Below, piece by piece: positions 1 through 64,000 of a DNA stretch of 64,000 bases (positions within the stretch are counted from its first letter, which is position 1; each line of letters starts with the position of its first letter). The DNA lies in contig NZ_CP009512.1 in assembly GCF_000970205.1 (NCBI RefSeq), forward strand, positions 1,426,001 to 1,490,000. The letters run 5' to 3'. Both the position numbers and the translations under genes were made by a program. The notes below the pieces were generated by a model. It was not told where the DNA came from. It did not search any database and saw only the letters and a list, made by a program, of their open reading frames with translations. This DNA is from Methanosarcina mazei S-6 (GTDB taxonomy: Archaea > Halobacteriota > Methanosarcinia > Methanosarcinales > Methanosarcinaceae).

Positions 1-495
1 GAAAAACCGGAAAACTGGAAAGCCGTCTGTGAAATTAGGACCCTTTGCGGGATATTACATAAATCCATGGGAAATTACGACGCAGCTATCCAGATCTACA
101 AATCAGTCTTCTCTGTCCTGAATAAGCATCCAGTATCTGATCCCGATAACCCTGATTACCAGTCAATTATCGGTGTATTATATACCCAGCTGGGAATTGC
201 GTATCATCTGGCAGACGAGTATGATAAATCAAAAGAAGCCTTTGAAAAAAGTATACCCATAAACGTAAAACTGCTTGATGAAGAAACTGAAAATTTCTTA
301 CACATGGGAGATATGGCAGTAGCATTTACAGAATATTCAAAGTTACTCACAAGCATGGGCATGAAAAAAGAAGCCGAAGAATACGCTGCAAAAGCAGACG
401 AGATAAAGGAAAAGATAATGAAAAAATTTAGGTTTGATGAATCTACAATGTTTGATGAATCTACAATAGAAGATGGAGACAAAAAAGATCTCTGA
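1..495 (+). CDS. TPR-repeat protein, 3' part (gene starts before the window)
   Basis: The frame is open from base 1 and ends at a TGA at 493-495, so this is the C-terminal part of a larger protein. The residues show helix-turn-helix tetratricopeptide spacing (for example GNYDAAIQIYKS and DEYDKSKEAFEKS), followed by a Lys/Glu-rich tail with a small duplication (FDESTMFDESTIEDG). TPR proteins are protein-protein scaffolds; no partner is visible. Two more TPR proteins of the same style lie at 36.7-37.5 and 38.1-38.9 kb. It converges with brxC, whose stop is about 90 bases away. Confidence 0.8.
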   Translation, partial: EKPENWKAVCEIRTLCGILHKSMGNYDAAIQIYKSVFSVLNKHPVSDPDNPDYQSIIGVLYTQLGIAYHLADEYDKSKEAFEKSIPINVKLLDEETENFLHMGDMAVAFTEYSKLLTSMGMKKEAEEYAAKADEIKEKIMKKFRFDESTMFDESTIEDGDKKDL

Positions 496-585
496 GATTC
501 AGATGAACGCAGGTTTCAATAAAAGAGGTTCAATAAAAAAGGTTCAAAAAAATCAGTTTCAATAAAATTAAAAAGAGGGTGTAAT

Positions 586-3500
586 TCACACCCTTATGTT
601 CTTCTCCTTGAGGATTCCCATCAATTTTTCTCTGAGCTGTGTAATATATTCCTCAACATCTTCTTCGGTTTCCAGCATTTTTCCACATCTGAAAAATGCT
701 ATATTGCTGATAACTTCAGTATTTCTCTGAGGGGCCGCCGGAGGAACAATTTTTGTTTCTGCTCCTGTGTCGTGGTCCACAGATTTTGTTGCCGGAGTTC
801 CCGGATTATCTAAAGCCTCAGGTCTTGTCTTATATTCATTCTTCTTCTGCTCTTCCCGGATAGTCTGCCTTTCCCGGTCCATCTGCCTGTAAGCTTCTAC
901 CCTCTGAGAATTTATAATCTGAACCTGGCTCTGGACAAGAGCACAGTCCTCAGCATCTTCTATCGTCCTTTCTATCACATTGAAGAGCCTTAGCACTGTT
1001 TCCTTGAAATCGTCAGAAAAGATTTCGTCTGAAAGCTCCCTCTCAAGCTCTTTTGTAACAGCATCAAGGTTATCTCTGATCTCTTTTTTCCGGGCAGAAA
1101 GGGCATCCTGTATTGCAACTTCTATCCTCTTCTTCAGTACTGGGAGCTGGCGGATCTGAGAGTAGGGTTCTTCCATGTTCAAAATTCTGTTAACTTCTTC
1201 AATATCTGCTCTTGTTTCTTTACTGAGGAACTGGATATTTCTGGAGTAATCCCTGTACTTATGGGCAAGCCTCCTGAAGATCTCAACCTGGGAGCCGTTA
1301 AAGAAGTTCTTCACAGGCTCTGCATCGGCGTGCAGCTCTTCAAATTCGGTTTTTCGTAAGGCTGCAGCTCTGAAAAAGGATGAAGGGTCTGAGTTTTCTG
1401 TCAGTTCTTTCAGGAATTTCCTGTAGGCTTCTATCCGGACTCTACCAGGGAAGCTCCCTTCTTCTTCATATCTTCCTTCGATTACCTGCAGAGCTGAAAG
1501 CTCTTCCCTGAATATTTTCTCTGCAGTTTCGTAGAGTTCGCCCTCTTTTTCAGGCAGGCTCAGTTTTTCAAAAAGGTCATTAAGGATCTTCTTTACGGCT
1601 TTGAGGTCCTCTTCTTCGGTCTTCTCCCTGATTTCTATGACCACTTTGTCAGCTTCGTCCCTTCTTGTCAGGTGTTTTGCCGTAGCACTCGCATCGTTAA
1701 ACAGGTACTCGGACTGGTAGCGAAGTTTGATCTCTTCTCTAAGGTAAAGAATTGCCACAAGCCCTGAAATCGTCATTTCTTTCCAGCCGTAGGGCTTCTT
1801 CATGAAGCGTTCCTTTAAATCGCTTAACAGGACCCTTCCGCTTCTCCCGTACTTCAGCTGGATGTAGTCAAGCATCTCCTTTAATGCAAGCCTGTTTATT
1901 TCACTGCCTTCAACTCCGAACCTCTCAAGGTCGTCCGAGCGCAGGACTCTGAGCACTTCGCTATCGTTTTCATAGTCCTTTATAACATATCCGGCTTTGT
2001 TGTAAACGTTCTGTATAAGTAAGTCGAGCCCTTCCTTTATGCGCTCTTTAGGGCTGGATTTCTCAGGGATTACTTCCTTGTTGTCAACAAAAACCCTTGA
2101 ATCCGAGACCCCTTTCTGGACCAGTTCCAGGGCTTTTGCTCTTGCACTGTTAGCATTCTGCTGTTTTGTGGAAAGAATATTCTGGATTTCCACATTGTTC
2201 CGGTTTGAGGAGTTTTGCTTGAGATACTTCTCTATTTTCAGGTAAGACCTTATCTGGTCGATCAACTCGTCTTCCGGAAGTATGAAAAGCAGGGTGTCCG
2301 TTGAATCTATATTGCTTAAATTCTCGCCGCTCAGGGACTGCTGATTTCCTTTTTTACTGTTATACTGGTCTGAAAGAGGGGTCAGGAATTTGATTGTAAG
2401 GTCTGCACCTGTGACAGTCTTCTCCCTGTTATCAATAGCTCTGTTAAACTTGTAGTCCTTATGAGATGCCGGGCAGATCCCCTGTTTCTGCTCATAAAGC
2501 ATCGTATGGATCTCTTCAAGGATCTGGTGCTCTTCGATTTCTACCCTTTTGATGTCCTTGTTAATCTCTTGCTCCTCATTTGTCAGGAAATAATACTTGT
2601 CTTCGGACTTGTTAATCAGGTTCTGGTCTTCGAGTTTCCGCAGGGATTCAACGATTCTTTCTTTCAGTTTGAGCTTATTTTCATCAACTGAGGAAATGGA
2701 GAGTACTATCAGGTTGTCAAGGTTAGGCTCAATTTCCGGAATACTCCTGATCATAAACAGGATTTCCAGAAGTTCGCAGTCTTTGTCATTAAGAAAATCG
2801 TTCTTCCGGGCATGGGAGATTGTTCTTGCGATAATCGGGTCAAGGAAGCCTTCAATAGTCTCATAGAAAGCATGGAAAGGAATCAGCATCCCTACATTGT
2901 TTTCGCAGTAGTTCTCGGTAGACTCTTTAAAGGCGCTGAGCATCGACCTTTCCCCTTTTGCCAGGTGTTTGCCCGTAAACCCTGTTTCTCTGATCCTGTC
3001 AAAGACCTTCTGCACAAGGTTGAACTGGTAGGGGACAAAAGGATATACGTTTACAAAGTCATCTTCGTTTTTGTAGACTTTAATTTCAGCCCGGTTTGAA
3101 AAAGCAAGCAGATTTCTGAGTATTGTCTGCTTTTCAGCATAGTAAGAAGCCAGAACGTCCCTGTATTCCTCTTTCTTATGCAGAATCCTTTTCTTGATAA
3201 CCTCGTCCACATTAGCGCTGGTAAGTCCCAGTCTGGTGTTAAAACGTCCCTGAATCTTGGAAAAGTCGTAACTTTTCACGTGTTCCTTTGTAACAGTATC
3301 AATATCAGCCTGTGAAGTGACTGCAACCCAGGCTTTTCCCCGGAGTTTGGTCCCTAGTTCTTCCACAATGGTCTGAAGGTTGAGCATCAGTTCGCTGTTT
3401 TCTCCTATATACTGCCCCACTTCGTCCACCAGGAAAATTACCTGATGGTCTTTTCCTTTTGATTTGCAGTACTTATCTAGCTTTTTTGCAAATTTCTCAA

Positions 3501-4224
3501 CACTAAAAGTATATCCTGCGCCGTCGTTTTCAAACAGCCTGGTAGCAGCTTCCTTGCTCATGTAGCCGCAGTTTTCAAGGGCTTCTATGATATCGTCCTG
3601 CTCGAAACCATAGGTAACTCTTCTTTCTTCCCATGGATCTCCATTTATGAGCTCGAATTTGGTTTTAAATGCTTCATAAAGCCCTTTTTCTTCAAGGTCT
3701 TCTTCAAGATCTGCGATCCAGAAAACATCCCCCAGGTACCCTCTCATATCATTGAAAGCTCTCATGAAAATGTTTACAATCTGTTCATCGCCCTTATTTG
3801 CAGTGTTTGCTTTGGAATCAATATTAAAGAGAATAACGTCTTTAGTACCTGTAGTAACGGCTTTTTCGATATTGGCAAAAATAGCAGGGTCTGTAATTTT
3901 TTCCCTGAAAAATTCGAGTGCTGTCTTTCCATGGACTTCCCTATTCGCCAGTAAATATGAAAGGATTTTGAGGAAATGCGATTTTCCTGAACCGAAGAAC
4001 CCTGAGATCCAGACTCCTATTCTGTCTGTAGGTTCTTCAAGTGCTGCAGCATAATTTCTGAAAAATGTATCAAAATGCTTTCTGGATTCCCCTGTTACCA
4101 CATACTCGTCAAGTTCAGTATAGACGCTCCTTTCGTCTTCCTGATCAACCTTTATTACCCCGTTGATATCTCTTCGGATATCTTTTTCGAATAAATCTTC
4201 TATTTTTATTTCTGTGGCTGTCAT
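586..4224 (-). CDS. brxC: BREX-system P-loop ATPase BrxC (PglY-like)
   Basis: A protein of about 1,212 residues, the usual BrxC size. The N-terminus has the family pattern, with Walker A GFFGSGKSHFLK near residue 75 and a Walker B-like VIFLVDEVGQYIG near residue 260, followed by a long helical, charged C-terminal half. BrxC is the large ATPase of the BREX anti-phage system and acts with BrxB, PglX and PglZ; that role is family knowledge. I start it at ATG 4224 (MTATEIKIEDLF) rather than the GTG three codons upstream. brxB lies about 120 bases upstream on the same strand. Downstream, where pglX and pglZ would be expected, there is an oppositely oriented TPR gene. The reading frame is uninterrupted, so it may still be expressed. 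Confidence 0.88.
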   Translation of the reverse strand: MTATEIKIEDLFEKDIRRDINGVIKVDQEDERSVYTELDEYVVTGESRKHFDTFFRNYAAALEEPTDRIGVWISGFFGSGKSHFLKILSYLLANREVHGKTALEFFREKITDPAIFANIEKAVTTGTKDVILFNIDSKANTANKGDEQIVNIFMRAFNDMRGYLGDVFWIADLEEDLEEKGLYEAFKTKFELINGDPWEERRVTYGFEQDDIIEALENCGYMSKEAATRLFENDGAGYTFSVEKFAKKLDKYCKSKGKDHQVIFLVDEVGQYIGENSELMLNLQTIVEELGTKLRGKAWVAVTSQADIDTVTKEHVKSYDFSKIQGRFNTRLGLTSANVDEVIKKRILHKKEEYRDVLASYYAEKQTILRNLLAFSNRAEIKVYKNEDDFVNVYPFVPYQFNLVQKVFDRIRETGFTGKHLAKGERSMLSAFKESTENYCENNVGMLIPFHAFYETIEGFLDPIIARTISHARKNDFLNDKDCELLEILFMIRSIPEIEPNLDNLIVLSISSVDENKLKLKERIVESLRKLEDQNLINKSEDKYYFLTNEEQEINKDIKRVEIEEHQILEEIHTMLYEQKQGICPASHKDYKFNRAIDNREKTVTGADLTIKFLTPLSDQYNSKKGNQQSLSGENLSNIDSTDTLLFILPEDELIDQIRSYLKIEKYLKQNSSNRNNVEIQNILSTKQQNANSARAKALELVQKGVSDSRVFVDNKEVIPEKSSPKERIKEGLDLLIQNVYNKAGYVIKDYENDSEVLRVLRSDDLERFGVEGSEINRLALKEMLDYIQLKYGRSGRVLLSDLKERFMKKPYGWKEMTISGLVAILYLREEIKLRYQSEYLFNDASATAKHLTRRDEADKVVIEIREKTEEEDLKAVKKILNDLFEKLSLPEKEGELYETAEKIFREELSALQVIEGRYEEEGSFPGRVRIEAYRKFLKELTENSDPSSFFRAAALRKTEFEELHADAEPVKNFFNGSQVEIFRRLAHKYRDYSRNIQFLSKETRADIEEVNRILNMEEPYSQIRQLPVLKKRIEVAIQDALSARKKEIRDNLDAVTKELERELSDEIFSDDFKETVLRLFNVIERTIEDAEDCALVQSQVQIINSQRVEAYRQMDRERQTIREEQKKNEYKTRPEALDNPGTPATKSVDHDTGAETKIVPPAAPQRNTEVISNIAFFRCGKMLETEEDVEEYITQLREKLMGILKEKNIRV

Positions 4225-4347
4225 GTTTAGCACTCTGAATAAATATTAGTTTGAATTGAGTTTCTATGTGAGTTAAATTTAAGATTCTGGATGTTATCTG
4301 AAAACCTGAAACTCTCCATAGAGTAGTCCCGAACAAATTTCTAAAAT

Positions 4348-4920
4348 TTACATTGCCTCTGGCATCAAGCGGAAAGCTCTGTAGTAGTTCTTGCTTTTGA
4401 ATTCTCCAAATAAGCTCAGGTCAAGCCCGCTGAATTTTCCAGGATAAAACATCACAAGAGGCTTTTTACCTGTAACGGAATGAAGGTTATTAAGGACAGA
4501 ATGAGCTCTGACCATTGGCCAGGCATTTCCCACTCCTGTCAGGAAAATAATATCATAGTTTCCCTGAAGTATCTCGGAGATTTCTTTCTTTGTAGCATCC
4601 TGGTTAAGAATAAGTCTTATCTTCTCAAGTAAGGCGTCTGAACCCTTTTTCCTTTCAAACTGGGTTATTTTTTCATCACTAAGCTTCTGACTTAGTATTT
4701 TGAGACACAGATCGTACAGGTTAATCTCAATTATTTTAAGAGAATATTTGGTCTCAAAGCCTGTAACCATCTTTTCAATTGTGTCTCTGACTAGAAGCTC
4801 TTTATCAGGCTCATAATCAAATATCCAGTATGGGATTTCATTTCCCAATCCTTTACATTCCAGAAAATCCGTTGTTTTTATCTTTTCTTTAAAGAGTTCC
4901 AGACGCTCTTCAAGTTTCAT
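4348..4920 (-). CDS. brxB: BREX protein BrxB (DUF1788)
   Basis: A protein of 190 residues matching the DUF1788/BrxB pattern: an N-terminal KLEERLELF helix, a central IPYWIFDYEP stretch, IIEINLYDLCLKIL, and a C-terminal FLTGVGNAWPMVRAHSVLNNL / LVMFYPGKFSG block ending in FRLMPEAM. BrxB is a core BREX protein of unclear biochemistry, normally between brxA and brxC. The ATG at 4920 is chosen over an upstream GTG at 4938 because the conserved sequence begins at MKLEERL. No brxA is recognisable upstream; the next 560 bases hold only debris. Confidence 0.85.
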   Translation of the reverse strand: MKLEERLELFKEKIKTTDFLECKGLGNEIPYWIFDYEPDKELLVRDTIEKMVTGFETKYSLKIIEINLYDLCLKILSQKLSDEKITQFERKKGSDALLEKIRLILNQDATKKEISEILQGNYDIIFLTGVGNAWPMVRAHSVLNNLHSVTGKKPLVMFYPGKFSGLDLSLFGEFKSKNYYRAFRLMPEAM

Positions 4921-5503
4921 AAATTTAGAATACAGCACTATCTATAAATCGGTTATTATTTTCAGCCAGTACTGTATTATCTTTTTTAAGCTTCTGAGTC
5001 AAAAGTCTCAGTAAGCTGTTTTAATAGATTAATGTTCAATGCAGGTGCAAGTAATGGCATCTGCACCAACCCACCTGTTCCTCATGCAACTGATAACTAC
5101 ATGCATACAGGTGACGGTTTTTTCTCTCAGAGCTTCATCAATTGTACACATTCTATCGAAAAATTTCTGGCACTTTGGAAAGGAAGCAGTCCCATGGGTG
5201 GAATATACATTCTTTCAATATTTACAAATAATTTAATTCAAATTCTTTATAGAATGTCTATATGTGTAAACTGCAAACCCTACTTATATTTAAGAAAGTA
5301 TTTGTTAGTGTGGACGGGTGTAGAGCAGGTCGTTTTCAATTGCACTTCTAGTTCGAGAGAAGAGATTCGAATATCTGAACTCCTTCGCGATAAACAGTCT
5401 TTTGGAAGCTTATGGTTCAGTTTTTATACAGAATGCTGATTCAAAGGCATCTGAGAAAATAGTTCAGAATGGATTAAAATAAATAACTAAAAGAGAGTTT
5501 AAA
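4921..5503. other. Gene-poor stretch with coding debris
   Basis: This stretch has no intact gene. A longer plus-strand frame at 5032-5439 has no recognisable domain and poor coding character. On the minus strand about 57 codons ending near 5035 are open, also unrecognised. A clearer remnant lies at 5324-5482 and is listed separately. The stretch looks like decayed accessory DNA between the BREX remnant and the tRNA-Leu integration site. Confidence 0.5.
5324..5482 (+). pseudogene. Fragment of an unidentified gene (C-terminal ~50 codons)
   Basis: A plus-strand frame opens after a TAG at 5321-5323 and reads ALLVREKRFEYLNSFAINSL, then LEAYGSVFIQNADSKASEK to a TAA at 5480-5482. The composition looks like a real protein end, but there is no start codon or upstream continuation. 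I do not recognise the family. It lies just before the decayed tRNA-Leu, a typical place for leftovers of integrated elements. Confidence 0.3.
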
Positions 5504-5590
5504 TGCGAGGGGTGGGATTCAAACACACGAAATCCTTCGATAACAGATCTTAAGTCCGTTGCTTAAGAGATTAATCTTGCCACAACTCAC
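5504..5590 (-). pseudogene. Decayed tRNA-Leu(UAA)
   Basis: Read on the minus strand, this 87-base sequence can be laid out as a class II tRNA with a 5-bp anticodon stem and loop CUUAAGA (anticodon UAA, Leu) and a variable arm. It departs from a working tRNA: acceptor pairs 6 and 7 are U opposite C, the D loop lacks the conserved GG, and the T stem (GUGUG/CCCAC) has a mismatch with loop UUUGAAU instead of UUCGAAU. The 3' acceptor half (CCCCUCGCA) is still perfect. Most likely a pseudogene. Confidence 0.6.
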
Positions 5591-5621
5591 AAGAAGCTTT
5601 ATAAATCATAGAATTAATCAA

Positions 5622-5635
5622 AAAAATTAAGTGCG
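5622..5635. repeat. Casposon target-site duplication, left copy
   Basis: The 14-base sequence AAAAATTAAGTGCG directly abuts the left inverted repeat and is repeated exactly at 18705-18718, next to the right inverted repeat. Casposons are known to make duplications of about 14-15 bp. The last bases (TGCG) are the 3' end of the tRNA-Leu gene on the minus strand. Confidence 0.9.
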
Positions 5636-5690
5636 GGGATATAGGTATCTTCAAAAAACGCAACGCTGTTTTGTGAGAATTTTGCACAAC
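5636..5690 (+). repeat. Casposon left terminal inverted repeat
   Basis: Begins GGGATATAGGTATC and ends TTTTGCACAAC. Against the reverse complement of 18649-18704 the match is near perfect: two changed bases after the GGG, and a 5-6 base difference near the inner end. Confidence 0.92.
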
Positions 5691-5959
5691 CCTAATTTTT
5701 GAAAGTTGCCTTAACTAAAATCTATTATTTATATATTTTAACAATAAAAAAGTCTAGTTTCTAAGCCCATACTTAAAGATTCTTTCGAATTTTGATTTAT
5801 TTTTAAAAAATCAAAAAGTTGTGCCTATTGACAAACAACATTGAAAATACAACATAACTCGCCAAAGAACACAACCAAAACACTTAAGAGAATTTCGACA
5901 AATTGCTTATATGCCCTTTATAAACAATCAACCAAAAAACGAGGTTTATCGAAATCCTC
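5691..5959. other. Casposon left-end non-coding DNA
   Basis: AT-rich sequence between the left inverted repeat and the end of the PIN gene. I see no open frame of substance, no clear repeat and no strong hairpin here. Confidence 0.5.
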
Positions 5960-6194
5960 TTAATATTGCTCCAAAATATTCTTTAAACTTTCTTGATCTT
6001 CCTTAGATAACTTCTCATTTGGTTTGCAAAATTCTACGATATTGTGATCATTTATTAAACTTGCATTGCGTATACTTCTATAGATCTTGGGTTTACTGAT
6101 ACCTTTTGGGTATATTGAGGAATTTTTTAAGAAAGGATAAGATTCTTTATCATTAGTGCAAATAAGATTACATTTTGAAGCGATTACAATAGAC

Positions 6195-7913
6195 CCTACA
6201 TTCGGCAGGTTGACGTAATTAGAGATAGATATTTTCATATTTTTCTCCCATGAGCCTCAGTATCTTCCAGTGAATATCCTCCATATTCAATATTTCGGAC
6301 TCTATTTCTCCTTGTTTCTGAATCCTAAGTTCTGTAATTCCCTGGAAATTGAAAAATATCCATCTCATTGTAGGTCTTTTTGTTGGCTTCCCTTTTTGAT
6401 CTGGAACCGTTTCATTTTCTTCTTCTAACTTTGTTCTTAATTTCCATTCTGCAATTGAATAAATCATTAAGCAGAGAACCATTATCATAGTCAGTGCTTC
6501 AATTCGGGATTTTTTCTTGAGGTAAACTTTCGATATGCTAAACGTATCACTTTTCAAGAACCTGAATCCTTTTTCTACATTGTCCTGTCCTTTGTAATAC
6601 TTCAGCATATCTTCAGGAGAAATACTGATATCATTACTTGCAAGAATGAAAAGTCCCATTTTCTCCATTTCTTTCAAAACAAAAGCTTCATTAGTCTTTA
6701 AACTGCCATCAATCCTGTAATAAGTCTTTAATTTCTCATCTTTTGAAGGTCTGCCTCTTTTACCCGATTCACGTTTTTTAATGGCTTTCAAATCAACATT
6801 TTCAAACACAATTGAGGGGAAATCTTGAATCCATTTCTCTGCGGCTTTTAATGCATCATCTTCACAGAAGAAGTCCTCTCCTTTCAGCTTTTTAAAAGAC
6901 TTCTCTGCTTTTTCAAACTCTTTGTCAAGCTTTGTTCTGAGAGTTTGCTCTTTTTTCTCTTTCATCTTGTGAGAAAGCAGCAAAACCCACTTTTGTTTAA
7001 CTCCACCATATTCCACAAAGGTTTGATAAAATGAGTATCTTTCGTCGCTTTTTAGCGTTTTCAGGTTCAGATTTGCAGCTAACAGTTCCTTTGCCTCGGT
7101 AATTGTTGCAGGAACGCGACTGATCCAGAATGACGTTCCTATGTTCTTGATATTATTGTCTGTGTAAAAGGAACTATCAGCGACATAGTACACTTTGCTT
7201 TCAGGCCTTAGAACTGATTTAAGAGAGTTGATAGCTTCCAGAATTGTGTTTTTGTCGGAAGCATTTCCTGAATGGGTGTTCATGAAAAGAGGTATGCCAT
7301 GCTGATTAACAATCAAGCTCAGTACAAATTGTTTGAGGTCCCATCTTCCGTTTTTGGGAATTCCAAAAGTAATATCAATAGACTCAGTTTCTTCGTCTTC
7401 ATAATCCCCATAAACGCTGACACTTGTAGTGTCAGCGTGTAAACAGTGAACAGGAATAGGTAGACGAGCCATAATGTGAAGAGCAATTTCCGTAAACAGT
7501 TTTGTAGGGCCATATTTTACGATTCTATCAAGAGTCTCTCCGATAGCATATTGATTCAGGTCTTCTCTTGTTACATTGTCTCCGAAAAGCCTTTCAGTAG
7601 AAATGTTTTTGAAAAAATCAGGAAAAAGGTACAGACGTTGCCCTATGAAACCAAGACCATTGAGTACCATGGCAAGGATGCAAACTGAGTGAGGAACATT
7701 GTGATCCCTTTCCTTGGGAAGTTTCTCATCGATCAGTTTGTCAACTTCAAGTTCTCTGAAAACTCCAGCCATGAGACCAAGGTGACCTAAGAACCTTGTA
7801 CGTTTTAAGGAAGATTCAACTCTTCTACTACTGTTTTTCTCTGACATGGGAAGACCAGGAAAGAGATATAAAATTAATAATATTAATCTATATGTTTACC
7901 TGCCGAGAGTAGG
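6195..7913 (-). mobile_element. IS1634-type (IS4-related) insertion sequence, 1,719 bp
   Basis: The ends are 20-bp imperfect inverted repeats of the form CCTACnnTCGGCAGGTnnAC, flanked by a 6-bp direct repeat ATAGAC (6189-6194 and 7914-7919). One full-length transposase gene fills the element. Both ends can be placed because removing the element plus one repeat restores the interrupted PIN frame. Confidence 0.88.
6219..7847 (-). CDS. IS1634/IS4-group DDE transposase
   Basis: 542 residues, intact. The DDE acids are visible: D in CLHADTTSVSVYGDY near residue 140, D in VYYVADSSFYT near residue 220, and E in YYKGQDNVEKGFRFLK near residue 437, which is the Y-x-E-x-K signature of the IS4 superfamily. 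The N-terminus looks like DUF4277, found in IS1634 relatives. The coding frame nearly fills the element, leaving about 24 bases on the left and 66 on the right for the ends. It looks active, so the element is probably recent or still mobile. Confidence 0.88.
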   Translation of the reverse strand: MSEKNSSRRVESSLKRTRFLGHLGLMAGVFRELEVDKLIDEKLPKERDHNVPHSVCILAMVLNGLGFIGQRLYLFPDFFKNISTERLFGDNVTREDLNQYAIGETLDRIVKYGPTKLFTEIALHIMARLPIPVHCLHADTTSVSVYGDYEDEETESIDITFGIPKNGRWDLKQFVLSLIVNQHGIPLFMNTHSGNASDKNTILEAINSLKSVLRPESKVYYVADSSFYTDNNIKNIGTSFWISRVPATITEAKELLAANLNLKTLKSDERYSFYQTFVEYGGVKQKWVLLLSHKMKEKKEQTLRTKLDKEFEKAEKSFKKLKGEDFFCEDDALKAAEKWIQDFPSIVFENVDLKAIKKRESGKRGRPSKDEKLKTYYRIDGSLKTNEAFVLKEMEKMGLFILASNDISISPEDMLKYYKGQDNVEKGFRFLKSDTFSISKVYLKKKSRIEALTMIMVLCLMIYSIAEWKLRTKLEEENETVPDQKGKPTKRPTMRWIFFNFQGITELRIQKQGEIESEILNMEDIHWKILRLMGEKYENIYL

Positions 7914-8211
7914 ATAGACGCAAGATGTCTATCGTTGAATTTAGGATCTGGGAAATCCTCCGTTAATTTTGCTTGTATTTTGTCAACTTTGTCTCTAGAA
8001 ACTGTTTTGACTTTCCCCTTATTTCCTAATAAAGTGAACAAACCAACATATTTTCCGTTTTTTTTGAGTTCATTATGATATTGAGTTCCTCCAAAAACGA
8101 TCTTTCCCTTACCATTAAAAATCCAACTAAATACCGGCTCAAATTCGGAGTGATCTTGAGACTTTGATGAAAAAACAGAACTTAATACATTTGTATCAAT
8201 TATTATACACA

Positions 8212-9552
8212 TTAGAATATCTCCAATAAATCTAGTTCCTCTTTGACAAAAAAGTTCATGAAAGCTTCTGGTTGATCTTCTGAGTATCTGCCTTTATTAT
8301 CAATTTCAATAATGTGAACTTTGTTTCCGTTATCGGTTCGTTCAAAAAATAATACTTGAGAATCAACTTTTTTACTTTCATTTTGACTAATTTTAATTCT
8401 AAATCTATTAATTAAATACTCACTATGGGTTTCAATAACAAAATTTTTGCTCTCAGCTAAATGCATACTATAAATAAATTCGCCTAAAGCCGCCTGTGCA
8501 CGTGGATGTAGGTGAACTTCAGGCTGTTGAATTGCATACGATGTGTTTTTAGATCTCGAAATAATTTCGACAATAATAGGAAGAGCTTGAGAAACTCCGT
8601 AACCTACATTAGATATTTTAAAATTTTTGTTATTTAATATAATATCTAATTGAAATGGAGAAGTTTCATCCTTTCCAAATGGAACTGTGTTAATAGAATC
8701 AAACAGCCCACTTTGTACTCCAAAAGATTCAATTGAAGAAAGTACATCCTTCTTGTTACTGGATTTACTAAAATTAAGGAACCTGTTCAATAAATATGGG
8801 GCGTGATCCCCCTCAGAAGAAGGAGATACTCCATAGTTATCATATGTCCTTTTGGGTTTTGCTCTAATTGGAGCAATCCAACAGAATTTGCCAATAAAAG
8901 AAGGAAATATAACATGATTAAGTTGAGAAGCGACCTTTGCTTTATTAGAAGGATCGGTTGTTTCTTTCTTTTTTGTTTCCAACTCTGCTTCTATAAAGCT
9001 ACCTATAATAGGTAACGGTGTACGAGAAGGAATTTTTATGATATTATACCCTTTATTTTTAATATTAATATCCACTTCTTGGATCCAATTTTTAAAGAAA
9101 GTAAGTGCTTCAGAAGGATCTTCAGGGATAGTTGAGATCTCTTTAACTTTATATTTTATAGATTTTTTCCCAATATTTGCAATCACAGTGTGATCTTTTG
9201 AGATATAGCTAAAATCTGTGATATAAGGAAGCCCTTTATCGTTTTCAAATTTCATAAAAATAGATTTATAAGAGTCCTCTCCTTTCGTGGGTTTACTATT
9301 TAGACCAAAAACCCCGATTTTAAAGAAATTTTTGTCTATATTGCTGTCGGCAATCTCACTAAAAGACCCAAGGTGAATATCCTCATAGTTGAACTTTTGA
9401 TTGAGCCAAAACCCAGTATTATCTAATAAATTTAAAAGAGATAGTATTGAGGATTTACCTGTACTGTTTTCACCCATTAAAAAATTAACATTAGTAAAAG
9501 GGATGTACGTTTCATGAAAACCTCTAAAATTGTCTACATATAATATTATCAT
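8212..9552 (-). CDS. OLD/ABC-like AAA ATPase (DUF3696-like), casposon cargo
   Basis: 446 residues with an SMC/ABC-type ATPase head. Walker A GENSTGKS lies at residues 27-34; Walker B is in YAIQQPEVHLHP near residue 345; an H-switch motif ETHSEYLINR follows near residue 380. The C-terminal motif GRYSEDQPEAFMNFF resembles DUF3696. The downstream PIN nuclease overlaps its stop codon by one base, so ATPase and nuclease form one module. Pairs of such ATPases with nuclease or toxin partners are common in prokaryotic defence, but I do not recognise a named system for this pair. The PIN partner is broken by an IS, so the ATPase is probably orphaned. Confidence 0.75.
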   Translation of the reverse strand: MIILYVDNFRGFHETYIPFTNVNFLMGENSTGKSSILSLLNLLDNTGFWLNQKFNYEDIHLGSFSEIADSNIDKNFFKIGVFGLNSKPTKGEDSYKSIFMKFENDKGLPYITDFSYISKDHTVIANIGKKSIKYKVKEISTIPEDPSEALTFFKNWIQEVDINIKNKGYNIIKIPSRTPLPIIGSFIEAELETKKKETTDPSNKAKVASQLNHVIFPSFIGKFCWIAPIRAKPKRTYDNYGVSPSSEGDHAPYLLNRFLNFSKSSNKKDVLSSIESFGVQSGLFDSINTVPFGKDETSPFQLDIILNNKNFKISNVGYGVSQALPIIVEIISRSKNTSYAIQQPEVHLHPRAQAALGEFIYSMHLAESKNFVIETHSEYLINRFRIKISQNESKKVDSQVLFFERTDNGNKVHIIEIDNKGRYSEDQPEAFMNFFVKEELDLLEIF

Positions 9553-9757
9553 TATTTCACCTAATTATATTAAATTTAAAAAAGCTAATTAAAAGAAAGG
9601 AAAAACTTGCTATAAAAAAGTTTTTAATTTATCTTGTTTCAAAACTATACTTTTTGTAGTATATGTAATACAATTATTGTGCCATCTATTCTGCTAAAGC
9701 TCAAATTTGCCTAAGCTTTGGTCCTCTACAGTTTTGAACCATATTATCGAATTTATT

Positions 9758-9791
9758 AAGGGTTGTAAATTAATTGTGTTTTACAACCCTT
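9758..9791. terminator. 12-bp hairpin between cas1 and the ATPase gene
   Basis: AAGGGTTGTAAA pairs perfectly with TTTACAACCCTT around a 10-base loop, and T residues follow on the plus strand. It lies downstream of cas1 on the minus strand, so it may end the HTH-cas1 transcript. A regulatory role for the ATPase gene is also possible. Confidence 0.4.
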
Positions 9792-9813
9792 TTTACTGCC
9801 TCTATGTAAGCTG

Positions 9814-9944
9814 TTTTACTATTTTACTGTAAAATTTACGCCTTCCTCTGATACAGCTTTACAATTTTACTGTAAATTTACAATTTCTTCTGATACCGTT
9901 TTACTATTTTACTGTAAATTTACATTTTTACATTTTACAGTAAA
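9814..9944. repeat. Array of four TTTACnGTAAA dyads
   Basis: The 11-bp dyad TTTACTGTAAA occurs at 9823-9833, 9866-9876 and 9908-9918, and TTTACAGTAAA at 9934-9944. The first three are in longer direct repeats with spacing 43 and 42 bp and a shared CTTCnTCTGATAC spacer. This looks like a multi-site protein-binding or origin-like region just beyond the cas1 stop codon. Confidence 0.6.
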
Positions 9945-9956
9945 GTATACGCATTT

Positions 9957-11177
9957 TTACTTTTGACTTAAAACCAGAGCTTCCCACTTATTCACCCTTT
10001 CCAGAACATGAGCGTTCAGAGTAAACGGTTTATCAGACTTAGCATTCTGCTTCATATAGTGCAAAGTACCTTTAGAAAACCCTAGCTTCTTCCAGTCGAC
10101 ATAAGAAATATTGAGAATCTTCTGCCTTATATCATAAGAGTCAATTCTTTCAATCTCATATTCAGGCTTAACAAAATCCAGTTTCTCCTTTTTGCTTGTG
10201 AGGTAATGGGCTAATTCTCTCACCTTCAGGAAGATAACATAGCTCCAGGTGCTTTCTTTTCCCTGATAACTTACCTTTTTATTCAGCATATTGGAGAACT
10301 CATTTACAACCTTCCTGGCTCCTGTAGGCTTTAACCTCAGATTGTAATTCTCAGTCCTGATAAAGTCTTTACTTTCCATAGCTCCACTCTCAATCAGGCT
10401 GATAACAGCCAGATCAACAAGGAACCTGAAAGGCTCCTGAAGGTCATAGGCTAAGCTGTTCTTGCTTGGTGTCATTTCATGCAGAAACCCGACATGAGGA
10501 TCTAACCCTACAGAATTAATTGCTTTCAGGCATTCAGCCTCAAGAAGAGAATAGCCATAGTTGAGCATTGTGTTTACCATATCCCCTGAGCCCATAGCCC
10601 TTCTGAACTGATCTACCCTGTTACAGAAATCATATTCCTTTGGAACAGCCTTTGAAAACTCAATCCAGTATTTGCCGGCTAAGGTTCCCTCTATTCCTAA
10701 AATTTCCCTGGTGCTCTTTACTTCTCTTAACTTTGTGAGTCCATCCGAAATATCAAAATTAATTTCTGGATACCTTTGGCTCAGGAAATCAAGGACTGCC
10801 TTAGACTTATTAAATTTAGCCTCAATGAACTTCTTTGCTATCTCAAGCCTAGTTTCCTTATCCTCAAAAGCATGATACTGAGCAAACTTTGTTCTTAAAT
10901 TGGTACTTTCAGGAGGAAGCATTGTTGTCAAAAGCTTGCCATTCCAATCTAAAATGGAAACCTGGACATTATGCTTAATTAGCCATCTAATAGCCTCTAA
11001 GGTAAGGTTTCCACTCTTACCATAAATGATAATGCCATCAATATCAATTCTTTTTGGAGAAAATACATATTCTTGAGGCTCTTCTGTTGTTGAAAACCTT
11101 CCATCCTTGATATGAAGCTTGGCTCCATCAACATGCATATTTATGCCGTGACCATTCAAAAGAAGAAGTTTCACCAA
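9957..11177 (-). CDS. cas1: Cas1-family casposase (casposon integrase)
   Basis: 406 residues. Residues 1-100 form the beta-rich Cas1 N-domain and the rest the helical catalytic domain. The three metal-binding residues are present: E163 in GIEGTLAGKYW, H233 in HVGFLHEMTP and E248 in YDLQEPFRF. A C-terminal extension (about 350-400, SYVDWKKLGFSKGTLHYM) looks like the extra helix-turn-helix typical of casposases rather than CRISPR Cas1. The protein should cut nothing itself but join the casposon ends to target DNA, as shown for casposases. Its start overlaps the stop of the upstream HTH gene by 7 bases, so the two are co-translated. No Cas2 or CRISPR is nearby. Confidence 0.92.
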   Translation of the reverse strand: MVKLLLLNGHGINMHVDGAKLHIKDGRFSTTEEPQEYVFSPKRIDIDGIIIYGKSGNLTLEAIRWLIKHNVQVSILDWNGKLLTTMLPPESTNLRTKFAQYHAFEDKETRLEIAKKFIEAKFNKSKAVLDFLSQRYPEINFDISDGLTKLREVKSTREILGIEGTLAGKYWIEFSKAVPKEYDFCNRVDQFRRAMGSGDMVNTMLNYGYSLLEAECLKAINSVGLDPHVGFLHEMTPSKNSLAYDLQEPFRFLVDLAVISLIESGAMESKDFIRTENYNLRLKPTGARKVVNEFSNMLNKKVSYQGKESTWSYVIFLKVRELAHYLTSKKEKLDFVKPEYEIERIDSYDIRQKILNISYVDWKKLGFSKGTLHYMKQNAKSDKPFTLNAHVLERVNKWEALVLSQK

Positions 11178-12055
11178 GAATCATCCTCCTTCTCTCCTTT
11201 TGCATAAGGGGTTTTATATAATCCCAAATTAATTAGAGCCTCAGTTCTTATATTGGAAACAAACTGTGAAGCGTTTTCTTTTCCTTCTATTGCTAGCTCT
11301 TCCTCCAACCTGTAAAGTTCTTCTCTATGTTCCTCAATAAGATTGGCTGTATATTCTGTGTTGTAAACATTTTCTACAGAAAAAGGATCTTGTAGGGCTC
11401 TTGCATCTTCCATAAACCTTTCAATTACAGCCTTATGCCCATAATGTCCAAGAAGATAGATAATGTGAGTTCTAAGGTTTACATGGGTTGAAACAGGAAC
11501 AGGATATTTCTTTAGCAATTTTACTAACAGGTCAATTGTTTTTACTTTATTAGTGGGCTCAATGTCTTTTTTCAAAATATATCTATCTAATAAGAGCAAC
11601 AACTTATCAGCAAGTTCTTCATCTATAGTTCCTTCCTCAATGTTTTTATCAAACTGAGCTATAACTATATCCAGTTGTACAGGAGTTAAGACATAAGTTT
11701 GTTCATAACGTGCAATCTCTTTTAAAGCCATTTTTTGCTTTATGGGTTCTTCTGACCCAAGCCAATCTAAAATCTTGTCCATATGCCCTTTAATTTTAGA
11801 CACATCTTTCAAGGTCAGATAACTAGCTCTTCCATCAGTATCTTCTATTCCTAATTTCCCTAAATCAGAAGATTCTAGGCGTATAATTGTTTCCAAATTA
11901 ATCAGATTGTCTAGTTTACGATTTATACTCTTGAGGCTATACCCAAGTTCATTTTTATGCCTTTTCATCAGGTCTTCTATGAGTTGTTTCCTTCTTACAT
12001 ACCCTTTTTGTGTAAGATACCGCTTTACCTCAGTTTCAAAGTCTCTTTGTGTCAC
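11171..12055 (-). CDS. Casposon HTH protein with a helical repeat domain
   Basis: 294 residues. Residues 1-70 look like a winged-helix DNA-binding domain (VRRKQLIEDLMKRHKNELGY, then SLKSINRKLDNL). Residues 90-260 are almost all helical, with HEAT-like spacing. It overlaps cas1 by 7 bases and is the first gene of the leftward casposon operon. HTH proteins next to cas1 are common in casposons; the exact function is unknown. A role in end recognition or in controlling the operon is inference. Confidence 0.65.
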   Translation of the reverse strand: MTQRDFETEVKRYLTQKGYVRRKQLIEDLMKRHKNELGYSLKSINRKLDNLINLETIIRLESSDLGKLGIEDTDGRASYLTLKDVSKIKGHMDKILDWLGSEEPIKQKMALKEIARYEQTYVLTPVQLDIVIAQFDKNIEEGTIDEELADKLLLLLDRYILKKDIEPTNKVKTIDLLVKLLKKYPVPVSTHVNLRTHIIYLLGHYGHKAVIERFMEDARALQDPFSVENVYNTEYTANLIEEHREELYRLEEELAIEGKENASQFVSNIRTEALINLGLYKTPYAKGEKEDDSW

Positions 12056-12181
12056 AAATAATACTCTCTTATTCTTGTGTTTTACTCAAGTATATATAAA
12101 ATATATGTCAAACTTGTACTTAAAGTTATACTCAATTCTGTACATAAGTAAGAGCGGTACATGTTGCTTATTGTGAGTTAC
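12056..12181. promoter_or_regulatory. Divergent casposon promoter region
   Basis: 126 AT-rich bases separate the leftward HTH-cas1 operon from the rightward RHH-polB operon. A TATA-like run TATATATAAAATATATG lies at about 12092-12108, and short repeats related to ACTTGTACTTAAAGT follow. The small RHH protein encoded at its right edge is a natural candidate to bind here; that is inference. Confidence 0.45.
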
Positions 12182-12322
12182 ATGACCACAAAAGACAGAG
12201 TTTTGATAACATTGTCTCCTTACCTTAAGGAGAAACTAGAACAGAACGCAGAAGATTATGGATGCTCTCAGGCTGAAGTTATGAGAACAGCTTTTATCAG
12301 AATGATGGAGGCTGAACGATGA
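12182..12322 (+). CDS. Ribbon-helix-helix (CopG-like) small regulator, 46 aa
   Basis: A 46-residue frame with an ATG at 12182: an N-terminal beta strand (DRVLITLSPYL) followed by two helices (KEKLEQNAEDYG, SQAEVMRTAFIRMM), the standard RHH layout. Its stop overlaps the next start (ATGA at 12319-12322), so it is coupled to the rightward operon. Small RHH proteins of this kind usually repress their own promoter. Confidence 0.75.
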   Translation: MTTKDRVLITLSPYLKEKLEQNAEDYGCSQAEVMRTAFIRMMEAER

Positions 12323-12957
12323 GCCGACCAAGATTTTCCAAAGACTACAGGACTTATGGGGAATGGCTCAAAATTCAGCCTAGAGATACAAAATATGCAA
12401 AGGAGATCATCAGGAAACACAAATTTTTCCCTGATAAAAGCCTCAGCCAGCTTAGAAATCTGAAGATAAGCGATTTTGATCTAAGCCAGACAGCCTGGAA
12501 AACTCTTTCAGCCCAGGGTAAGAGAGATAGAAATCTATCTCTCCAAATTTTAAGGGAAATGAGAAAAGGTGAAAATCTTTCTTCTGTACTTGAAAAGATA
12601 GGCAAAAGAACAGAATTTGCAGTCAAGCATCTTGGAAAGAACCTTTACAAGTCAGGAGGAACCTGGAAGGTTACAAAAACAGATACTATCCAGGCTGAAA
12701 TGCTGATTTACTCCACAGAAGGACAAAAAACGATTATTACAGCCAGTTCTAAGGATAGGTCTTTAATTGCAGAATATCATGCCAATGTTCAGAAGGCAAT
12801 AAAAAACAATGATCCTTCTGTTCTTGCCAAATTTAAGGACGTTCAAATAGTAGATGCAAAAGGCAACGTCCACCACTTTGAAACCGATCTTAATAAGCTC
12901 TATGAGATCCTAGAAGCTCAGGAAGAACCGGAGTTTTTGGAAGTCTATCAGCATTGA
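12319..12957 (+). CDS. Casposon hypothetical protein, 212 aa
   Basis: No known domain recognised. The sequence is basic and helical at the N-terminus (RPRFSKDYRTYGEWLKIQPR; KFFPDKSLSQLRNLK), with a likely beta-rich middle (TIQAEMLIYSTEGQKTIIT). It sits between the RHH gene and the HNH gene, coupled to the former by a 4-base overlap, with 12 bases to the latter. Its position in the replication operon suggests a DNA-handling role. Confidence 0.6.
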   Translation: MSRPRFSKDYRTYGEWLKIQPRDTKYAKEIIRKHKFFPDKSLSQLRNLKISDFDLSQTAWKTLSAQGKRDRNLSLQILREMRKGENLSSVLEKIGKRTEFAVKHLGKNLYKSGGTWKVTKTDTIQAEMLIYSTEGQKTIITASSKDRSLIAEYHANVQKAIKNNDPSVLAKFKDVQIVDAKGNVHHFETDLNKLYEILEAQEEPEFLEVYQH

Positions 12958-12969
12958 GGAGGTGAGACT

Positions 12970-13302
12970 ATGGACAAAGAGACTTATCAAAAAACTTTGA
13001 ACAAACAGAAGAGAAAAGGAAACTCCTCTCTTTGCTGTGTTATCTGTGGAGAAGATGATCCAGATCTAATTGAAATGCATCACATCTCTGGACGGAACAA
13101 TTCAGACCAGGTTCAGCCTCTATGTAAAAATTGCCATTTCAAGGTCACAAAAGAACAAAACAAGCTAAGTCCAAAAGCCAGATCTGGAAATGCCTCCACT
13201 GAGCAAAAAAGAGCTTTTCAGTTAGTTTCTATTGGGGCTTTACTGAAAGAGTTAGGAACTCAGTTAATTGATCTTGGAAATGAGATGGTGCAAAATGTCT
13301 AA
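12970..13302 (+). CDS. HNH endonuclease of the casposon
   Basis: 110 residues with a compact HNH/zinc fold: CVICG, then LIEMHHISG (the catalytic histidines), then QPLCKNCHFKVT. Two CxxC pairs hold the zinc. HNH nucleases are a regular part of casposons; the job in the transposition cycle is not established. An AGGAGGTGAG ribosome-binding site lies at about 12957-12966, directly before the ATG. Its last 8 bases overlap the start of polB (ATGTCTAA). Confidence 0.85.
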   Translation: MDKETYQKTLNKQKRKGNSSLCCVICGEDDPDLIEMHHISGRNNSDQVQPLCKNCHFKVTKEQNKLSPKARSGNASTEQKRAFQLVSIGALLKELGTQLIDLGNEMVQNV

Positions 13303-14320
13303 AGTTGCAGTTAGGGGATATACTCAGAGACTTGAAAAGCCCCAAGCAAAAAGGAGCTTTAGTTATGATACTCCTCTCAGACATAACAGGGTACTGGTCT
13401 TTGATACTGAAACAACCATAGACCAGTATCAAAATTTTAAGATAGGATACTTCCAGATCTACCAGGATGGAGTTATTCAGCATGATGGTTTATTCTATGA
13501 TCCATCTACCCTGAATGAAAGAGAAATAAATATACTGGAAGCCTATTCAAAAAAGCATAACATAAACCTGTATTCCCTGGATGAGTTCATAGACAATGTA
13601 TTTTATCCTGAAGTCTTTGGGCTTAAAACCCTCTGCAATGGGTATAACTTAGCTTTTGACCTTATCAGAATTGCTAAAAGATCAGGAGATTCAAGGGGAA
13701 GGAACAGAGGCGGTTTTACCCTCACCCTCTCAGATGACCCTTTCAACCCTCCTATAATAGTCAAAAAGCTTGGATACTCTAACAACTTTAAGTTTACCAC
13801 AACCAAGCAGAACAAGGGAGAGAGTCATTTCTCTGGCTATTTCCTAGATACTCAAAGGCTGGCTGAAGTTCTCCTTCAGGAAAGACGTATTTCCCTTGAA
13901 AAAGCCGCAGAAAGGCTCAACACTCCTGTTAAGAAAATGAAAGAAATTGAACATGGAAAAGTTACTGAAAAGTATATTGATTATCTGATAAAAGATGTTG
14001 AAACTACTCAGGCTGTGTATGAAAAGCTTGTTAAGGAGCTTGACGTTTACCAGATCCATGTACCCATAACAAAAATCTTTAGCGAGGCTTCCATTGGGAA
14101 ATATGCTCTCAGCCAGTTAGGGGTTAAACCTTTCCTAGAACTGAACCCAGATTTTCCAGATTTGATTATTGGGAACATGATGACTTCATATTTCGGAGGA
14201 AGAACAGAATGTAAAATCAGGAAGGAGCCAATAAAGGTTACAGTTCTTGATTTTACAAGCATGTACCCTACAGTTACAATGTTAATGAACCTCTGGAAGT
14301 ACATCATAGCTGAAAGCCTA

Positions 14321-15493
14321 GTGTCTCAACCATTTAATTATTAGTCATCATTATAAACGTTGAATCCTTTTATACCTTCATGCTACAGATTCAACTTGCA
14401 GATAATGAGGTAAATTTCCTTCAGGATTTTGTGAGAAAAGGACGTAAAAGCGCAAGAGAACTAACTCGAGCCCGTATTCTCCTTCTATCAAACCAGCAAA
14501 CAGAAATCACTGAAATCGTGAAAATATTAGGTATTTCCAGGAGTACCACTTTGAATATACGGAAAAGATACCTTGATGAAGGTCTCCCCAATGCTCTTTT
14601 TGACAAATCAAGATCTGGTCAACCTATAAAATACACTGAAAAACATGTTGCAGAAGTAATCGCTTTAGCCTGCAGCAGTTCCCCTGATGGAAGCAAAAGA
14701 TGGTCTCTTTCCCTGCTTACTGAAGAACTTAGGAAAAAAGAAGGATTTGAAACTATAGGTAAAGAGAGTGTCAGGCTTATTTTGAAAAAAGCAAAACTAA
14801 ACCTTGGTTAAGACGGATGTGGTGTATTCAGACTATCGATACTGAATATAGAGACAGGATGTATGACATTCTTAGTCTGTATGAAGAGGATTATGATCCT
14901 AAAAAACCTCTTATCTGTCTTGACGAGAAGCCTAAGCAACTGCTCAGGGATAAAAGAATGAGCATTCCTATGAAGCTTGGAAGTTCAGAAAAATATGATT
15001 ATGAGTATGTCAGAAACGGAACAGCAAACATATTCATGGCGGTAGAGTTCAAAGCAGGAAAAAGGGTAACTCAGGTAACCAAAAGAAGAACAATGAAGGA
15101 TTTTGCACAATTCATGAAGATTCTTGTCACAGAAGAATATTCTGAAGCAGAAGTCATCAGACTGGTTACGGATAATCTCAATATCCATAAAGAGAAGTCA
15201 TTCTACGAAGCATTCTCAGAAGAGGAAGCAAAGAAGATTCTGGACAAGATAGAGTTCCATTACACGCCAAAACATGCAAGCTGGCTCAATGCTGCTGAAA
15301 TCGAGATCAATGTCATGGATATCGAATGTACAGGAAGAAGGATCGGGGACATCGAGACGCTTAAAAATGAAGTGGATTCATGGACAAAGAGAAGGAATGA
15401 ACACAAAAGGAAAATTGAATGGAAGTTTACAAGGAAGAATGCAGATGAGAAAATGTCAAAGTATTATGTGAAATAATTAAATGGTCATGACAC
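14321..15493 (+). mobile_element. IS630-type insertion sequence, 1,173 bp, in polB
   Basis: Terminal inverted repeats are GTGTCTCAACCATTTAATTA at the left and GTGTCATGACCATTTAATTA read inward from the right, 3 mismatches. TA is duplicated at 14319-14320 and 15494-15495, the target signature of IS630/Tc1 elements. The length and two-part transposase fit the family. Confidence 0.9.
14380..15476 (+). pseudogene. IS630-family transposase in two frames
   Basis: The first frame (14380-14811, 143 aa) carries the N-terminal HTH (EIVKILGISRSTTLNIRKRY). The second (from about 14817 to 15476) carries the DDE catalytic part: CLDEKP, VTDNLNIH and ASWLNAAEIE. The second frame is -1 relative to the first, and its open stretch reaches back over the end of the first: KPWLRRMWCI reads across 14800-14830. 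Either one A was lost in the CTAAACC run or a programmed -1 shift near the GAAAAAAGC run joins them. All catalytic residues are present. Confidence 0.8.
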
Positions 15494-17299
15494 TAGAAAT
15501 TCAGGATATAACAGAAGAAACCATAGGATTTGTTTCAAAAGTAAAACTTTCAGACCTTCAGAATCAGGATACATGGAAAAAGCTTGTTGTTATGGTCAAG
15601 ATTCAGCCCGATGATGATATTTTGCCTGTGAGAATGGATTATAAAGGAAATAATACAGGCTTTAACGTAGGAATCAATTATCTGAGTTCTAACTCAGAGA
15701 TGTGGTATTCTTTACCGGATGTTATAGGCTCATATCTCCTTACCGGCAAAGCTCCAAAAATTATAGAAGCTGTAAAATTTGTTCCTAAAGGAGCACAGAA
15801 GGGTTTAAGGAAATCTGGGGTTCTTGGAATTGATATTGATCCGTTAAAGGATAATGTTGTTCAGGTTCTTGTAGAAGAGAGGCAGAAGATTAAGGAAAAA
15901 TTAAAAAAGACTGATAAAAATGCTCCTGAACTTCAGCATTTATCAAGCAGAGCCCAGGCTATCAAGATTCTTGTAAATGCTCTCAGTTATGGAATCTTTA
16001 TTGAGCTTAACCCAGAAGATAAGAAAAGTGAGTTTCAGGTTTATGGTCTTGATAACTTTGTTACTAAGGAAAACAGGTTTGAGAAGTCAGGCAAATATTT
16101 TCATCCTCTCCTGGCTGTTATGATTACTTCAGGAGCCAGGCTTTTTTTAACAATGGCTGAAGCCAGGTTAAAAGAGCTCGGTGCTATTCACGCTTACATG
16201 GATACTGATTCTGTGTTTGTGCCTCCTGATAAAGCTCAGGAGCTCGCAGAGTTTTTTCAGCCTCTTAATCCTTACAACATGGATATTCCATTGCTTAAAC
16301 CTGAGAAAAAGGATCTCTGGTTCTATGGAATTGCTTCTAAAAGATATGCTCTATACTACTATGAGAACGGAAAAATCAAGTTTATGGAAGATGAAAGGTC
16401 TTACAAACTTCATGGGCTTGGGCATTTAACAAACCCCTTCCCTAACTCAGTTGAAGATTGGCAGGCTGAAATCTGGCAGGATATCCTTAAACTGCATTAT
16501 AGGCTGATTACTGAAAGAGATATTGAAGAGAAATATTCTAACCTTTATGCAATTTCTCAGCTTACTGTTAGCACTTCTATTGTATTAAGCAGATTTAAAA
16601 AACTAAATGAGAGGAAACCCTGGAAAGAACAGATTAAACCTTTTAACTTCTTCCTTGTAAGCTTCCAAGTAATTATAGAAGATGATAAGGCTGTTAAGCC
16701 TCTCGCTCCATTTACAAAGGATTATCAGAAAATCGTTTATGAGCCCTTCATTGATTATGACTCAGGAGAAGTTAAGGAAGGATCTCAATATTTCAAGCCA
16801 TTAAGCAGGACTATTTTGCATTATGTTGAGCATATGGAAAATAAGTTTGATGGAGACATAGGAGTTTTAAAGAGAAAACATATTCAGGCTGAGGGGTTGG
16901 TTTACATTGGGAAAGAAGCCAATAATATTGAAGATCAGCCTTTGGATGTAATAGGAGCTCAAGTTTTCGTTAATGAGGAAGAAATTAAGCAGAAGATTTT
17001 GGGTTTAACTCCTGAAGAGGCACGGAAGTTAGGGGTTAAACATAGGAGTACTTTGAAGAGGATGAAAGATAGAATTATGAAGGACGGTAAAATAAGTTTG
17101 GACACGAAAGAAGTAAAGAAACTTCTAAACAGAATATGAGCCACTTATCGAGCCTATTGCAAACTCAAAATTATCTCTCAGAATCCTCATTTTGAATAGT
17201 TAAAGGAACTCTATCATGACATCTCTAGAACGATTATCATTACTTAACAACAAAGTTGTTTTTGGAATGAGTTGTTTTAAGTGAATATAGGAATTAATT

Positions 17300-18571
17300 T
17301 CAATTTTTATCAAATAACTTCCATATTTCGGTTTTTAAGTTAAATACTATAAGCAACCATCCTGCGAATATTAAAAAAAAAGTAACCCCTCTATATTTAA
17401 TCATAGTTTCATAATCCAAAAGCAGCATAAATAATGGTAAGAATAAACCAAGCAACGAAAATACAAATAACAATAAAAGGTTATTTTTTAGACTCATAAT
17501 GTCGCTATTTATTAGCATATTCTCTTTACTTGCAACGATATCTTTGTAAAATTCAAGCTCTACTTTTTTTATTGAAATCTCTTCTTTATAGCGAGAATAG
17601 TTTTCTAATTTTATTCTATCATTTTCGATGTCTTCTCTTGACATCATTTTTGGAAGAGGAGGTGTCATTAAACTTTCGTAGTTAATTGGTTGTGTCAGAG
17701 CTAAGCCAAAAAAAGGGTTCTTTTGACGTTTTGCTTCCTTTTTCTTAACCTCTAAAAATATATTATACCTTTCTTCAAAAATAGATCTGTTCATAAGTTT
17801 ATATTCATCATCTTTTATTGCTTTATCATAAAGTAACTTTGGGTCTGTTGGATTCTTCAAATCTATTGATCTTAACGAATCTTTTAAGTAACTATCAACT
17901 AGTTCTTCGGCGGCTTCTCTCACTTCCTCTAAATAATTGTCATTATACTCTTGTTCAAAGGCTTCTTTAGAGATATTTTTAAGTTCTTCGACTAATATAG
18001 ATTTTTTATAAACTGTCTCCAAACTTGGAGGATTATTTGGGTCTATTGTAAGTTTGATAAAATTTAAAAACTCTCTTACTGTATTGCAATCATTCTCAAA
18101 ATCTATATTACTAACATATTCCATTTTTGGCTTAATTTGCTGAGTTATTAAATCAATTCTCCTTTTATAATCAGAAATCTCATTATGAAGTTGGTCAATA
18201 AGAGATTTTTGATTTATAAGTTTCGTTGTTAGGAAAGCACCCATAAGCCCAACTATTGCGGCTGCACATTGAGCCGAAGAACTATAAAACCAATTTGGAT
18301 CTATTTTTATAGGTTCAGTTTGTGAAATTAAGTTTGTCGCGTTTTGTGTAATGTTCACCACTGAGTTTTTTAAAATAAGTGATGAATTTGTTAAAAGTTC
18401 TGAAGAGCTATTCGATACATTTGTAGAGAAGTTACTAATCGAGATATTATTAGCCAAGTAATCTTTCACTATTCGATTCATCTGCAATAAAGAAAACAAG
18501 TAATCTAAATATAAATTTCTATATTTTTCTGAGAACTGATATCTCAGTAGCACAAAGGTATTTTTGGGCAA
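17300..18571 (-). CDS. Casposon cargo: membrane protein with a cytoplasmic coiled coil
   Basis: 423 residues, family not recognised. An N-terminal region rich in Asn/Ser (NISISNFSTNVSNSSSEL) precedes one membrane helix (about 98-120, AAAIVGLMGAFLTTKLI). A long charged helical region (125-360) follows, then two closely spaced membrane helices at the C-terminus (about 366-386 and 393-413). The gene lies just inside the right casposon end and reads away from it. Base use is AT-rich like the PIN/ATPase cargo and unlike the chromosomal genes, suggesting transfer. A membrane effector role is a guess. Confidence 0.6.
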   Translation of the reverse strand: MPKNTFVLLRYQFSEKYRNLYLDYLFSLLQMNRIVKDYLANNISISNFSTNVSNSSSELLTNSSLILKNSVVNITQNATNLISQTEPIKIDPNWFYSSSAQCAAAIVGLMGAFLTTKLINQKSLIDQLHNEISDYKRRIDLITQQIKPKMEYVSNIDFENDCNTVREFLNFIKLTIDPNNPPSLETVYKKSILVEELKNISKEAFEQEYNDNYLEEVREAAEELVDSYLKDSLRSIDLKNPTDPKLLYDKAIKDDEYKLMNRSIFEERYNIFLEVKKKEAKRQKNPFFGLALTQPINYESLMTPPLPKMMSREDIENDRIKLENYSRYKEEISIKKVELEFYKDIVASKENMLINSDIMSLKNNLLLLFVFSLLGLFLPLFMLLLDYETMIKYRGVTFFLIFAGWLLIVFNLKTEIWKLFDKN

Positions 18572-18648
18572 TTGTAAAATTGATTTTTATTAATGTGCCT
18601 CTATAGAAACGAACAATTTTTGATTAGGGAAACTTTAGAAATGTAATA

Positions 18649-18704
18649 GTTGTGCAAAAAATCGTACAAAACAGCGTTGCGTTTTTTGAAGATACCTATT
18701 ACCC
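18649..18704 (-). repeat. Casposon right terminal inverted repeat
   Basis: Reverse-complement partner of 5636-5690, ending GATACCTATTACCC. It directly abuts the right copy of the 14-bp target duplication. Confidence 0.92.
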
Positions 18705-18718
18705 AAAAATTAAGTGCG
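18705..18718. repeat. Casposon target-site duplication, right copy
   Basis: AAAAATTAAGTGCG, identical to 5622-5635. Its last four bases are the 3' terminal bases of tRNA-Leu(CAG) on the minus strand, so the tRNA gene is preserved on this side. Confidence 0.9.
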
Positions 18719-18799
18719 AGAGGTGCGATTCGAACGCACGAACTCCTACAAGACCAGGCTCTGAACCTGGCGCCTTTGACCTGGCTGGGCAACTCTCGC
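18715..18799 (-). tRNA. tRNA-Leu (CAG)
   Basis: Minus strand, 85 bases. The acceptor GCGAGAG pairs with CUCUCGC, with discriminator A; the anticodon stem CCAGG/CCUGG closes loop UUCAGAG (anticodon CAG). It has the long variable arm of class II tRNAs and T loop UUCGAAU. CCA is not encoded. A TATA-like element (TATATTATATTTA on the minus strand) lies about 25-35 bases upstream. This is the casposon target. Confidence 0.95.
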
Positions 18800-18846
18800 A
18801 TGTTGGTGTGTTTACAGTTAAATATAATATAGTCCTATATGTAATT

Positions 18847-18888
18847 CTCTGAATCCAGCGCCTTTGACCTGGCTGGGCAACTCTCGCA
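18847..18888 (-). pseudogene. 5' half of a tRNA-Leu (CAG) gene
   Basis: On the minus strand this reads as a tRNA-Leu from the base before position 1 to the end of the anticodon loop (UUCAGAG), then stops abruptly and runs into AT-rich DNA. The first ~31 bases equal the intact tRNA at 18715-18799; the 5' anticodon-stem strand differs (CUGGA against CCAGG), so it comes from another Leu tRNA version. It lies 47 bases upstream of the intact gene and looks like an old recombination scar. Confidence 0.7.
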
Positions 18889-19056
18889 CGATGTGGCTTA
18901 TGTTCAGCAGCACATAGTAGTGCTCTTTGTTCTTATACTTTTTCCTTGAAAGCCTTCTCGGAAGGTGAAAAAACCCGATAACTTCTAATATATATTTATT
19001 TCATATGAGTCCTCTCAATCATAGAGGAGAAATATAGAGGAGAAATTGATGAAATT

Positions 19057-19965
19057 TTATCTCATCAATTTCAGGATAAGGGCTTTCTGCGCGTGAAGGC
19101 GGTTTTCTGCCTCTTCGAAGATCACGGAGTTTGGGCCGTCCATAACTTCGTCCGTGATTTCAAGGCCTCTCCTGGCAGGAAGGCAGTGCATTACTATTAC
19201 ATCCGGTTTTGCGACTCCGAGGAGTTCGGTGTTGACCTGGAAAGAACCAAAATCTTTCAGGCGCTTTTCCTGCTCTGCTTCGTCCCCCATGGAGACCCAG
19301 ACATCAGTATAGATTATATCTGCGTCTTTTGCGGCAGTTTTGGGGTCATCTGTTATTGAGAATTTGCCTCCCAGGGCTTTCGCTTTCTCGAGGAACTCGG
19401 CTCCGGGTTCGTAACCTTCAGGGCAGGCAATGACAAACTCCATTCCCATGATTGCAGAGCCCAGGAGAGCGGAATTGCAGACATTGTTCCCGTCTCCTAT
19501 CCAGGCGAACTTCAGGCCTTCAAACCTGTTTTTATATTCCATGATGGTCATGAAATCGCCAAGGATCTGGCATGGGTGTTCCCGGTCCGAGAGGGCATTT
19601 ATCACGGGTATGGTCGAGAATCTGGCAAGCTTTTCCACGGTGTCATGGCTCATAACCCTTGCCATGATCCCGTGCAGGTATCCCGAAAGGGTCCTGGCTG
19701 TATCTTCAATTGTCTCACCTCTTCCTACCTGGATATCCCTGGAGTTAAGGTAAAGGGCGTGTCCTCCGAAATCGCTCATTGCAACCTCAAAGGATACCCT
19801 TGTCCTTGTGGAGGATTTTTCGAAAATCATTCCAAGGCTTTTATGTTTCAGGTACTCGGTAGGTTCTCCCGCCTTACGTTTTTTCTTCAGGTCCGCTGCC
19901 GATTCAAGGAGTTCGTATATCTCCTCCCTGGACAGGTCAGTTATAGAAAGTACATCTCTCTTCAT
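19057..19965 (-). CDS. argF: Ornithine carbamoyltransferase
   Basis: Catalyses ornithine + carbamoyl phosphate to citrulline in arginine synthesis, in the cytoplasm. The carbamoyl phosphate loop [10 protein letters not shown] is near residue 50, [11 protein letters not shown] near 131 and the ornithine-site motif MHCLPARRG near 260. The usual length for the family is about 305; the start at ATG 19965 ([11 protein letters not shown]) gives 302 residues, while the upstream ATG adds 18 residues outside the family core. It lies alone on the minus strand; purD follows upstream with its own promoter gap. Confidence 0.95.
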
Positions 19966-20133
19966 CGTCTCAAATCCCGACTTCTTTACGGCTGAGTTTA
20001 AACTTCTGGCTGAAACCAAACTTTAAATCTGGGCTTTATTTCCAGGCTCTGTTTTGTTTCCAGGCTTTATTATTACTGCATAGTACTTATTTACACATAT
20101 TTAGATGCGGCACTTATGCATAGTTTTTAACAA

Positions 20134-21435
20134 TCAGCCTCTAAGTTCTTTCATATGGTCTATTCTTTTCTGGATAAGACTCGCTGTGCCTATATCTCTC
20201 CTGAAGAAAAGTTCACCCTGAATATTTTCAAGAGCATTCTGAGCGACTTTCTCTGCAGCCTCTATTGTTTCTGCACACCCGACAACAGCAACGGCGCGGG
20301 AAGTGGTGGTATAAATTTTCCCTTCTTTTTCATACACACTTGCATAGTAAACTGAAGCTTCCCCTATATCTCCTACAATCACTTCGCTGTCTTTTTTCGG
20401 GTTATCCGGGTAGCCTGCAGGAACTGCGTATTTGCAGACTGTAGCTTTCCTGCTGAATTTCACAGGCAGGTCTCCAAGGGTTCCTTTTGTCACGGCAGAC
20501 ATTATTTCTACAAAATCAGTCTCTATAAGGGGAATAACGTTCATGGCTTCAGGATCTCCGAACCTGGCATTGAACTCCACGACTTTTGGGCCTCTGGATG
20601 TAAGGATAAACTGCCCGTAAAGAATCCCCTGGTATCCCGTTCCGGTTTCCTCACGAAGGGCTGTTACGGTATGCTGCATAATCTTTTTTGCCTTCTCGAT
20701 ATCTTCCGGGACCATGAAAGGAAGGATCTCTCCTGCATCCGTGTAAGAGCCCATGCCGCCAGTATTTGGCCCGATGTCCCCTTCATAAGCCCTCTTATGG
20801 TCCTGCACTGCAGGGAAAAAGGCAAGGTTTTTTCCGTCAACAAAAGCCTGGAGGGTAAATTCTTCTCCTATGAAACGCTCCTCAATAACAACAGGTCCCT
20901 TTTCCAGAAGCTCGCTTGTGTATTCCCTGGCAGCTTTGATGTCAGGTAGCTGGTCGCCCATGACTTTTACACCTTTGCCGCCTGTAAGTCCCGAGGGCTT
21001 AACTGCAACGTCACCAAGCTTTTCAATGAAAGCGTGTGCAGGAGCTTCTTCCGTAAAAACCTCATAGGCAGGGCAGCCTTCGATCCCGTATTTCTTCATG
21101 AAATTTCTTGCCCACGCCTTGTCAAATTCAATAATTGCACAGGCTTTTTTAGGTCCTACAACGGGAATTCCGGCATCCCATAGGGCATCTGCAACTCCTG
21201 CTGCAAGGGGAGCTTCAGGCCCCACAAAAGCCATTTCTATCTTCCTGGCTTTTGCATATTCGACAACTTTTTCAACCTCTGTTTCTTTTTCGAGCAGGAA
21301 GTCCTCACAGAGGGCGGCAATTCCCGGATTTTTCTTTGCCATTAACGCATAAAGGATTGGGTTATGCTTGCTTTTCTTAATTCCTTCGGCAATAGCGTGC
21401 TCCCTTCCGCCGCCGCCGATAAGCAAAATTTTCAT
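20134..21435 (-). CDS. purD: Phosphoribosylamine-glycine ligase
   Basis: ATP-grasp enzyme of purine synthesis that joins glycine to phosphoribosylamine to make GAR. The N-terminus has the glycine-rich loop [15 protein letters not shown]. The ATP-grasp core contains [32 protein letters not shown] and [26 protein letters not shown] supplies metal ligands. About 433 residues, normal length. An AAGGAGA ribosome-binding site on the minus strand favours the second ATG (21435) over the one two codons upstream. Confidence 0.95.
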
Positions 21436-21441
21436 TTTCAT

Positions 21442-21901
21442 TCTCCTTGTTCAAAAAAATTTATTTTTCAATTGAAATTTGTTCTTAATGCCTTTGAGGA
21501 AATATCGTGAAAAAAAAGGTAATGGATTATGGAACTCACAAGACCTTTCTTTCAATTTAAAAATATTTTCATTTTTATAAATGATATTTTTAGCCAGCAA
21601 CACAATAAAGGATTTCCTAATTCTCTATTTCTTTTGATAAATATCTTCTCATTGTTAAGCTTCTTATTTATATAAAAATCCTGCAAGTTTTAATTTCTCT
21701 TTAGAGTCCTGTTTTTTATCTTCTTTAATATCTTTCTCTTAATACTTTTTATCAGTTTAGGATTGGAATAATCACACTTTAAGCCTATCAACTGAATGCA
21801 AAAGTAGAAACATTCCAAGTATCTATAAAAACATAAAATCTAATTTACCTGAGATCTGCTAAATATAAAAAATGAACCAGATTCTTCAAAAGGTGACATC
21901 T
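21442..21901. other. Intergenic region, purD / CMD gene
   Basis: AT-rich, about 460 bases between two divergent genes. It must hold both promoters; several TATA-like runs exist (for example TTTATATAA near 21668), but no clear operator or hairpin. A GGTGA ribosome-binding site at 21891-21895 serves the next gene. Confidence 0.5.
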
Positions 21902-22213
21902 ATGAATCAAAATCCGTATGAGATCTTCCAGAACGAATGCCCGGAAGTTGCAGCACGTTTTAACGACCTCATTGAAGCGCAAAAGGCTTTAAAAGGTCTC
22001 GATGCTAAATCAAAGCAGCTAATCAACATCGCTATCCAGACAGCTAACCGAAACCCAAGAGGTGTGCAGATGCATGCCATGATGGCAAAGAACGAAGGCG
22101 CAACTCGCGATGAAATTGTCGGCGCTGTGGTATTAAACCTTCATCATTCCGGTTTTGCATCAGTTCTTGACTGCCTGCCTGCTGCAATAAAAGGTTTTGA
22201 AGGTAAATTTTAA
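21902..22213 (+). CDS. Carboxymuconolactone decarboxylase-family protein (AhpD-like fold)
   Basis: 103 residues from ATG 21902, preceded by a GGTGA ribosome-binding site; an upstream ATG at 21872 lacks one. The core LDAKSKQLINIAIQTANRNP, then MHAMMAKNEGATRDEIVGAV and LNLHHSGFASV, is the CMD helical fold. The CxxC pair of AhpD-type peroxidase partners is missing: the site reads NRNPRGVQMH, keeping only the His. So a thiol-disulphide role is unlikely and the substrate is unknown. Confidence 0.8.
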   Translation: MNQNPYEIFQNECPEVAARFNDLIEAQKALKGLDAKSKQLINIAIQTANRNPRGVQMHAMMAKNEGATRDEIVGAVVLNLHHSGFASVLDCLPAAIKGFEGKF

Positions 22214-22290
<77 letters not shown>

Positions 22291-22367
22291 ACTGTCATTA
22301 TTATTCCAATTTATAAGGATCCTAATTTTATTAAATAGAGATTCAGGAAAGTGCTACTGCACTTTCT

Positions 22368-22931
22368 TTATTTCAACAGGTCGCTTGCACTTACAAGAGG
22401 CACAAGTTCGACATCTGCTTCTTTCAGTTTTTCCCCTGCCCCTTCTTCTCTGTCCACTACTGTGATAACGTATTTTAAACTGGCTCCTGCTTCTCTGACA
22501 ACCTCGATCGCATCTCTCACCGAGCCCCCGCTGGTTGTTACGTCTTCAAGCATTACAAGCCTGTCCTCGGGTTTCAGGTCTCCAACAAACCTGCTTTTTG
22601 TGCCGTAGTCCTTGACGGATTTTCTCACAATCAGAAGTGGGAGTTCAGTCTCCAGGGAAACAGCGGTTGCCAGAGGGACTCCTCCGAGTTCCACACCTGC
22701 AACTGTATCCACATCCATTTCTTTTATCCTGAGGGCTGCCTGCCTGGCAATTATTTTCAGGGTTTTCGGGTCCGTGCTGGCTTTCTTGATGTCTATATAA
22801 TACTTGCTTTTCTTTCCCGAAGCAAGTGTGAAGTCCCCGTAACGGACAGCTCCGCAGGCTTTCAGGGCTGCGATAAGTTCCTGTTTCTGTTGTTCAAAAT
22901 TATTTCCTGTTTCTGAATTTGTTTTGCTCAT
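22368..22931 (-). CDS. pyrE: Orotate phosphoribosyltransferase
   Basis: Pyrimidine synthesis enzyme converting orotate and PRPP to OMP. 187 residues. The PRPP-binding motif VMLEDVTTSGGSVRDAIE lies near residues 125-142; LASGKKSKYYIDIKK and VAGVELGGVPLATAVS are the other family blocks. A short hydrophilic N-terminal extension (about 13 residues) is present. A GGTGAG ribosome-binding site precedes the ATG. carS lies about 90 bases upstream on the same strand and may be co-transcribed. Confidence 0.95.
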   Translation of the reverse strand: MSKTNSETGNNFEQQKQELIAALKACGAVRYGDFTLASGKKSKYYIDIKKASTDPKTLKIIARQAALRIKEMDVDTVAGVELGGVPLATAVSLETELPLLIVRKSVKDYGTKSRFVGDLKPEDRLVMLEDVTTSGGSVRDAIEVVREAGASLKYVITVVDREEGAGEKLKEADVELVPLVSASDLLK

Positions 22932-23020
22932 TTTCTCACCGGTATTTGCAGCCTTATTAATGCTATATGTGTTTTCTTAGATTTTTCCTGTAAGGATATT
23001 ATTAAATTCCCCGGAAATTT

Positions 23021-23548
23021 TCACCACGGTTCTTTCTTTACACCTATAAAATATCCGATTATGTTTGTCGTAAGATGTAGTAGAGGCGTTATTATAATAA
23101 CTGTAAGCATGATTCCCGGAGTAAAATTACTCACGAACCACTCCGGGGCAGCAAGGTATGTAAATACCCAGGCTCCGACCACAAAGTCAAGCTGGTCCAC
23201 GAGAGGCAGTGACGCTCCCCTTTTCAGTCCCATCCTGCGTTTGAAAAAGCTCTTGAACATGTCCCCGAAAAGCGCACCTGAAGCAAGGGCAAGCACAACT
23301 ATCAACGAACTTGTATAATCCGGGCCGAATCCGGGCATTTCGATTCCCAGTATCTCAAACCCTCTGAAACTCAGCCATACCTCAACACAGCCTGCAAGAA
23401 ACCCGCAAAATATGCCTGAAAAGAGCCCTCTATATGTCTTTCCGTCTCCGAGGATCCTTCTCCCGTCTTTATATGTCCTGCCTCCATCAATCGGTTTTCC
23501 GCCCCCGAAAACAGCTGCGAAGGGATTGGAAAGGTAAGCAGGGATCAT
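23021..23548 (-). CDS. carS: CDP-archaeol synthase
   Basis: Membrane enzyme that activates unsaturated archaetidic acid with CTP for archaeal phospholipid synthesis. The family motifs YLSNPFAAVFGGGKPID, GDGKTYRGL and LKRGASLPLVDQLDF (the CDP-alcohol binding end) are clear, with four or five membrane segments. The ATG at 23548 starts in the middle of a hydrophobic segment. The frame stays open upstream and would add ELIIKAFWL, which looks like the missing first helix, but has no ATG, GTG or TTG; the true start may be a non-standard codon near 23578. Confidence 0.9.
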   Translation of the reverse strand: MIPAYLSNPFAAVFGGGKPIDGGRTYKDGRRILGDGKTYRGLFSGIFCGFLAGCVEVWLSFRGFEILGIEMPGFGPDYTSSLIVVLALASGALFGDMFKSFFKRRMGLKRGASLPLVDQLDFVVGAWVFTYLAAPEWFVSNFTPGIMLTVIIITPLLHLTTNIIGYFIGVKKEPW

Positions 23549-23827
23549 CAGCCAGAACGCTTTGATTATCAGCTCTATCGTGGTATCATCTCTTTAATTC
23601 CTTGTTACTTTTTTCCGGGGCAGAAGTTAATCCTTCCCACACCCTTATCCATCTTATTTTTTTCTTCATAGCCAGCAAAAGATGGAGTAATTAAACTCTC
23701 GCTGTTTTCTTCAGAAATCCTTTATTTTCATGTATGTTTAAATAATGGGCTTAAGTAAATATTATCCCTATTTAATTGTATTTATTTTATTAAGTTGTAT
23801 ATTTTATTCACACTCTCAAGGTTTTTT

Positions 23828-24817
23828 ATGAAAAGACTGAATGATATCCTTACACTTCGAAACACTCTATTTGCTACAGTCTCGGTGCTGACCCTGCTTG
23901 CCGCCCTGATCACGATGGGGCTTTTAACCCCTTTTATCGTCAGGCTCGGTACAGGAGAAGAAATTCTTCTTGATGCCGCTTATTTTAATTTGCGGGCAGC
24001 TCTGCCCACTCTTGCCCTTGTAATGCTGCTCACCCTCTGCCTCCTCATAAAGAGTGCAGGGAAAAAGGCAGGCCTCCTGGTATTTGGGCTGGGAATTGCA
24101 GGGTCCGCATTTTCGGCTGCATTTTCCCTGTTTTCCAGTCTGCCTGTTAATATTTCTTTTCCGGTCCTTATAGCGGCATTTTTTGCAGTTGTATACAGAC
24201 TTCTTTCTTTAAAGGAAAAAAGCCTGAAAGGAATTCTCCGGAAAGCAGGGCCTCATATTATCCACCTGGGGGCAGTCCTGCTCCTTGTCGGGATCATATT
24301 CAGCACAAATATGAACCTTGAGGATTCTGCAGTGGTACCTGTCGGAGAAATGGCTACTTTTAAGCCTATGGGTTACAGCGTCCTTATCACTGATATAATA
24401 TCCGGGGTCGAAGGGGAACCCTATGGCGGTCATTCTGGTTCTTCTTACGTAAGCACGATTTATTTTGATGTGTACAGATGGGGGCAGCCTTTTGACAGCG
24501 GGCAGGTAAGGTATATAAGCGACTTTAAATGGCAGCAGTCCTACACCGAGACCTATATCCGCAGGGGGCTTCTGGAAGAACTTTTTATCGCCCCTAAATC
24601 CATAGACACGGAAGCACGGGCCGTGGAACTTTACATTCGAAAGGTGCCTTTTATGAGCTCTCTCTGGGGAGGGTTTTATCTGATGGTGCTGGGAGTTCTG
24701 ATCCTTTTCATTTCGGGTTCTCTGGAAGGGGAAAAAGCACTCCAGAAAATGAGCTTTGCGGAAACTGTCCTTTCGAAAGAGCTTCCTGAGGAAATAAAAA
24801 CGAGAACTGAAAAATGA
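23828..24817 (+). CDS. CcmF C-terminal-part protein (cytochrome c maturation)
   Basis: 329 residues from ATG 23828, preceded by AAGG. Four membrane helices, a soluble segment (about 170-275) and a last helix near 285-305 followed by a hydrophilic tail. The arrangement HIIHLGAVLLLVGIIFST, a beta-rich loop with TFKPMGYSVLI, then a final helix, matches the C-terminal third of CcmF. It is followed after 60 bases by the WWD-domain gene, so one CcmF function is split over two genes in reversed order. The role would be haem ligation to apocytochrome c outside the membrane. Confidence 0.7.
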   Translation: MKRLNDILTLRNTLFATVSVLTLLAALITMGLLTPFIVRLGTGEEILLDAAYFNLRAALPTLALVMLLTLCLLIKSAGKKAGLLVFGLGIAGSAFSAAFSLFSSLPVNISFPVLIAAFFAVVYRLLSLKEKSLKGILRKAGPHIIHLGAVLLLVGIIFSTNMNLEDSAVVPVGEMATFKPMGYSVLITDIISGVEGEPYGGHSGSSYVSTIYFDVYRWGQPFDSGQVRYISDFKWQQSYTETYIRRGLLEELFIAPKSIDTEARAVELYIRKVPFMSSLWGGFYLMVLGVLILFISGSLEGEKALQKMSFAETVLSKELPEEIKTRTEK

Positions 24818-24877
24818 AATTAAATAGAACCGGGCTGGTAAAACAATGCATGACACGGGTGTGCAGATGGTGATTGT

Positions 24878-25939
24878 ATGAATACTGGAATGGGGCTCAT
24901 CTGGATAGCCGGAGCTTCAGGGCTGCTTGCTTTTTTTACTTCCCTGCTTTACTTCTTGAAGCAGGATAAAAAATTTATGATCCTCTCACAAAAACTGGAA
25001 TTTGCAGCAGGAGCAGGAATAATCATTGCGATATCCCTGCTTGTTTATCACTTAGTTGGGGTTGATACCGAATACGGTTATGTTTTTCAACACTCCAGCG
25101 CTGACCTCGCCTTGAAGTACAGGTTCTCAGCACTCTGGGCAGGTCAGGAAGGGTCTTTTCTGGTCTGGACAGGCTTTATCTTCATAATGATTGCAGCCAC
25201 GCGTTTCACACGAGCAGGAAAAGTACTCGGAGAGACGGAGCTTTTTGCACTTATGAAGTCAGTTTCCCTATTTGTAGCTTCTGCATTTTTGCTTCTTCTG
25301 GTATTGAAAAATCCTTTCTCAATGTATTATCTAACATGGGCAGGAGTGCCTGAAGTTACAAACTGGAATCTGTTTGCAGAGCCTTTTGTTGCTTCTTACG
25401 GACAGGGCATGAACCCTTTGCTCAGGAACTTCTGGATGGCCATACACCCCCCTCTTCTGTTCCTTGGCTATGCAGCTTTTACCCTTCCTTTTGCTGCTGC
25501 AATTTCAGGTCTTATCCTCAGGGACAGCAGGTGGCAGGAATTTGCAACCGGATGGATGCGTGTTTCCTGGTTCTTCCTTACAATGGGGATAGGTTCTGGA
25601 GCCTTCTGGGCGTATGAGGTACTTGGCTGGGGTGCCTGGTACTGGACCTGGGATCCGGTCGAGACTTCCTCGCTTATCCCCTGGCTTACAGCAACGGCTT
25701 ATCTGCATGCAAAATTACGGTTCCGCAATGATGAGTACGGCTTCATGCTCCCTATGCTTGCCCTTGTTTCTTTTATTCTGGTAATTTTCTCGACTTTTGT
25801 CACAAGAAGCGGGCTGTGGGTATCTGTCCATTCATGGCAGGACTTCACAGCAGAAGGGATGGTTATTGCTCTATTCCTGATTATTATAGCGGGTTCAAGC
25901 ACAATTCTTCTGGTCAGAAAGTATTTCAGTGAGGATTAA
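24878..25939 (+). CDS. ccmF: CcmF N-terminal-part protein with WWD haem-handling motif
   Basis: 353 residues with about nine membrane helices. The hallmark WWD segment WGAWYWTWDPVETSSL is near residues 245-260. Histidine-bearing loops (YVFQHSSADL, MAIHPPLLFLGYA, GLWVSVHSW) fit the haem-handling protein family shared by CcmF and CcmC. Length is about half of bacterial CcmF; the missing part is the upstream gene. GGTGAT precedes the ATG. Methanosarcina make multihaem c-type cytochromes, so a maturation system is expected. Confidence 0.82.
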   Translation: MNTGMGLIWIAGASGLLAFFTSLLYFLKQDKKFMILSQKLEFAAGAGIIIAISLLVYHLVGVDTEYGYVFQHSSADLALKYRFSALWAGQEGSFLVWTGFIFIMIAATRFTRAGKVLGETELFALMKSVSLFVASAFLLLLVLKNPFSMYYLTWAGVPEVTNWNLFAEPFVASYGQGMNPLLRNFWMAIHPPLLFLGYAAFTLPFAAAISGLILRDSRWQEFATGWMRVSWFFLTMGIGSGAFWAYEVLGWGAWYWTWDPVETSSLIPWLTATAYLHAKLRFRNDEYGFMLPMLALVSFILVIFSTFVTRSGLWVSVHSWQDFTAEGMVIALFLIIIAGSSTILLVRKYFSED

Positions 25940-25996
25940 ATAAGCAGCCCAGGTAATGTATTGTGAGGAAATTCTCTGGGAAGCAAGTTCACTTGA

Positions 25997-26172
25997 AAAT
26001 AAAGGAGATTAATTGAGAAGTGAAGCATATTAATCGAAATCAAAAAAATTAATTGAAAAGTAACTGGAATTGATTGAACATTAAAGCAAATTGATTGAGA
26101 ATCAAAGCAATAATTGAAAACCAAAGCAGTTAATTGAAAATCAAAGCAATAATTGAAAATTAACTGAAATTA
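25997..26172. repeat. Degenerate short repeats, AATTGAAAATCAAAGCA type
   Basis: Around nine imperfect units of 17-21 bases built on AATTGAAAAnnAAAGCAAT follow the ccmF stop codon. They vary in length and sequence, so this is an old decayed tandem array, not a CRISPR. Confidence 0.6.
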
Positions 26173-26820
26173 ACCCTGGAAAAGATTCCTTAAATTTTGG
26201 CTTCATGAAGCTCTTTATTGAGTTTTCTCCCTTTTACAGATCTTTAATTTTTTAACTCTTTTAAGTTTTTTAACTTTATCCCAATTGGGCGCTTTCAGGA
26301 TAAGACCTCTTAAAGATCGAGAAGAATGTTTCAGATTCACCCGTTTTTCTGGCTAATTGTCTGGTCTGTCTGAAACCGGGATATAAACATTTCTAAATTA
26401 TCTTTGACGTTTTATTGTCAGGATTTTTGCCTGCAATTTCTTTTATCAGTGCAATTATAATATTTTTGTTGTGATGCCTTCAGGTTTTTATCCGGGTCAT
26501 GGGATTATTATGTTTCATATAATTAATTATTTTTTCATAAGTTCTAATGTCAGGTGTAGTTGAAAGTTTTTCAATTCCTTTTTAATATATACAACTTTAA
26601 ATAGTATGAGTACATTATTAAATGTTGGAAATGAATAACCTTCTAATTATATACGTATACAGGTTTAATTACTGAACCGGTACGTATTTTCCCATCAATT
26701 TCACAAAACGGTTCTCTGGTGGTCGGTTATGAAAATGTACTGTATTTGTTTTTAATAACCGGTTGTTGGACTTAAAACGTAAACAATCCGCTCGATTGTG
26801 AAAAAACGCTTTTTATTTCA
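26173..26820. other. Long intergenic region before the wH regulator
   Basis: About 650 bases without a coding frame. It has a 10-bp palindrome TATACGTATA at 26650-26659 and several TATA-like runs. No RNA gene recognised. It may hold a distal promoter for the regulator. Confidence 0.4.
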
Positions 26821-26882
26821 TTCAAAGTTTTAAAACGGGATAGACTACCATATAAATATTTATATGGAGTAAAACTTTTGAA
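26821..26882. promoter_or_regulatory. Nested palindrome and TATA element before the wH regulator
   Basis: A perfect 20-bp palindrome CCATATAAATATTTATATGG lies at 26848-26867 and includes a TATA-box-like core. It is flanked by an outer inverted pair, TTCAAAGTTTTA (26820-26831) and TAAAACTTTTGAA (26870-26882), matching at 12 of 13 positions. Symmetry around a TATA element 120-150 bases before a wH regulator suggests an autoregulatory operator. Confidence 0.55.
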
Positions 26883-27000
26883 GTCGGAATTAGCTTTAAC
26901 AGGTGATTATGAAAGCTACCTTTTAAGGTCTGAATTATAATTGCCTCCAAATTCTTTAACTGACAAAATAAATTATAAAATAGACTATGAAGGGGTTATC

Positions 27001-27396
27001 ATGAAAGACTATGAAGTAAAAGTGCTGGACGAAAACGACCACATTTTTATTGAAACGTTACGAAATCTCGGGATGTCGAGAAACGTTGCCACAACTATGG
27101 CATATCTTATGAATGTTGACGAAGCTTCATCCCGTGAAATTGAAATCAGTACCGGACTGAGACAGCCTGAAGTCAGTCTCGCTATGAGGCTCATGCGCAA
27201 TCAGTCCTGGGTCAACGTACGCTCGGAAAAGAAACCCGGTAAAGGGCGCCCAATAAAGATATATTCCCTTGCAGCCCCTGTTGATGAGATCATAAGCTAT
27301 TATGAAGATAAAATCTACAAGGAATCTCAGGCAACGATCTCAGCAATTAAAAAACTGAAGGTTATGAGCAAAAAGGTGCCTCTTACTCCCAAGTAA
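27001..27396 (+). CDS. Winged-helix transcriptional regulator (TrmB/MarR-like)
   Basis: 131 residues from ATG 27001, with an AAGGGG ribosome-binding site. Residues 20-85 form a winged helix: MSRNVATTMAYLMN, ASSREIEISTG, then recognition helix RQPEVSLAMRLMR and wing SEKKPGKGRPIKIYSL. A C-terminal helix ends in a Lys-rich tail. The gene is single, with a long upstream region containing a strong palindrome, so self-control is likely. The target genes are unknown. Confidence 0.8.
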   Translation: MKDYEVKVLDENDHIFIETLRNLGMSRNVATTMAYLMNVDEASSREIEISTGLRQPEVSLAMRLMRNQSWVNVRSEKKPGKGRPIKIYSLAAPVDEIISYYEDKIYKESQATISAIKKLKVMSKKVPLTPK

Positions 27397-27414
27397 GTAA
27401 CTCAAAAGGGTTAG

Positions 27415-27457
27415 TCCATAATGGCTGACAGCCCTTTCGGGAATTCACCATTATGGA
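27415..27457 (+). terminator. Inverted repeat after the wH regulator gene
   Basis: TCCATAATGG (27415-27424) and CCATTATGGA (27448-27457) are a perfect 10-bp inverted pair around a 23-base loop, 18 bases after the regulator stop codon. T-rich DNA follows. It may be a terminator; a regulator-binding site is possible. Confidence 0.45.
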
Positions 27458-27944
27458 AATCAAATCCTTCCATAATATATTTATTTAATTTTTCTTCTTT
27501 CTGTTTTCCCATGATATTCAGTTTTTTCGTATCTTTCAAGTTCTTTTCTTTAATTTCTTAGATTTCTTCTCTTTGCTTTCTTAAATCATTCTTTATTTTC
27601 TTATACCCTTCTCTCTACTTTCTTAGATCCTTTCCTTTGTTTTTTAAACTCTCTTCTTTAATTTATCATGTCCTATTTATTATGTTCTTTCCTTCACTTT
27701 CCAGGGTTTTCTTACAGATGTTCTCGATATGGTTCTCATCGGTATTTTTCCTGGTTACCGAGATTATTGATTCCACTAATAAAGTCGATAACGCGTGGTT
27801 GGATCTAATGTTAAATCTAAAACCTGAAGCTGAAAGGCCCACATTGTTAATGACTGCTATAAAAGGAAGACCTCGCAGAAAATTGATCTCACAGAAAACT
27901 GATATTGCGAAAGTAAACTTAGAAAAGTAACTTTGTAGAAAATT
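27458..27944. other. T-rich intergenic region
   Basis: Pyrimidine-rich stretch with repeated TTCTTTnnTTTCTTAGAT-like words up to about 27650. The open frame at 27637-27930 is low-complexity and ends in the repeat zone, so I do not call it a gene. Confidence 0.5.
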
Positions 27945-28150
27945 GATCTTGCAGAAATAATCTTGCAGAAATAATCTTACAGAAAATAATCTTACAGAAA
28001 ATAATCTTACAGAAAATAATCTTACAGAAATAACCTCAAAGAAATACTCTTACAGAAATAACCTCAAAGAAATAACCTCAAAGAAATACTCTTACAGAAA
28101 TAACCTCAAAGAAATAACCTCAAAAAAATAACCTTGCAGAAAAATAACCT
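27945..28150. repeat. Tandem repeat array, AATAATCTTACAGAA / AATAACCTCAAAGAA
   Basis: About thirteen units of 15-16 bases, in two alternating types: AATAATCTTACAGAAA and AATAACCTCAAAGAA. The array lies downstream of the SAMP-like gene. There are no unique spacers, so it is not a CRISPR. Confidence 0.8.
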
Positions 28151-28218
28151 TTAAAATCTCTCTAAAAAGGGGGAAAAATAAGTCTCAATAAAGAAGGGGC
28201 ACTGCCCTTAAGGGCAGA

Positions 28219-28431
28219 TCATCCACCTGTTACAACTTTTAATATCGTTAGTTTATCAGAACCTATAGCCCCATCAAGGGGAACAGCATTCCCTCCATTT
28301 AATACAAGTACTGTTTCCTGATTTATGTTCAGCTCATCAAGCAGGTCTTCGTAGGTGGCTGTTTCAGCCACTTCTACGGTCTGCTCGACAATCTCTCCAG
28401 CTTGAATAGTTATGTGTACTTTTTTACTCAC
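28219..28431 (-). CDS. Ubiquitin-fold small archaeal modifier / MoaD-ThiS-like protein
   Basis: 70 residues with a beta-grasp pattern (HITIQAGEIVEQTVEVAE, LLDELNINQETVLVLNGG, KLTILKVVTGG) and a C-terminal Gly-Gly, which in SAMP, ThiS and MoaD proteins is activated by an E1-like enzyme. It could be a protein modifier, a sulphur carrier, or both. The start is a GTG at 28431 that overlaps the stop of a small upstream gene by 4 bases (GTGA), so translation is coupled. A tandem repeat array lies downstream. Confidence 0.85.
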   Translation of the reverse strand: MSKKVHITIQAGEIVEQTVEVAETATYEDLLDELNINQETVLVLNGGNAVPLDGAIGSDKLTILKVVTGG

Positions 28432-28556
28432 TCTAGTGTTCCACCGCCGCTTACCTGAATTTCGTCTACGATTTCCTTTATTAACTTCTGCTCCAGTTCA
28501 TATTCTTTTCTAACGCCTTTCCTTTCTGCATTTCTTTTCTGGAACTTTCCTGTCAT
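28428..28556 (-). CDS. Small basic protein (42 aa) coupled to the ubiquitin-fold gene
   Basis: A 42-residue frame from ATG 28556, with a GGAG ribosome-binding site (on the minus strand, about 9 bases upstream). It is rich in Lys/Arg at the N-terminus (TGKFQKRNAERKGVRKEYEL), then a helix EQKLIKEIVDEIQ, ending in SGGGTLE. No family recognised. Its TGA overlaps the GTG of the SAMP-like gene, which supports it being a real translated frame. Confidence 0.6.
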   Translation of the reverse strand: MTGKFQKRNAERKGVRKEYELEQKLIKEIVDEIQVSGGGTLE

Positions 28557-29043
28557 GGTTAAATCTCCTTACGATTTTTCAGGTTGCAACTTAGTGGGTA
28601 TAATCTCTTCCAACAAACTCTCTTGTCTTTTCGAGATGTATATCCAATAATTATAATGATCTTTTGTTTTAATTAAGCTTTTGGTTAACGAACTTTTAGG
28701 TTAACATTGTCTTGTTTTCATATCACATTGGCGTATTTCTTCCTTACTTCTTAATATTTTTATCTGTTAACAATGCAACTGATTACGTTTGAATGATTAA
28801 CCTTCTATGCACAAAACTTTCTATTCTCTCTAATAACTAATAATATTTGATCCGGAACAGGTTATCTTATTAAAAGCTGACATTTATTGTGATATCTTTA
28901 ATTGTTTATGACCTGAATATCCCTGCTTATTAATCTTAGTGGATAAATCCGGACAAAAAGCACACAAATCAAAGAAAAAAGTTAAATGATAATTGGAAAA
29001 CTAAGGAAAAAAGATTTGATCATAAACATGGTCAATAAAATTA
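28557..29043. other. AT-rich intergenic region before the tRNA cluster
   Basis: Nearly 490 bases with no coding frame or clear structure. It must contain the promoter of the small-protein/SAMP-like operon on its left side, and the end of the tRNA transcript on its right. Confidence 0.5.
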
Positions 29044-29115
29044 TACACCAGCCGGGATTCGAACCCGGGTTCGAGCGTTGGCAACGCCCGGTGATGACCG
29101 CTACACTACTGATGT
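29044..29115 (-). tRNA. tRNA-Gly (GCC), copy 1
   Basis: 72 bases on the minus strand; anticodon stem GGGCG/CGCUC, loop UUGCCAA, anticodon GCC. T arm CCGGG-UUCGAAU-CCCGG. The acceptor reads ACAUCAG/CUGGUGU, that is an A1-U72 first pair, which is unusual outside initiator tRNAs in archaea. CCA is not encoded. Last member of a Val-Phe-Gly cassette present twice. Confidence 0.93.
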
Positions 29116-29127
29116 TCCCTGTTTTTT

Positions 29128-29202
29128 TGGTGCCCAGACCCGGATTCGAACCGGGGACAACTGCCTCTTCAGGGCAGCGCTCTCCCACTGAGCTACCTGG
29201 GC
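29128..29202 (-). tRNA. tRNA-Phe (GAA), copy 1
   Basis: Minus strand; acceptor GCCCAGG/UCUGGGC (with one G-U pair), anticodon stem CUGCC/GGCAG, loop CUGAAGA, anticodon GAA. The terminal CCA is encoded (29128-29130), and T residues do not follow directly because tRNA-Gly starts 12 bases on. Confidence 0.95.
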
Positions 29203-29259
29203 AGGCAGATCTGGCAGTAACGTGATAAATGCAGGTTCACTGCCGGATTAATATTTATA

Positions 29260-29333
29260 TGGGCCCGCTGAGATTCGAACTCAGGACCTCCGCCATGTCA
29301 AGGCGACGTCATAACCGTCTAGACCACGAGCCC
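29260..29333 (-). tRNA. tRNA-Val (GAC), copy 1
   Basis: Minus strand, 74 bases; acceptor GGGCUCG/CGGGCCC, anticodon stem UCGCC/GGCGG, loop UUGACAU, anticodon GAC, T loop UUCGAAU. Spacer to tRNA-Phe is 57 bases. Confidence 0.95.
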
Positions 29334-29398
29334 TATGTGATGTCTTATACTCCCTATAACAAGATACATACTTGAAATAAGGATAACTAAAAAAGTTA

Positions 29399-29470
29399 TA
29401 CACCAGCCGGGATTCGAACCCGGGTTCGAGCGTTGGCAACGCCCGGTGATGACCGCTACACTACTGATGT
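29399..29470 (-). tRNA. tRNA-Gly (GCC), copy 2
   Basis: Identical to the copy at 29044-29115, including the A1-U72 acceptor pair. Distance between copies is 355 bp. Confidence 0.93.
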
Positions 29471-29481
29471 TCCCTGTTTTT

Positions 29482-29556
29482 TGGTGCCCAGACCCGGATT
29501 CGAACCGGGGACAACTGCCTCTTCAGGGCAGCGCTCTCCCACTGAGCTACCTGGGC
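29482..29556 (-). tRNA. tRNA-Phe (GAA), copy 2
   Basis: Same sequence as copy 1, CCA encoded. The distance between copies is 354 bp, so the Phe-Gly part of the cassette is duplicated nearly exactly. Confidence 0.95.
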
Positions 29557-29681
29557 AGGCAGATCTAATACTGCAGGTTCCTTTTTAAGAACATATCTTA
29601 AAAGAACTGGCAGTATTTTCGTTTTTCGCTTTCCAGAAAAAACTCTGGAAAGGTCCTGACTGTTTTTTCTAAATTCTTAAG

Positions 29682-29755
29682 TGGGCCCGCTGAGATTCGA
29701 ACTCAGGACCTCCGCCATGTCAAGGCGACGTCATAACCGTCTAGACCACGAGCCC
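29682..29755 (-). tRNA. tRNA-Val (GAC), copy 2
   Basis: Same sequence as copy 1. The gap to tRNA-Phe is 125 bases here against 57 in copy 1, so the spacer differs while the tRNA genes are identical. Confidence 0.95.
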
Positions 29756-30108
29756 TCTACAATGTGTATTGCTTCCGTTTCTCGCACGGAAGTGCAACAC
29801 CATAGTACGCATCATCATTTATATAAGTTTTGGGTGGTTCTGGCTTTTTTTGCTGGATAGAGTCCTGATAAAGCAAAATATCTTGCACTGTTTTGTAACC
29901 GATTTATCCATCGATGTGAAGAATGCTAAAAATTAATGCAAGAAAGCGTTGAAAATACAACTGTTTAATAAAGGTAAATGGAGAGCCGGGCAGAGAGCTA
30001 TTTTATGAAAAACTCAATAATAGGGACGGCTAATTATCTGTTTCTCCATATTCACCGGGGGAATTTCCAATATCTTTAAACGGAACAACCAGGCTAAAAT
30101 GTGGCAGC

Positions 30109-30912
30109 ATGAATGATAATAGGCCAGAAAGTGACAGGCCAAATATTGAAAGATTAAACATTGAAAGATCGGATACTTATAGATCAGACAGTGATAAATC
30201 ATACACTAAAAGACTGGATACTGATAAGCCTTACAGTATTATTACTGTCCCAATGGGTCATTCAAACTCTTACCTTATAGTTACAGGAGGTTAGGGAATT
30301 CTTGTGGATGCGGGACACCCTGGCAAAATCAAGAACCTCCAAATTGCTCTTGAAAGAAACCACATTAATTTTACCGATATAGTTCTGGTAGTCCTCACCC
30401 ACACTCATTATGATCATGTGAGTTGCCTTGCCGAAATAAAAGAAAAGAGCGGGGCAAAAATTCTTGTTCATGCAGAGGAAAAAGAATGCCTGGAAAAGGG
30501 TACAACTCCCTTTCCTGAGGGCACTTTATGGTTCTCAAGAATCATTTCCCGGATAGGAAACACCTTCATGTTATCAAAGTCAAGATACAAGCCTGTGAGT
30601 TCTGATATTGTTGTAAGTGATGAATATGATCTGGACAGGTATATCCCTCACGCAAAAATCATCTCAACTCCAGGCCATACTGCAGGCTCTATCAGTCTTG
30701 TTATTAAAAATGAGGTTGCATTCGTTGGTGATACTCTTTTTAATGTCATCCCAGGGACAATTTTCCCTCCTTTTGCAGATGATGTACCTAAACTTTTAAA
30801 GAGCTGGGAGGTATTGATTGATTCGGGGTGCAGGACATTTTATCCAGGTCATGGCAGACCCTTAACTTTCAAGAAATTAAAAGATTCCTATGGGAAAATG
30901 ATTAAAAAATGA
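30109..30912 (+). CDS. Metallo-beta-lactamase-fold hydrolase with in-frame TAG (possible pyrrolysine)
   Basis: The frame from ATG 30109 to TGA 30910-30912 is interrupted once, by TAG at 30292-30294 (codon 62); the same frame continues on both sides. Codon 62 falls in SNSYLIVTGG-X-GILVDAGHPG, inside the conserved N-terminal beta strands. Metal ligands are all downstream: THTHYDH at residues 97-103, TPGHTAGS, FVGDTLF and YPGHGRP. In Methanosarcina TAG can be read as pyrrolysine, so a 267-residue product is possible; a recent nonsense mutation (for example AAG to TAG) is the alternative. The first 40 residues are a degenerate Arg/Asp/Ser repeat. The substrate is unknown. Confidence 0.75.
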
Positions 30913-31238
30913 TAACTGGCACCCTTATTTATATTTGCATTTATGGCTTAATTAACCGGGCAGTGTATTAGAAATTAAAAAAACGAAGCCTTTTCTTCTT
31001 ACCCTTTAGATTCTTCTTATTCTGATTTTGTTCACCTTTTAATTCTGCTCATTCTTCTAATATAGTGCTTCGATTTCCTGAGTATCATCAGTTTTCCGAA
31101 TAAACACCAATTTTCCCATCTGGCTGAATACACTCCCATGTACCCTGCATCCAGTTAACCTGTCTCTAAATGAATGGTAAATAGATGGCATCATTCCATC
31201 TAAAATATGATGAATACGTTATCTGCGCTGAGGGTAAC

Positions 31239-32555
31239 ATGAACGGAGCATCTGCTAATATAGAAGAACACAGGACTATCCTGGAAATTCAGGCAAAAAT
31301 TGATGCCGGAGAAGCCGTAGTCTTTACAGCTGAAGAAATCAGCTCCAGGATCAGGGCAGGAGAAGAAATAGGGCTCGAAGATGTCGATGTTGTAACCACC
31401 GCCACCCGCGGAATCATGAGCGGAACTTATGCAGTTTTCTCATTCAAAGTCTCAGAACCTGACTCTTTTATAAAAGCTTCTGAAGTTTTTCTGAACGGTG
31501 TGCCGGCAGTTGTTGGGCCGTGCCCCAACGAAAGGCTCGGGGTTCTTGACATTATAGTACTCGGGACAGCTCACAGTGTATCAGATCCCCGTTATGGAGG
31601 TGGGCATCTTTTCCGGGACATGGTGGAAGGAAAAATCATTCGCGTTGACGTAACCACAAATGAAGGCAAGTGTTTCTCCGTAGAGACCTGCCTTTCTGAA
31701 ATCCCATTTGCACGTCTTTATGCAACCAGACATGCATTTAAAAATTACAGAGCGTTTGTAAATCCCGGTAAGGACCCTATCGACACTATTTTCCATGCCC
31801 TGCCTTTTGAAGGGGAGTTCAGGGAGATGACTTTCTGCGGTTGCGGAGAGTTGAACCCCATTGAAAACGTCCCCGGACTCGAGACAATAGGGATCGGGAC
31901 AAGAGTTCTGATCAACGGGGCTGAAGGTTTTGTCACAGGCCAGGGCACTCGCAGCGTTCCTGATAACCCCAACCTTACCGGTTTTGCGGATCTTCATGAT
32001 ATGGTCCCTGAGTACATGGGCGGCTTTGTAACTTCTGGAGGCCCTGAAATTATCAATACGTGGGCTGTCCCCATCCCTGTACTTTCCAGGAGTATGCTGG
32101 AAAATATCCTTAAACTGGACAGCCAGATCCCGCTCAAACTGGTGGACCTGGCGGGCAGGATTCCCCTTTGCGATATAACATACGGGGACGTCTGGGATAA
32201 CGCAGACCTGAGAGTAAAGTACGATCCAGGAAAATGTATTAACTGCAAGGTTTGCCCTGTGGCTGAGGCGTGTCCAATGGGCGCAGTAAGCAAAGGAGAA
32301 AACGGAGCTGAACATAACCCTGAACTCTGCTTTAACTGCGGGCTCTGTATTTCAAGGTGCAGAGGGGAAGCCTTCAGGGCAAACCTGGGTACTGTCAGAT
32401 GTGAAGCCGGAGGTTGTCTCAGAGATATCAAGGTAACTCTGCGCCAGTCTGACCGTGCAAGGGCAGTAAAAGCCGCACAGGAACTTAAAGAACAGCTTCT
32501 TACGGGAAGGTTCAGGCTCACAGAACCGGTTGAGAAAATAAGCTGGAGAGAATAA
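31239..32555 (+). CDS. DUF39 (COG1900) protein fused to a ferredoxin domain; likely sulphur-insertion enzyme of CoM synthesis
   Basis: 438 residues from ATG 31239, with a GAGGGTAAC ribosome-binding site; an upstream ATG (31185) adds residues outside the family. The DUF39 part (1-340) has VVTTATRGIMSGTYAVFSF, GPCPNERLGVLDI and TFCGCGELNP with conserved Cys. The C-terminus has two [4Fe-4S] motifs, CINCKVCPVAEACP and CFNCGLCISRC. COG1900 proteins with ferredoxin partners convert aldehydes to thiols in homocysteine synthesis. Next to cysteate synthase and ComDE, an equivalent step from sulphoacetaldehyde to coenzyme M is the natural guess. It converges with the comDE gene. Confidence 0.75.
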   Translation: MNGASANIEEHRTILEIQAKIDAGEAVVFTAEEISSRIRAGEEIGLEDVDVVTTATRGIMSGTYAVFSFKVSEPDSFIKASEVFLNGVPAVVGPCPNERLGVLDIIVLGTAHSVSDPRYGGGHLFRDMVEGKIIRVDVTTNEGKCFSVETCLSEIPFARLYATRHAFKNYRAFVNPGKDPIDTIFHALPFEGEFREMTFCGCGELNPIENVPGLETIGIGTRVLINGAEGFVTGQGTRSVPDNPNLTGFADLHDMVPEYMGGFVTSGGPEIINTWAVPIPVLSRSMLENILKLDSQIPLKLVDLAGRIPLCDITYGDVWDNADLRVKYDPGKCINCKVCPVAEACPMGAVSKGENGAEHNPELCFNCGLCISRCRGEAFRANLGTVRCEAGGCLRDIKVTLRQSDRARAVKAAQELKEQLLTGRFRLTEPVEKISWRE

Positions 32556-32623
32556 AGGGTTAAAGAATAAAGCTTGAGAGATTAACCCCTGATCAAATCT
32601 CAATAAGCCTGAATCAAACCCTT

Positions 32624-33781
32624 TTAATTCTTTTTTGCTTCAAGGGCTTCTTTGAATCGCTTTGCGGCACCTTCGGGGCTCAGTGGAATGTTTGGAGCGT
32701 TTGTATTTCCCGGCTTCAGGATTACGTGGATCAAAGCCAGCTCTTTCATGTCTCTAAACTTTTTGAATATTTTTATCAGTTCTTCTCTGGCATTTACTTT
32801 GGCTGTGTTTGTGATCCCGCAGGCGTTTGCAAATATTTCGAGGTCAATGTACCTGAGAGCGCAGGTTTCCTGGGAACCTGTAGACCCGTAGGCGCCGTTA
32901 TCAAGGGCAATAATAATGAGGTTTTTCGGGGATTCTTTTGCAATCTCAAGAAGGGCATTTGGGTTCATAAGCAGGCTTCCGTCTCCGTCAAAAGCGACAA
33001 CTGTTTTTTCGGAACGGAGGGCAATTCCCATACCTATGGAAGAGACAAGCCCCATTGAGCCAAACATATAGAAATTAAGGTCCCTGTCTTTACAGGCATA
33101 AAGTTCCTTGCAGGGGACTCCCAGGTTTGTTACAGTAACTTCGTCATCAAGCTCTGAAGCTATTGCGCAGATGGCATCGTTTCTCAGCATTACCGGCTTG
33201 AGGACCTCTTTTTTGAGGAAAATACTGCATGTCCTTTCCATAACCTCCGGCTTTTCTGGCATTCCTGCACCCTGCCAGGCGCAGCACTCTGAAGCTTCCC
33301 AGACTTTTGGGGAGATCAGGGCTATATGGGGCCTGGAATTTTCAAAGGCGTCACTGATTACATTTTCAATCTGGTGGAGTTTTTCAACCTCATCGATTAT
33401 TGTGTATGCAAGCCCTGCCCCTTCAAGAATCGCAGGCAGGTGGACTCCGAGAGGAACCTGGGCTTCAATTGCTTCTTTGTAAACACCACGCCAGCTCGTC
33501 AGGACAGGCAGGGGTATTTTACAGGTCACGTTCAGGGATTCAAGGGCATTGATCATATTCCCCAGCCCTGTGCTTTGAATCAGCATTAAGGGCTTTCCGC
33601 CTGCAAGATAGAACCCGGCGCAAATTCCCACCCCGTTTTCTTCCCTTGTCATCTTGATTTCTGGAAAATTTTTTGAGACCAGGGGAAGCAGATTTTTAAT
33701 CCTGTCACAGGGCAGGGTTGCCACGAGGTCAATCCCTGCTTTTTTCATGAGTGTTATTACTTCTTCTTCCGGGTTTAACAT
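32624..33781 (-). CDS. comDE: Sulphopyruvate decarboxylase, fused alpha-beta (ComDE)
   Basis: TPP enzyme that makes sulphoacetaldehyde from sulphopyruvate in coenzyme M synthesis. 385 residues from ATG 33781, preceded by AAGGT; an upstream TTG start at 33913 adds 44 residues that look non-coding. The N-half (ComD) has VATLPCDRIKNLLPLV and MTREENGVGICAGFYLAGG; the C-half (ComE) carries the TPP motif GDGSLLMNPNALLEIA with NLIIIALDNGAYGSTG. In other methanogens the two are separate subunits. Cysteate synthase lies 128 bases upstream in the same direction. Confidence 0.92.
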   Translation of the reverse strand: MLNPEEEVITLMKKAGIDLVATLPCDRIKNLLPLVSKNFPEIKMTREENGVGICAGFYLAGGKPLMLIQSTGLGNMINALESLNVTCKIPLPVLTSWRGVYKEAIEAQVPLGVHLPAILEGAGLAYTIIDEVEKLHQIENVISDAFENSRPHIALISPKVWEASECCAWQGAGMPEKPEVMERTCSIFLKKEVLKPVMLRNDAICAIASELDDEVTVTNLGVPCKELYACKDRDLNFYMFGSMGLVSSIGMGIALRSEKTVVAFDGDGSLLMNPNALLEIAKESPKNLIIIALDNGAYGSTGSQETCALRYIDLEIFANACGITNTAKVNAREELIKIFKKFRDMKELALIHVILKPGNTNAPNIPLSPEGAAKRFKEALEAKKN

Positions 33782-33909
33782 GCCTATACCTTCTGACGTG
33801 CTTATGCTTATGAGTATTCTGAGCCTGTTTTTCTTACAGGTTTCTATTAACAGATTTACACAGATTTTTGTTATGTTTTTTGAAATTTGATTCCGGATGT
33901 AATGGAAGT

Positions 33910-35160
33910 TCAAATCTTCAGTTCATCAAGTGAGACTTCAGAACTGCTGACCGTAACCTCAGGTTCAACCTGGAATAGCGTAAAGTCTTCTTTCAGCCGC
34001 TTAAAACCTCCGCCTGCAATATTAAGGAGAATGACATCGTCTTTTTCCACGTTTCCGGCTTCTACGGCTTTTAACAGGGAAGCAGCCGCAACTGCGGAAG
34101 GTTCCAGGATGTCTATCCCTTCGAGGGACTCAAAAAGGGCTTTTGCTTCAAGGGCCTCTTCTCTTGTGATGGCATACATTATCCCGTCCGTGTCGACAAG
34201 TGCATCATATAGCCCTCCAGTTATGGAATAGGGAGGAGCCCTGTTGGTGAGAACTGTAGCATATGTCTCTTCTATCTGCTTTTTTGCATCCTTCATGTCA
34301 ATGTCAGGGATGATTTCCCTTCTTCCTGCCTTCCAGGCATTGTACATGGGAACAAATGGGAGGTTCTGGGCAAGCTGGAGTTTTGGAAGCTTTGAGCCGA
34401 AACGCCCGTCGTCCCTGAGCCGCAGTGAAGCTTCCCATGCTGACATTCCTCCCGTACCGCTCCCTACAGCCTGGAAATAGTGGTCAGGCATTTTTCCTAT
34501 GGTCACGGCTGCATCAAGCATTACAGTTCCCATCCCTTCCCTTCTGGCAACGTTTCTTGCCCCTCCTTCAGGAACCATTCCCGGGAGTTTTGCAAGCCTG
34601 CCTGCAAGGTTGATAGCATCTGTGTAATCATTACCCGGAGTCATGCTGATAAGATGAATGGAATTAGCAGGTTCTTCAGGAAGCCAGATGCTCGAAACGC
34701 CTGAATCCGGGACCACTATATAAGCGTCCGTGCCTGTAAGGGACGAAGAATATGCAAAAGCTCTTCCAGTGTTGCCTGCAGAGGCAAGAACTATGGCTTT
34801 TCCGCCTGACTCTTTCAGAAGCTGCATTGTAGGGTGGGCTTCCAGTTCTTTGAAACTGCAGGTTTTAATTAATGCTTCTCTTTCGGGCCAGTACCCGCTG
34901 AACCCTATATACAGGTTGGAAAGCCCGAGTTCCTTTGCGAGAGCTTCGCTTTTGTAAGTGATTGGCCCCGCTTCTGTGGTAAGCTCTTCCTGTACAGGGA
35001 GCCAGGAATGGAATCTCCCTATTCCGGGCTGGTCTCTAAGTTCCAGCTTTTTTTCAAAGTAATCCGCCCTCAAAAGGGAGTCGTCATTATCACAGGTTAA
35101 CCTGTATTCCTGTCCGTATTCCCTTCCGCATTTCAGACATTTTAATGTGAATCTTCCCAT
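33910..35160 (-). CDS. Cysteate synthase (PLP-dependent, threonine-synthase-like)
   Basis: Converts phosphoserine and sulphite to cysteate, the Methanosarcina entry into coenzyme M synthesis. 416 residues from ATG 35160. The N-terminus has a threonine synthase-like zinc-ribbon remnant (LKCLKCGREYG). The PLP lysine is likely in ALIKTCSFKELEA near residue 105, with the phosphate-binding loops ASAGNTGRAFAYSS and QAVGSGTGGMSAWEASL. Threonine synthase itself is a near relative, but the sequence and the comDE neighbour decide for cysteate synthase. Confidence 0.9.
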   Translation of the reverse strand: MGRFTLKCLKCGREYGQEYRLTCDNDDSLLRADYFEKKLELRDQPGIGRFHSWLPVQEELTTEAGPITYKSEALAKELGLSNLYIGFSGYWPEREALIKTCSFKELEAHPTMQLLKESGGKAIVLASAGNTGRAFAYSSSLTGTDAYIVVPDSGVSSIWLPEEPANSIHLISMTPGNDYTDAINLAGRLAKLPGMVPEGGARNVARREGMGTVMLDAAVTIGKMPDHYFQAVGSGTGGMSAWEASLRLRDDGRFGSKLPKLQLAQNLPFVPMYNAWKAGRREIIPDIDMKDAKKQIEETYATVLTNRAPPYSITGGLYDALVDTDGIMYAITREEALEAKALFESLEGIDILEPSAVAAASLLKAVEAGNVEKDDVILLNIAGGGFKRLKEDFTLFQVEPEVTVSSSEVSLDELKI

Positions 35161-35169
35161 TGCTATCAA

Positions 35170-35484
35170 AGAAAATTGGGTTTCTTTTACTAAATATATG
35201 TTCCTGAAACATCCGCTTTATATCCTTTATGTGATATTTTTTATTATTAGTTTCCTATTTGAGCTATTTGATTTCGGAGAATGGAAGAAATAAACGCAAA
35301 TAAATGTAAGAAAAATAAGAAGCTTGAATTAAATAAATCATATAAAGAAATTGTATAAAGAAACTATCTAAAGAAACCAAATAAAGGAATCATACAAATA
35401 AATCATAAAAATCATATAAACGAATCATAAATGAAATTGAATTAGTGGACGGCAGGACCGCCACTGAAAATCCAGACTATAATT
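35170..35484. other. Intergenic region with AAATAAATCATA repeats
   Basis: A-rich, with several copies of AAAGAAAC, AATCATA and AAATAAATCATA words between 35335 and 35430, then a hairpin at 35444-35465. No gene seen. Confidence 0.5.
35444..35465 (-). terminator. Hairpin after the exported-protein gene
   Basis: AGTGG-a-CGG pairs with CCG-CCACT around a 5-base loop (one bulged A). On the minus strand it follows the stop codon of the gene at 35485-35943 and is followed by T-rich sequence. Confidence 0.5.
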
Positions 35485-35943
35485 TCAAACATAGAATATG
35501 TCTGGAGTAGCCCTGGCATATTCTATATTTTGCCTTGTCCTGTCGGGATAGACAAGGGTGAGTATATCCGGCTGTATTCCCAGTTCTCTTGAGTCGTGAA
35601 GGTAGTATTCATCGTCATGTCTGGAAATGTCGTTTACGTGGATTAATGCACTGGATCTGCCTATCCTGCGGACCTCTATATTTTCAAAATCAAAAAATAT
35701 ATCCTTTATTTTTGGCTCCAGATGCTTGCTCCCGAACATGAACATATAAACCTGGGCAAAAGGGCTCAGATGGTATTTTATCTGGACATTCGCATCCGTC
35801 CTGTTAAATTCAATCACCATAGTGTCAATATGGATGTAATTCCCTTCCCCGAACTGCTCCGAGTCTTCTCCCGGTGAGATTTTTGCAGCCATTAAAGCAG
35901 CCGAGATTATCAGGGCGATTGTAATTATAGCTTTTACTTTCAT
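35485..35943 (-). CDS. Exported hypothetical protein, 152 aa
   Basis: From ATG 35943 the protein begins with a signal-like segment (MKVKAIITIALIISAALMAA), after which the chain is soluble and beta-rich. Family not recognised. A longer upstream frame (to 36354) overlaps a convincing zinc-ribbon gene on the other strand and is rejected. Conserved-looking parts are IHIDTMVIEFNRTDANVQIK and IEVRRIGRSSALIHV. It is probably anchored or secreted outside the membrane. Confidence 0.65.
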   Translation of the reverse strand: MKVKAIITIALIISAALMAAKISPGEDSEQFGEGNYIHIDTMVIEFNRTDANVQIKYHLSPFAQVYMFMFGSKHLEPKIKDIFFDFENIEVRRIGRSSALIHVNDISRHDDEYYLHDSRELGIQPDILTLVYPDRTRQNIEYARATPDIFYV

Positions 35944-36135
35944 GTGTGTAACGCTGTATTGGTTTTCTTTTCTAATATATTTATTTCTTAAAAATTGTAA
36001 GCCTATTAAGGAATCTCTCCTGCACCTGCAGTTCTGCAATAACATTAAATAGCGTAAAAATAAAGCTATTCCATACTTCAAACTATCTAAAAATAAATGT
36101 GAGAATAAAAGTGAGAATAAAAATGAGGCTGAAAA

Positions 36136-36345
36136 ATGAGCAAAAACATTAACTTCGTCTGCCCGAAATGCGGAAACAGCTCCTACGACATCGGTGAGAT
36201 CCGCACAACAGGTGGCTTGATCAGCAAGCTTCTCGATATTCAGAATAAAAAATTTACCCATATCACCTGCAAGCGCTGCAAATACACAGAATTCTACCAG
36301 GCTGACAGCAGCATGCTCGGAAACATTTTTGATCTTTTCACGTAA
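36136..36345 (+). CDS. Small zinc-ribbon protein, 69 aa
   Basis: Two CxxC pairs, CPKCGN near residue 9 and CKRCKYTEFYQ near residue 45, form a zinc ribbon. The middle reads IGEIRTTGGLISKLLDIQNK. Proteins of this kind bind nucleic acids or act as small adaptors; the exact role is unknown. The ATG follows a GAGGCTG ribosome-binding site. It is divergent from the exported-protein gene. Confidence 0.8.
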   Translation: MSKNINFVCPKCGNSSYDIGEIRTTGGLISKLLDIQNKKFTHITCKRCKYTEFYQADSSMLGNIFDLFT

Positions 36346-36679
36346 AATTTGCAAGTTATGGAGTTTTCAGCGCCCGAGTCCCGTCTCGCCCGAGTCCCGT
36401 CTCGCCCGAATTGCGCCTCGGGAGTCCGCTGTCCTTTTCACTCGCTTCGCTCGTTCAAGAGGACTAATTAAAATATTATAACAGTAAGTTTTAGTAAGAA
36501 AGCAAAATAATCAAAAAAAGCTCTGACCCCTGCAACAATATTCGCTATTTCGTGTCTTTTTTGTTACGCTCGATGGAGACAATGTTTGTTTTATAAACTC
36601 TTATATATAAAAAATTCATGTATGTAAAAAGAGAAACGTTTCTTTGAAGATTTATTCGATTTGCTTCAGAAATCATGTT
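36346..36679. other. Intergenic region with GC-rich tandem words
   Basis: Contains two tandem copies of CCCGAGTCCCGTCTCG (36373-36404) and a third partial one, then ACTCGCTTCGCTCGTT (36451-36466), a short hairpin. The GC-rich block stands out from the AT-rich flanks and may be a terminator or small structured RNA after the zinc-ribbon gene. The last part is AT-rich. Confidence 0.4.
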
Positions 36680-37450
36680 TCAAATCTTTTCAAGCTTTTC
36701 CCGCCTGAGGCTAATTTCTTCCTTGAGCTTCTGATCTCTGGGGTCTTTTTTGCTCAGGATTTCCAGGATTTCAAGAGATTCTTTGAAGTTCTTTTTTGCC
36801 GCTTCTTTTTGCTCTTTTTGAGAAAAGAGAATTCCAAGGTTGTTAAGGGTCATTTCTTTATCTGAGAGGTATTCCGTATCTTCAGGGTAGTTTTGAAGGA
36901 GCTTTTCATATATTTCCAGGGCTTTTTCGTATTTTTCTTTTGCTTCTTCTATCTGTCCCACGCTAAAAAGCAGTTCCCCGAGATTGTTGAGGGTATTTCC
37001 TGCATACATTTGATAAAAGGTGTTTTCCGGGTGGGAATCAAGAAGCTTCTGGCAGATCTCAAGTCCGGTCTCATAGCATTGTTTCGATAGGATAAAGTTG
37101 CCAGCTCTCTGAAAAATATTGCCGAGGTTTCCGATATTGTTGAGGTTAAGACGGATGGTGTCTTTATAGAGTTCGTTTCCCGGGTCTTCTGAGAGCAGTT
37201 TATAGCTGATTTTTAAGGAAAAAACGTAAGTATCCAGAGCTTCTTCAAGCCTGCCAAGGGACTGAAGGATCTGACCCCTCGCTTTTAAGGTGTGGAACAA
37301 AATAGCGTCACTTTTTGCTTCCTGTGCGGCATTTTCAGCTTTCTGGAGCGCTTCAAGGGATTCTTCGGGCTTTCCTTCCTGCATCAGGTCAATTGTTCTG
37401 TTAAAATGTTTTACTGCTTCTTCTCTCAGTCTATCGGGCTTCTCAGGCAT
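36680..37450 (-). CDS. TPR-repeat protein, 256 aa
   Basis: About five tetratricopeptide repeats: GKPEESLEALQKAE, GRLEEALDTYVFSLKISY, GNFILSKQCYETGLEICQ, GQIEEAKEKYEKALEIYE and EQKEAAKKNFKESLEILE. No other domain, no signal peptide. It belongs to a local group with the genes at 38126-38890 and 1-495. TPR proteins are adaptors; the partner cannot be told. Confidence 0.85.
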   Translation of the reverse strand: MPEKPDRLREEAVKHFNRTIDLMQEGKPEESLEALQKAENAAQEAKSDAILFHTLKARGQILQSLGRLEEALDTYVFSLKISYKLLSEDPGNELYKDTIRLNLNNIGNLGNIFQRAGNFILSKQCYETGLEICQKLLDSHPENTFYQMYAGNTLNNLGELLFSVGQIEEAKEKYEKALEIYEKLLQNYPEDTEYLSDKEMTLNNLGILFSQKEQKEAAKKNFKESLEILEILSKKDPRDQKLKEEISLRREKLEKI

Positions 37451-37677
37451 ATTAAAAAAAGGACTTTTATTGCCTTATAGATTATGTTATCGAATTCGTT
37501 TTTTCTTCCTGTTCCTTTCTTTTCCCAACTTTTTATATATTATTAAAAACTATATAATAAATATAACAGGTATTAAAGTTTTAATAGATATTGGAGTTTT
37601 ATACCTTTCTTAAACGCGAGTTTTCTGGATATTTTACTGTTCATCTACATTGAAGGGGTACTTACAGGCAGGGCAGT

Positions 37678-38118
37678 ATGGATCGGGAGACAGAGAAAGA
37701 GAAAATGGACAGAAGTTCATACAGGACTGGCAGTAAGGCTGATGGAAAAGGCAGGTATGAAAAATTCTTAATTACATTAATCGGAATCCTGCTCGCGGCT
37801 ATCTTTTTCTATACCCTTTACATAGGTCAGCTTCTCTGGGGTATAATCATTGATATCCTTATCTTGAGGATTTACTTCCTTGTGCAGCAGGAAAGGCGTT
37901 ATTTCACCGAATGCGACCTGAACGAGGATGAAGCCGGAACTCCTCACGACCCCGGAACAAAGAGAAAGGTCAGGCTTGCAAATATCCTGATCACTTTATT
38001 TGTTCTCGGGCTTGTAGTTTACTCTTATTTTACTCTCCAGTTTATATGGGGGGTGGTCGTCGGGCTGATGGTTCTCCTTTATGTTCACATGCTGCTGTTT
38101 TCCGGAAAAAACCTTTGA
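37678..38118 (+). CDS. Membrane protein with two LonB-anchor-like helical hairpins
   Basis: 146 residues. A charged N-terminus (1-30) precedes two similar membrane hairpins: ILLAAIFFYTLYIGQLLWG-IIIDILIL (about 36-65) and LFVLGLVVYSYFTLQFIWG-VVVGLMVLL (about 105-135), with a soluble linker between. Both resemble the membrane segment of LonB encoded 1.2 kb further on (VVGIIIYSYFVSQLLWGIIA). No catalytic domain. It may interact with or compete for the LonB anchor; that is inference. It converges with a TPR gene 7 bases away. Confidence 0.65.
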   Translation: MDRETEKEKMDRSSYRTGSKADGKGRYEKFLITLIGILLAAIFFYTLYIGQLLWGIIIDILILRIYFLVQQERRYFTECDLNEDEAGTPHDPGTKRKVRLANILITLFVLGLVVYSYFTLQFIWGVVVGLMVLLYVHMLLFSGKNL

Positions 38119-38125
38119 AGGACTT

Positions 38126-38890
38126 TCAAAGCCCTTTCAGTCTTTCCTCTGTCAGGGCGATGGCTTCTTTAACCTTCTCATTTTCAGGCTGCTGGTCCAG
38201 CAGACTTTCCTGCAATTCCAGAGCTTTTTCAAGTTTCTCTTTTGCCGCTCCAGACTCTTCAGGCACCTGATGTTTGAGGCAACCTCCTAACTGGCTGAGC
38301 GCGACTGAAAGTTCTGCCTGATAACCGAGGTTGTCGGGCTTCTCTTTATAAAGTTTTTCGTAAATTTCAATAGCTTCTCTCAGGATTTCACAGGCTTTTT
38401 CGAGGGAGCCGGATTCCATAAGAAGTTCACCGTAATTGTTCAGGTTTTCTCCGGCATAAGATTGGTATACAGCATTCTGAGGGTCCTTTTTGATCAGATC
38501 AAAATAAATTTTTCGGGCTTGAGAATAATATTCGTCAGCTTTATCAATTTCGCTTTTCTTTTTCAGGAGATTTCCAGTATTGCTCAGGGTTGTACCCATG
38601 TAATGCTGGTAATCAGCATTTTCCGGGTCAGTTTTCAGGAGATCTGAACCCGCTTCAAGGGCTTTTTCATAAGCTTCAAGAGCCTGGTCGTATTCTTTTG
38701 CCGAATAGAGAATGCCCCCGCGGGTAAAAAGGATATAATAGAGAGCATCTGTTGATTTCGACTGCCTTGCAGATGTTTCGGCTTTATCCAGAGTCTCTAG
38801 AGCTTTATCCAGTTTTCCTTTCTTGATCTGGCTTACAGCACTGTGAATCTGCTTTAGAAGGAGAAGATTTTTTACCTTGCTTCTGGCCAT
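38126..38890 (-). CDS. TPR-repeat protein, 254 aa
   Basis: Repeats include GKLDKALETLDKAE, KEYDQALEAYEKALEAG, SEIDKADEYYSQARKIY, GSLEKACEILREAIEIYE and ESGAAKEKLEKALELQE. Same length and layout as the gene at 36680-37450, so likely a paralogue. It has a basic N-terminus and no signal peptide. It is divergent from lonB, with about 450 bases between them. Confidence 0.85.
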   Translation of the reverse strand: MARSKVKNLLLLKQIHSAVSQIKKGKLDKALETLDKAETSARQSKSTDALYYILFTRGGILYSAKEYDQALEAYEKALEAGSDLLKTDPENADYQHYMGTTLSNTGNLLKKKSEIDKADEYYSQARKIYFDLIKKDPQNAVYQSYAGENLNNYGELLMESGSLEKACEILREAIEIYEKLYKEKPDNLGYQAELSVALSQLGGCLKHQVPEESGAAKEKLEKALELQESLLDQQPENEKVKEAIALTEERLKGL

Positions 38891-39339
38891 GAAAGAGAAT
38901 TCCTTCCTGTTTTTTAAATAACTGTCGATATCGATTGTGAGGCACTGGATAAACTCCTCAATACAGAGTTTCAGGTCAGGTGATGTTTATATAGGGGATA
39001 TCGCATATTCATGTAAAAAATATCCTGCAAATTCTCCTGTGCATTAATTTGATATTTAATTTTTCCGTCCAGAACTTCGGATCTAATATTAACCAGCAAA
39101 TAGTATATAATGAAAGGCTTCTATATACTGTATGTACAGTGGTAGGTTAATTTTATATACAGTAAGTTTATATAATTAGCCGAAGTATGGATGGGGTTAC
39201 AGTAACTTCAGGAATCTGTTATTGTAACAGCCGCTTTTCCCGTTATTCTACTCAGATTTATTGTTTTTTCAAAAGCGTCAAGTATATAATCTCGATCAGA
39301 TAACGTCTATCAAATAACGTTCGAATATGTGAGCTAACC
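38891..39339. other. Long lonB upstream region
   Basis: About 450 bases shared by the divergent TPR gene and lonB. It contains TATA-like runs and the three dyads listed next. No coding frame. Confidence 0.5.
39127..39230. promoter_or_regulatory. Three inverted repeats upstream of lonB
   Basis: ACTGTA-TG-TACAGT at 39127-39140, GTTAC-A-GTAAC at 39196-39206 and CTGTTA-TTG-TAACAG at 39216-39230. All three share the TGT/ACA half-site logic. They lie 110-210 bases before the lonB start and could bind a stress regulator; no direct evidence. Confidence 0.4.
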
Positions 39340-41409
39340 ATGGTGTATAATAATAATCAGAACATAGACGGATCTTCGGAGAATATGGACAGGCAGGCCC
39401 ATAAAATGGAAGAGCCTGTTCCGAAAGTTGATCCGTCTGCGGCCGACCAGACAAAGGATGAGCCTAACAAGGTCATGGCCGAGTCTGAGTTACATGAAGA
39501 TATAGATGAAGATGTTGACATCGGCTTCCAGTTTGAAGACACTTCAAATATAGAGGTCCCCAAGCTCCTTATTGACCAGGTGCTGGGTCAGGAACACGCA
39601 GTGGAGGTCGTGAGGAAGGCCGCCAGCCAGAGGCGTCACATCATGATGATAGGGACTCCAGGTACAGGAAAGTCCCTGCTTGCAAAAGCAATGGCAGAAC
39701 TTCTTCCTAAAGAGGAGCTCAAGGATATCCTTGTATATCCCAATCTTGAGGATCTCAATAACCCCAAGATAAGAGAGGTTCCGGCCGGAAAAGGTAGAGA
39801 AATTGTCATGGCTCACAAGATGGAAGCAAGAAAGAAAGCCCAGGCACGGAACATGCTTATGATGCTCTTTGTTGTGGGTATTATTATCTATTCTTATTTC
39901 GTCTCCCAGCTTCTCTGGGGTATTATTGCAGGCATATTGATTCTCATGTTAACCCGCCAGTTCCTTCCCAAAGAGGAAATGATGATTCCGAAAATGGCGG
40001 TTTCAAATTATGATAAGGAGCACGCACCTTACATCGATGCAACCGGAGCCCACGCCGGAGCTCTGCTTGGTGATGTCAGGCACGACCCGTTCCAGTCCGG
40101 AGGGCTTGAGACCCCTGCACATGACAGGGTAGAAGCCGGAGACATTCACAAAGCCCACAAAGGTGTGCTTTTCATTGACGAAATCAACACTCTCAGGCTT
40201 GAGTCACAGCAGAGCCTCCTGACCGCGCTTCAGGAAAAGGAATACCCGATTACCGGGCAGTCCGAAAGAAGCTCCGGAGCTCTTGTTAAGACCGAGCCTG
40301 TACCCTGTGACTTTATTATGGTCTCTGCAGGGAACCTGGACGCTGTTCAGAAAATGCACCCCGCACTCAGGTCAAGGATAAAAGGTTACGGGTATGAAGT
40401 CTACATGCGGGACTCCATGGAAGACACACATGAAAACCGGAAGAAACTTGTCCGCTTCGTTGCCCAGGAAGTCATGAGAGACGGTCACATCCCTCACTTT
40501 GACGAGGGAGCTGTAGAAGAAGTGATAAGGGAAGCTAGAAGGCGTGCAGGCAGGAAAGGCCACCTTACCCTCAAACTCCGTGACCTCGGAGGGCTTGTGC
40601 GTGTTGCAGGCGATATTGCCCACTCCGAAGGCGCTCCGCTTACAACTTCCGAGCATGTTCTTGCGGCAAAGAGGATTGCAAGGTCCATAGAACAGCAGCT
40701 TGCAGACAGCTACCTCGAACAGCGCAAGGAATATGAGTCTTTCCTCAGGAAAGGTTCCGCTGTCGGAAGAGTCAACGGGCTTGCAGTTATGGGCGGAGAT
40801 TCGGGAATCGTACTTCCGATTGTATCCGAAGTCACCCCTGCCCTTTCCGGAGCAGAGGGGCGAATTATTGCTACAGGTAAACTCAAGACTATTGCAAAAG
40901 AAGCTGTGCAGAACGTATCCGCAGTTATCAAGAATATGACAGGCACGGATGTCTCGCGCCATGATGTCCACATTCAGTTTGTTGGGACATATGAAGGTGT
41001 GGAAGGAGACAGTGCATCGGTTTCCATAGCAACTGCAGTAATTTCTGCCATTGAAAAGATTCCTGTGGATCAGACTGTCGCAATGACCGGTTCTCTTTCT
41101 GTAAGGGGAGATGTCCTGCCTGTTGGCGGTGTCACCTACAAGATCGAGGCAGCAGCCCAGGCCGGCATGAAGAAAGTCATCATACCCAAAGCCAACGAGG
41201 CAGATGTTCTTGTTGAAAAGGCATACAGGGAAAAGATCCAGATCATTCCTGTTTCCTCAATAGCCGAAGTAATGGAACACAGCCTTGTGGGTCCGAGAAA
41301 GAATACAATTATTGAAAAACTCAAAAATATTACAAAACTAAGTTTCGACATCCCGGAAGTATCACCCGCTTCCGTACAGGCTATTAATCTCTTCGGGTGC
41401 AGGAACTGA
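39340..41409 (+). CDS. lonB: Archaeal LonB membrane-bound ATP-dependent protease
   Basis: 689 residues. An N-terminal acidic stretch, then the AAA+ module with Walker A GTPGTGKS at residues 105-112 and Walker B VLFIDE at 276-281. A membrane hairpin is inserted between them at about 172-206, the hallmark of archaeal LonB. The protease domain holds Ser558 (in EGDSASVS) and Lys601 (in GGVTYKIEAAAQAG), the Ser-Lys dyad. It degrades unfolded and regulatory proteins at the inner membrane face. tldD starts 3 bases after its stop, so lonB-tldD-tldE form an operon. The first ~55 residues are a low-complexity extension; a later start at residue 16 is possible. Confidence 0.95.
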   Translation: MVYNNNQNIDGSSENMDRQAHKMEEPVPKVDPSAADQTKDEPNKVMAESELHEDIDEDVDIGFQFEDTSNIEVPKLLIDQVLGQEHAVEVVRKAASQRRHIMMIGTPGTGKSLLAKAMAELLPKEELKDILVYPNLEDLNNPKIREVPAGKGREIVMAHKMEARKKAQARNMLMMLFVVGIIIYSYFVSQLLWGIIAGILILMLTRQFLPKEEMMIPKMAVSNYDKEHAPYIDATGAHAGALLGDVRHDPFQSGGLETPAHDRVEAGDIHKAHKGVLFIDEINTLRLESQQSLLTALQEKEYPITGQSERSSGALVKTEPVPCDFIMVSAGNLDAVQKMHPALRSRIKGYGYEVYMRDSMEDTHENRKKLVRFVAQEVMRDGHIPHFDEGAVEEVIREARRRAGRKGHLTLKLRDLGGLVRVAGDIAHSEGAPLTTSEHVLAAKRIARSIEQQLADSYLEQRKEYESFLRKGSAVGRVNGLAVMGGDSGIVLPIVSEVTPALSGAEGRIIATGKLKTIAKEAVQNVSAVIKNMTGTDVSRHDVHIQFVGTYEGVEGDSASVSIATAVISAIEKIPVDQTVAMTGSLSVRGDVLPVGGVTYKIEAAAQAGMKKVIIPKANEADVLVEKAYREKIQIIPVSSIAEVMEHSLVGPRKNTIIEKLKNITKLSFDIPEVSPASVQAINLFGCRN

Positions 41410-41411
41410 TC

Positions 41412-42752
41412 ATGAATAGTATTATGCAGGACATTAAATTTTATGACTGCAGGGTGATAGAAGGCAGTTCCACTTCTATCGTCCTGGATAACGGAAAGAT
41501 AGAAGAAATATCCCGAAACTTCACAAAGGGGGCCGGAATAAGGGCCCTCTGCGGAGGTTCCTGGGGCTATACGGCTGTTGAAGGGGATATTAACCTTAAA
41601 CGCGGGGTCGACACGGCCTCAAAACTTGCTTTTTCTATGAATGCGAGCACCCCCAAAGAAGATGTAGAACTTGCAGCCGTGGATTCTCCTGAAGTAAGGG
41701 ATCTTCCTGAGGTAAGGACTAACCCTAGAGATATTGCAATTGAAGAAAAAGTAAGCCTTTTGAAGAGTATTGAAGAACACGCAAAGCTTGAAGGTGTTCA
41801 CAGTACAAAGGTAATGTATCTCGAGTCTGAGTTTAAAGTTGATTACCGGAACTCCGAAGGTCTGGAATGTGAATATGAGCTTTTAAATGTCGGTTTTGCA
41901 GTCTCTGCCGTTGCTTCGGAAAACGGCGTTTATCAGGCAGGCAGGGAAAGCCGTTTCGGGTACGGTTATGAGCTTTTTGAAAACGAAAATGTTCTCGAAC
42001 TTGCCGGAAAAGCGGGAAAGACCGCGCTTGAACTCTTAAAAGCTAAAACACCTAAAGGCGGGGAAATGCCTGTGGTGCTTGACCAGGAGCTGGCAGGCGT
42101 ATTTGCCCATGAAGCCGTGGGGCATGCTTCAGAAGCCGACCTTGTGCTTGAAGGTGATTCCATTCTTGAAAACAGGATAGGAGAACAGATCGCATCTCCG
42201 CTTATTAACATTATTGACGACCCGACTCTGCATGAGTTTGGATATTATCCTTTTGATGCAGAAGGTTCGGAGTCAAAAAGGACTGAGATAATAAAGGACG
42301 GAATTTTTAACTCTTATCTCCACTCCCGGGAAACAGCAGCCAAACTTGGAGGAACTCCGGGAAACTGCAGGGCTCAGGGTTATTCCATGCCCGTTGTCAG
42401 GATGAGCAACACATTCATTGACAACGGAGATTCCAGGTTTGAAGAGATGCTCGAGGAAGTAAAGGACGGCATGTACCTTATAGGGTCAAGAGGCGGACAG
42501 GTAAACACCGGAGAAGGTATATTCCAGTTCAATGCCGAAAAAGGGTACCTTATAAAAAACGGAGAGCTTACCGGGCTCTTAAGGGACGTCTCTCTTTCAG
42601 GAAAGACGCTTGAAATCCTTAACCATGTGACCCTAGTCGGCAACGACCTGAAAATGACTGCCGGACGATGCGGAAAAGCCGGACAGCTTGTACCTGTGTC
42701 TGACGGGTCCCCACATATTGCCATTTCGAAAGCACTTGTAGGAGGTGCCTGA
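41412..42752 (+). CDS. tldD: Metalloprotease TldD
   Basis: TldD and TldE/PmbA together form a zinc protease that degrades small unfolded or natural-product peptides. The zinc motif HEAVGH lies at about residues 233-238, with the downstream GYYPFDAEGSESKRTEII and MSNTFIDNGD blocks. 446 residues, usual length. ATG 41412 is chosen; the frame also has an ATG at 41397 overlapping lonB. tldE begins 3 bases after the stop. Confidence 0.93.
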   Translation: MNSIMQDIKFYDCRVIEGSSTSIVLDNGKIEEISRNFTKGAGIRALCGGSWGYTAVEGDINLKRGVDTASKLAFSMNASTPKEDVELAAVDSPEVRDLPEVRTNPRDIAIEEKVSLLKSIEEHAKLEGVHSTKVMYLESEFKVDYRNSEGLECEYELLNVGFAVSAVASENGVYQAGRESRFGYGYELFENENVLELAGKAGKTALELLKAKTPKGGEMPVVLDQELAGVFAHEAVGHASEADLVLEGDSILENRIGEQIASPLINIIDDPTLHEFGYYPFDAEGSESKRTEIIKDGIFNSYLHSRETAAKLGGTPGNCRAQGYSMPVVRMSNTFIDNGDSRFEEMLEEVKDGMYLIGSRGGQVNTGEGIFQFNAEKGYLIKNGELTGLLRDVSLSGKTLEILNHVTLVGNDLKMTAGRCGKAGQLVPVSDGSPHIAISKALVGGA

Positions 42753-42754
42753 AG

Positions 42755-44065
42755 ATGTACGAGCTTGCAGAAAAAGCCCTGAAAATGGCAGAACAGGCAG
42801 GAGCCGAAGAAGCCGAAATTTATTACGCTGCAAACCATTCTACAAGCGTCAATTTCAAAAAAGATGCCCTTGAAAGCGCAAAGGACCGTTTCTCTGAAGG
42901 GCTGGGAATTCGTGCTATAGTAAACGGAGCAGTGGGCTTTTCCAGCACCAATTCTGTAGCAGAACTCGAGAATGCCGTAAAGATTGCGGTTGCAGAAGCC
43001 CGTGTCCGGGAAAGTGACCCTGACTGGGTAGCACTTCCTTCAAACGGGAAATACCCTCAGGTCTCAGGCATTTTCGACAAAAAAGTTGAGGCTCTCAAAC
43101 TCGAGGAATGCATAGGCTATGCCGTAGAACTCGTTGAAGGTACAAAAGAGACTCCAGGCACGCTTCCTACCTCTGGAGGGTTTACCCGTTCTAAGAGCAA
43201 AAGGCTTATCCTGAACACAAACGGGATAGAAATAGAAGAGGAGTCAACAGCAGTTTCCGGTTTTGTCGATGTTATCACCGTAAACGGAGATACCTCTACA
43301 GCCTATGACTTTGCTGTTTCCCGGTCTCTTGATATTGATTTTTTTGTTCTCGGGAAAAACGCTTCTGACCTTGCCCTGAAATCCAGAAGTGGAATAAAAA
43401 TCGAGCCCCAGAAAACCGATGTTATTTTTCACCCATTTGCCTTTTCTGACATTCTTGAAGAAGCCCTCGCTCCCTCTCTTGACGCTGACAATGTGCAAAA
43501 AGGACGTTCCGGCCTGATAGAAAAGCTCGGGGATGAAATTGCTGTTTCCGAACTGTGCATTTACGACGATGGGCTGATTGAAGCAGGCATAGAAACCTCA
43601 GCTTCGGATGACGAAGGAGTTCCTTCTCAGCACACCACAGTTATTGAAAACGGCGTCCTTAAGTCCTACCTCTATGACAGCTACACGGCAGGAAAAGCCG
43701 GTGTGAAAAGTACAGGAAACGGTTCAAGGTCATCTTATACAAGCCCTCCTTCGGTGGGGCTCAGGAACTTCATAATCGATTATCCTCAGGAGGACGTTAT
43801 TGCAAATACTTCCTCAGGGATTTTCGTAAACACAATTATCGGCGCTCATACCGCAAACTCGATTTCCGGGGACTTTTCCGTAGAAGCCAGAAATGCCTTT
43901 ACAATCAAAGACGGAGCCCTGGATAAGCCTGTAAAATCTATTATGATTTCGGGCAATGCTTTCGAGCTCCTTAAGAACATCACAGGTGCAGGCCTGGACG
44001 TGAGGAAAGTTGGTGGCATAATCACGCCCTCTATCCGGGTCTCCGGTCTGAGTGTAATCGGATAA
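42755..44065 (+). CDS. tldE: TldE/PmbA, partner subunit of TldD
   Basis: 436 residues in the TldD/PmbA fold without the HExxxH zinc motif, as expected for TldE. Conserved parts: ADRFSEGLGIRAIVNGAVGF-type block near residues 45-65 and QHTTVIENGVLKSYLYDSYT near 290-310. An AGGAGG ribosome-binding site (about 42740-42745) precedes the ATG. It is the last gene of the lonB-tldD-tldE operon. Confidence 0.92.
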   Translation: MYELAEKALKMAEQAGAEEAEIYYAANHSTSVNFKKDALESAKDRFSEGLGIRAIVNGAVGFSSTNSVAELENAVKIAVAEARVRESDPDWVALPSNGKYPQVSGIFDKKVEALKLEECIGYAVELVEGTKETPGTLPTSGGFTRSKSKRLILNTNGIEIEEESTAVSGFVDVITVNGDTSTAYDFAVSRSLDIDFFVLGKNASDLALKSRSGIKIEPQKTDVIFHPFAFSDILEEALAPSLDADNVQKGRSGLIEKLGDEIAVSELCIYDDGLIEAGIETSASDDEGVPSQHTTVIENGVLKSYLYDSYTAGKAGVKSTGNGSRSSYTSPPSVGLRNFIIDYPQEDVIANTSSGIFVNTIIGAHTANSISGDFSVEARNAFTIKDGALDKPVKSIMISGNAFELLKNITGAGLDVRKVGGIITPSIRVSGLSVIG

Positions 44066-44201
44066 AACAGTATTTTTAATATCTGAGCCATTGCAGTCAG
44101 TTTTTTCTGTCTTCAAAGGCTCAGATTTCAGCTAACTTCAGATTTAAACTCTGAAGCCCTCTTTTTTTATTTAATTCCTTATCTATCAGCTTTTATTTCT
44201 G

Positions 44202-44648
44202 TTAGGGGTTTTCTTCTCTTACCACAAGTACAGGTGTCTTTGAATGCCTCACCACTTTTTCGGCTACGCTGCCAAGCAGGAACCTGTCAAGTCCGGTTTT
44301 TCCGAGTGTCCCCATTACGATCATTTCAGTGCCCTGCTGTTCTGCAAACTCCACAATTTTATCTGCAGGGTTCCCTTCAAGCAGTACGGATTCCACCTCT
44401 ACTCCGGCAGCTTTTGCGCTCTCTTCCACAAAACGGGTAGCCTGTTCGCCTTCCTTCCTGAAATGCTCCATAGCAGCTCTTTCCCAGCCGAAGTCTCGCG
44501 GAGAACGGGTTGCTGCAACTATAACGTACACAGCGTAAAGTTTAGCTCCGCTCAGCCTTGCTATTTCAACGGCAGTCTCAACTGCTTTTTTTACAAGCTC
44601 GGAACCATCGGTTGCAACCATTATTTTTTTAAAAGTTTCTTCTCTCAT
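44202..44648 (-). CDS. Universal stress protein UspA family
   Basis: 148 residues with the UspA fold: KIMVATDGSELVKKAVETA at the N-terminus and the ATP-binding signature GTLGKTGLDRFLLGSVAEKV near residues 115-135, then VLVVREE. The G-x2-G-x9-G(S/T) motif suggests ATP binding. It is a close paralogue of the gene at 46458-46919; the two flank a membrane gate protein. Confidence 0.92.
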   Translation of the reverse strand: MREETFKKIMVATDGSELVKKAVETAVEIARLSGAKLYAVYVIVAATRSPRDFGWERAAMEHFRKEGEQATRFVEESAKAAGVEVESVLLEGNPADKIVEFAEQQGTEMIVMGTLGKTGLDRFLLGSVAEKVVRHSKTPVLVVREENP

Positions 44649-45038
44649 GCCATATCCCTCAATTTTATTCTCTTTTAAGCCTTATAAGATCCGTTTTTCT
44701 ATAGAAGGCTCATGATGGCTATGTTTTCTTTCCAGTTCTAATATTCTGTGTGTATATATTTATTTCATATTATAGTGTGGCAATTATCGTTTAAATCTCT
44801 TTTTAGTATAATCTAAAATGATTGGAATCTTTTTATGCCAGGATTAGTATTATTACAAAAAGATAATGGTTATGAAATTACATAACTCTTTTAATTTAAT
44901 TTTTAATCAATTTTTCTTTTATTCTCTCTTTTCATCCAGGACAGGCAATGACATTCCTGTTCATATTAATATCATTTTCTGTTTAATTAGTCATATAAGG
45001 AAAGAATATCTGAAAATTTAGTATTTTTTTTCTATTTA

Positions 45039-45087
45039 TGGTACAAAAAGGCATTGTATTTTTTTGTGCCAAAAACTTTATATATTG
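45039..45087 (+). promoter_or_regulatory. Promoter with inverted repeat before the candidate small RNA
   Basis: TGGTACAAAAA (45039-45049) and TTTTTGTGCCA (45061-45071) form a 10-of-11 inverted repeat. It ends 7 bases before the TATA element TTTATATATT (45078-45087). This is the right place for a regulator to act on transcription starting near 45106-45110. Confidence 0.5.
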
Positions 45088-45105
45088 CTTACTCCTCTGT
45101 TGAGC

Positions 45106-45216
45106 TTGGTGAACGGGCCAAGCTCAAAATCAAATATTATTGCTCATAATTAAATCCAACATATTTTAACCTCCTTCAAAAAACCCCGTTCACTAACTTG
45201 CTTTTAATATTTTTTT
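45106..45216 (+). ncRNA. Candidate small RNA, about 110 nt
   Basis: A start about 28 bases after the TATA box would place the 5' end at GGTGAACGGG. This segment (45109-45117) is fully complementary to CCCGTTCAC (45185-45193), closing a 67-base interior, and a TTTTAATATTTTTTT tail (45202-45216) follows as terminator. A competing 10-bp hairpin TTGAGCTTGG/CCAAGCTCAA (45100-45127) uses the same 5' bases. There is no coding frame. All of this is prediction from sequence. Confidence 0.45.
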
Positions 45217-45376
45217 AAGTATATACAACTAAACTTTAGTTCAGTTTTATCCATCTGTCTTTCCTTTCTTGTGATCTTCACTTAATTATTTTAACATTTT
45301 TATATCCTGAGGCTCTTTTGAGAAAATATTTATTTGATACAACTTGACAATTATTTTTAAAACCCATTTGTTATTT

Positions 45377-46315
45377 TCAGGAAACCATACTGAGCAGTAT
45401 TAGCAGAATTGCAAACCTTACAAGTATACTTATTGATGTCGAATATGCAACAATCTGAACTCCAAGGCGCGTCCCGAAAATAGCTACCTTCCTCGGGAGC
45501 TGGCTGCGGATAGCAAAAATCGGGAGCATGAACATGCTGCCCAGCATAAGTACGATCATTGCCTGTACCTCTGTCATCTCTCCCGAATGGATCATGGGTC
45601 CGAGAAGGGAAATTCCCAGAATGGGGCTCGCTACGTAACTTGTAAGAGGGACAATTGTCTCCGGCGGGATTTTAAACAGCTCTGCAAGAGGAAGCACACT
45701 GAAAATTTCGAAAGCTCCCTTTTCCTGAAGGATGAAAATAACCGTGGTTGCTATAAGGTAAATTCCTGCTATCTTCAGAAAGAGCCTGAACTCTTTCCTG
45801 AATGCACGCTCAAAAGCAGTCTTCAGGGACACTTTTTCTCTGCTCCGGGTTTCAGGGGCTTTACAGGAATTGCCCTTAAGAAATATCCTGCTCGCAACCG
45901 CAATAAGCAGAACTTTTACCACGGCAGTGAACACAAATACAAGAGAGTAAAATCCTCCGACCACAAGCCCGAGTGCGGGAAGCACTATAGGGATCTGATA
46001 GGTGAAAAGTTCCCTGAAATAGGCAGGTGTCGCATTCATCATCGAACATAGAAGGACTTCCCTGTCGTTGATGCAGTTTTCTTTTTTTGCCTGAAGAAGC
46101 ATGCTGTTTGCGGCATCTGCAGACCCTATTGCCACGACAAAAGAAGAAGCACAGGTCTCAGGAAGGTTCGTATAGGCAAAAACAGGGCTTGCAAGTTTTG
46201 AAAATTTCTGCATCAGGCCAAGCTCTACAAGTACACTGGTGCCTACAAGCCCGACAAAAATCATTACAAGCACAGGAAGCGCAAAATCCAGTACGCTGAG
46301 AAAGAGTTCTATCAT
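45377..46315 (-). CDS. Nucleoside-recognition (Gate) domain membrane protein
   Basis: 312 residues, about nine membrane helices. Two Gate-domain halves: FVGLVGTSVLVELGLMQKFS near residue 20 and LTSYVASPILGISLLGPMIHSG near residue 235. FVVAIGSADAANSMLLQAKK is a conserved polar loop. The family moves unknown, perhaps nucleoside-like or metal, substrates. It lies between two uspA genes on the same strand. Confidence 0.8.
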   Translation of the reverse strand: MIELFLSVLDFALPVLVMIFVGLVGTSVLVELGLMQKFSKLASPVFAYTNLPETCASSFVVAIGSADAANSMLLQAKKENCINDREVLLCSMMNATPAYFRELFTYQIPIVLPALGLVVGGFYSLVFVFTAVVKVLLIAVASRIFLKGNSCKAPETRSREKVSLKTAFERAFRKEFRLFLKIAGIYLIATTVIFILQEKGAFEIFSVLPLAELFKIPPETIVPLTSYVASPILGISLLGPMIHSGEMTEVQAMIVLMLGSMFMLPIFAIRSQLPRKVAIFGTRLGVQIVAYSTSISILVRFAILLILLSMVS

Positions 46316-46457
46316 TGAAAGACATTTGGACCGGGCAGGTAAATCAATCTATCCCGAAAAAGTTCGGAGCTCCTGCCCGGAAACCTTTCGCTTTATGTTT
46401 TTACACATGGAGTTTCTGCATATGCCGCCTGTTTTTGTGTCCGGTACGTATGCTTCA

Positions 46458-46919
46458 TCACTCTGTTTCCAATTCTTTTACGACCAGTACGGCTTTTCTG
46501 GAATGCCTCACCACGTTCTGAGCAACGCTTCCGAGTAAAAACCTCTCAATTCCCGTCTTTCCCAGTGTTCCCAGTACTATGAGGTCGATATTATTTTTTT
46601 CCGCGAAATCGACAATTTCATTTGCCGGGCCCCCTTCAAGAATAACGGGTTCAACATCCACATCAGCAGCTTTTCCGGCAGTTTCCACATAAGCTGTCGC
46701 TTCTACCCCCTCAGCATTTAACTGCTCTTTCATTGCTCTTTCCCATCCAAGGTCTCTGGGATGGCCAAACGTATACCCTCCACCGGCAGCAACAACATAT
46801 ACTGCATAAAGTTTTGCCCTGCTAAGCTTTGCAAGTTCAACAGCGGTACTGACAGCTTTTTTTACATTTTCCGAGCCATCTGTTGCGACCATTATTTTTC
46901 TGTAAAGATTACTGTTCAT
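46458..46919 (-). CDS. Universal stress protein UspA family
   Basis: 153 residues; KIMVATDGSENVKKAVSTA at the start, GTLGKTGIERFLLGSVAQNV near residues 120-140, VLVVKELE at the end. It is very close to the protein at 44202-44648, with the same middle insertion (RDLGWERAMKEQ). About 140 bases separate its end from the Gate gene, so the two may share a transcript. Confidence 0.92.
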   Translation of the reverse strand: MNSNLYRKIMVATDGSENVKKAVSTAVELAKLSRAKLYAVYVVAAGGGYTFGHPRDLGWERAMKEQLNAEGVEATAYVETAGKAADVDVEPVILEGGPANEIVDFAEKNNIDLIVLGTLGKTGIERFLLGSVAQNVVRHSRKAVLVVKELETE

Positions 46920-47311
46920 ACCTGACTCCCTTTTTCAGTTCTTTATATTAATATCACGATAATCCTTTATATAGTATCATTCATGGAGGCTAACCGGATA
47001 AGAGAGATCAAACTCCTTTCAGGATTTATCAGAAAAAAAGAACCAGGATTACAGGAAGGACTAATCTACTTGTTTGAATCTACTCGTTTGAATCTACTCG
47101 TTTGCTGGAGAAGTTGAAAAAACCTTTCTGATCGCCTCTGGAGAAATCTATCAGCAGGTAAGTAGCATCAACCAGGCACCAGCAGAAACCCTGTACTCCA
47201 TCTGAGAGAATATCCGGCTACTTTACTGTTTCACGACGAAAAATAAAACCTGGAAAACCCATTACCATAAATGATGTTTTCCAGTATATTTTTTAATTTG
47301 CCCTGGAGTTT
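46920..47311. other. Intergenic region, uspA / cooF
   Basis: 392 bases, no gene. Three copies of GTTTGAATCTACTC-like words stand in tandem at about 47070-47105. Nothing else seen. Confidence 0.5.
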
Positions 47312-47854
47312 TCAGAAATAGCTAAAAGCCTTTGTTTCCGGATGCCTCTTTATATCCAGAAATACAAGAGCGTGTGTTGGGCAGGCTTCAACACATGCAG
47401 GTAATTCCCTTTCCCCGCATAGATCACATCTTACAATTGTCCCTTCTTCAGTCTGCCTGTCGATTACTCCATAGTTGTGTGACATGGAAGAGCTCCAGCA
47501 CCCTGAAACAAGGAGTAAGAGATACAGGGGCGAAAAACGGGTGCATACAGTAGAACATTTCCAGCAGTCCACGCAAAGCTCATTATTGTGATTTACAGTA
47601 CCTGTTACTGTGTCCTTGGAAAGAGCTTTTGTGGGGCAAACCGAAACGCAGGGTGCATCCTCGCAGTGACGGCAGGAGATAGGAACTGAGGCTTCAAGTG
47701 CGTGGATGTATTCAACAGAGATGCGTTTTTTCGGGACTTTTTCTTCTCCTAAAGCCTGGAAAAGGTTCTTGCTTTTTGAATGGGAAACAGCACAGGCAAC
47801 CTCACAGGAGCGGCAGCCCATGCAGCGTTCCGGCAGGATGATCACGTCTTTCAT
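47312..47854 (-). CDS. cooF: CooF-like polyferredoxin, electron partner of CODH
   Basis: 180 residues with 16 or more cluster cysteines: CMGCRSCEVAC (11-21), CRHCEDAPCVSVCP (61-74), CVDCWKCSTVC (94-104) and CDLCGERELPACVEACP (143-159), for four [4Fe-4S] clusters. Between C104 and YGVIDRQ there are about 23 extra residues (TRFSPLYLLLLVSGCWSS...) where relatives go straight from CP to G. It lies 16 bases after cooS on the same strand and takes electrons from CooS. Confidence 0.88.
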   Translation of the reverse strand: MKDVIILPERCMGCRSCEVACAVSHSKSKNLFQALGEEKVPKKRISVEYIHALEASVPISCRHCEDAPCVSVCPTKALSKDTVTGTVNHNNELCVDCWKCSTVCTRFSPLYLLLLVSGCWSSSMSHNYGVIDRQTEEGTIVRCDLCGERELPACVEACPTHALVFLDIKRHPETKAFSYF

Positions 47855-47869
47855 TACGTTCCTCCTCCC

Positions 47870-49744
47870 TCAGTTCAGGCCCAATGCTTTTCTTTTTCCT
47901 TCAATGTGCTCAAGCATCAGGTTTGCGGCTTTGAAGGGGTCAGGCTCAACTGCAAAGCTTGCTCCAATAACATTATCCAGGCCTTTTGTCAGAAGAGCCG
48001 TGACTGCCTGGCTTCCAAGGACAGGTGGAACAGTGCCCAGTACTGTAAACACTCCTGAAGAAACAACATAAGCTCCTATACTCACTGCTTTTTCGCTCAT
48101 CCACTCCGGAGCTGCTCCGGCAGCAGGCAGGTCGCTTATGTCGACTCCCAGGCTCTTTGCAATTGCCGAGGCAAGCACCAGGATTCGGCTGATATCCACG
48201 CAGGAACCCATATGCAGAACAGGTGGAATGCCGAGAGCCTCGCAGACTCCTTTAAGACCATCCCCTGCCTGGGCAGCAGCCTCAGGTACAAGGAGCCCGG
48301 CTTCAGCACAGGCAATTGCATTGCATCCCGTGGTAACCACAAGGACATTATTTTTTATCAGCTCCTTTACAAGGTTCACGTGCCCGTAATTGTGCTGGAC
48401 CTTTACATTATTACATCCGACAACTGCTCCGATCCCTTTCACCGCACCTCCGGCAATCGCATCGATGAGTGGAGCAGGGCTGCCGCCAAGGGCTTTAAGG
48501 ATTGCCTCCGCACTGAAGCCGACCATGCACTCCTGCTTTTCTTCCGGAATATTTACCTTTTCGATATTCCTGTTAGGAAAGTTTTCTACAGCTGTTCTCA
48601 CAATCTCCCTTGCGGTGTCATAAGCTCTTTCTTCATGGAATTCCATTCTCACAGTTCCGGGGAAATCAGCTTTAGGCGATGTGGATATGAATTTCGTGTG
48701 ATAACAGCCTGTAAGGTTTCCCAGGGCTGGCATTATACACTGCACGTCCACTATCATTGCTTCTACAGCACCTGTAACCACTGCAAGTTCCTGCTGAAGG
48801 AAGTTTCCTGCAATAGGGGTCCCATGGCGCATCAGGGTTTCATTTCCCGTACAGCAAATTCCGGCAACATTGATTCCTGCTGCCCCTTTCTCTTTTGCGA
48901 GTTCAAGAAGTTCAGGGTCCTCCGCAGCTTGCACAATCATTTCCGAGAGGATTGGTTCATGCCCGTGGATGATCACGTTTACCTTGTCATGGGAGAGCAC
49001 GCCGAGGTTTACAGTACTCTTCTTTGGTTCAGGTGTTCCGAAAAGGACGTCCTGTATCTCGGTTGCGATCATGGAACCTCCCCAGCCGTCCGAGAGACTG
49101 GTCCTCAACCCATGCAGGAGTATATGAGTTGCATCGTTATCCACTCCTATATGCGTCCTGTGCATGCATTCTACAATTTCTCGGTCAACTCCTCTGGGCT
49201 CTATTCCGAGACTTGTCCAGAGCCTGAGCCTTGCTTCGGGGGCACGGCGGGTATACTGTATGGGCCCCTCCTGCTTTCCAAATTCCGCAAGCAGGGCACT
49301 GGCAAGTTCTCCTGCCACTTCTTCATGGCTTTTTCCCTCTAAGGAAATCCCGTACTCTGAAGCAAGCGAGAACAGTTTTGTTTTATCTTTTATCCCGTAG
49401 CTTCCTGCTTCTCCTTCAGTCATTTTCTTAAAAGTCAACACTGCGTCCCTGGCATGGTCCGAATGTGCTGCTGCTCCTGCAGCAATCATTCTTAAGAGAT
49501 TCCGGGCAACAATAATGTCTGCCGTAGCGCCGCATATCCCTTTCTCAGCCCCTTCCCCAAAAGGGTCTATCCGGCAGGGCCCCATATTGCAGTTCCTGCA
49601 GCAAATCCCCAATTGCCCAAAACTGCACTGAGGCAGTTGCTTTTCATACCTGTCCCAGGCAGTTTCTATGCCTTCATTTTCCGCTTTCTCCAGCATTTTC
49701 TGACTTGCTGGGTCGATGCTTTTCTCAAATGCCGTTTGTTTCAT
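47870..49744 (-). CDS. cooS: Carbon monoxide dehydrogenase catalytic subunit CooS
   Basis: Monofunctional Ni-Fe CODH: CO + H2O to CO2 + 2 electrons. 624 residues from ATG 49744 (MKQTAFEKS), the usual length. The N-terminal cluster cysteines are in CSFGQLGICCRNCNMGPCRI; nickel-cluster ligands are likely in the HGHEPILSE (His), CCTGNE, VVGCNNVKVQHNYGH, TTGCNAIACAEAG and MGSCVDISR segments. cooF follows directly. It lets the cell use or detoxify CO. Confidence 0.94.
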   Translation of the reverse strand: MKQTAFEKSIDPASQKMLEKAENEGIETAWDRYEKQLPQCSFGQLGICCRNCNMGPCRIDPFGEGAEKGICGATADIIVARNLLRMIAAGAAAHSDHARDAVLTFKKMTEGEAGSYGIKDKTKLFSLASEYGISLEGKSHEEVAGELASALLAEFGKQEGPIQYTRRAPEARLRLWTSLGIEPRGVDREIVECMHRTHIGVDNDATHILLHGLRTSLSDGWGGSMIATEIQDVLFGTPEPKKSTVNLGVLSHDKVNVIIHGHEPILSEMIVQAAEDPELLELAKEKGAAGINVAGICCTGNETLMRHGTPIAGNFLQQELAVVTGAVEAMIVDVQCIMPALGNLTGCYHTKFISTSPKADFPGTVRMEFHEERAYDTAREIVRTAVENFPNRNIEKVNIPEEKQECMVGFSAEAILKALGGSPAPLIDAIAGGAVKGIGAVVGCNNVKVQHNYGHVNLVKELIKNNVLVVTTGCNAIACAEAGLLVPEAAAQAGDGLKGVCEALGIPPVLHMGSCVDISRILVLASAIAKSLGVDISDLPAAGAAPEWMSEKAVSIGAYVVSSGVFTVLGTVPPVLGSQAVTALLTKGLDNVIGASFAVEPDPFKAANLMLEHIEGKRKALGLN

Positions 49745-49756
49745 TTTACATCCCAC

Positions 49757-50435
49757 ATCTTTATCTGTACATTTTTGAGATTGCTCGAAAATCCAGTTTT
49801 TATTTTTTTAAGGTGTCTCCAAACCCAAAAAATGCGACAAACCGGGTTAACATGATTTCTCTGAATCTCGACTTTTCTAGTTTAATAAATTATTAAGAAT
49901 ATCAAAAGCTATTGTTTTATATACTTTCTTTAAAAAAGCAACGCGTTAATATATATCTAAAGTTATAACTTTCTGCAGAAATCTAAAACCCAACTCATAA
50001 ATAGACTATTAAATGATAGGTTAGCTGTAAGTACTTAGATTACATTAAAATAGGAAGATGAATTGAAGAATGATTCATTGAAAACATTAAATTTACAGTA
50101 TTACAGAGATCAAAGGGTAGAGATAGGAAAAGCCAGTTCTACAGATAATTCCACTGGTCAGGAATAAAAAATCACTGTCTGAATACAAAATCACCGGAAT
50201 TCGAAATGTCAAATAAAGGCTATGAGACCTGTGGGCGAACATGAAGTCTGCAAAGATATAAGTAAATGGCTCTGGCGGATATACCCTGATTAAATGTAAA
50301 TACAAGGATAAGTTTTTCATATCCGGGATTATGAAGATAAGAAGCAGGAAATATAAAACAAAACATTTAACTATTCCTGCGAAAAGTAAAACTCTGTCTC
50401 CCCTATCGCAAAAGTGGCTTTGATGGTGAATTTTT
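49757..50435. other. Intergenic region, cooS / trm112
   Basis: 680 bases. TATA-like element TTTATATACTTTC near 49917 and AATATATATC near 49950 on the plus strand. An open frame at 50093-50527 on the minus strand lies over the next gene's start and has no domain. No RNA gene recognised. Confidence 0.45.
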
Positions 50436-50618
50436 GTGAAAAAAGACCTTATGGATATTCTGGCCTGCCCTGTGTGTAAGGGCGACCTGACTTTGAACGT
50501 TGTTGAAGAAAATAAAGAAGAGGTCATATCCGGAACCCTCTACTGCCCTGTCTGTAAAGAGCATTACCCCATAGACGAAGGGATTCCGAACTTGCTTCCT
50601 GCAGACCTCAGGAACTGA
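50436..50618 (+). CDS. Trm112-family small zinc protein
   Basis: 60 residues: LMDILACPVCKGDLTL, then GTLYCPVCKEHYPIDEGIPNLLP. This is the Trm112 pattern (two CPxCK zinc pairs and the IDEGIPNLLP end). Trm112 activates methyltransferases for tRNA, rRNA and release factor. The start is a GTG at 50436 after a GGTGA ribosome-binding site. The next gene follows 8 bases on. Confidence 0.85.
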   Translation: MKKDLMDILACPVCKGDLTLNVVEENKEEVISGTLYCPVCKEHYPIDEGIPNLLPADLRN

Positions 50619-50626
50619 TGTGAGGG

Positions 50627-51391
50627 GTGAACTTGGAGCAGATATTCCAGAACGTTATTATCAATCGGCAGGAAATAAATTCAATTGAGTTTGAAAAAGA
50701 AAATATTGAAATCCCTCTTTATCCGGGCGGAGAACAGACCTTTGAAATCCTTATCACAAACTACGGATCCCCAACACATATTCACCTTTCCGTCAGTGAC
50801 GAGCTTAAAGGGCAGATTACATTTTTGCGGGACAACCCTTATGTCCTTCAGAAAGAATATGTTTCTGCAGTCGCAAGAATTCCGCAGGACGGCAGGGTAC
50901 TTACAAATGGTCAGATTTTTATAACCGCAGGTTACGGCTCAAAGAAGAAAAGTTTTCCTGTCCAGCTCGGAAAAGTTGAGGCAAAGACTCAGGAGCCCCA
51001 AAAAGATGAGCTTGATAAATGGGAAGAAGAGAGCGAAGAGTTAAGACCCTCAAGACCTTTCGTAGCAGAGCCAGCAAAAAAGGCTTCCCGCTCCCGGATG
51101 TCAGGAGGAAGCGGATTTGGCGGGATATCAGCTTCAGCTTTCAAGAACTTCAGGGGAGGATTCCCGGCTTCTTCAGGAAAACGGACCAGAAAAGGCACCG
51201 GGGAAAACGAAAGGTTTCCCCTTATTCTGGCTCTGGGAGGATTTTTACTTCTTGTATCTTCATTCCTTCTTTATTTCCTGCTGCCAGAGAGCCTCCAGTT
51301 CGATGTAAGTTTTACCCAATCCCTTTTGTTCTCGATTCTGTTTGTGACCTGTACGACCTACATCCTGCTAAAGTTTATGGACGAAATTTAA
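50627..51391 (+). CDS. Membrane protein with N-terminal beta-sandwich, 254 aa
   Basis: Starts at GTG 50627, next to a GAGGG site. Residues 20-110 look like an immunoglobulin-like beta domain (IEIPLYPGGEQTFEILITNYG). A charged, Ser/Gly-rich linker (120-190) and two C-terminal membrane helices (about 200-220 and 228-248) follow. Similar proteins are conserved next to Trm112 in archaea, of unknown function. Likely co-transcribed with Trm112. Confidence 0.65.
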   Translation: MNLEQIFQNVIINRQEINSIEFEKENIEIPLYPGGEQTFEILITNYGSPTHIHLSVSDELKGQITFLRDNPYVLQKEYVSAVARIPQDGRVLTNGQIFITAGYGSKKKSFPVQLGKVEAKTQEPQKDELDKWEEESEELRPSRPFVAEPAKKASRSRMSGGSGFGGISASAFKNFRGGFPASSGKRTRKGTGENERFPLILALGGFLLLVSSFLLYFLLPESLQFDVSFTQSLLFSILFVTCTTYILLKFMDEI

Positions 51392-51938
51392 GTGCCGTTT
51401 ACGGGCTTAATGTTCCGCGGTTCAGCTAATGTAAATAGCTTGAAGTAAAACCCTGTGAAACAAATTCTGGATTAAGCAAAAGGTTTCTGATAAGATGCTC
51501 AGTTAAACTCACCTGTCCGGACCTTTTGTTTATTCTCAGGCTCATTTGAGCTTTTAATTTTTTAAGTTCTGGATCTGTTTGATTCTAAAAACATGGAACT
51601 GTTTTTATTATTTACGTTATTCCCTTTCTAAATTCTATCTCTTTACGTTCCGTCCTTTTTAAGTTTTGTCTCTTTACGTTCCGTTCTTTCTAAATTCTAT
51701 CTCTTTACGTTCCGTCCTTTTTAAGTTATGTCTCTTTACTTTCTGTCATTTCCAAGTGCTGTCTCTTTTAGAATCAGAGAGTAATTTTTATATCATGAAG
51801 ATATTGGTATTGTGTTCGTACACAAGAATTAAATCAGGAATTGTATAAGTTACACTTCTAAGTACTTTTTAATCTGACATTTACAGGACTGTATTCAGTC
51901 CGGAATTCTTATTAGAAAATTATCGAGGAAGCTTACCC
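51392..51938. other. Intergenic region before pyrG
   Basis: About 550 bases. It holds a 31-bp tandem repeat (listed separately). Otherwise T-rich with no coding frame. The pyrG promoter must lie within the last 130 bases. Confidence 0.5.
51620..51777. repeat. 31-bp tandem repeat, five units
   Basis: The core TCTCTTTACGTTCCGT begins at 51638, 51669, 51700, and in weaker form at 51731 and 51762: exactly 31 bp apart each time. Units differ by a few bases. There are no spacers, so it is not a CRISPR. Confidence 0.85.
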
Positions 51939-53543
51939 ATGAAGTATATCGTAGTTACCGGTGGGGTGATGAGCGGGCTTGGGAAAGGCATCACCATCGC
52001 GTCCATCGGCAGAAACCTGAAAAATAAAGGTTATAAAGTTACGGCTATCAAGATCGACCCTTACATCAATATCGATGCAGGTACCATGAGCCCTTACCAG
52101 CACGGGGAAGTTTTTGTGCTCAGGGACGGAGGCGAAGTTGACCTGGATCTCGGAAACTACGAGAGGTTCCTTGACACGGAACTCACCAGGGACCACAACA
52201 TAACAACTGGCAAGGTTTATCAGGAAGTGATCGCCAAAGAAAGGAGGGGAGACTACCTCGGAAAAACCGTCCAGATTATTCCTCACATTACAAATGAGAT
52301 CAAAAATAAAATAAGAAAAGTTGCAGCAAGGAGCGGGGCTGATGTCTGTCTTATTGAGATAGGAGGGACTGTAGGAGACATTGAGAGCATGCCTTTCCTT
52401 GAAGCAGTCCGCCAGATGCACAGGGAAGAACCTTCGGAAAACATTGTTTTTATCCATGTGACCCTTGTAATGGAAGATTTGCAGGGAGAACAGAAGACCA
52501 AACCTACGCAGCACTCGGTGAAAGAACTCCGGGCACTTGGGCTGAGCCCCGAAGTGATAGTTACAAGGTCAAAGACTCCCCTCCAGGAAAGCGCCAAGGA
52601 AAAAATTGCCTTATTCTGTGATGTTCCCCAGGAGCTGGTTATCAGCGCCCATGATGCCGGCGACATTTACGAAGTGCCTCTTGAGATCGAGGAGCAGGGA
52701 CTGACCACCCAGCTTATGAAGCACCTGAGGCTGGAGTCCGGTGTTGATGATGGTGGCTGGAGAGAAATGGTTGCAAGGATGAAGTCCACAACCGACGAGG
52801 TAAAGCTGGCAATCGTGGGCAAATATACAAATCTCGAAGATTCCTATCTCAGCATCCTTGAAGCTGTAAAGCACGGAGGAATTGATAACGCGTGCAGGGT
52901 TGAAGTCAACATGGTTGAAGCTGAGACCCTTGAAGAAGACCTGGTAGAAGTTGAAAAACTAAAACAGTATGATGGCATCCTGATTCCAGGCGGCTTCGGA
53001 GGCCGTGGAACTGAAGGGAAGATGCTTGCAATTAAATTTGCTAGGGAAAACGACATCCCGTTCCTTGGAATCTGCCTGGGTATGCAGCTTGCGGTAATTG
53101 AGTTTGCAAGAAATGTGGCAAACCTTGAAAACGCAAACAGCACGGAGTTTGATGAAGATACTCCTTACCCTGTGATTGATATCCTCCCGGAACAGACCGG
53201 AGTTGCGGATATGGGAGGCACCATGCGTCTTGGGGACTATGATGCTATCCTGAAAGAAGGCTCCCTTGCCACAAAGCTCTATGGGACCAATTATATTGTT
53301 GAGCGTCACCGCCACAGGTATGAAGTAAACCCCGAATTCGTGGACAGGCTTGAATCCTTTGGCATAGTGTTTTCCGGCAAAAATAAAAATAGAATGGAAA
53401 TTGCCGAAATCCCAGGAAAACGATTTTTCTTTGCCTCCCAGTTCCACCCTGAGTTCAAGTCGAGACCAGGCAGGCCGTCTCCTCCATTTAAAGGGCTCGT
53501 CAGGGCAATGTGTAAATACAGGAAGGAAAGAGAAGTTCAGTAA
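51939..53543 (+). CDS. pyrG: CTP synthase
   Basis: Makes CTP from UTP, ATP and glutamine. 534 residues. The N-terminal synthase domain has [20 protein letters not shown] (P-loop) and [20 protein letters not shown]. The C-terminal glutaminase has Cys in [15 protein letters not shown] and the His-Glu pair in [13 protein letters not shown] hairpin terminator lies 42 bases after the stop. Confidence 0.96.
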
Positions 53544-53584
53544 GGACAGCATTTGCTGGATGACTCCGGAACTTTATAAAAACG

Positions 53585-53610
53585 TCAGTTTCCCTTTCTC
53601 GGGAAACTGA
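53585..53610 (+). terminator. Terminator hairpin after pyrG
   Basis: TCAGTTTCCC pairs perfectly with GGGAAACTGA around a 6-base loop TTTCTC; AT-rich DNA with a TTTT run follows. Confidence 0.65.
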
Positions 53611-53724
53611 TAAATAGTTTTAAAAATGAAATTAATGGGTTAATGTGGTATCTGCTGGGGTACTGAACTGGCATCGTACCTTGCGGATATTTCTGTTTCA
53701 TTAAATTCTATGAAGGTATACACC

Positions 53725-53859
53725 ATGGCAATGTCTAAAAAAGATATGGATAAGAAAAAGGCAGCTAAGAAAGAAAAGATGCAGGAGCTGGAAAAAATGG
53801 CTTCCGCAGGCAGCAAGGACGCAAAGAAGAAGCTGGCAAAGGAAATGAAGAAAAAATAA
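53725..53859 (+). CDS. Small Lys-rich protein A (44 aa)
   Basis: ATG 53725 to TAA 53857-53859. The sequence is almost all Lys, Ala, Met, Glu and Asp in a helical pattern: KKDMDKKKAAKKEKMQELEK, then ASAGSKDAKKKLAKEMKKK. Family not recognised. A close paralogue of 45 residues lies 300 bases on, which supports both being real genes. Nucleic-acid binding is a guess from charge. Confidence 0.65.
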   Translation: MAMSKKDMDKKKAAKKEKMQELEKMASAGSKDAKKKLAKEMKKK

Positions 53860-54166
53860 TCTTTGACAATCTTCTTCTTTTGTTCTATGTTAGTGGAAAA
53901 GCCCGGGACTGATAATATCCTGTCCCGGAAATTCTTCTCAATTAGATGCGCTTAAGGACTTTTCATACAGGTTTTTTTGACTTTTCTTGAATTCTTAAAT
54001 CTTCTGGATATTCTGATTAAGTTCCTTTTTAGTTTTCTATTTCTGGTCAAAACTATTAAATATTTTAGACACTTGATGTATGAACTTACAGTAATATTTA
54101 TTAAAGCTTAAACTGCAACAATGATATGTAGAGATTGTTAATGCAATCTCGTCGAAGGGTCGTTAT

Positions 54167-54304
54167 ATGGTAATGGATAAGAAAGATATGGAACAAATCT
54201 TTAACTCCAAGGCTCGCAAGGAAATGGAAAAACTGCAGAAGAAAGCTTCTTCAGGCGACAAAGCAGCAAAGAAGATGCTTGAAAAAGAGATAAAGAGAAA
54301 ATAA
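54167..54304 (+). CDS. Small Lys-rich protein B (45 aa)
   Basis: ATG 54167 to TAA 54302-54304. It shares with protein A the start (M-x-M-x-KKDM), the middle EKLQKKASSGDKAAKKMLEK and the basic end EIKRK. The upstream GAAGGGTCG may serve as ribosome-binding site. Tandem paralogues this short are easily missed in annotation. Confidence 0.65.
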   Translation: MVMDKKDMEQIFNSKARKEMEKLQKKASSGDKAAKKMLEKEIKRK

Positions 54305-54585
54305 CCGGCAAGTTTTTCCTTTCAGGACACTGATGAGAAGATCTGGAGGGGTTAGAAATAATCTCTTATCCAGGCTTTCATATCCAGGCCTTCATATCCA
54401 GGCTTTCAATTTCACAAATCAATCCAGCTGTTTACGATATATTTTCAAACAGATTTTTATAATTCTAAATCTCTTTTTCTTTTTTCAATTTTAACTTTCT
54501 CTGTAAGTTTATTTACTAAATTTATCTATTTCTCTGTCCTTATTTTTACAAAGTTTTATATATCTGAAATATAGCAGTATATTCG

Positions 54586-55170
54586 GTGATTATTATAGAA
54601 ACCATCAGTTTCTCAGAAGCTTTCAAATATCCTTTTAAAACGCCAGCAAGGCTCCTTTATGCACTTTTACTAATAGTTCCAGTTATAGGATGGCTTGTAC
54701 TCTTCGGTTACACTGTAAGGCTTATCAATGAGTTTGTTGAAGGCAGATATGAAGGCCTTATAAAACTAGATTTTATGGAAGACCTGAAACTCGGGTTTAC
54801 AGTTTTTCTGAAAGCGCTTCCTTTCTACATAGTATATGCGATTATATTGCATGCTGCAACTTATGTCAGCGAAATTTTCGGAAACCTCGTCAGCGTGTTA
54901 CTGGGGGTCTTTGTGATTCCTTTACTCGCTGTTAATTTTATGAGGAAACAGACCATTGAATCCTTCTTTGAATTTGACATCCTAAATATTGTCCGGAACT
55001 ATTTTGGAGAGTATATTACGACAGTCCTGAAACAGTATGCTCTTAGCTTTATATTCCTAATCCTCTCAGCCGTAATTGTAGGGCTGCCTGCACTCATGTT
55101 TACAAATACGATCTTTATTGCAAACATGTATGGAAGATTGGTGGAGAAGGGGGCAGATTCCAGTCTGTAA
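54586..55170 (+). CDS. DUF4013 membrane protein
   Basis: 194 residues, about five membrane helices, with the DUF4013 pattern: SEAFKYPFKTPARLLYALLL, IGWLVLFGYTVRLINEFVEG, then further helices. Function unknown. The GTG at 54586 has no ribosome-binding site, but a TATA box (TTTTATATA, 54555-54562) ends about 24 bases upstream, so the mRNA may be leaderless. Confidence 0.75.
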   Translation: MIIIETISFSEAFKYPFKTPARLLYALLLIVPVIGWLVLFGYTVRLINEFVEGRYEGLIKLDFMEDLKLGFTVFLKALPFYIVYAIILHAATYVSEIFGNLVSVLLGVFVIPLLAVNFMRKQTIESFFEFDILNIVRNYFGEYITTVLKQYALSFIFLILSAVIVGLPALMFTNTIFIANMYGRLVEKGADSSL

Positions 55171-55472
55171 AAAAATGTAGTAGTTTTTATATCCTTTTTC
55201 AGCCGTATCATTTTCGGCCTGAATATTTTTTTTCTTTAATTCAATGCACGCTTTTTACGTTGATTTGTTTTTAGTTATACAGGAACAAAAATTATTCTGG
55301 CACAGGCTCATGATGAAAAGCCTCCTTGCCTGCTCTGGATCTTAGAAGGTCAGAGTGCCGTGAAGCACCTGGCCCGCACGCCAAAAAAAGTAAGGTATAG
55401 AGCTTTGAGCTGTCAGTTTTTACTGCAGTCTATTTTTTGCAGCCCTGCCTGTTTTTTTGAGTTTTCAGTTTC
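55171..55472. other. Intergenic region, DUF4013 gene / truD, with GC-rich island
   Basis: 302 bases between convergent genes. T-rich at the left. A GC-rich island at 55297-55383 looks structured (next entry). Confidence 0.5.
55297..55383. ncRNA. Possible structured RNA, strand uncertain
   Basis: A closing stem GGCAC/GTGCC (55299-55303 and 55355-55359) encloses two hairpins: AGGC/GCCT around a 12-base loop containing ATGATGA (55310-55316), and CTCTG/CAGAG (55333-55337, 55351-55355; one base shared with the closing stem). ATGATGA matches a C box, but no good D box is seen. It stands out as a GC-rich island in AT-rich spacer DNA. Confidence 0.25.
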
Positions 55473-56789
55473 TCAACTCATCTGGAGAGGGTTCACTTTC
55501 ATATACTCTCTGAGTACAGTTGTAGCATAACTCCCCTTCGGCAGCATGAACTCAAGAACTGCCTTTGATTTTCCTGGGTTCAGCTCATCTTCTCCAGCCT
55601 CAAACTTCGGTTTTACCTCCAGGAGAACTTCCCTTCTGGTGCCCTTCGAGCTCATTTCAGGGAATTTTTCTATGTTAAAGCCCTCAAGAGAAACTCCAAG
55701 TTCTTTAAGAACCCCGTTTTCTATTTCTCCCGGAATCCCGGATGCAAATTCAGTATTATAACCCGGAAGGGGGGCAGTTATGAAGGCTCTGCCGAGCTTT
55801 AGCAGGCGGTTCATGGCATTTACGGTTTCGGAAGTGACTTTTTCGGTCTTTGAGGAATCCGGAAGCCCGACTTCGTTTCTGAAACAGACTATATCCCCTT
55901 CAACCGCCCGGTTCAATGGTATGCCGGCTTCTATCCTGCGGCAGAGGATTATATTGTAAATATAGGACTGGTACCCGTGAACGAACATCCTGTAAAGGTT
56001 CTGCGGAAGCACGCGGAAAGATCCGGAATAGTCTTCAGGATTTGCTATCAAATGGTTCATCATAGCCCTTTCGTGGCCCAGACGGAGAGGATAGGTTTTG
56101 AGCCCTTCTTTGAAATCCAGGGTATCTTTGACAAACTGGCGAGCATTTTTTGTTTCCTCTGGTTCTTCCGGGAAAGGTTCGGCAATGTAGAGGAGGGCTG
56201 CTTTTTCAAAGTTCCCTTCAACAATGGCTTTTCCTACCAGGTGAGTTACAGGGCGAACAGAGCCGAAGCGCTGAATCCCGAAAAAGTTGGGGACACCTCC
56301 CTGAGCAAGAATTTCATCAGTCGTCTTTTTGAGCAGAGCCTCCGTCTCTTCCGGGGAATTCTCAATATTTCTCACTGTAATCCTGAAATCATTTCCCCAC
56401 AGATCCCCAAGTTCTACGGATTTCCGGGAGCGTCCGAGCACTTTCAGCTCTATGTCCTTCAGGTGAATTTTTTCTATTTCTGATGCATCGGTATCAAATA
56501 TGCTGATTTTCTGTGTGGTAAGAGCTCTTTTGTCCTTCGTGCCTGCAACACTGATTCTTTTCTGGCTTACCTGCAGGATCCTTGAGAGAGTCCGGGTCAG
56601 GTGGTGCGTGTCCCAGTCCCTTTTTGTAAGTTCAACAATGAGGTATTTTCCTTCCTCGCCTTCCTCACGGTTTGTTATTTCTTTTACAATGAAATCCTCT
56701 ATCTCCTGGCGGAGCTGCCCTCCAAGACCTGTGGTATCGGTAGAATAAAGATTTATTCCTATCTGTTTTTCAATTTCCGGGACTTCCAT
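55473..56789 (-). CDS. truD: tRNA pseudouridine synthase TruD
   Basis: Makes pseudouridine 13 in tRNA. 438 residues, normal for archaeal TruD. Conserved parts: DFIVKEIT near residue 32, AGTKDKRALTTQKISI with the catalytic Asp near residue 82, VPNFFGIQRFGSVRPVTHLVG near 160 and the TRREVLLEVKP end block. The ATG at 56789 is followed directly by MEVPEIEKQIG. A tandem repeat of 18-bp units lies just upstream, in the promoter region. Confidence 0.93.
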   Translation of the reverse strand: MEVPEIEKQIGINLYSTDTTGLGGQLRQEIEDFIVKEITNREEGEEGKYLIVELTKRDWDTHHLTRTLSRILQVSQKRISVAGTKDKRALTTQKISIFDTDASEIEKIHLKDIELKVLGRSRKSVELGDLWGNDFRITVRNIENSPEETEALLKKTTDEILAQGGVPNFFGIQRFGSVRPVTHLVGKAIVEGNFEKAALLYIAEPFPEEPEETKNARQFVKDTLDFKEGLKTYPLRLGHERAMMNHLIANPEDYSGSFRVLPQNLYRMFVHGYQSYIYNIILCRRIEAGIPLNRAVEGDIVCFRNEVGLPDSSKTEKVTSETVNAMNRLLKLGRAFITAPLPGYNTEFASGIPGEIENGVLKELGVSLEGFNIEKFPEMSSKGTRREVLLEVKPKFEAGEDELNPGKSKAVLEFMLPKGSYATTVLREYMKVNPLQMS

Positions 56790-56809
56790 AGGTTATAAAC
56801 ACTCCTTTA

Positions 56810-57025
56810 ATAATCTGAATAGGTTTGATAATCTGAATAGGTTTGATAATCTGAATAGGTTTGATAATCTGAATAGGTTTGATAATCTGAATAGGTTTGA
56901 TAATCTGAATAGGTTTGATAATCTGAATAGGTTTGATAATCTGAATAGGTTTGATAATCTGAATAGGTTTGATAATCTGAATAGGTTTGATAATCTGAAT
57001 AGGTTTGATAATCTGAATAGGTTTG
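56810..57025. repeat. 18-bp minisatellite, 12 perfect units, upstream of truD
   Basis: Twelve exact copies of ATAATCTGAATAGGTTTG (56810-57025), with a degenerate thirteenth after them. The units are identical, so the array is young or kept uniform by slippage. Because 18 is a multiple of 3, the frames stay open (PIQIIK repeats on the minus strand), but I see no reason to call a protein. Confidence 0.97.
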
Positions 57026-57188
57026 ATAAACTGGACAAGTCTTTGAATCATATTAACAGCCGGATTTTTGAATAATAGTAAAAGGGTAAAACATGCTGAT
57101 CGGCTGTTGAGGTCAACAGTTTTTAAAAATATCCTTTCCTGCGTGTTGCCCGATATGCAAAACTTACCTTATTTGTGCTATGGAATTA

Positions 57189-58424
57189 TTAAATCGCTCT
57201 GGTGCTGATGTCAATCACTTTTACCTGCCTTGTGTCTACAAATGTCCAGCTTCTTTTAGTTTCGTTTCCTTCCAATCCCCGAATCATTGTCTGGGCCGTT
57301 TTTCCGGGGAGTCCGCCTGCATAAAGGCTGGAAGTCGGGTCGAGCATAATCCAGGAACCATATTCATCGGTCAGGTAGTTTACGTCGACATTTCCGTAAT
57401 AAGCCCTCACTCCCTTAACCGCACCTTCGATTGAATCGGTCCCGTTGCCCAGATAAACAGCTGTAAAAGCATGGTTATCTGTCAGATAAATTCTTGTTGT
57501 GCCTCCGATAGCTTCGACCATGGAAGAGAGAAGAATTGCCTGATCCTCACAATCTCCTGCACCGATTCGCAGGGTAACATTGGCTGGCTCCCATATATCA
57601 TTCCCTCTGGGGTCGCTTACGTATTCGACTTCTTCTTTTACCATGTCAAAGAGGGCACAGACCTGATAAATATTATAAGCCCCGGGATATGAGCGGGCTG
57701 TTTCGGCTGCTCTGGTTCTCACGGAAGGCTCGGAGGACTCCACCAGTCCATTTATTGTTTTAAAGTAATATTCAGGATTGTACCGGTATTTCGGGTTATG
57801 TTTTTCAGGCATTGTCTTCAGATCGGTGGTGAACCCGTTCAGGTAATAGGGGTCGTACTCGTGCCATTTCCCTTCTGACGTCGAGGCAAGAAGCCAGAGT
57901 ACAATACTGAATCTGGCTTTTTCTTCTTCAGGAACCTGCACCGCGATTATCCCGAGTATCTGCTCCTCTCCCGGGGAAAGCAAAACTCCGCAGTCTTCGG
58001 AATAAAGCCTGTTTCTGGAAGCGTTAACCGAAACTCCGTACCTGTCAATAAATATCGGGTTTCTGCCTTCGTTTTTAATTCCCACTCTCAGGTAACCTAT
58101 CCCACCCTGGAAAAGCTCTGAGGTCTGATAGCTACTGCTGAGAGAGAAGCCGGGCTGTAACGGAGTCCTCAGAATAGGAGTAAGTTCTTTCTTTGAAGTG
58201 GAATACGAGGGTATTACCGGGGAAGTAAAAGAAGCTATATCCGGTATGAATGCCTCTTCGGCTTCATCCCCGGAACTCAGCCCAAGATATTCTTTCAATT
58301 CGTCTGTAATATTGCCAGCAGTGTTCGGAAAGAGAAATCCAGTTATTATTAGCAGTAAAAGGAATATACACAGGATAGCAATTATTGAGGCTAGCTCTTT
58401 CTCTGAAATCTCTAACCTGTTCAT
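57189..58424 (-). CDS. Membrane-anchored transglutaminase-like protein
   Basis: 411 residues. One N-terminal membrane helix (about 12-34, IIAILCIFLLLLIITGFLF), then an extracellular part. A beta domain (about 80-190) precedes a transglutaminase-like domain with Cys in GAGDCEDQAILLSSMVEAIG near 293, His in LTDNHAFTAVYL near 318 and Asp in WIMLDPTSSL near 361. It could be a peptidase or crosslinking enzyme at the cell surface. A strong AGGAGG ribosome-binding site precedes the ATG. Confidence 0.82.
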   Translation of the reverse strand: MNRLEISEKELASIIAILCIFLLLLIITGFLFPNTAGNITDELKEYLGLSSGDEAEEAFIPDIASFTSPVIPSYSTSKKELTPILRTPLQPGFSLSSSYQTSELFQGGIGYLRVGIKNEGRNPIFIDRYGVSVNASRNRLYSEDCGVLLSPGEEQILGIIAVQVPEEEKARFSIVLWLLASTSEGKWHEYDPYYLNGFTTDLKTMPEKHNPKYRYNPEYYFKTINGLVESSEPSVRTRAAETARSYPGAYNIYQVCALFDMVKEEVEYVSDPRGNDIWEPANVTLRIGAGDCEDQAILLSSMVEAIGGTTRIYLTDNHAFTAVYLGNGTDSIEGAVKGVRAYYGNVDVNYLTDEYGSWIMLDPTSSLYAGGLPGKTAQTMIRGLEGNETKRSWTFVDTRQVKVIDISTRAI

Positions 58425-58545
58425 GTACGTCCTCCTGTATATGACAGCAGGCAGAATTTTTTTCCTGTCTGTGAAAACATCTCTTCTGATATCCTTTGCT
58501 GGCTTTTTAAACTTGACTATATTTTTTTACCCGGAAATCCTGAAG

Positions 58546-58893
58546 TTAAACGAGTTTAAGGTCTTTTGTAATTTTATCTATAAGCTCTTCTTTTGCCGGC
58601 CCTATCCCGAGTACTGTAACGGTTCCGGGAGGGATCTCAGTAAGGCCCGCGTCCTGTATAAGAGCAGTAGGGAGCCCTTCCCGCCTTGCTTTCTCTTTAA
58701 GCTCATAAAGTTCCTTAATGCTCGGGACTTTCAGGACAATTTTCTTTTGCCCTCCTTCTTTCCATTTTTCAAGGTCGCCTTTACTTGCCCATTCAGCTGC
58801 AGAAAGGGCAGCGTGAGCCACCTGTACAGCAAATTTGCCTTTAGAAAGTTTCAGGTCGTCCCGGGTAACTATACACTGTTTGTATTCACTCAT
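58546..58893 (-). CDS. pth2: Peptidyl-tRNA hydrolase 2
   Basis: Releases tRNA from stalled peptidyl-tRNA. 115 residues from ATG 58893 ([17 protein letters not shown]), which has a GAGG ribosome-binding site; a TTG-started extension is rejected. Conserved parts are [17 protein letters not shown] and [20 protein letters not shown], then [13 protein letters not shown]. Confidence 0.95.
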
Positions 58894-59166
58894 CTTTTGC
58901 CTCTGACTATTCAAAGGCAACCTATATCTTAATGTTTTCTGTGCGGTCTTTCCGGCTGGAAATCCGGATCTGTCTTAAAATTTCAATAACTTTTTCTTGA
59001 CCGATTGTCCTCAGGATAATCGTTTTCGGACTGCTTATGTCAAAAGCAGCTCTTATCGTTTTTACGGGTCCGCCGGCTGAATCAGCAGTCTACGGGTTTG
59101 ATAATTCCTTTATGAATCCTCTCTCTAAAATATGTTATACTAACTCCAATCAGATTTATAGTTAAT

Positions 59167-60141
59167 TCATAAAATATTTTTAAGGTGTTCCAGGATGTGG
59201 TCTGCGGGATTTATTCCCCAGGCATCAAAAATTCCTTTTCCTGAAGGTGTTCCGTTGACTTCAAGTATCCTTGGACTTTTCCTGTTTTCACTGCTCATGC
59301 CTTCGGTTTTTTTGTTTTCTTCCGATTCTTCCGTGCCTTCTATAATATCAATGCCTGCAAATGTCGTTCCAAGCGCAAGTGAAGCTTTTTCGGCAATTTT
59401 TTCCTGCTCATCGGTAAGAACGCATCTATCCGAACTTCCTCCCTGGCTCAGGTTGTTCACCCAGGAGCCAGCAGCAGCTTTTCTATAAATAGCTCCTATG
59501 GCAGTGCCGCCCACAACAAAAGCCCTTATGTCTCTCCCCGGGTTTTCTATAAATTCCTGAATATAGAGCATCCCTTTCTCTTCAAGCAGCTTTTCAAGAA
59601 TTTCCTCAACAGGTGCAGGCTCAATCTTTCGGTCTGAAAACCGGATTTCCCGGTTCTTTACCCTTGCAATATCCTTCCCTTTATATCCAAAAACAGGTTT
59701 TATAACAGCGTCCCCGAATTCTGATATTACTTTTAATGCTGCCTCAAGACTCTGGACAGCTACAGTTTCAGGCACAGGAAGCCCGGCTTTTGCAAGAAGA
59801 TAAGAAGCATGGTATTTGTTTGCCGCATTCTGGATGGCTTCTGGAGAGTTTATAACCGAAACCCCTTCTGCCTCGAGTTCCCTGAGTATGTCAAACCTGA
59901 ATGAAACTCCTTCAAAAGCCCCTGCACCCACATCCCTTACAATAAGCGCATCAAGGTCTGAGAGCAGAACTTCACCTGCTTTAAAAATGGAGGCTGGCTC
60001 AGAAATGCCTGAACCTATCCTGACTTCCGCATTACTGAGGTCAAAAACAAGAGGGGAAAAACCTTTTTCTTTTGCCGCTTTGATGAGTGCCCGGGCTGTC
60101 CAGTCTTCAGGATCAGCAATTGCAATCCCTATTTTTTTCAT
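59167..60141 (-). CDS. mptN: ATP-grasp glutamate ligase, MptN-like (tetrahydrosarcinapterin synthesis)
   Basis: RimK-type ATP-grasp ligase of 324 residues. Core motifs: [55 protein letters not shown] and [13 protein letters not shown]. In Methanosarcina MptN adds glutamate to tetrahydromethanopterin to give tetrahydrosarcinapterin. A Glu/Ser/Lys-rich insertion (about 270-292) sits just before the last ATP-grasp motif. Other RimK relatives (F420 ligase CofF) are possible. Confidence 0.7.
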
Positions 60142-60275
60142 AGGGTATGATCTGATACTTTTATAATCAAGTTTGCGATATGGGTTAAATCATATTTTCA
60201 ATTGAAATATCCGGGGCTAAAAGAGTTCGGAAAGGTAATCATGCAGAGTTTAGCCCTGAGGATCTTTATCTTTTT

Positions 60276-60665
60276 TCAGGTCTTTTCTTCCAGAGGTTCA
60301 AGCCCCTGCTTTTTACGGTAATCATTGATCGCTCTGTGGGTAGCTTCCCTCGAAACTACCGAACATTCAAGTTTTCCCGGAGGCAGCCCTTCAAGGGCTT
60401 CGGCTACAGCTTCATCTGTAAGCTCCCAGGCTTCTTCAAGGGTTTTGCCCTTTATCATTTCAGTTGCCATGCTGCTGGAAGCTATTGCTGCTGCACAGCC
60501 AAAAGTCTTGAACTTTACATCTTCTATTCTGTTGTCCCGTATTTTCAGGAAGATCTTCATCTGGTCCCCGTGAGGGTTTCCTGCTTCTCCGATGCCATCC
60601 GCATTTTCTATTTCCCCCACGTTTCTCGGATTCATAAAATGGTCCATTACTTTCTTATTATACAC
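60276..60665 (-). CDS. iscU: IscU/NifU-like Fe-S scaffold lacking one ligand Cys
   Basis: 129 residues from GTG 60665 (family start M-YNKKVMDHFMNPRNVG), with a GGGGGA site; an upstream ATG at 60710 overlaps iscS. It is a scaffold where IscS sulphur and iron are assembled. Expected ligands are Cys in GNPxCGD, Cys in FGC and Cys in HCS. Here the first site reads GNPHGD (30-34) with no Cys, the second is C57 and the third is C101 in LECS. So one of the three classic ligands is absent. iscS lies 28 bases upstream. Confidence 0.88.
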   Translation of the reverse strand: MYNKKVMDHFMNPRNVGEIENADGIGEAGNPHGDQMKIFLKIRDNRIEDVKFKTFGCAAAIASSSMATEMIKGKTLEEAWELTDEAVAEALEGLPPGKLECSVVSREATHRAINDYRKKQGLEPLEEKT

Positions 60666-60693
60666 AAAATTCCCCCACTTGCGTCCTTTGTAT

Positions 60694-61884
60694 TCATTTT
60701 TCACATACATCTGATGGTTTATAGAATGGAGATATAGCCCTTAATTTTTCCACGACCTGAGGCAGGACTTCGAGTACGTAATCGACATCTTCTTCGGTAT
60801 TTGCATCTCCCAGAGTCAGGCGCAAAGAGCCCTGGGCAATTTCCGGGGGCACTCCTATTGCGCTGAGTACATGTGAAGGGTCAAGAGAGCCAGAAGAACA
60901 GGCACTGCCTGTTGAACTGCAAATACCCATCTGGTCAAGCATAAGCAGCAGGGACTCCCCTTCTATATACTCAAAACTGAAGTTCAGGTTTCCCGGGAGG
61001 CGCTTTTCCGGGTGTCCGTTCAGCCTGCAGTGGGGAATTTCCATTATTCCTTTCCTTAAACGGTCCCTCATTTTTCTTATCTTTTCAGCATGCTTCTCGA
61101 TATTTGCAGTCGCAAGCTCTATAGCCTTTCCCATTCCGGCAATTCCCGCAACATTTTCTGTCCCCGCCCGTTTCCTTTTTTCCTGTGCTCCTCCGTGAAT
61201 GTAGCTGTCAATTTCAGTCCCTTCTCTAATATATAGAGCCCCTATTCCTTTTGGCCCATAGAATTTATGCGCGGAAAGTGAGAGCATATTCACATCCCTG
61301 TCTTTCCCCTTCAGGTCAAGAGAAAAATTGCCTGTTGCCTGTACGGCATCGGTATGGAAAGGAACCCCGTGCTCTCCGGCAACCTTCCCTATCTCTGATA
61401 TGGGCTCGATTGTCCCTATTTCATTATTGGCGTACATGACCGAAATAAGGATAGTGTCTTCTCTTATTGCAGCTTCCAGTTCTGCAGGGTCTACAAGTCC
61501 GTATTCGTCCACAGGCAGATAGGTTACATCAAATCCCTTAGTTTCAAGATACTTGCAGGGGTAAAGCACGGCGTGGTGTTCGATTGGTATGGTGATAATA
61601 TGTTTCCCTTTTTTTCGCCTGGCAAAAGCAGTTCCTTTAACAGCCCAGTTGTCAGACTCCGTCCCCCCTGAAGTGAAGTAAATTTCTTCGGGGCTGGCTC
61701 CAAGAGCCTTTGCAAGCTTTTCCCTCGCAGTTTCCACAGCTTCTTTTCCTTCCCTGCCTATTGAATACAGGGAAGAAGGATTCCCGAAATGGTCTTTCAA
61801 AAAAGGCAGCATAGTTTCAACCACTTCCTGTTTTATGAAAGTGGTGGCTGCGTGGTCCATGTATACTAAACGGTTTTCTCCCAT
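60694..61884 (-). CDS. iscS: Cysteine desulphurase IscS/NifS
   Basis: PLP enzyme that takes sulphur from cysteine for Fe-S clusters. 396 residues from ATG 61884 (MGENRLVYMDHAATT). PLP lysine in LSLSAHKFYGPKGIGALY; active-site Cys in SSTGSACSSGSLDPSHVL; HTDAVQATG also present. Upstream 27 codons are outside the family and not counted. It precedes iscU in one operon. Confidence 0.95.
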   Translation of the reverse strand: MGENRLVYMDHAATTFIKQEVVETMLPFLKDHFGNPSSLYSIGREGKEAVETAREKLAKALGASPEEIYFTSGGTESDNWAVKGTAFARRKKGKHIITIPIEHHAVLYPCKYLETKGFDVTYLPVDEYGLVDPAELEAAIREDTILISVMYANNEIGTIEPISEIGKVAGEHGVPFHTDAVQATGNFSLDLKGKDRDVNMLSLSAHKFYGPKGIGALYIREGTEIDSYIHGGAQEKRKRAGTENVAGIAGMGKAIELATANIEKHAEKIRKMRDRLRKGIMEIPHCRLNGHPEKRLPGNLNFSFEYIEGESLLLMLDQMGICSSTGSACSSGSLDPSHVLSAIGVPPEIAQGSLRLTLGDANTEEDVDYVLEVLPQVVEKLRAISPFYKPSDVCEK

Positions 61885-62120
61885 CAGAACACCCAAGGAA
61901 AATAGGAGTTCGCCTGATATGAATTTATTGTGTGCCCTACAAAAGCTTTCATTTTTATCCGGCACTGCGAAACCCGCTATTCTTCAGGAATCCGGATAAT
62001 TCTTTGAGTTAACGTCCCGGTCTGTAATCCTGAGTACACTGTAACAACTTTTCCTTATCGAGAAGGTATTTATAATTCAATTTCTTTAGTCCATTTCCAA
62101 TTAAGGAGGAAAATGAGCTT

Positions 62121-62522
62121 TTGCTAAAACAATTTTCAATTATTCTCAGCATTTATTTTCTGGGCGAGCTGCTTCAAAAAACATTCGGGCTGCCCATTCC
62201 CGGCAATATCCTGGGCATGTTAATCCTTTTTTTCGGTCTTCTTGCAGGTGTGGTCAGGCTTGAAATGATAGACAGGATAAGCGATTTTCTGCTCGATAAC
62301 CTGGCTTTTTTCTTTCTCCCTGCAGGGGTCAGCCTCATAACATGCTTTGCCGTGCTTGAAGGTAAATGGACTGCAGTTCTCGGGGTCTCCATTATCTCAA
62401 CAGTAATAATCCTGGGAGTTACGGGATTGACAGTTGAATTTGTCAAAAAGTTAAGTGGAAAAGAGGTCATGGTGCATAAAAAAGCGAAGTCATCCGACAG
62501 GAAGACAGAAGAGGTGACCTGA
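62121..62522 (+). CDS. lrgA: LrgA/CidA-family membrane protein
   Basis: 133 residues with four membrane helices and the family motif GLPIPGNILGMLILF near residues 23-37. The start is TTG 62121, 10 bases after a strong AAGGAGGA site; a nearby ATG is in another frame and stops after four codons. Bacterial LrgA/CidA act in holin-like export and metabolite transport. Its stop is 1 base before lrgB. Confidence 0.85.
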   Translation: MLKQFSIILSIYFLGELLQKTFGLPIPGNILGMLILFFGLLAGVVRLEMIDRISDFLLDNLAFFFLPAGVSLITCFAVLEGKWTAVLGVSIISTVIILGVTGLTVEFVKKLSGKEVMVHKKAKSSDRKTEEVT

Positions 62523-62523
62523 A

Positions 62524-63240
62524 GTGCAGGCCGATTTTTTGAATGAATTTCTAGGCACGCCTCTTTTTGGGATTCTTCTTTCCCTTGCTGCTTTTCAGGC
62601 AGGCAGCCTGCTCTATAAGAAAACCCGTTTTTCCGTCTTCAATCCTCTCCTTGTGGGCATTGTGCTTGTGATTCTCGTCCTTCTTTACTTCAGGATAGAT
62701 TTTGAAACCTATAATGTAGGTGGAGATTACATTTCGTTCTTTCTCGGACCTGCAACTGTAGTCCTTGCCGTTCCCCTCTACAAAAAAATCCAGCTCCTGA
62801 AAAATGACGCCGTGCCTATAATTGCAGGCATAAGTGCAGGCTGCATTGCGGGCATTTCAAGCATTTTGATCTTCTCAAGTCTTTTGGGACTTGATAATGT
62901 CATAACCAGTTCTCTTGTTCCCAAGTCCGTAACCACGCCCATAGGTATAGAGATTTCAAAACAGATAGGTGGCATGCCTGCAATAACAGTGGCTGCAATT
63001 TCGATAACCGGAATTATAGGAGCTGTACTGGGTCCGTTCATCTGCCGCTCTTTCCGGATAAAAGATAGCGTTGCAGTCGGGATCGCGATCGGGACTTCTT
63101 CTCATGCTCTCGGGACAACCAGGGCAATAGAGCTTGGAGAAACCGAAGGAGCAATGAGCGGACTTGCAATAGGAATCGCCGGGCTAATTACGGTTTTTCT
63201 GGCGCCTGCGCTTCTTTACGTGTTCGGGGTTCTTCCATAA
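62524..63240 (+). CDS. lrgB: LrgB-family membrane protein
   Basis: 238 residues with about seven membrane helices. Signature blocks: FLGPATVVLAVPLYKKI, SLVPKSVTTPIGIEISKQIG and AIGTSSHALGTTRAIELGE. It begins with GTG 62524, directly after the lrgA stop, so the two genes are coupled. The pair probably forms one transport or membrane-permeability system. Confidence 0.9.
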   Translation: MQADFLNEFLGTPLFGILLSLAAFQAGSLLYKKTRFSVFNPLLVGIVLVILVLLYFRIDFETYNVGGDYISFFLGPATVVLAVPLYKKIQLLKNDAVPIIAGISAGCIAGISSILIFSSLLGLDNVITSSLVPKSVTTPIGIEISKQIGGMPAITVAAISITGIIGAVLGPFICRSFRIKDSVAVGIAIGTSSHALGTTRAIELGETEGAMSGLAIGIAGLITVFLAPALLYVFGVLP

Positions 63241-63349
63241 TGATTGTTCTGAAACTATAGGACGATCCCTGATTCTGTCCTGAAACGTCTCCGCATGGTC
63301 TGATTACCGGTATGTTACATACCCGAAATACTGTCATTTCTGAATGCGG

Positions 63350-63754
63350 TCATCTGAAATCAGTATACATCCTCATCTGGAAGTTGCCCTGCTGTATCTT
63401 TTTCCTTATGATCCCTTTTGCTATTCTCACATAGATCTCCCGGATCTGAGGAATAAGCATGGAAAACCCTATGGTATCTGTCAGGAATCCAGGGGTCAGA
63501 AGGGCAAAGCCCCCGATTAATACAAAGAGTCCATGAAGGAGTTCGTTTCCAGGCATGTAACCCTGCATGGTTGCGTCCTGGATCTGACGGAGCACCCTGA
63601 AACCCTGGCTTTTTGTCAGGTAAGCCCCGATGCCTGCGGTGATCAAAATAATGAGAACGGTATTGAGAGCTCCGATTATTTCCCCTACCTTGAGCAGGAG
63701 ATAAATCTCCACAACGGGAATTATCAGAAACAGAGAAAAGAGTTTGAGAAACAT
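63350..63754 (-). CDS. fxsA: FxsA-family membrane protein
   Basis: 134 residues with three or four membrane segments: IIPVVEIYLLLKVGEIIGAL, TVLIILITAGIGAYLTKSQG and LFVLIGGFALLTPGFLTDTIG. FxsA is a small membrane protein that in E. coli helps against F exclusion of phage T7; its archaeal role is unknown. Start at ATG 63754 (MFLKLFSLF). Confidence 0.88.
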   Translation of the reverse strand: MFLKLFSLFLIIPVVEIYLLLKVGEIIGALNTVLIILITAGIGAYLTKSQGFRVLRQIQDATMQGYMPGNELLHGLFVLIGGFALLTPGFLTDTIGFSMLIPQIREIYVRIAKGIIRKKIQQGNFQMRMYTDFR

Positions 63755-63806
63755 GATGATCAATTTCAGGGATATTTAAATTATTACTGTTATCTGTGGT
63801 TATGGT

Positions 63807-63935
63807 TACTGTTTATCTGTGGCGATAATTATTGAATCTATAGTGATGATTACTGGTGATCTGTGGCGATAGTTATTGAATCTATGTGATGATTACTGTT
63901 TATCTATAGTAATAATTATCGGATATCCGCGGCAA
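63807..63935. repeat. Degenerate ~43-bp tandem repeat at the window end
   Basis: Units start TTACTG(T/G)TTATCTGTGGCGATA(A/G)TTATTGAATCTAT... at about 63807 and 63851, with a third, more diverged unit from 63894. AT-rich with no coding frame. It continues the local habit of short tandem arrays in spacers. Confidence 0.65.
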
Positions 63936-64000
63936 GGCTATTGGATATCTATTTTTTGCCGGTGCAAACGATTATCTCATGCTTTTAAGCAATAAGGAGA

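Follow-up and report, generated by a model that had tools for sequence, protein, structure and literature searches.

Pyrrolysine-containing proteins and their in-frame TAG codons

In the methylamine methyltransferases MtmB, MtbB and MttB the in-frame TAG is conserved and the pyrrolysine it specifies lies in the active site (PMC8211752). In Thg1 of Methanosarcina acetivorans pyrrolysine has been physically observed at the amber codon, is confined to that species and is dispensable for activity (PMC2933860). An amber codon introduced into an M. acetivorans reporter is read through at 20-30%, and the PYLIS element is not essential for this (reviewed in PMC2933860); earlier computational work reported significant read-through similarity for 87 ORFs of M. 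mazei (PMC1242214).

Here we describe an MBL-fold metallo-hydrolase gene of M. mazei S-6, in a 64,000-nucleotide stretch of the genome (henceforth the window; Table 1), which is interrupted by one TAG. Like mtmB of the same genome, it is an otherwise open gene with one such codon, but its TAG is unique to the lineage and lies outside the active site, whereas that of the methyltransferases is conserved and places pyrrolysine in the active site. With Thg1 it shares an amber codon in one species only and homologues with sense codons; it differs in that pyrrolysine has been seen in the Thg1 protein, and in that its own family is dispensable and decaying.

Table 1. Features of the hydrolase locus and of related loci (positions are those of the window unless a contig label is given)
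Feature	Position	Strand	Remarks
MBL-fold metallo-hydrolase gene	30109..30912	+	267 codons and TGA (30910-30912), one TAG inside; from ORF, Pfam and orthologues
In-frame TAG	30292..30294	+	codon 62 counted from ATG 30109; turn between predicted strands 53-59 and 62-66
ATA aligned to the orthologues' ATG start	30070..30072	+	in frame with the gene; leader alignment
ATG	30109..30111	+	no other ATG, GTG or TTG left in frame 5' of the conserved domain; Shine-Dalgarno match of at most 3 bases
GGAGGT and GTG, possible restart	30286..30306	+	GGAGGT (30286-30291, Gly-Gly codons) 12 nt before in-frame GTG 30304-30306; 202-aa product
Conserved downstream neighbour	31185..32555	+	control for evolutionary rate
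tRNA set Gly(gcc)-Phe(gaa)-Val(gac)	29044-29755	-	twice in tandem
pylT	L032:5246-5317		ARAGORN
pylS	L032:5545-6909		open pylB, pylC and pylD frames next
Mrr_N-domain gene	L053:6150-7133	-	genome 1306150-1307133; open stretch with TAG as codon 47
RecG-like HATPase_c_4 domain gene	L053:5129-5875	-	TAA-interrupted
IS66-family transposase gene	L054:1723-3168	-	open stretch with TAG as codon 100
Orthologue of Methanosarcina sp. Ant1 (G012)	L003:1501-2190		single TAG at another codon

An otherwise intact hydrolase frame

The initial annotation had placed a TAG within 30286-30300 of a metallo-beta-lactamase-type frame and had described the remaining 205 codons as undamaged, with all metal ligands; reading of the ORF bears out both statements. 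The TAG is codon 62, and the 205 codons 3' of it are open up to the terminal TGA, with neither a second stop nor a frameshift among them. The metal ligands are complete (HTHYDH at 98-103, H190, D208 and H248), so that the HxHxDH motif and the distal His, Asp and His of the MBL-fold hydrolase superfamily are all present (H98, H100, D102, H103, H190, D208 and H248). The read-through protein matches the Pfam Lactamase_B profile (E=1.1e-23) from residue 50 to residue 248, a span with codon 62 inside it. Because orthologues from other species align across this codon without a stop, and because only one of the 16 Lactamase_B places in the genome bears a stop, namely the present one, the interrupted frame is not a product of chance.

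The fold of the hydrolase is predicted with a mean pLDDT of 81.9. Its fold and metal motifs resemble those of the GloB/YcbL-like hydrolases (PDB 7l0b and 2xf4), ST1585 (3adr) and TTHA1429 (2zo4), with Foldseek E-values down to 3.7e-15, but identity to these structures is only about 20%. Against the NCBIfam model of the B3 beta-lactamases it scores 71.1 bits, versus a cut-off of 240, and by that test the enzyme would not be a beta-lactamase. In the predicted fold residues 9-38 are disordered (pLDDT below 50), and residue 62 is the first of strand 62-66, reached by a two-residue turn after strand 53-59 and distant in sequence from the metal motifs. Codon 62 is thus modelled as part of a variable surface beta-turn off the active site that is tolerant of many residues. 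The flanks of the TAG had been called well conserved, which is true of the strands on either side but not of codon 62 itself, where Arg, Gln, Met and Ser occur.

Codon 62 among the orthologues and broken copies within the genus

A search of 31 Methanosarcina genomes recovered the orthologue in about a dozen, and the gene is missing from about half of the genus. In the eight orthologues compared codon 62 is CGA (G012), CAG (G044), CGG (G013), ATG (G040 and G041), AGG (G016 and G002) and TCC (in the more distant G045), and TAG in none of the eight; a pyrrolysine site conserved across the pyrrolysine-using species is thereby ruled out. Sense codons in sister genomes had been named in advance as evidence against pyrrolysine, and at the species level every intact sister species has one. 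The suggestion that a Lys codon, AAG, might be found here fared less well: it is absent from all orthologues found and is ruled out as precursor of the TAG. The CAG of the intact copy in Methanosarcina sp. 2.H.T.1A.6 (G044), on the other hand, is one C-to-T transition from TAG. The closest relative depends on the tree, the hydrolase copy grouping with G012 and the neighbouring gene with G044. A TAG at the same aligned place in UBA5 (G023) was rejected as a shared codon, being a frameshift product in a heavily broken copy. A scan of genome contigs gave matches from other species only, and when viral contigs were scanned for the exact pattern of a copy from another strain there was no match.

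Stops, frameshifts or a deletion have broken the orthologues of Ant1 (G012), G020, UBA5 (G023) and G024, some of these assemblies being draft or metagenome-derived. The Ant1 copy likewise has a single TAG, at a codon for which most relatives have TCA; its leader is frameshifted, with a start codon in another frame than the domain, so that the isolated TAG there accompanies another break. These four pseudogenes carry frameshifts or several lesions, whereas the window copy shows only the TAG and a probable loss of its start. In all eight genomes compared the orthologue stands beside the same downstream neighbour, presumably a DUF39 or homocysteine-biosynthesis-like gene.

Most orthologues have a GGAG 8 nt upstream of their start ATG. 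When the leader of the window copy is aligned with that of G044 (score 21, versus a maximum of 16 among 300 shuffles), an in-frame ATA stands opposite this ATG; the same alignment is seen with G013 and G024, more weakly than with G044, while G012 aligns elsewhere. A change from ATG to ATA, and with it loss of the ancestral start codon, is on this alignment probable rather than proven. Compared with intact orthologues the gene thus has frame-breaking lesions of the kind expected of a pseudogene, in the TAG and in the ATA opposite the orthologues' ATG.

Selection on the lineage

With a purpose-written codon model contrasting the branch of the window copy with the remaining branches, omega was 0.17 on the former against a background of 0.23, with an upper bound of about 0.28. 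Moving omega from the optimum to 0.25, 0.30 or 1.0 lowers lnL by 1.2, 2.6 or 22 units, respectively, so that the last value is rejected. The result is unchanged on an alternative tree, and the codons after the TAG alone give 0.185; the branch is so diverged (about 2 in neutral units) that the omega figure is rough. The long branch is general to this genome, being shared by the neighbouring gene (0.21 vs 0.26 substitutions per site). If past constraint was 0.17-0.23, the neutral share of the branch is at most roughly 6-13%. The relaxed selection expected of a pseudogene is therefore not seen (0.17 vs 0.23), although a very recent lesion would leave no signal. A long-dead pseudogene is ruled out by these values; given the purifying selection, either the TAG is a late event or the gene continues to be translated, and omega does not separate a nonsense mutation from maintained read-through.

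Capacity for pyrrolysine decoding

The genome encodes tRNA-Pyl (pylT), PylRS and open pylB, pylC and pylD frames, and the best matches of its PylRS are the solved pyrrolysyl-tRNA synthetases, the top entries being those of M. mazei. Its two copies of mtmB, each with one in-frame TAG, serve as positive controls, and in a 480-kb sample of the genome TAG terminates only 5 of 209 long ORFs. Of what is expected of a pyrrolysine-containing protein, the host machinery and the homology on both sides of codon 62 are found, and conservation of the TAG in orthologues of other pyrrolysine-using species is not. TAG is decodable in principle in this genome and, the machinery being intact, translation through codon 62 is possible.

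Explanations for the TAG

The initial annotation had left the choice between pyrrolysine and a nonsense mutation. Its first half stands insofar as the pyrrolysine machinery is complete and translation through the codon possible, but a dedicated pyrrolysine site is disfavoured by the comparison of species, which favours the second. We regard it as likely that a dispensable gene has acquired the TAG by late nonsense mutation at a tolerant site, with the leaky TAG decoding reported for Methanosarcina as a buffer, because the position is variable, CAG is a single step away, the sister species have sense codons, the gene has decayed repeatedly and its start is apparently lost. On this proposal the ancestral gene would have been an ordinary MBL-fold hydrolase, missing or lost in many Methanosarcina species, in which a late point mutation, most simply of a presumed CAG (Gln) to TAG, placed an amber codon in the variable surface turn. 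Most ribosomes would then stop after 61 residues, about 41 of them disordered; since the pyrrolysine system needs no cis element, some would probably insert pyrrolysine and complete the full-length protein. The amber codon would thus be a nonsense mutation that the cell tolerates while the gene is beginning to decay, with no dedicated role for pyrrolysine, and loss of the ancestral start codon may be part of the same decay.

The main rival to this late-mutation proposal is that the TAG has been maintained as a sense codon in a working hydrolase, pyrrolysine at residue 62 having been neutrally acquired and kept as in Thg1. The intact pylTSBCD set, the mtmB controls, the rarity of TAG as a terminator and the dispensable pyrrolysine of Thg1 (PMC2933860) all speak for it, and the intact frame and unraised omega of 0.17 also fit a gene translated through the TAG. 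A recent mutation, however, would give the identical frame and omega, and the lack of TAG in any orthologue, the variable and non-catalytic position and the repeated loss or breakage of the gene speak against maintenance. The apparent loss of the ancestral start counts in the same direction, with the caveat that it is read from a poorly conserved leader and that the ATG at 30109 could serve as start. On balance we consider maintenance unlikely. If codon 62 is read nonetheless, the hydrolase would join Thg1 as an incidental pyrrolysine protein, and would hint that the loss of genes is slowed by ambiguous decoding of TAG.

A single transition would also suffice for a TAG peculiar to one strain or for a sequencing error, and the comparison covers one genome of the species; but isolated substitution errors are rare in closed assemblies, and this one is a closed single contig of 4,142,816 bp with an estimated completeness of 99.97%, which makes such an origin improbable. 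We give even less credence to termination at the TAG followed by re-initiation at the GTG shortly downstream and a functional 202-aa product. The GGAGGT ahead of this GTG is the longest Shine-Dalgarno match among the candidate starts tested, but it simply spells two Gly codons, for which the orthologues have GGTGGT or GGCGGT, and the product would be without predicted strands 43-48 and 53-59 and most of 62-66, including the conserved Y55 and L56. The lesson that we draw is that, in an archaeon that uses pyrrolysine, an amber frame may look intact and yet mislead, where comparison across species points to a recent nonsense mutation at a tolerant site.

Interrupted genes elsewhere in the genome

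A base-rate scan of 480 kb for pairs of coding-like open stretches separated by a single stop, with a Pfam check that one gene spans the stop, recovered three cases with TAG, one with TAA and none with TGA. The excess of TAG is not significant, about one third being expected by mutation. The TAG cases are the hydrolase gene, an Mrr_N gene and an IS66 transposase gene, and show that it is nothing exceptional in this genome for an accessory gene to be broken by TAG. It may be asked whether Methanosarcina tolerates TAG nonsense mutations systematically via leaky pyrrolysine insertion, accessory genes such as the hydrolase and Mrr-like genes passing through a stage of low-level pyrrolysine protein; we hold this to be doubtful. 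The counts in the 480 kb are too few to tell such buffering from random mutation.

The Mrr_N gene has an intact orthologue in G008 (83% identical) and a TAG-free paralogue in the same genome (66% identical). The TAA-interrupted RecG-like HATPase_c_4 gene lies near it, and the two may belong to a defence or mobile region in decay. In the IS66-family transposase the single TAG falls between the DUF6444 and zinc-finger domains. Within the window, a duplicated tRNA set precedes the hydrolase gene (Table 1).
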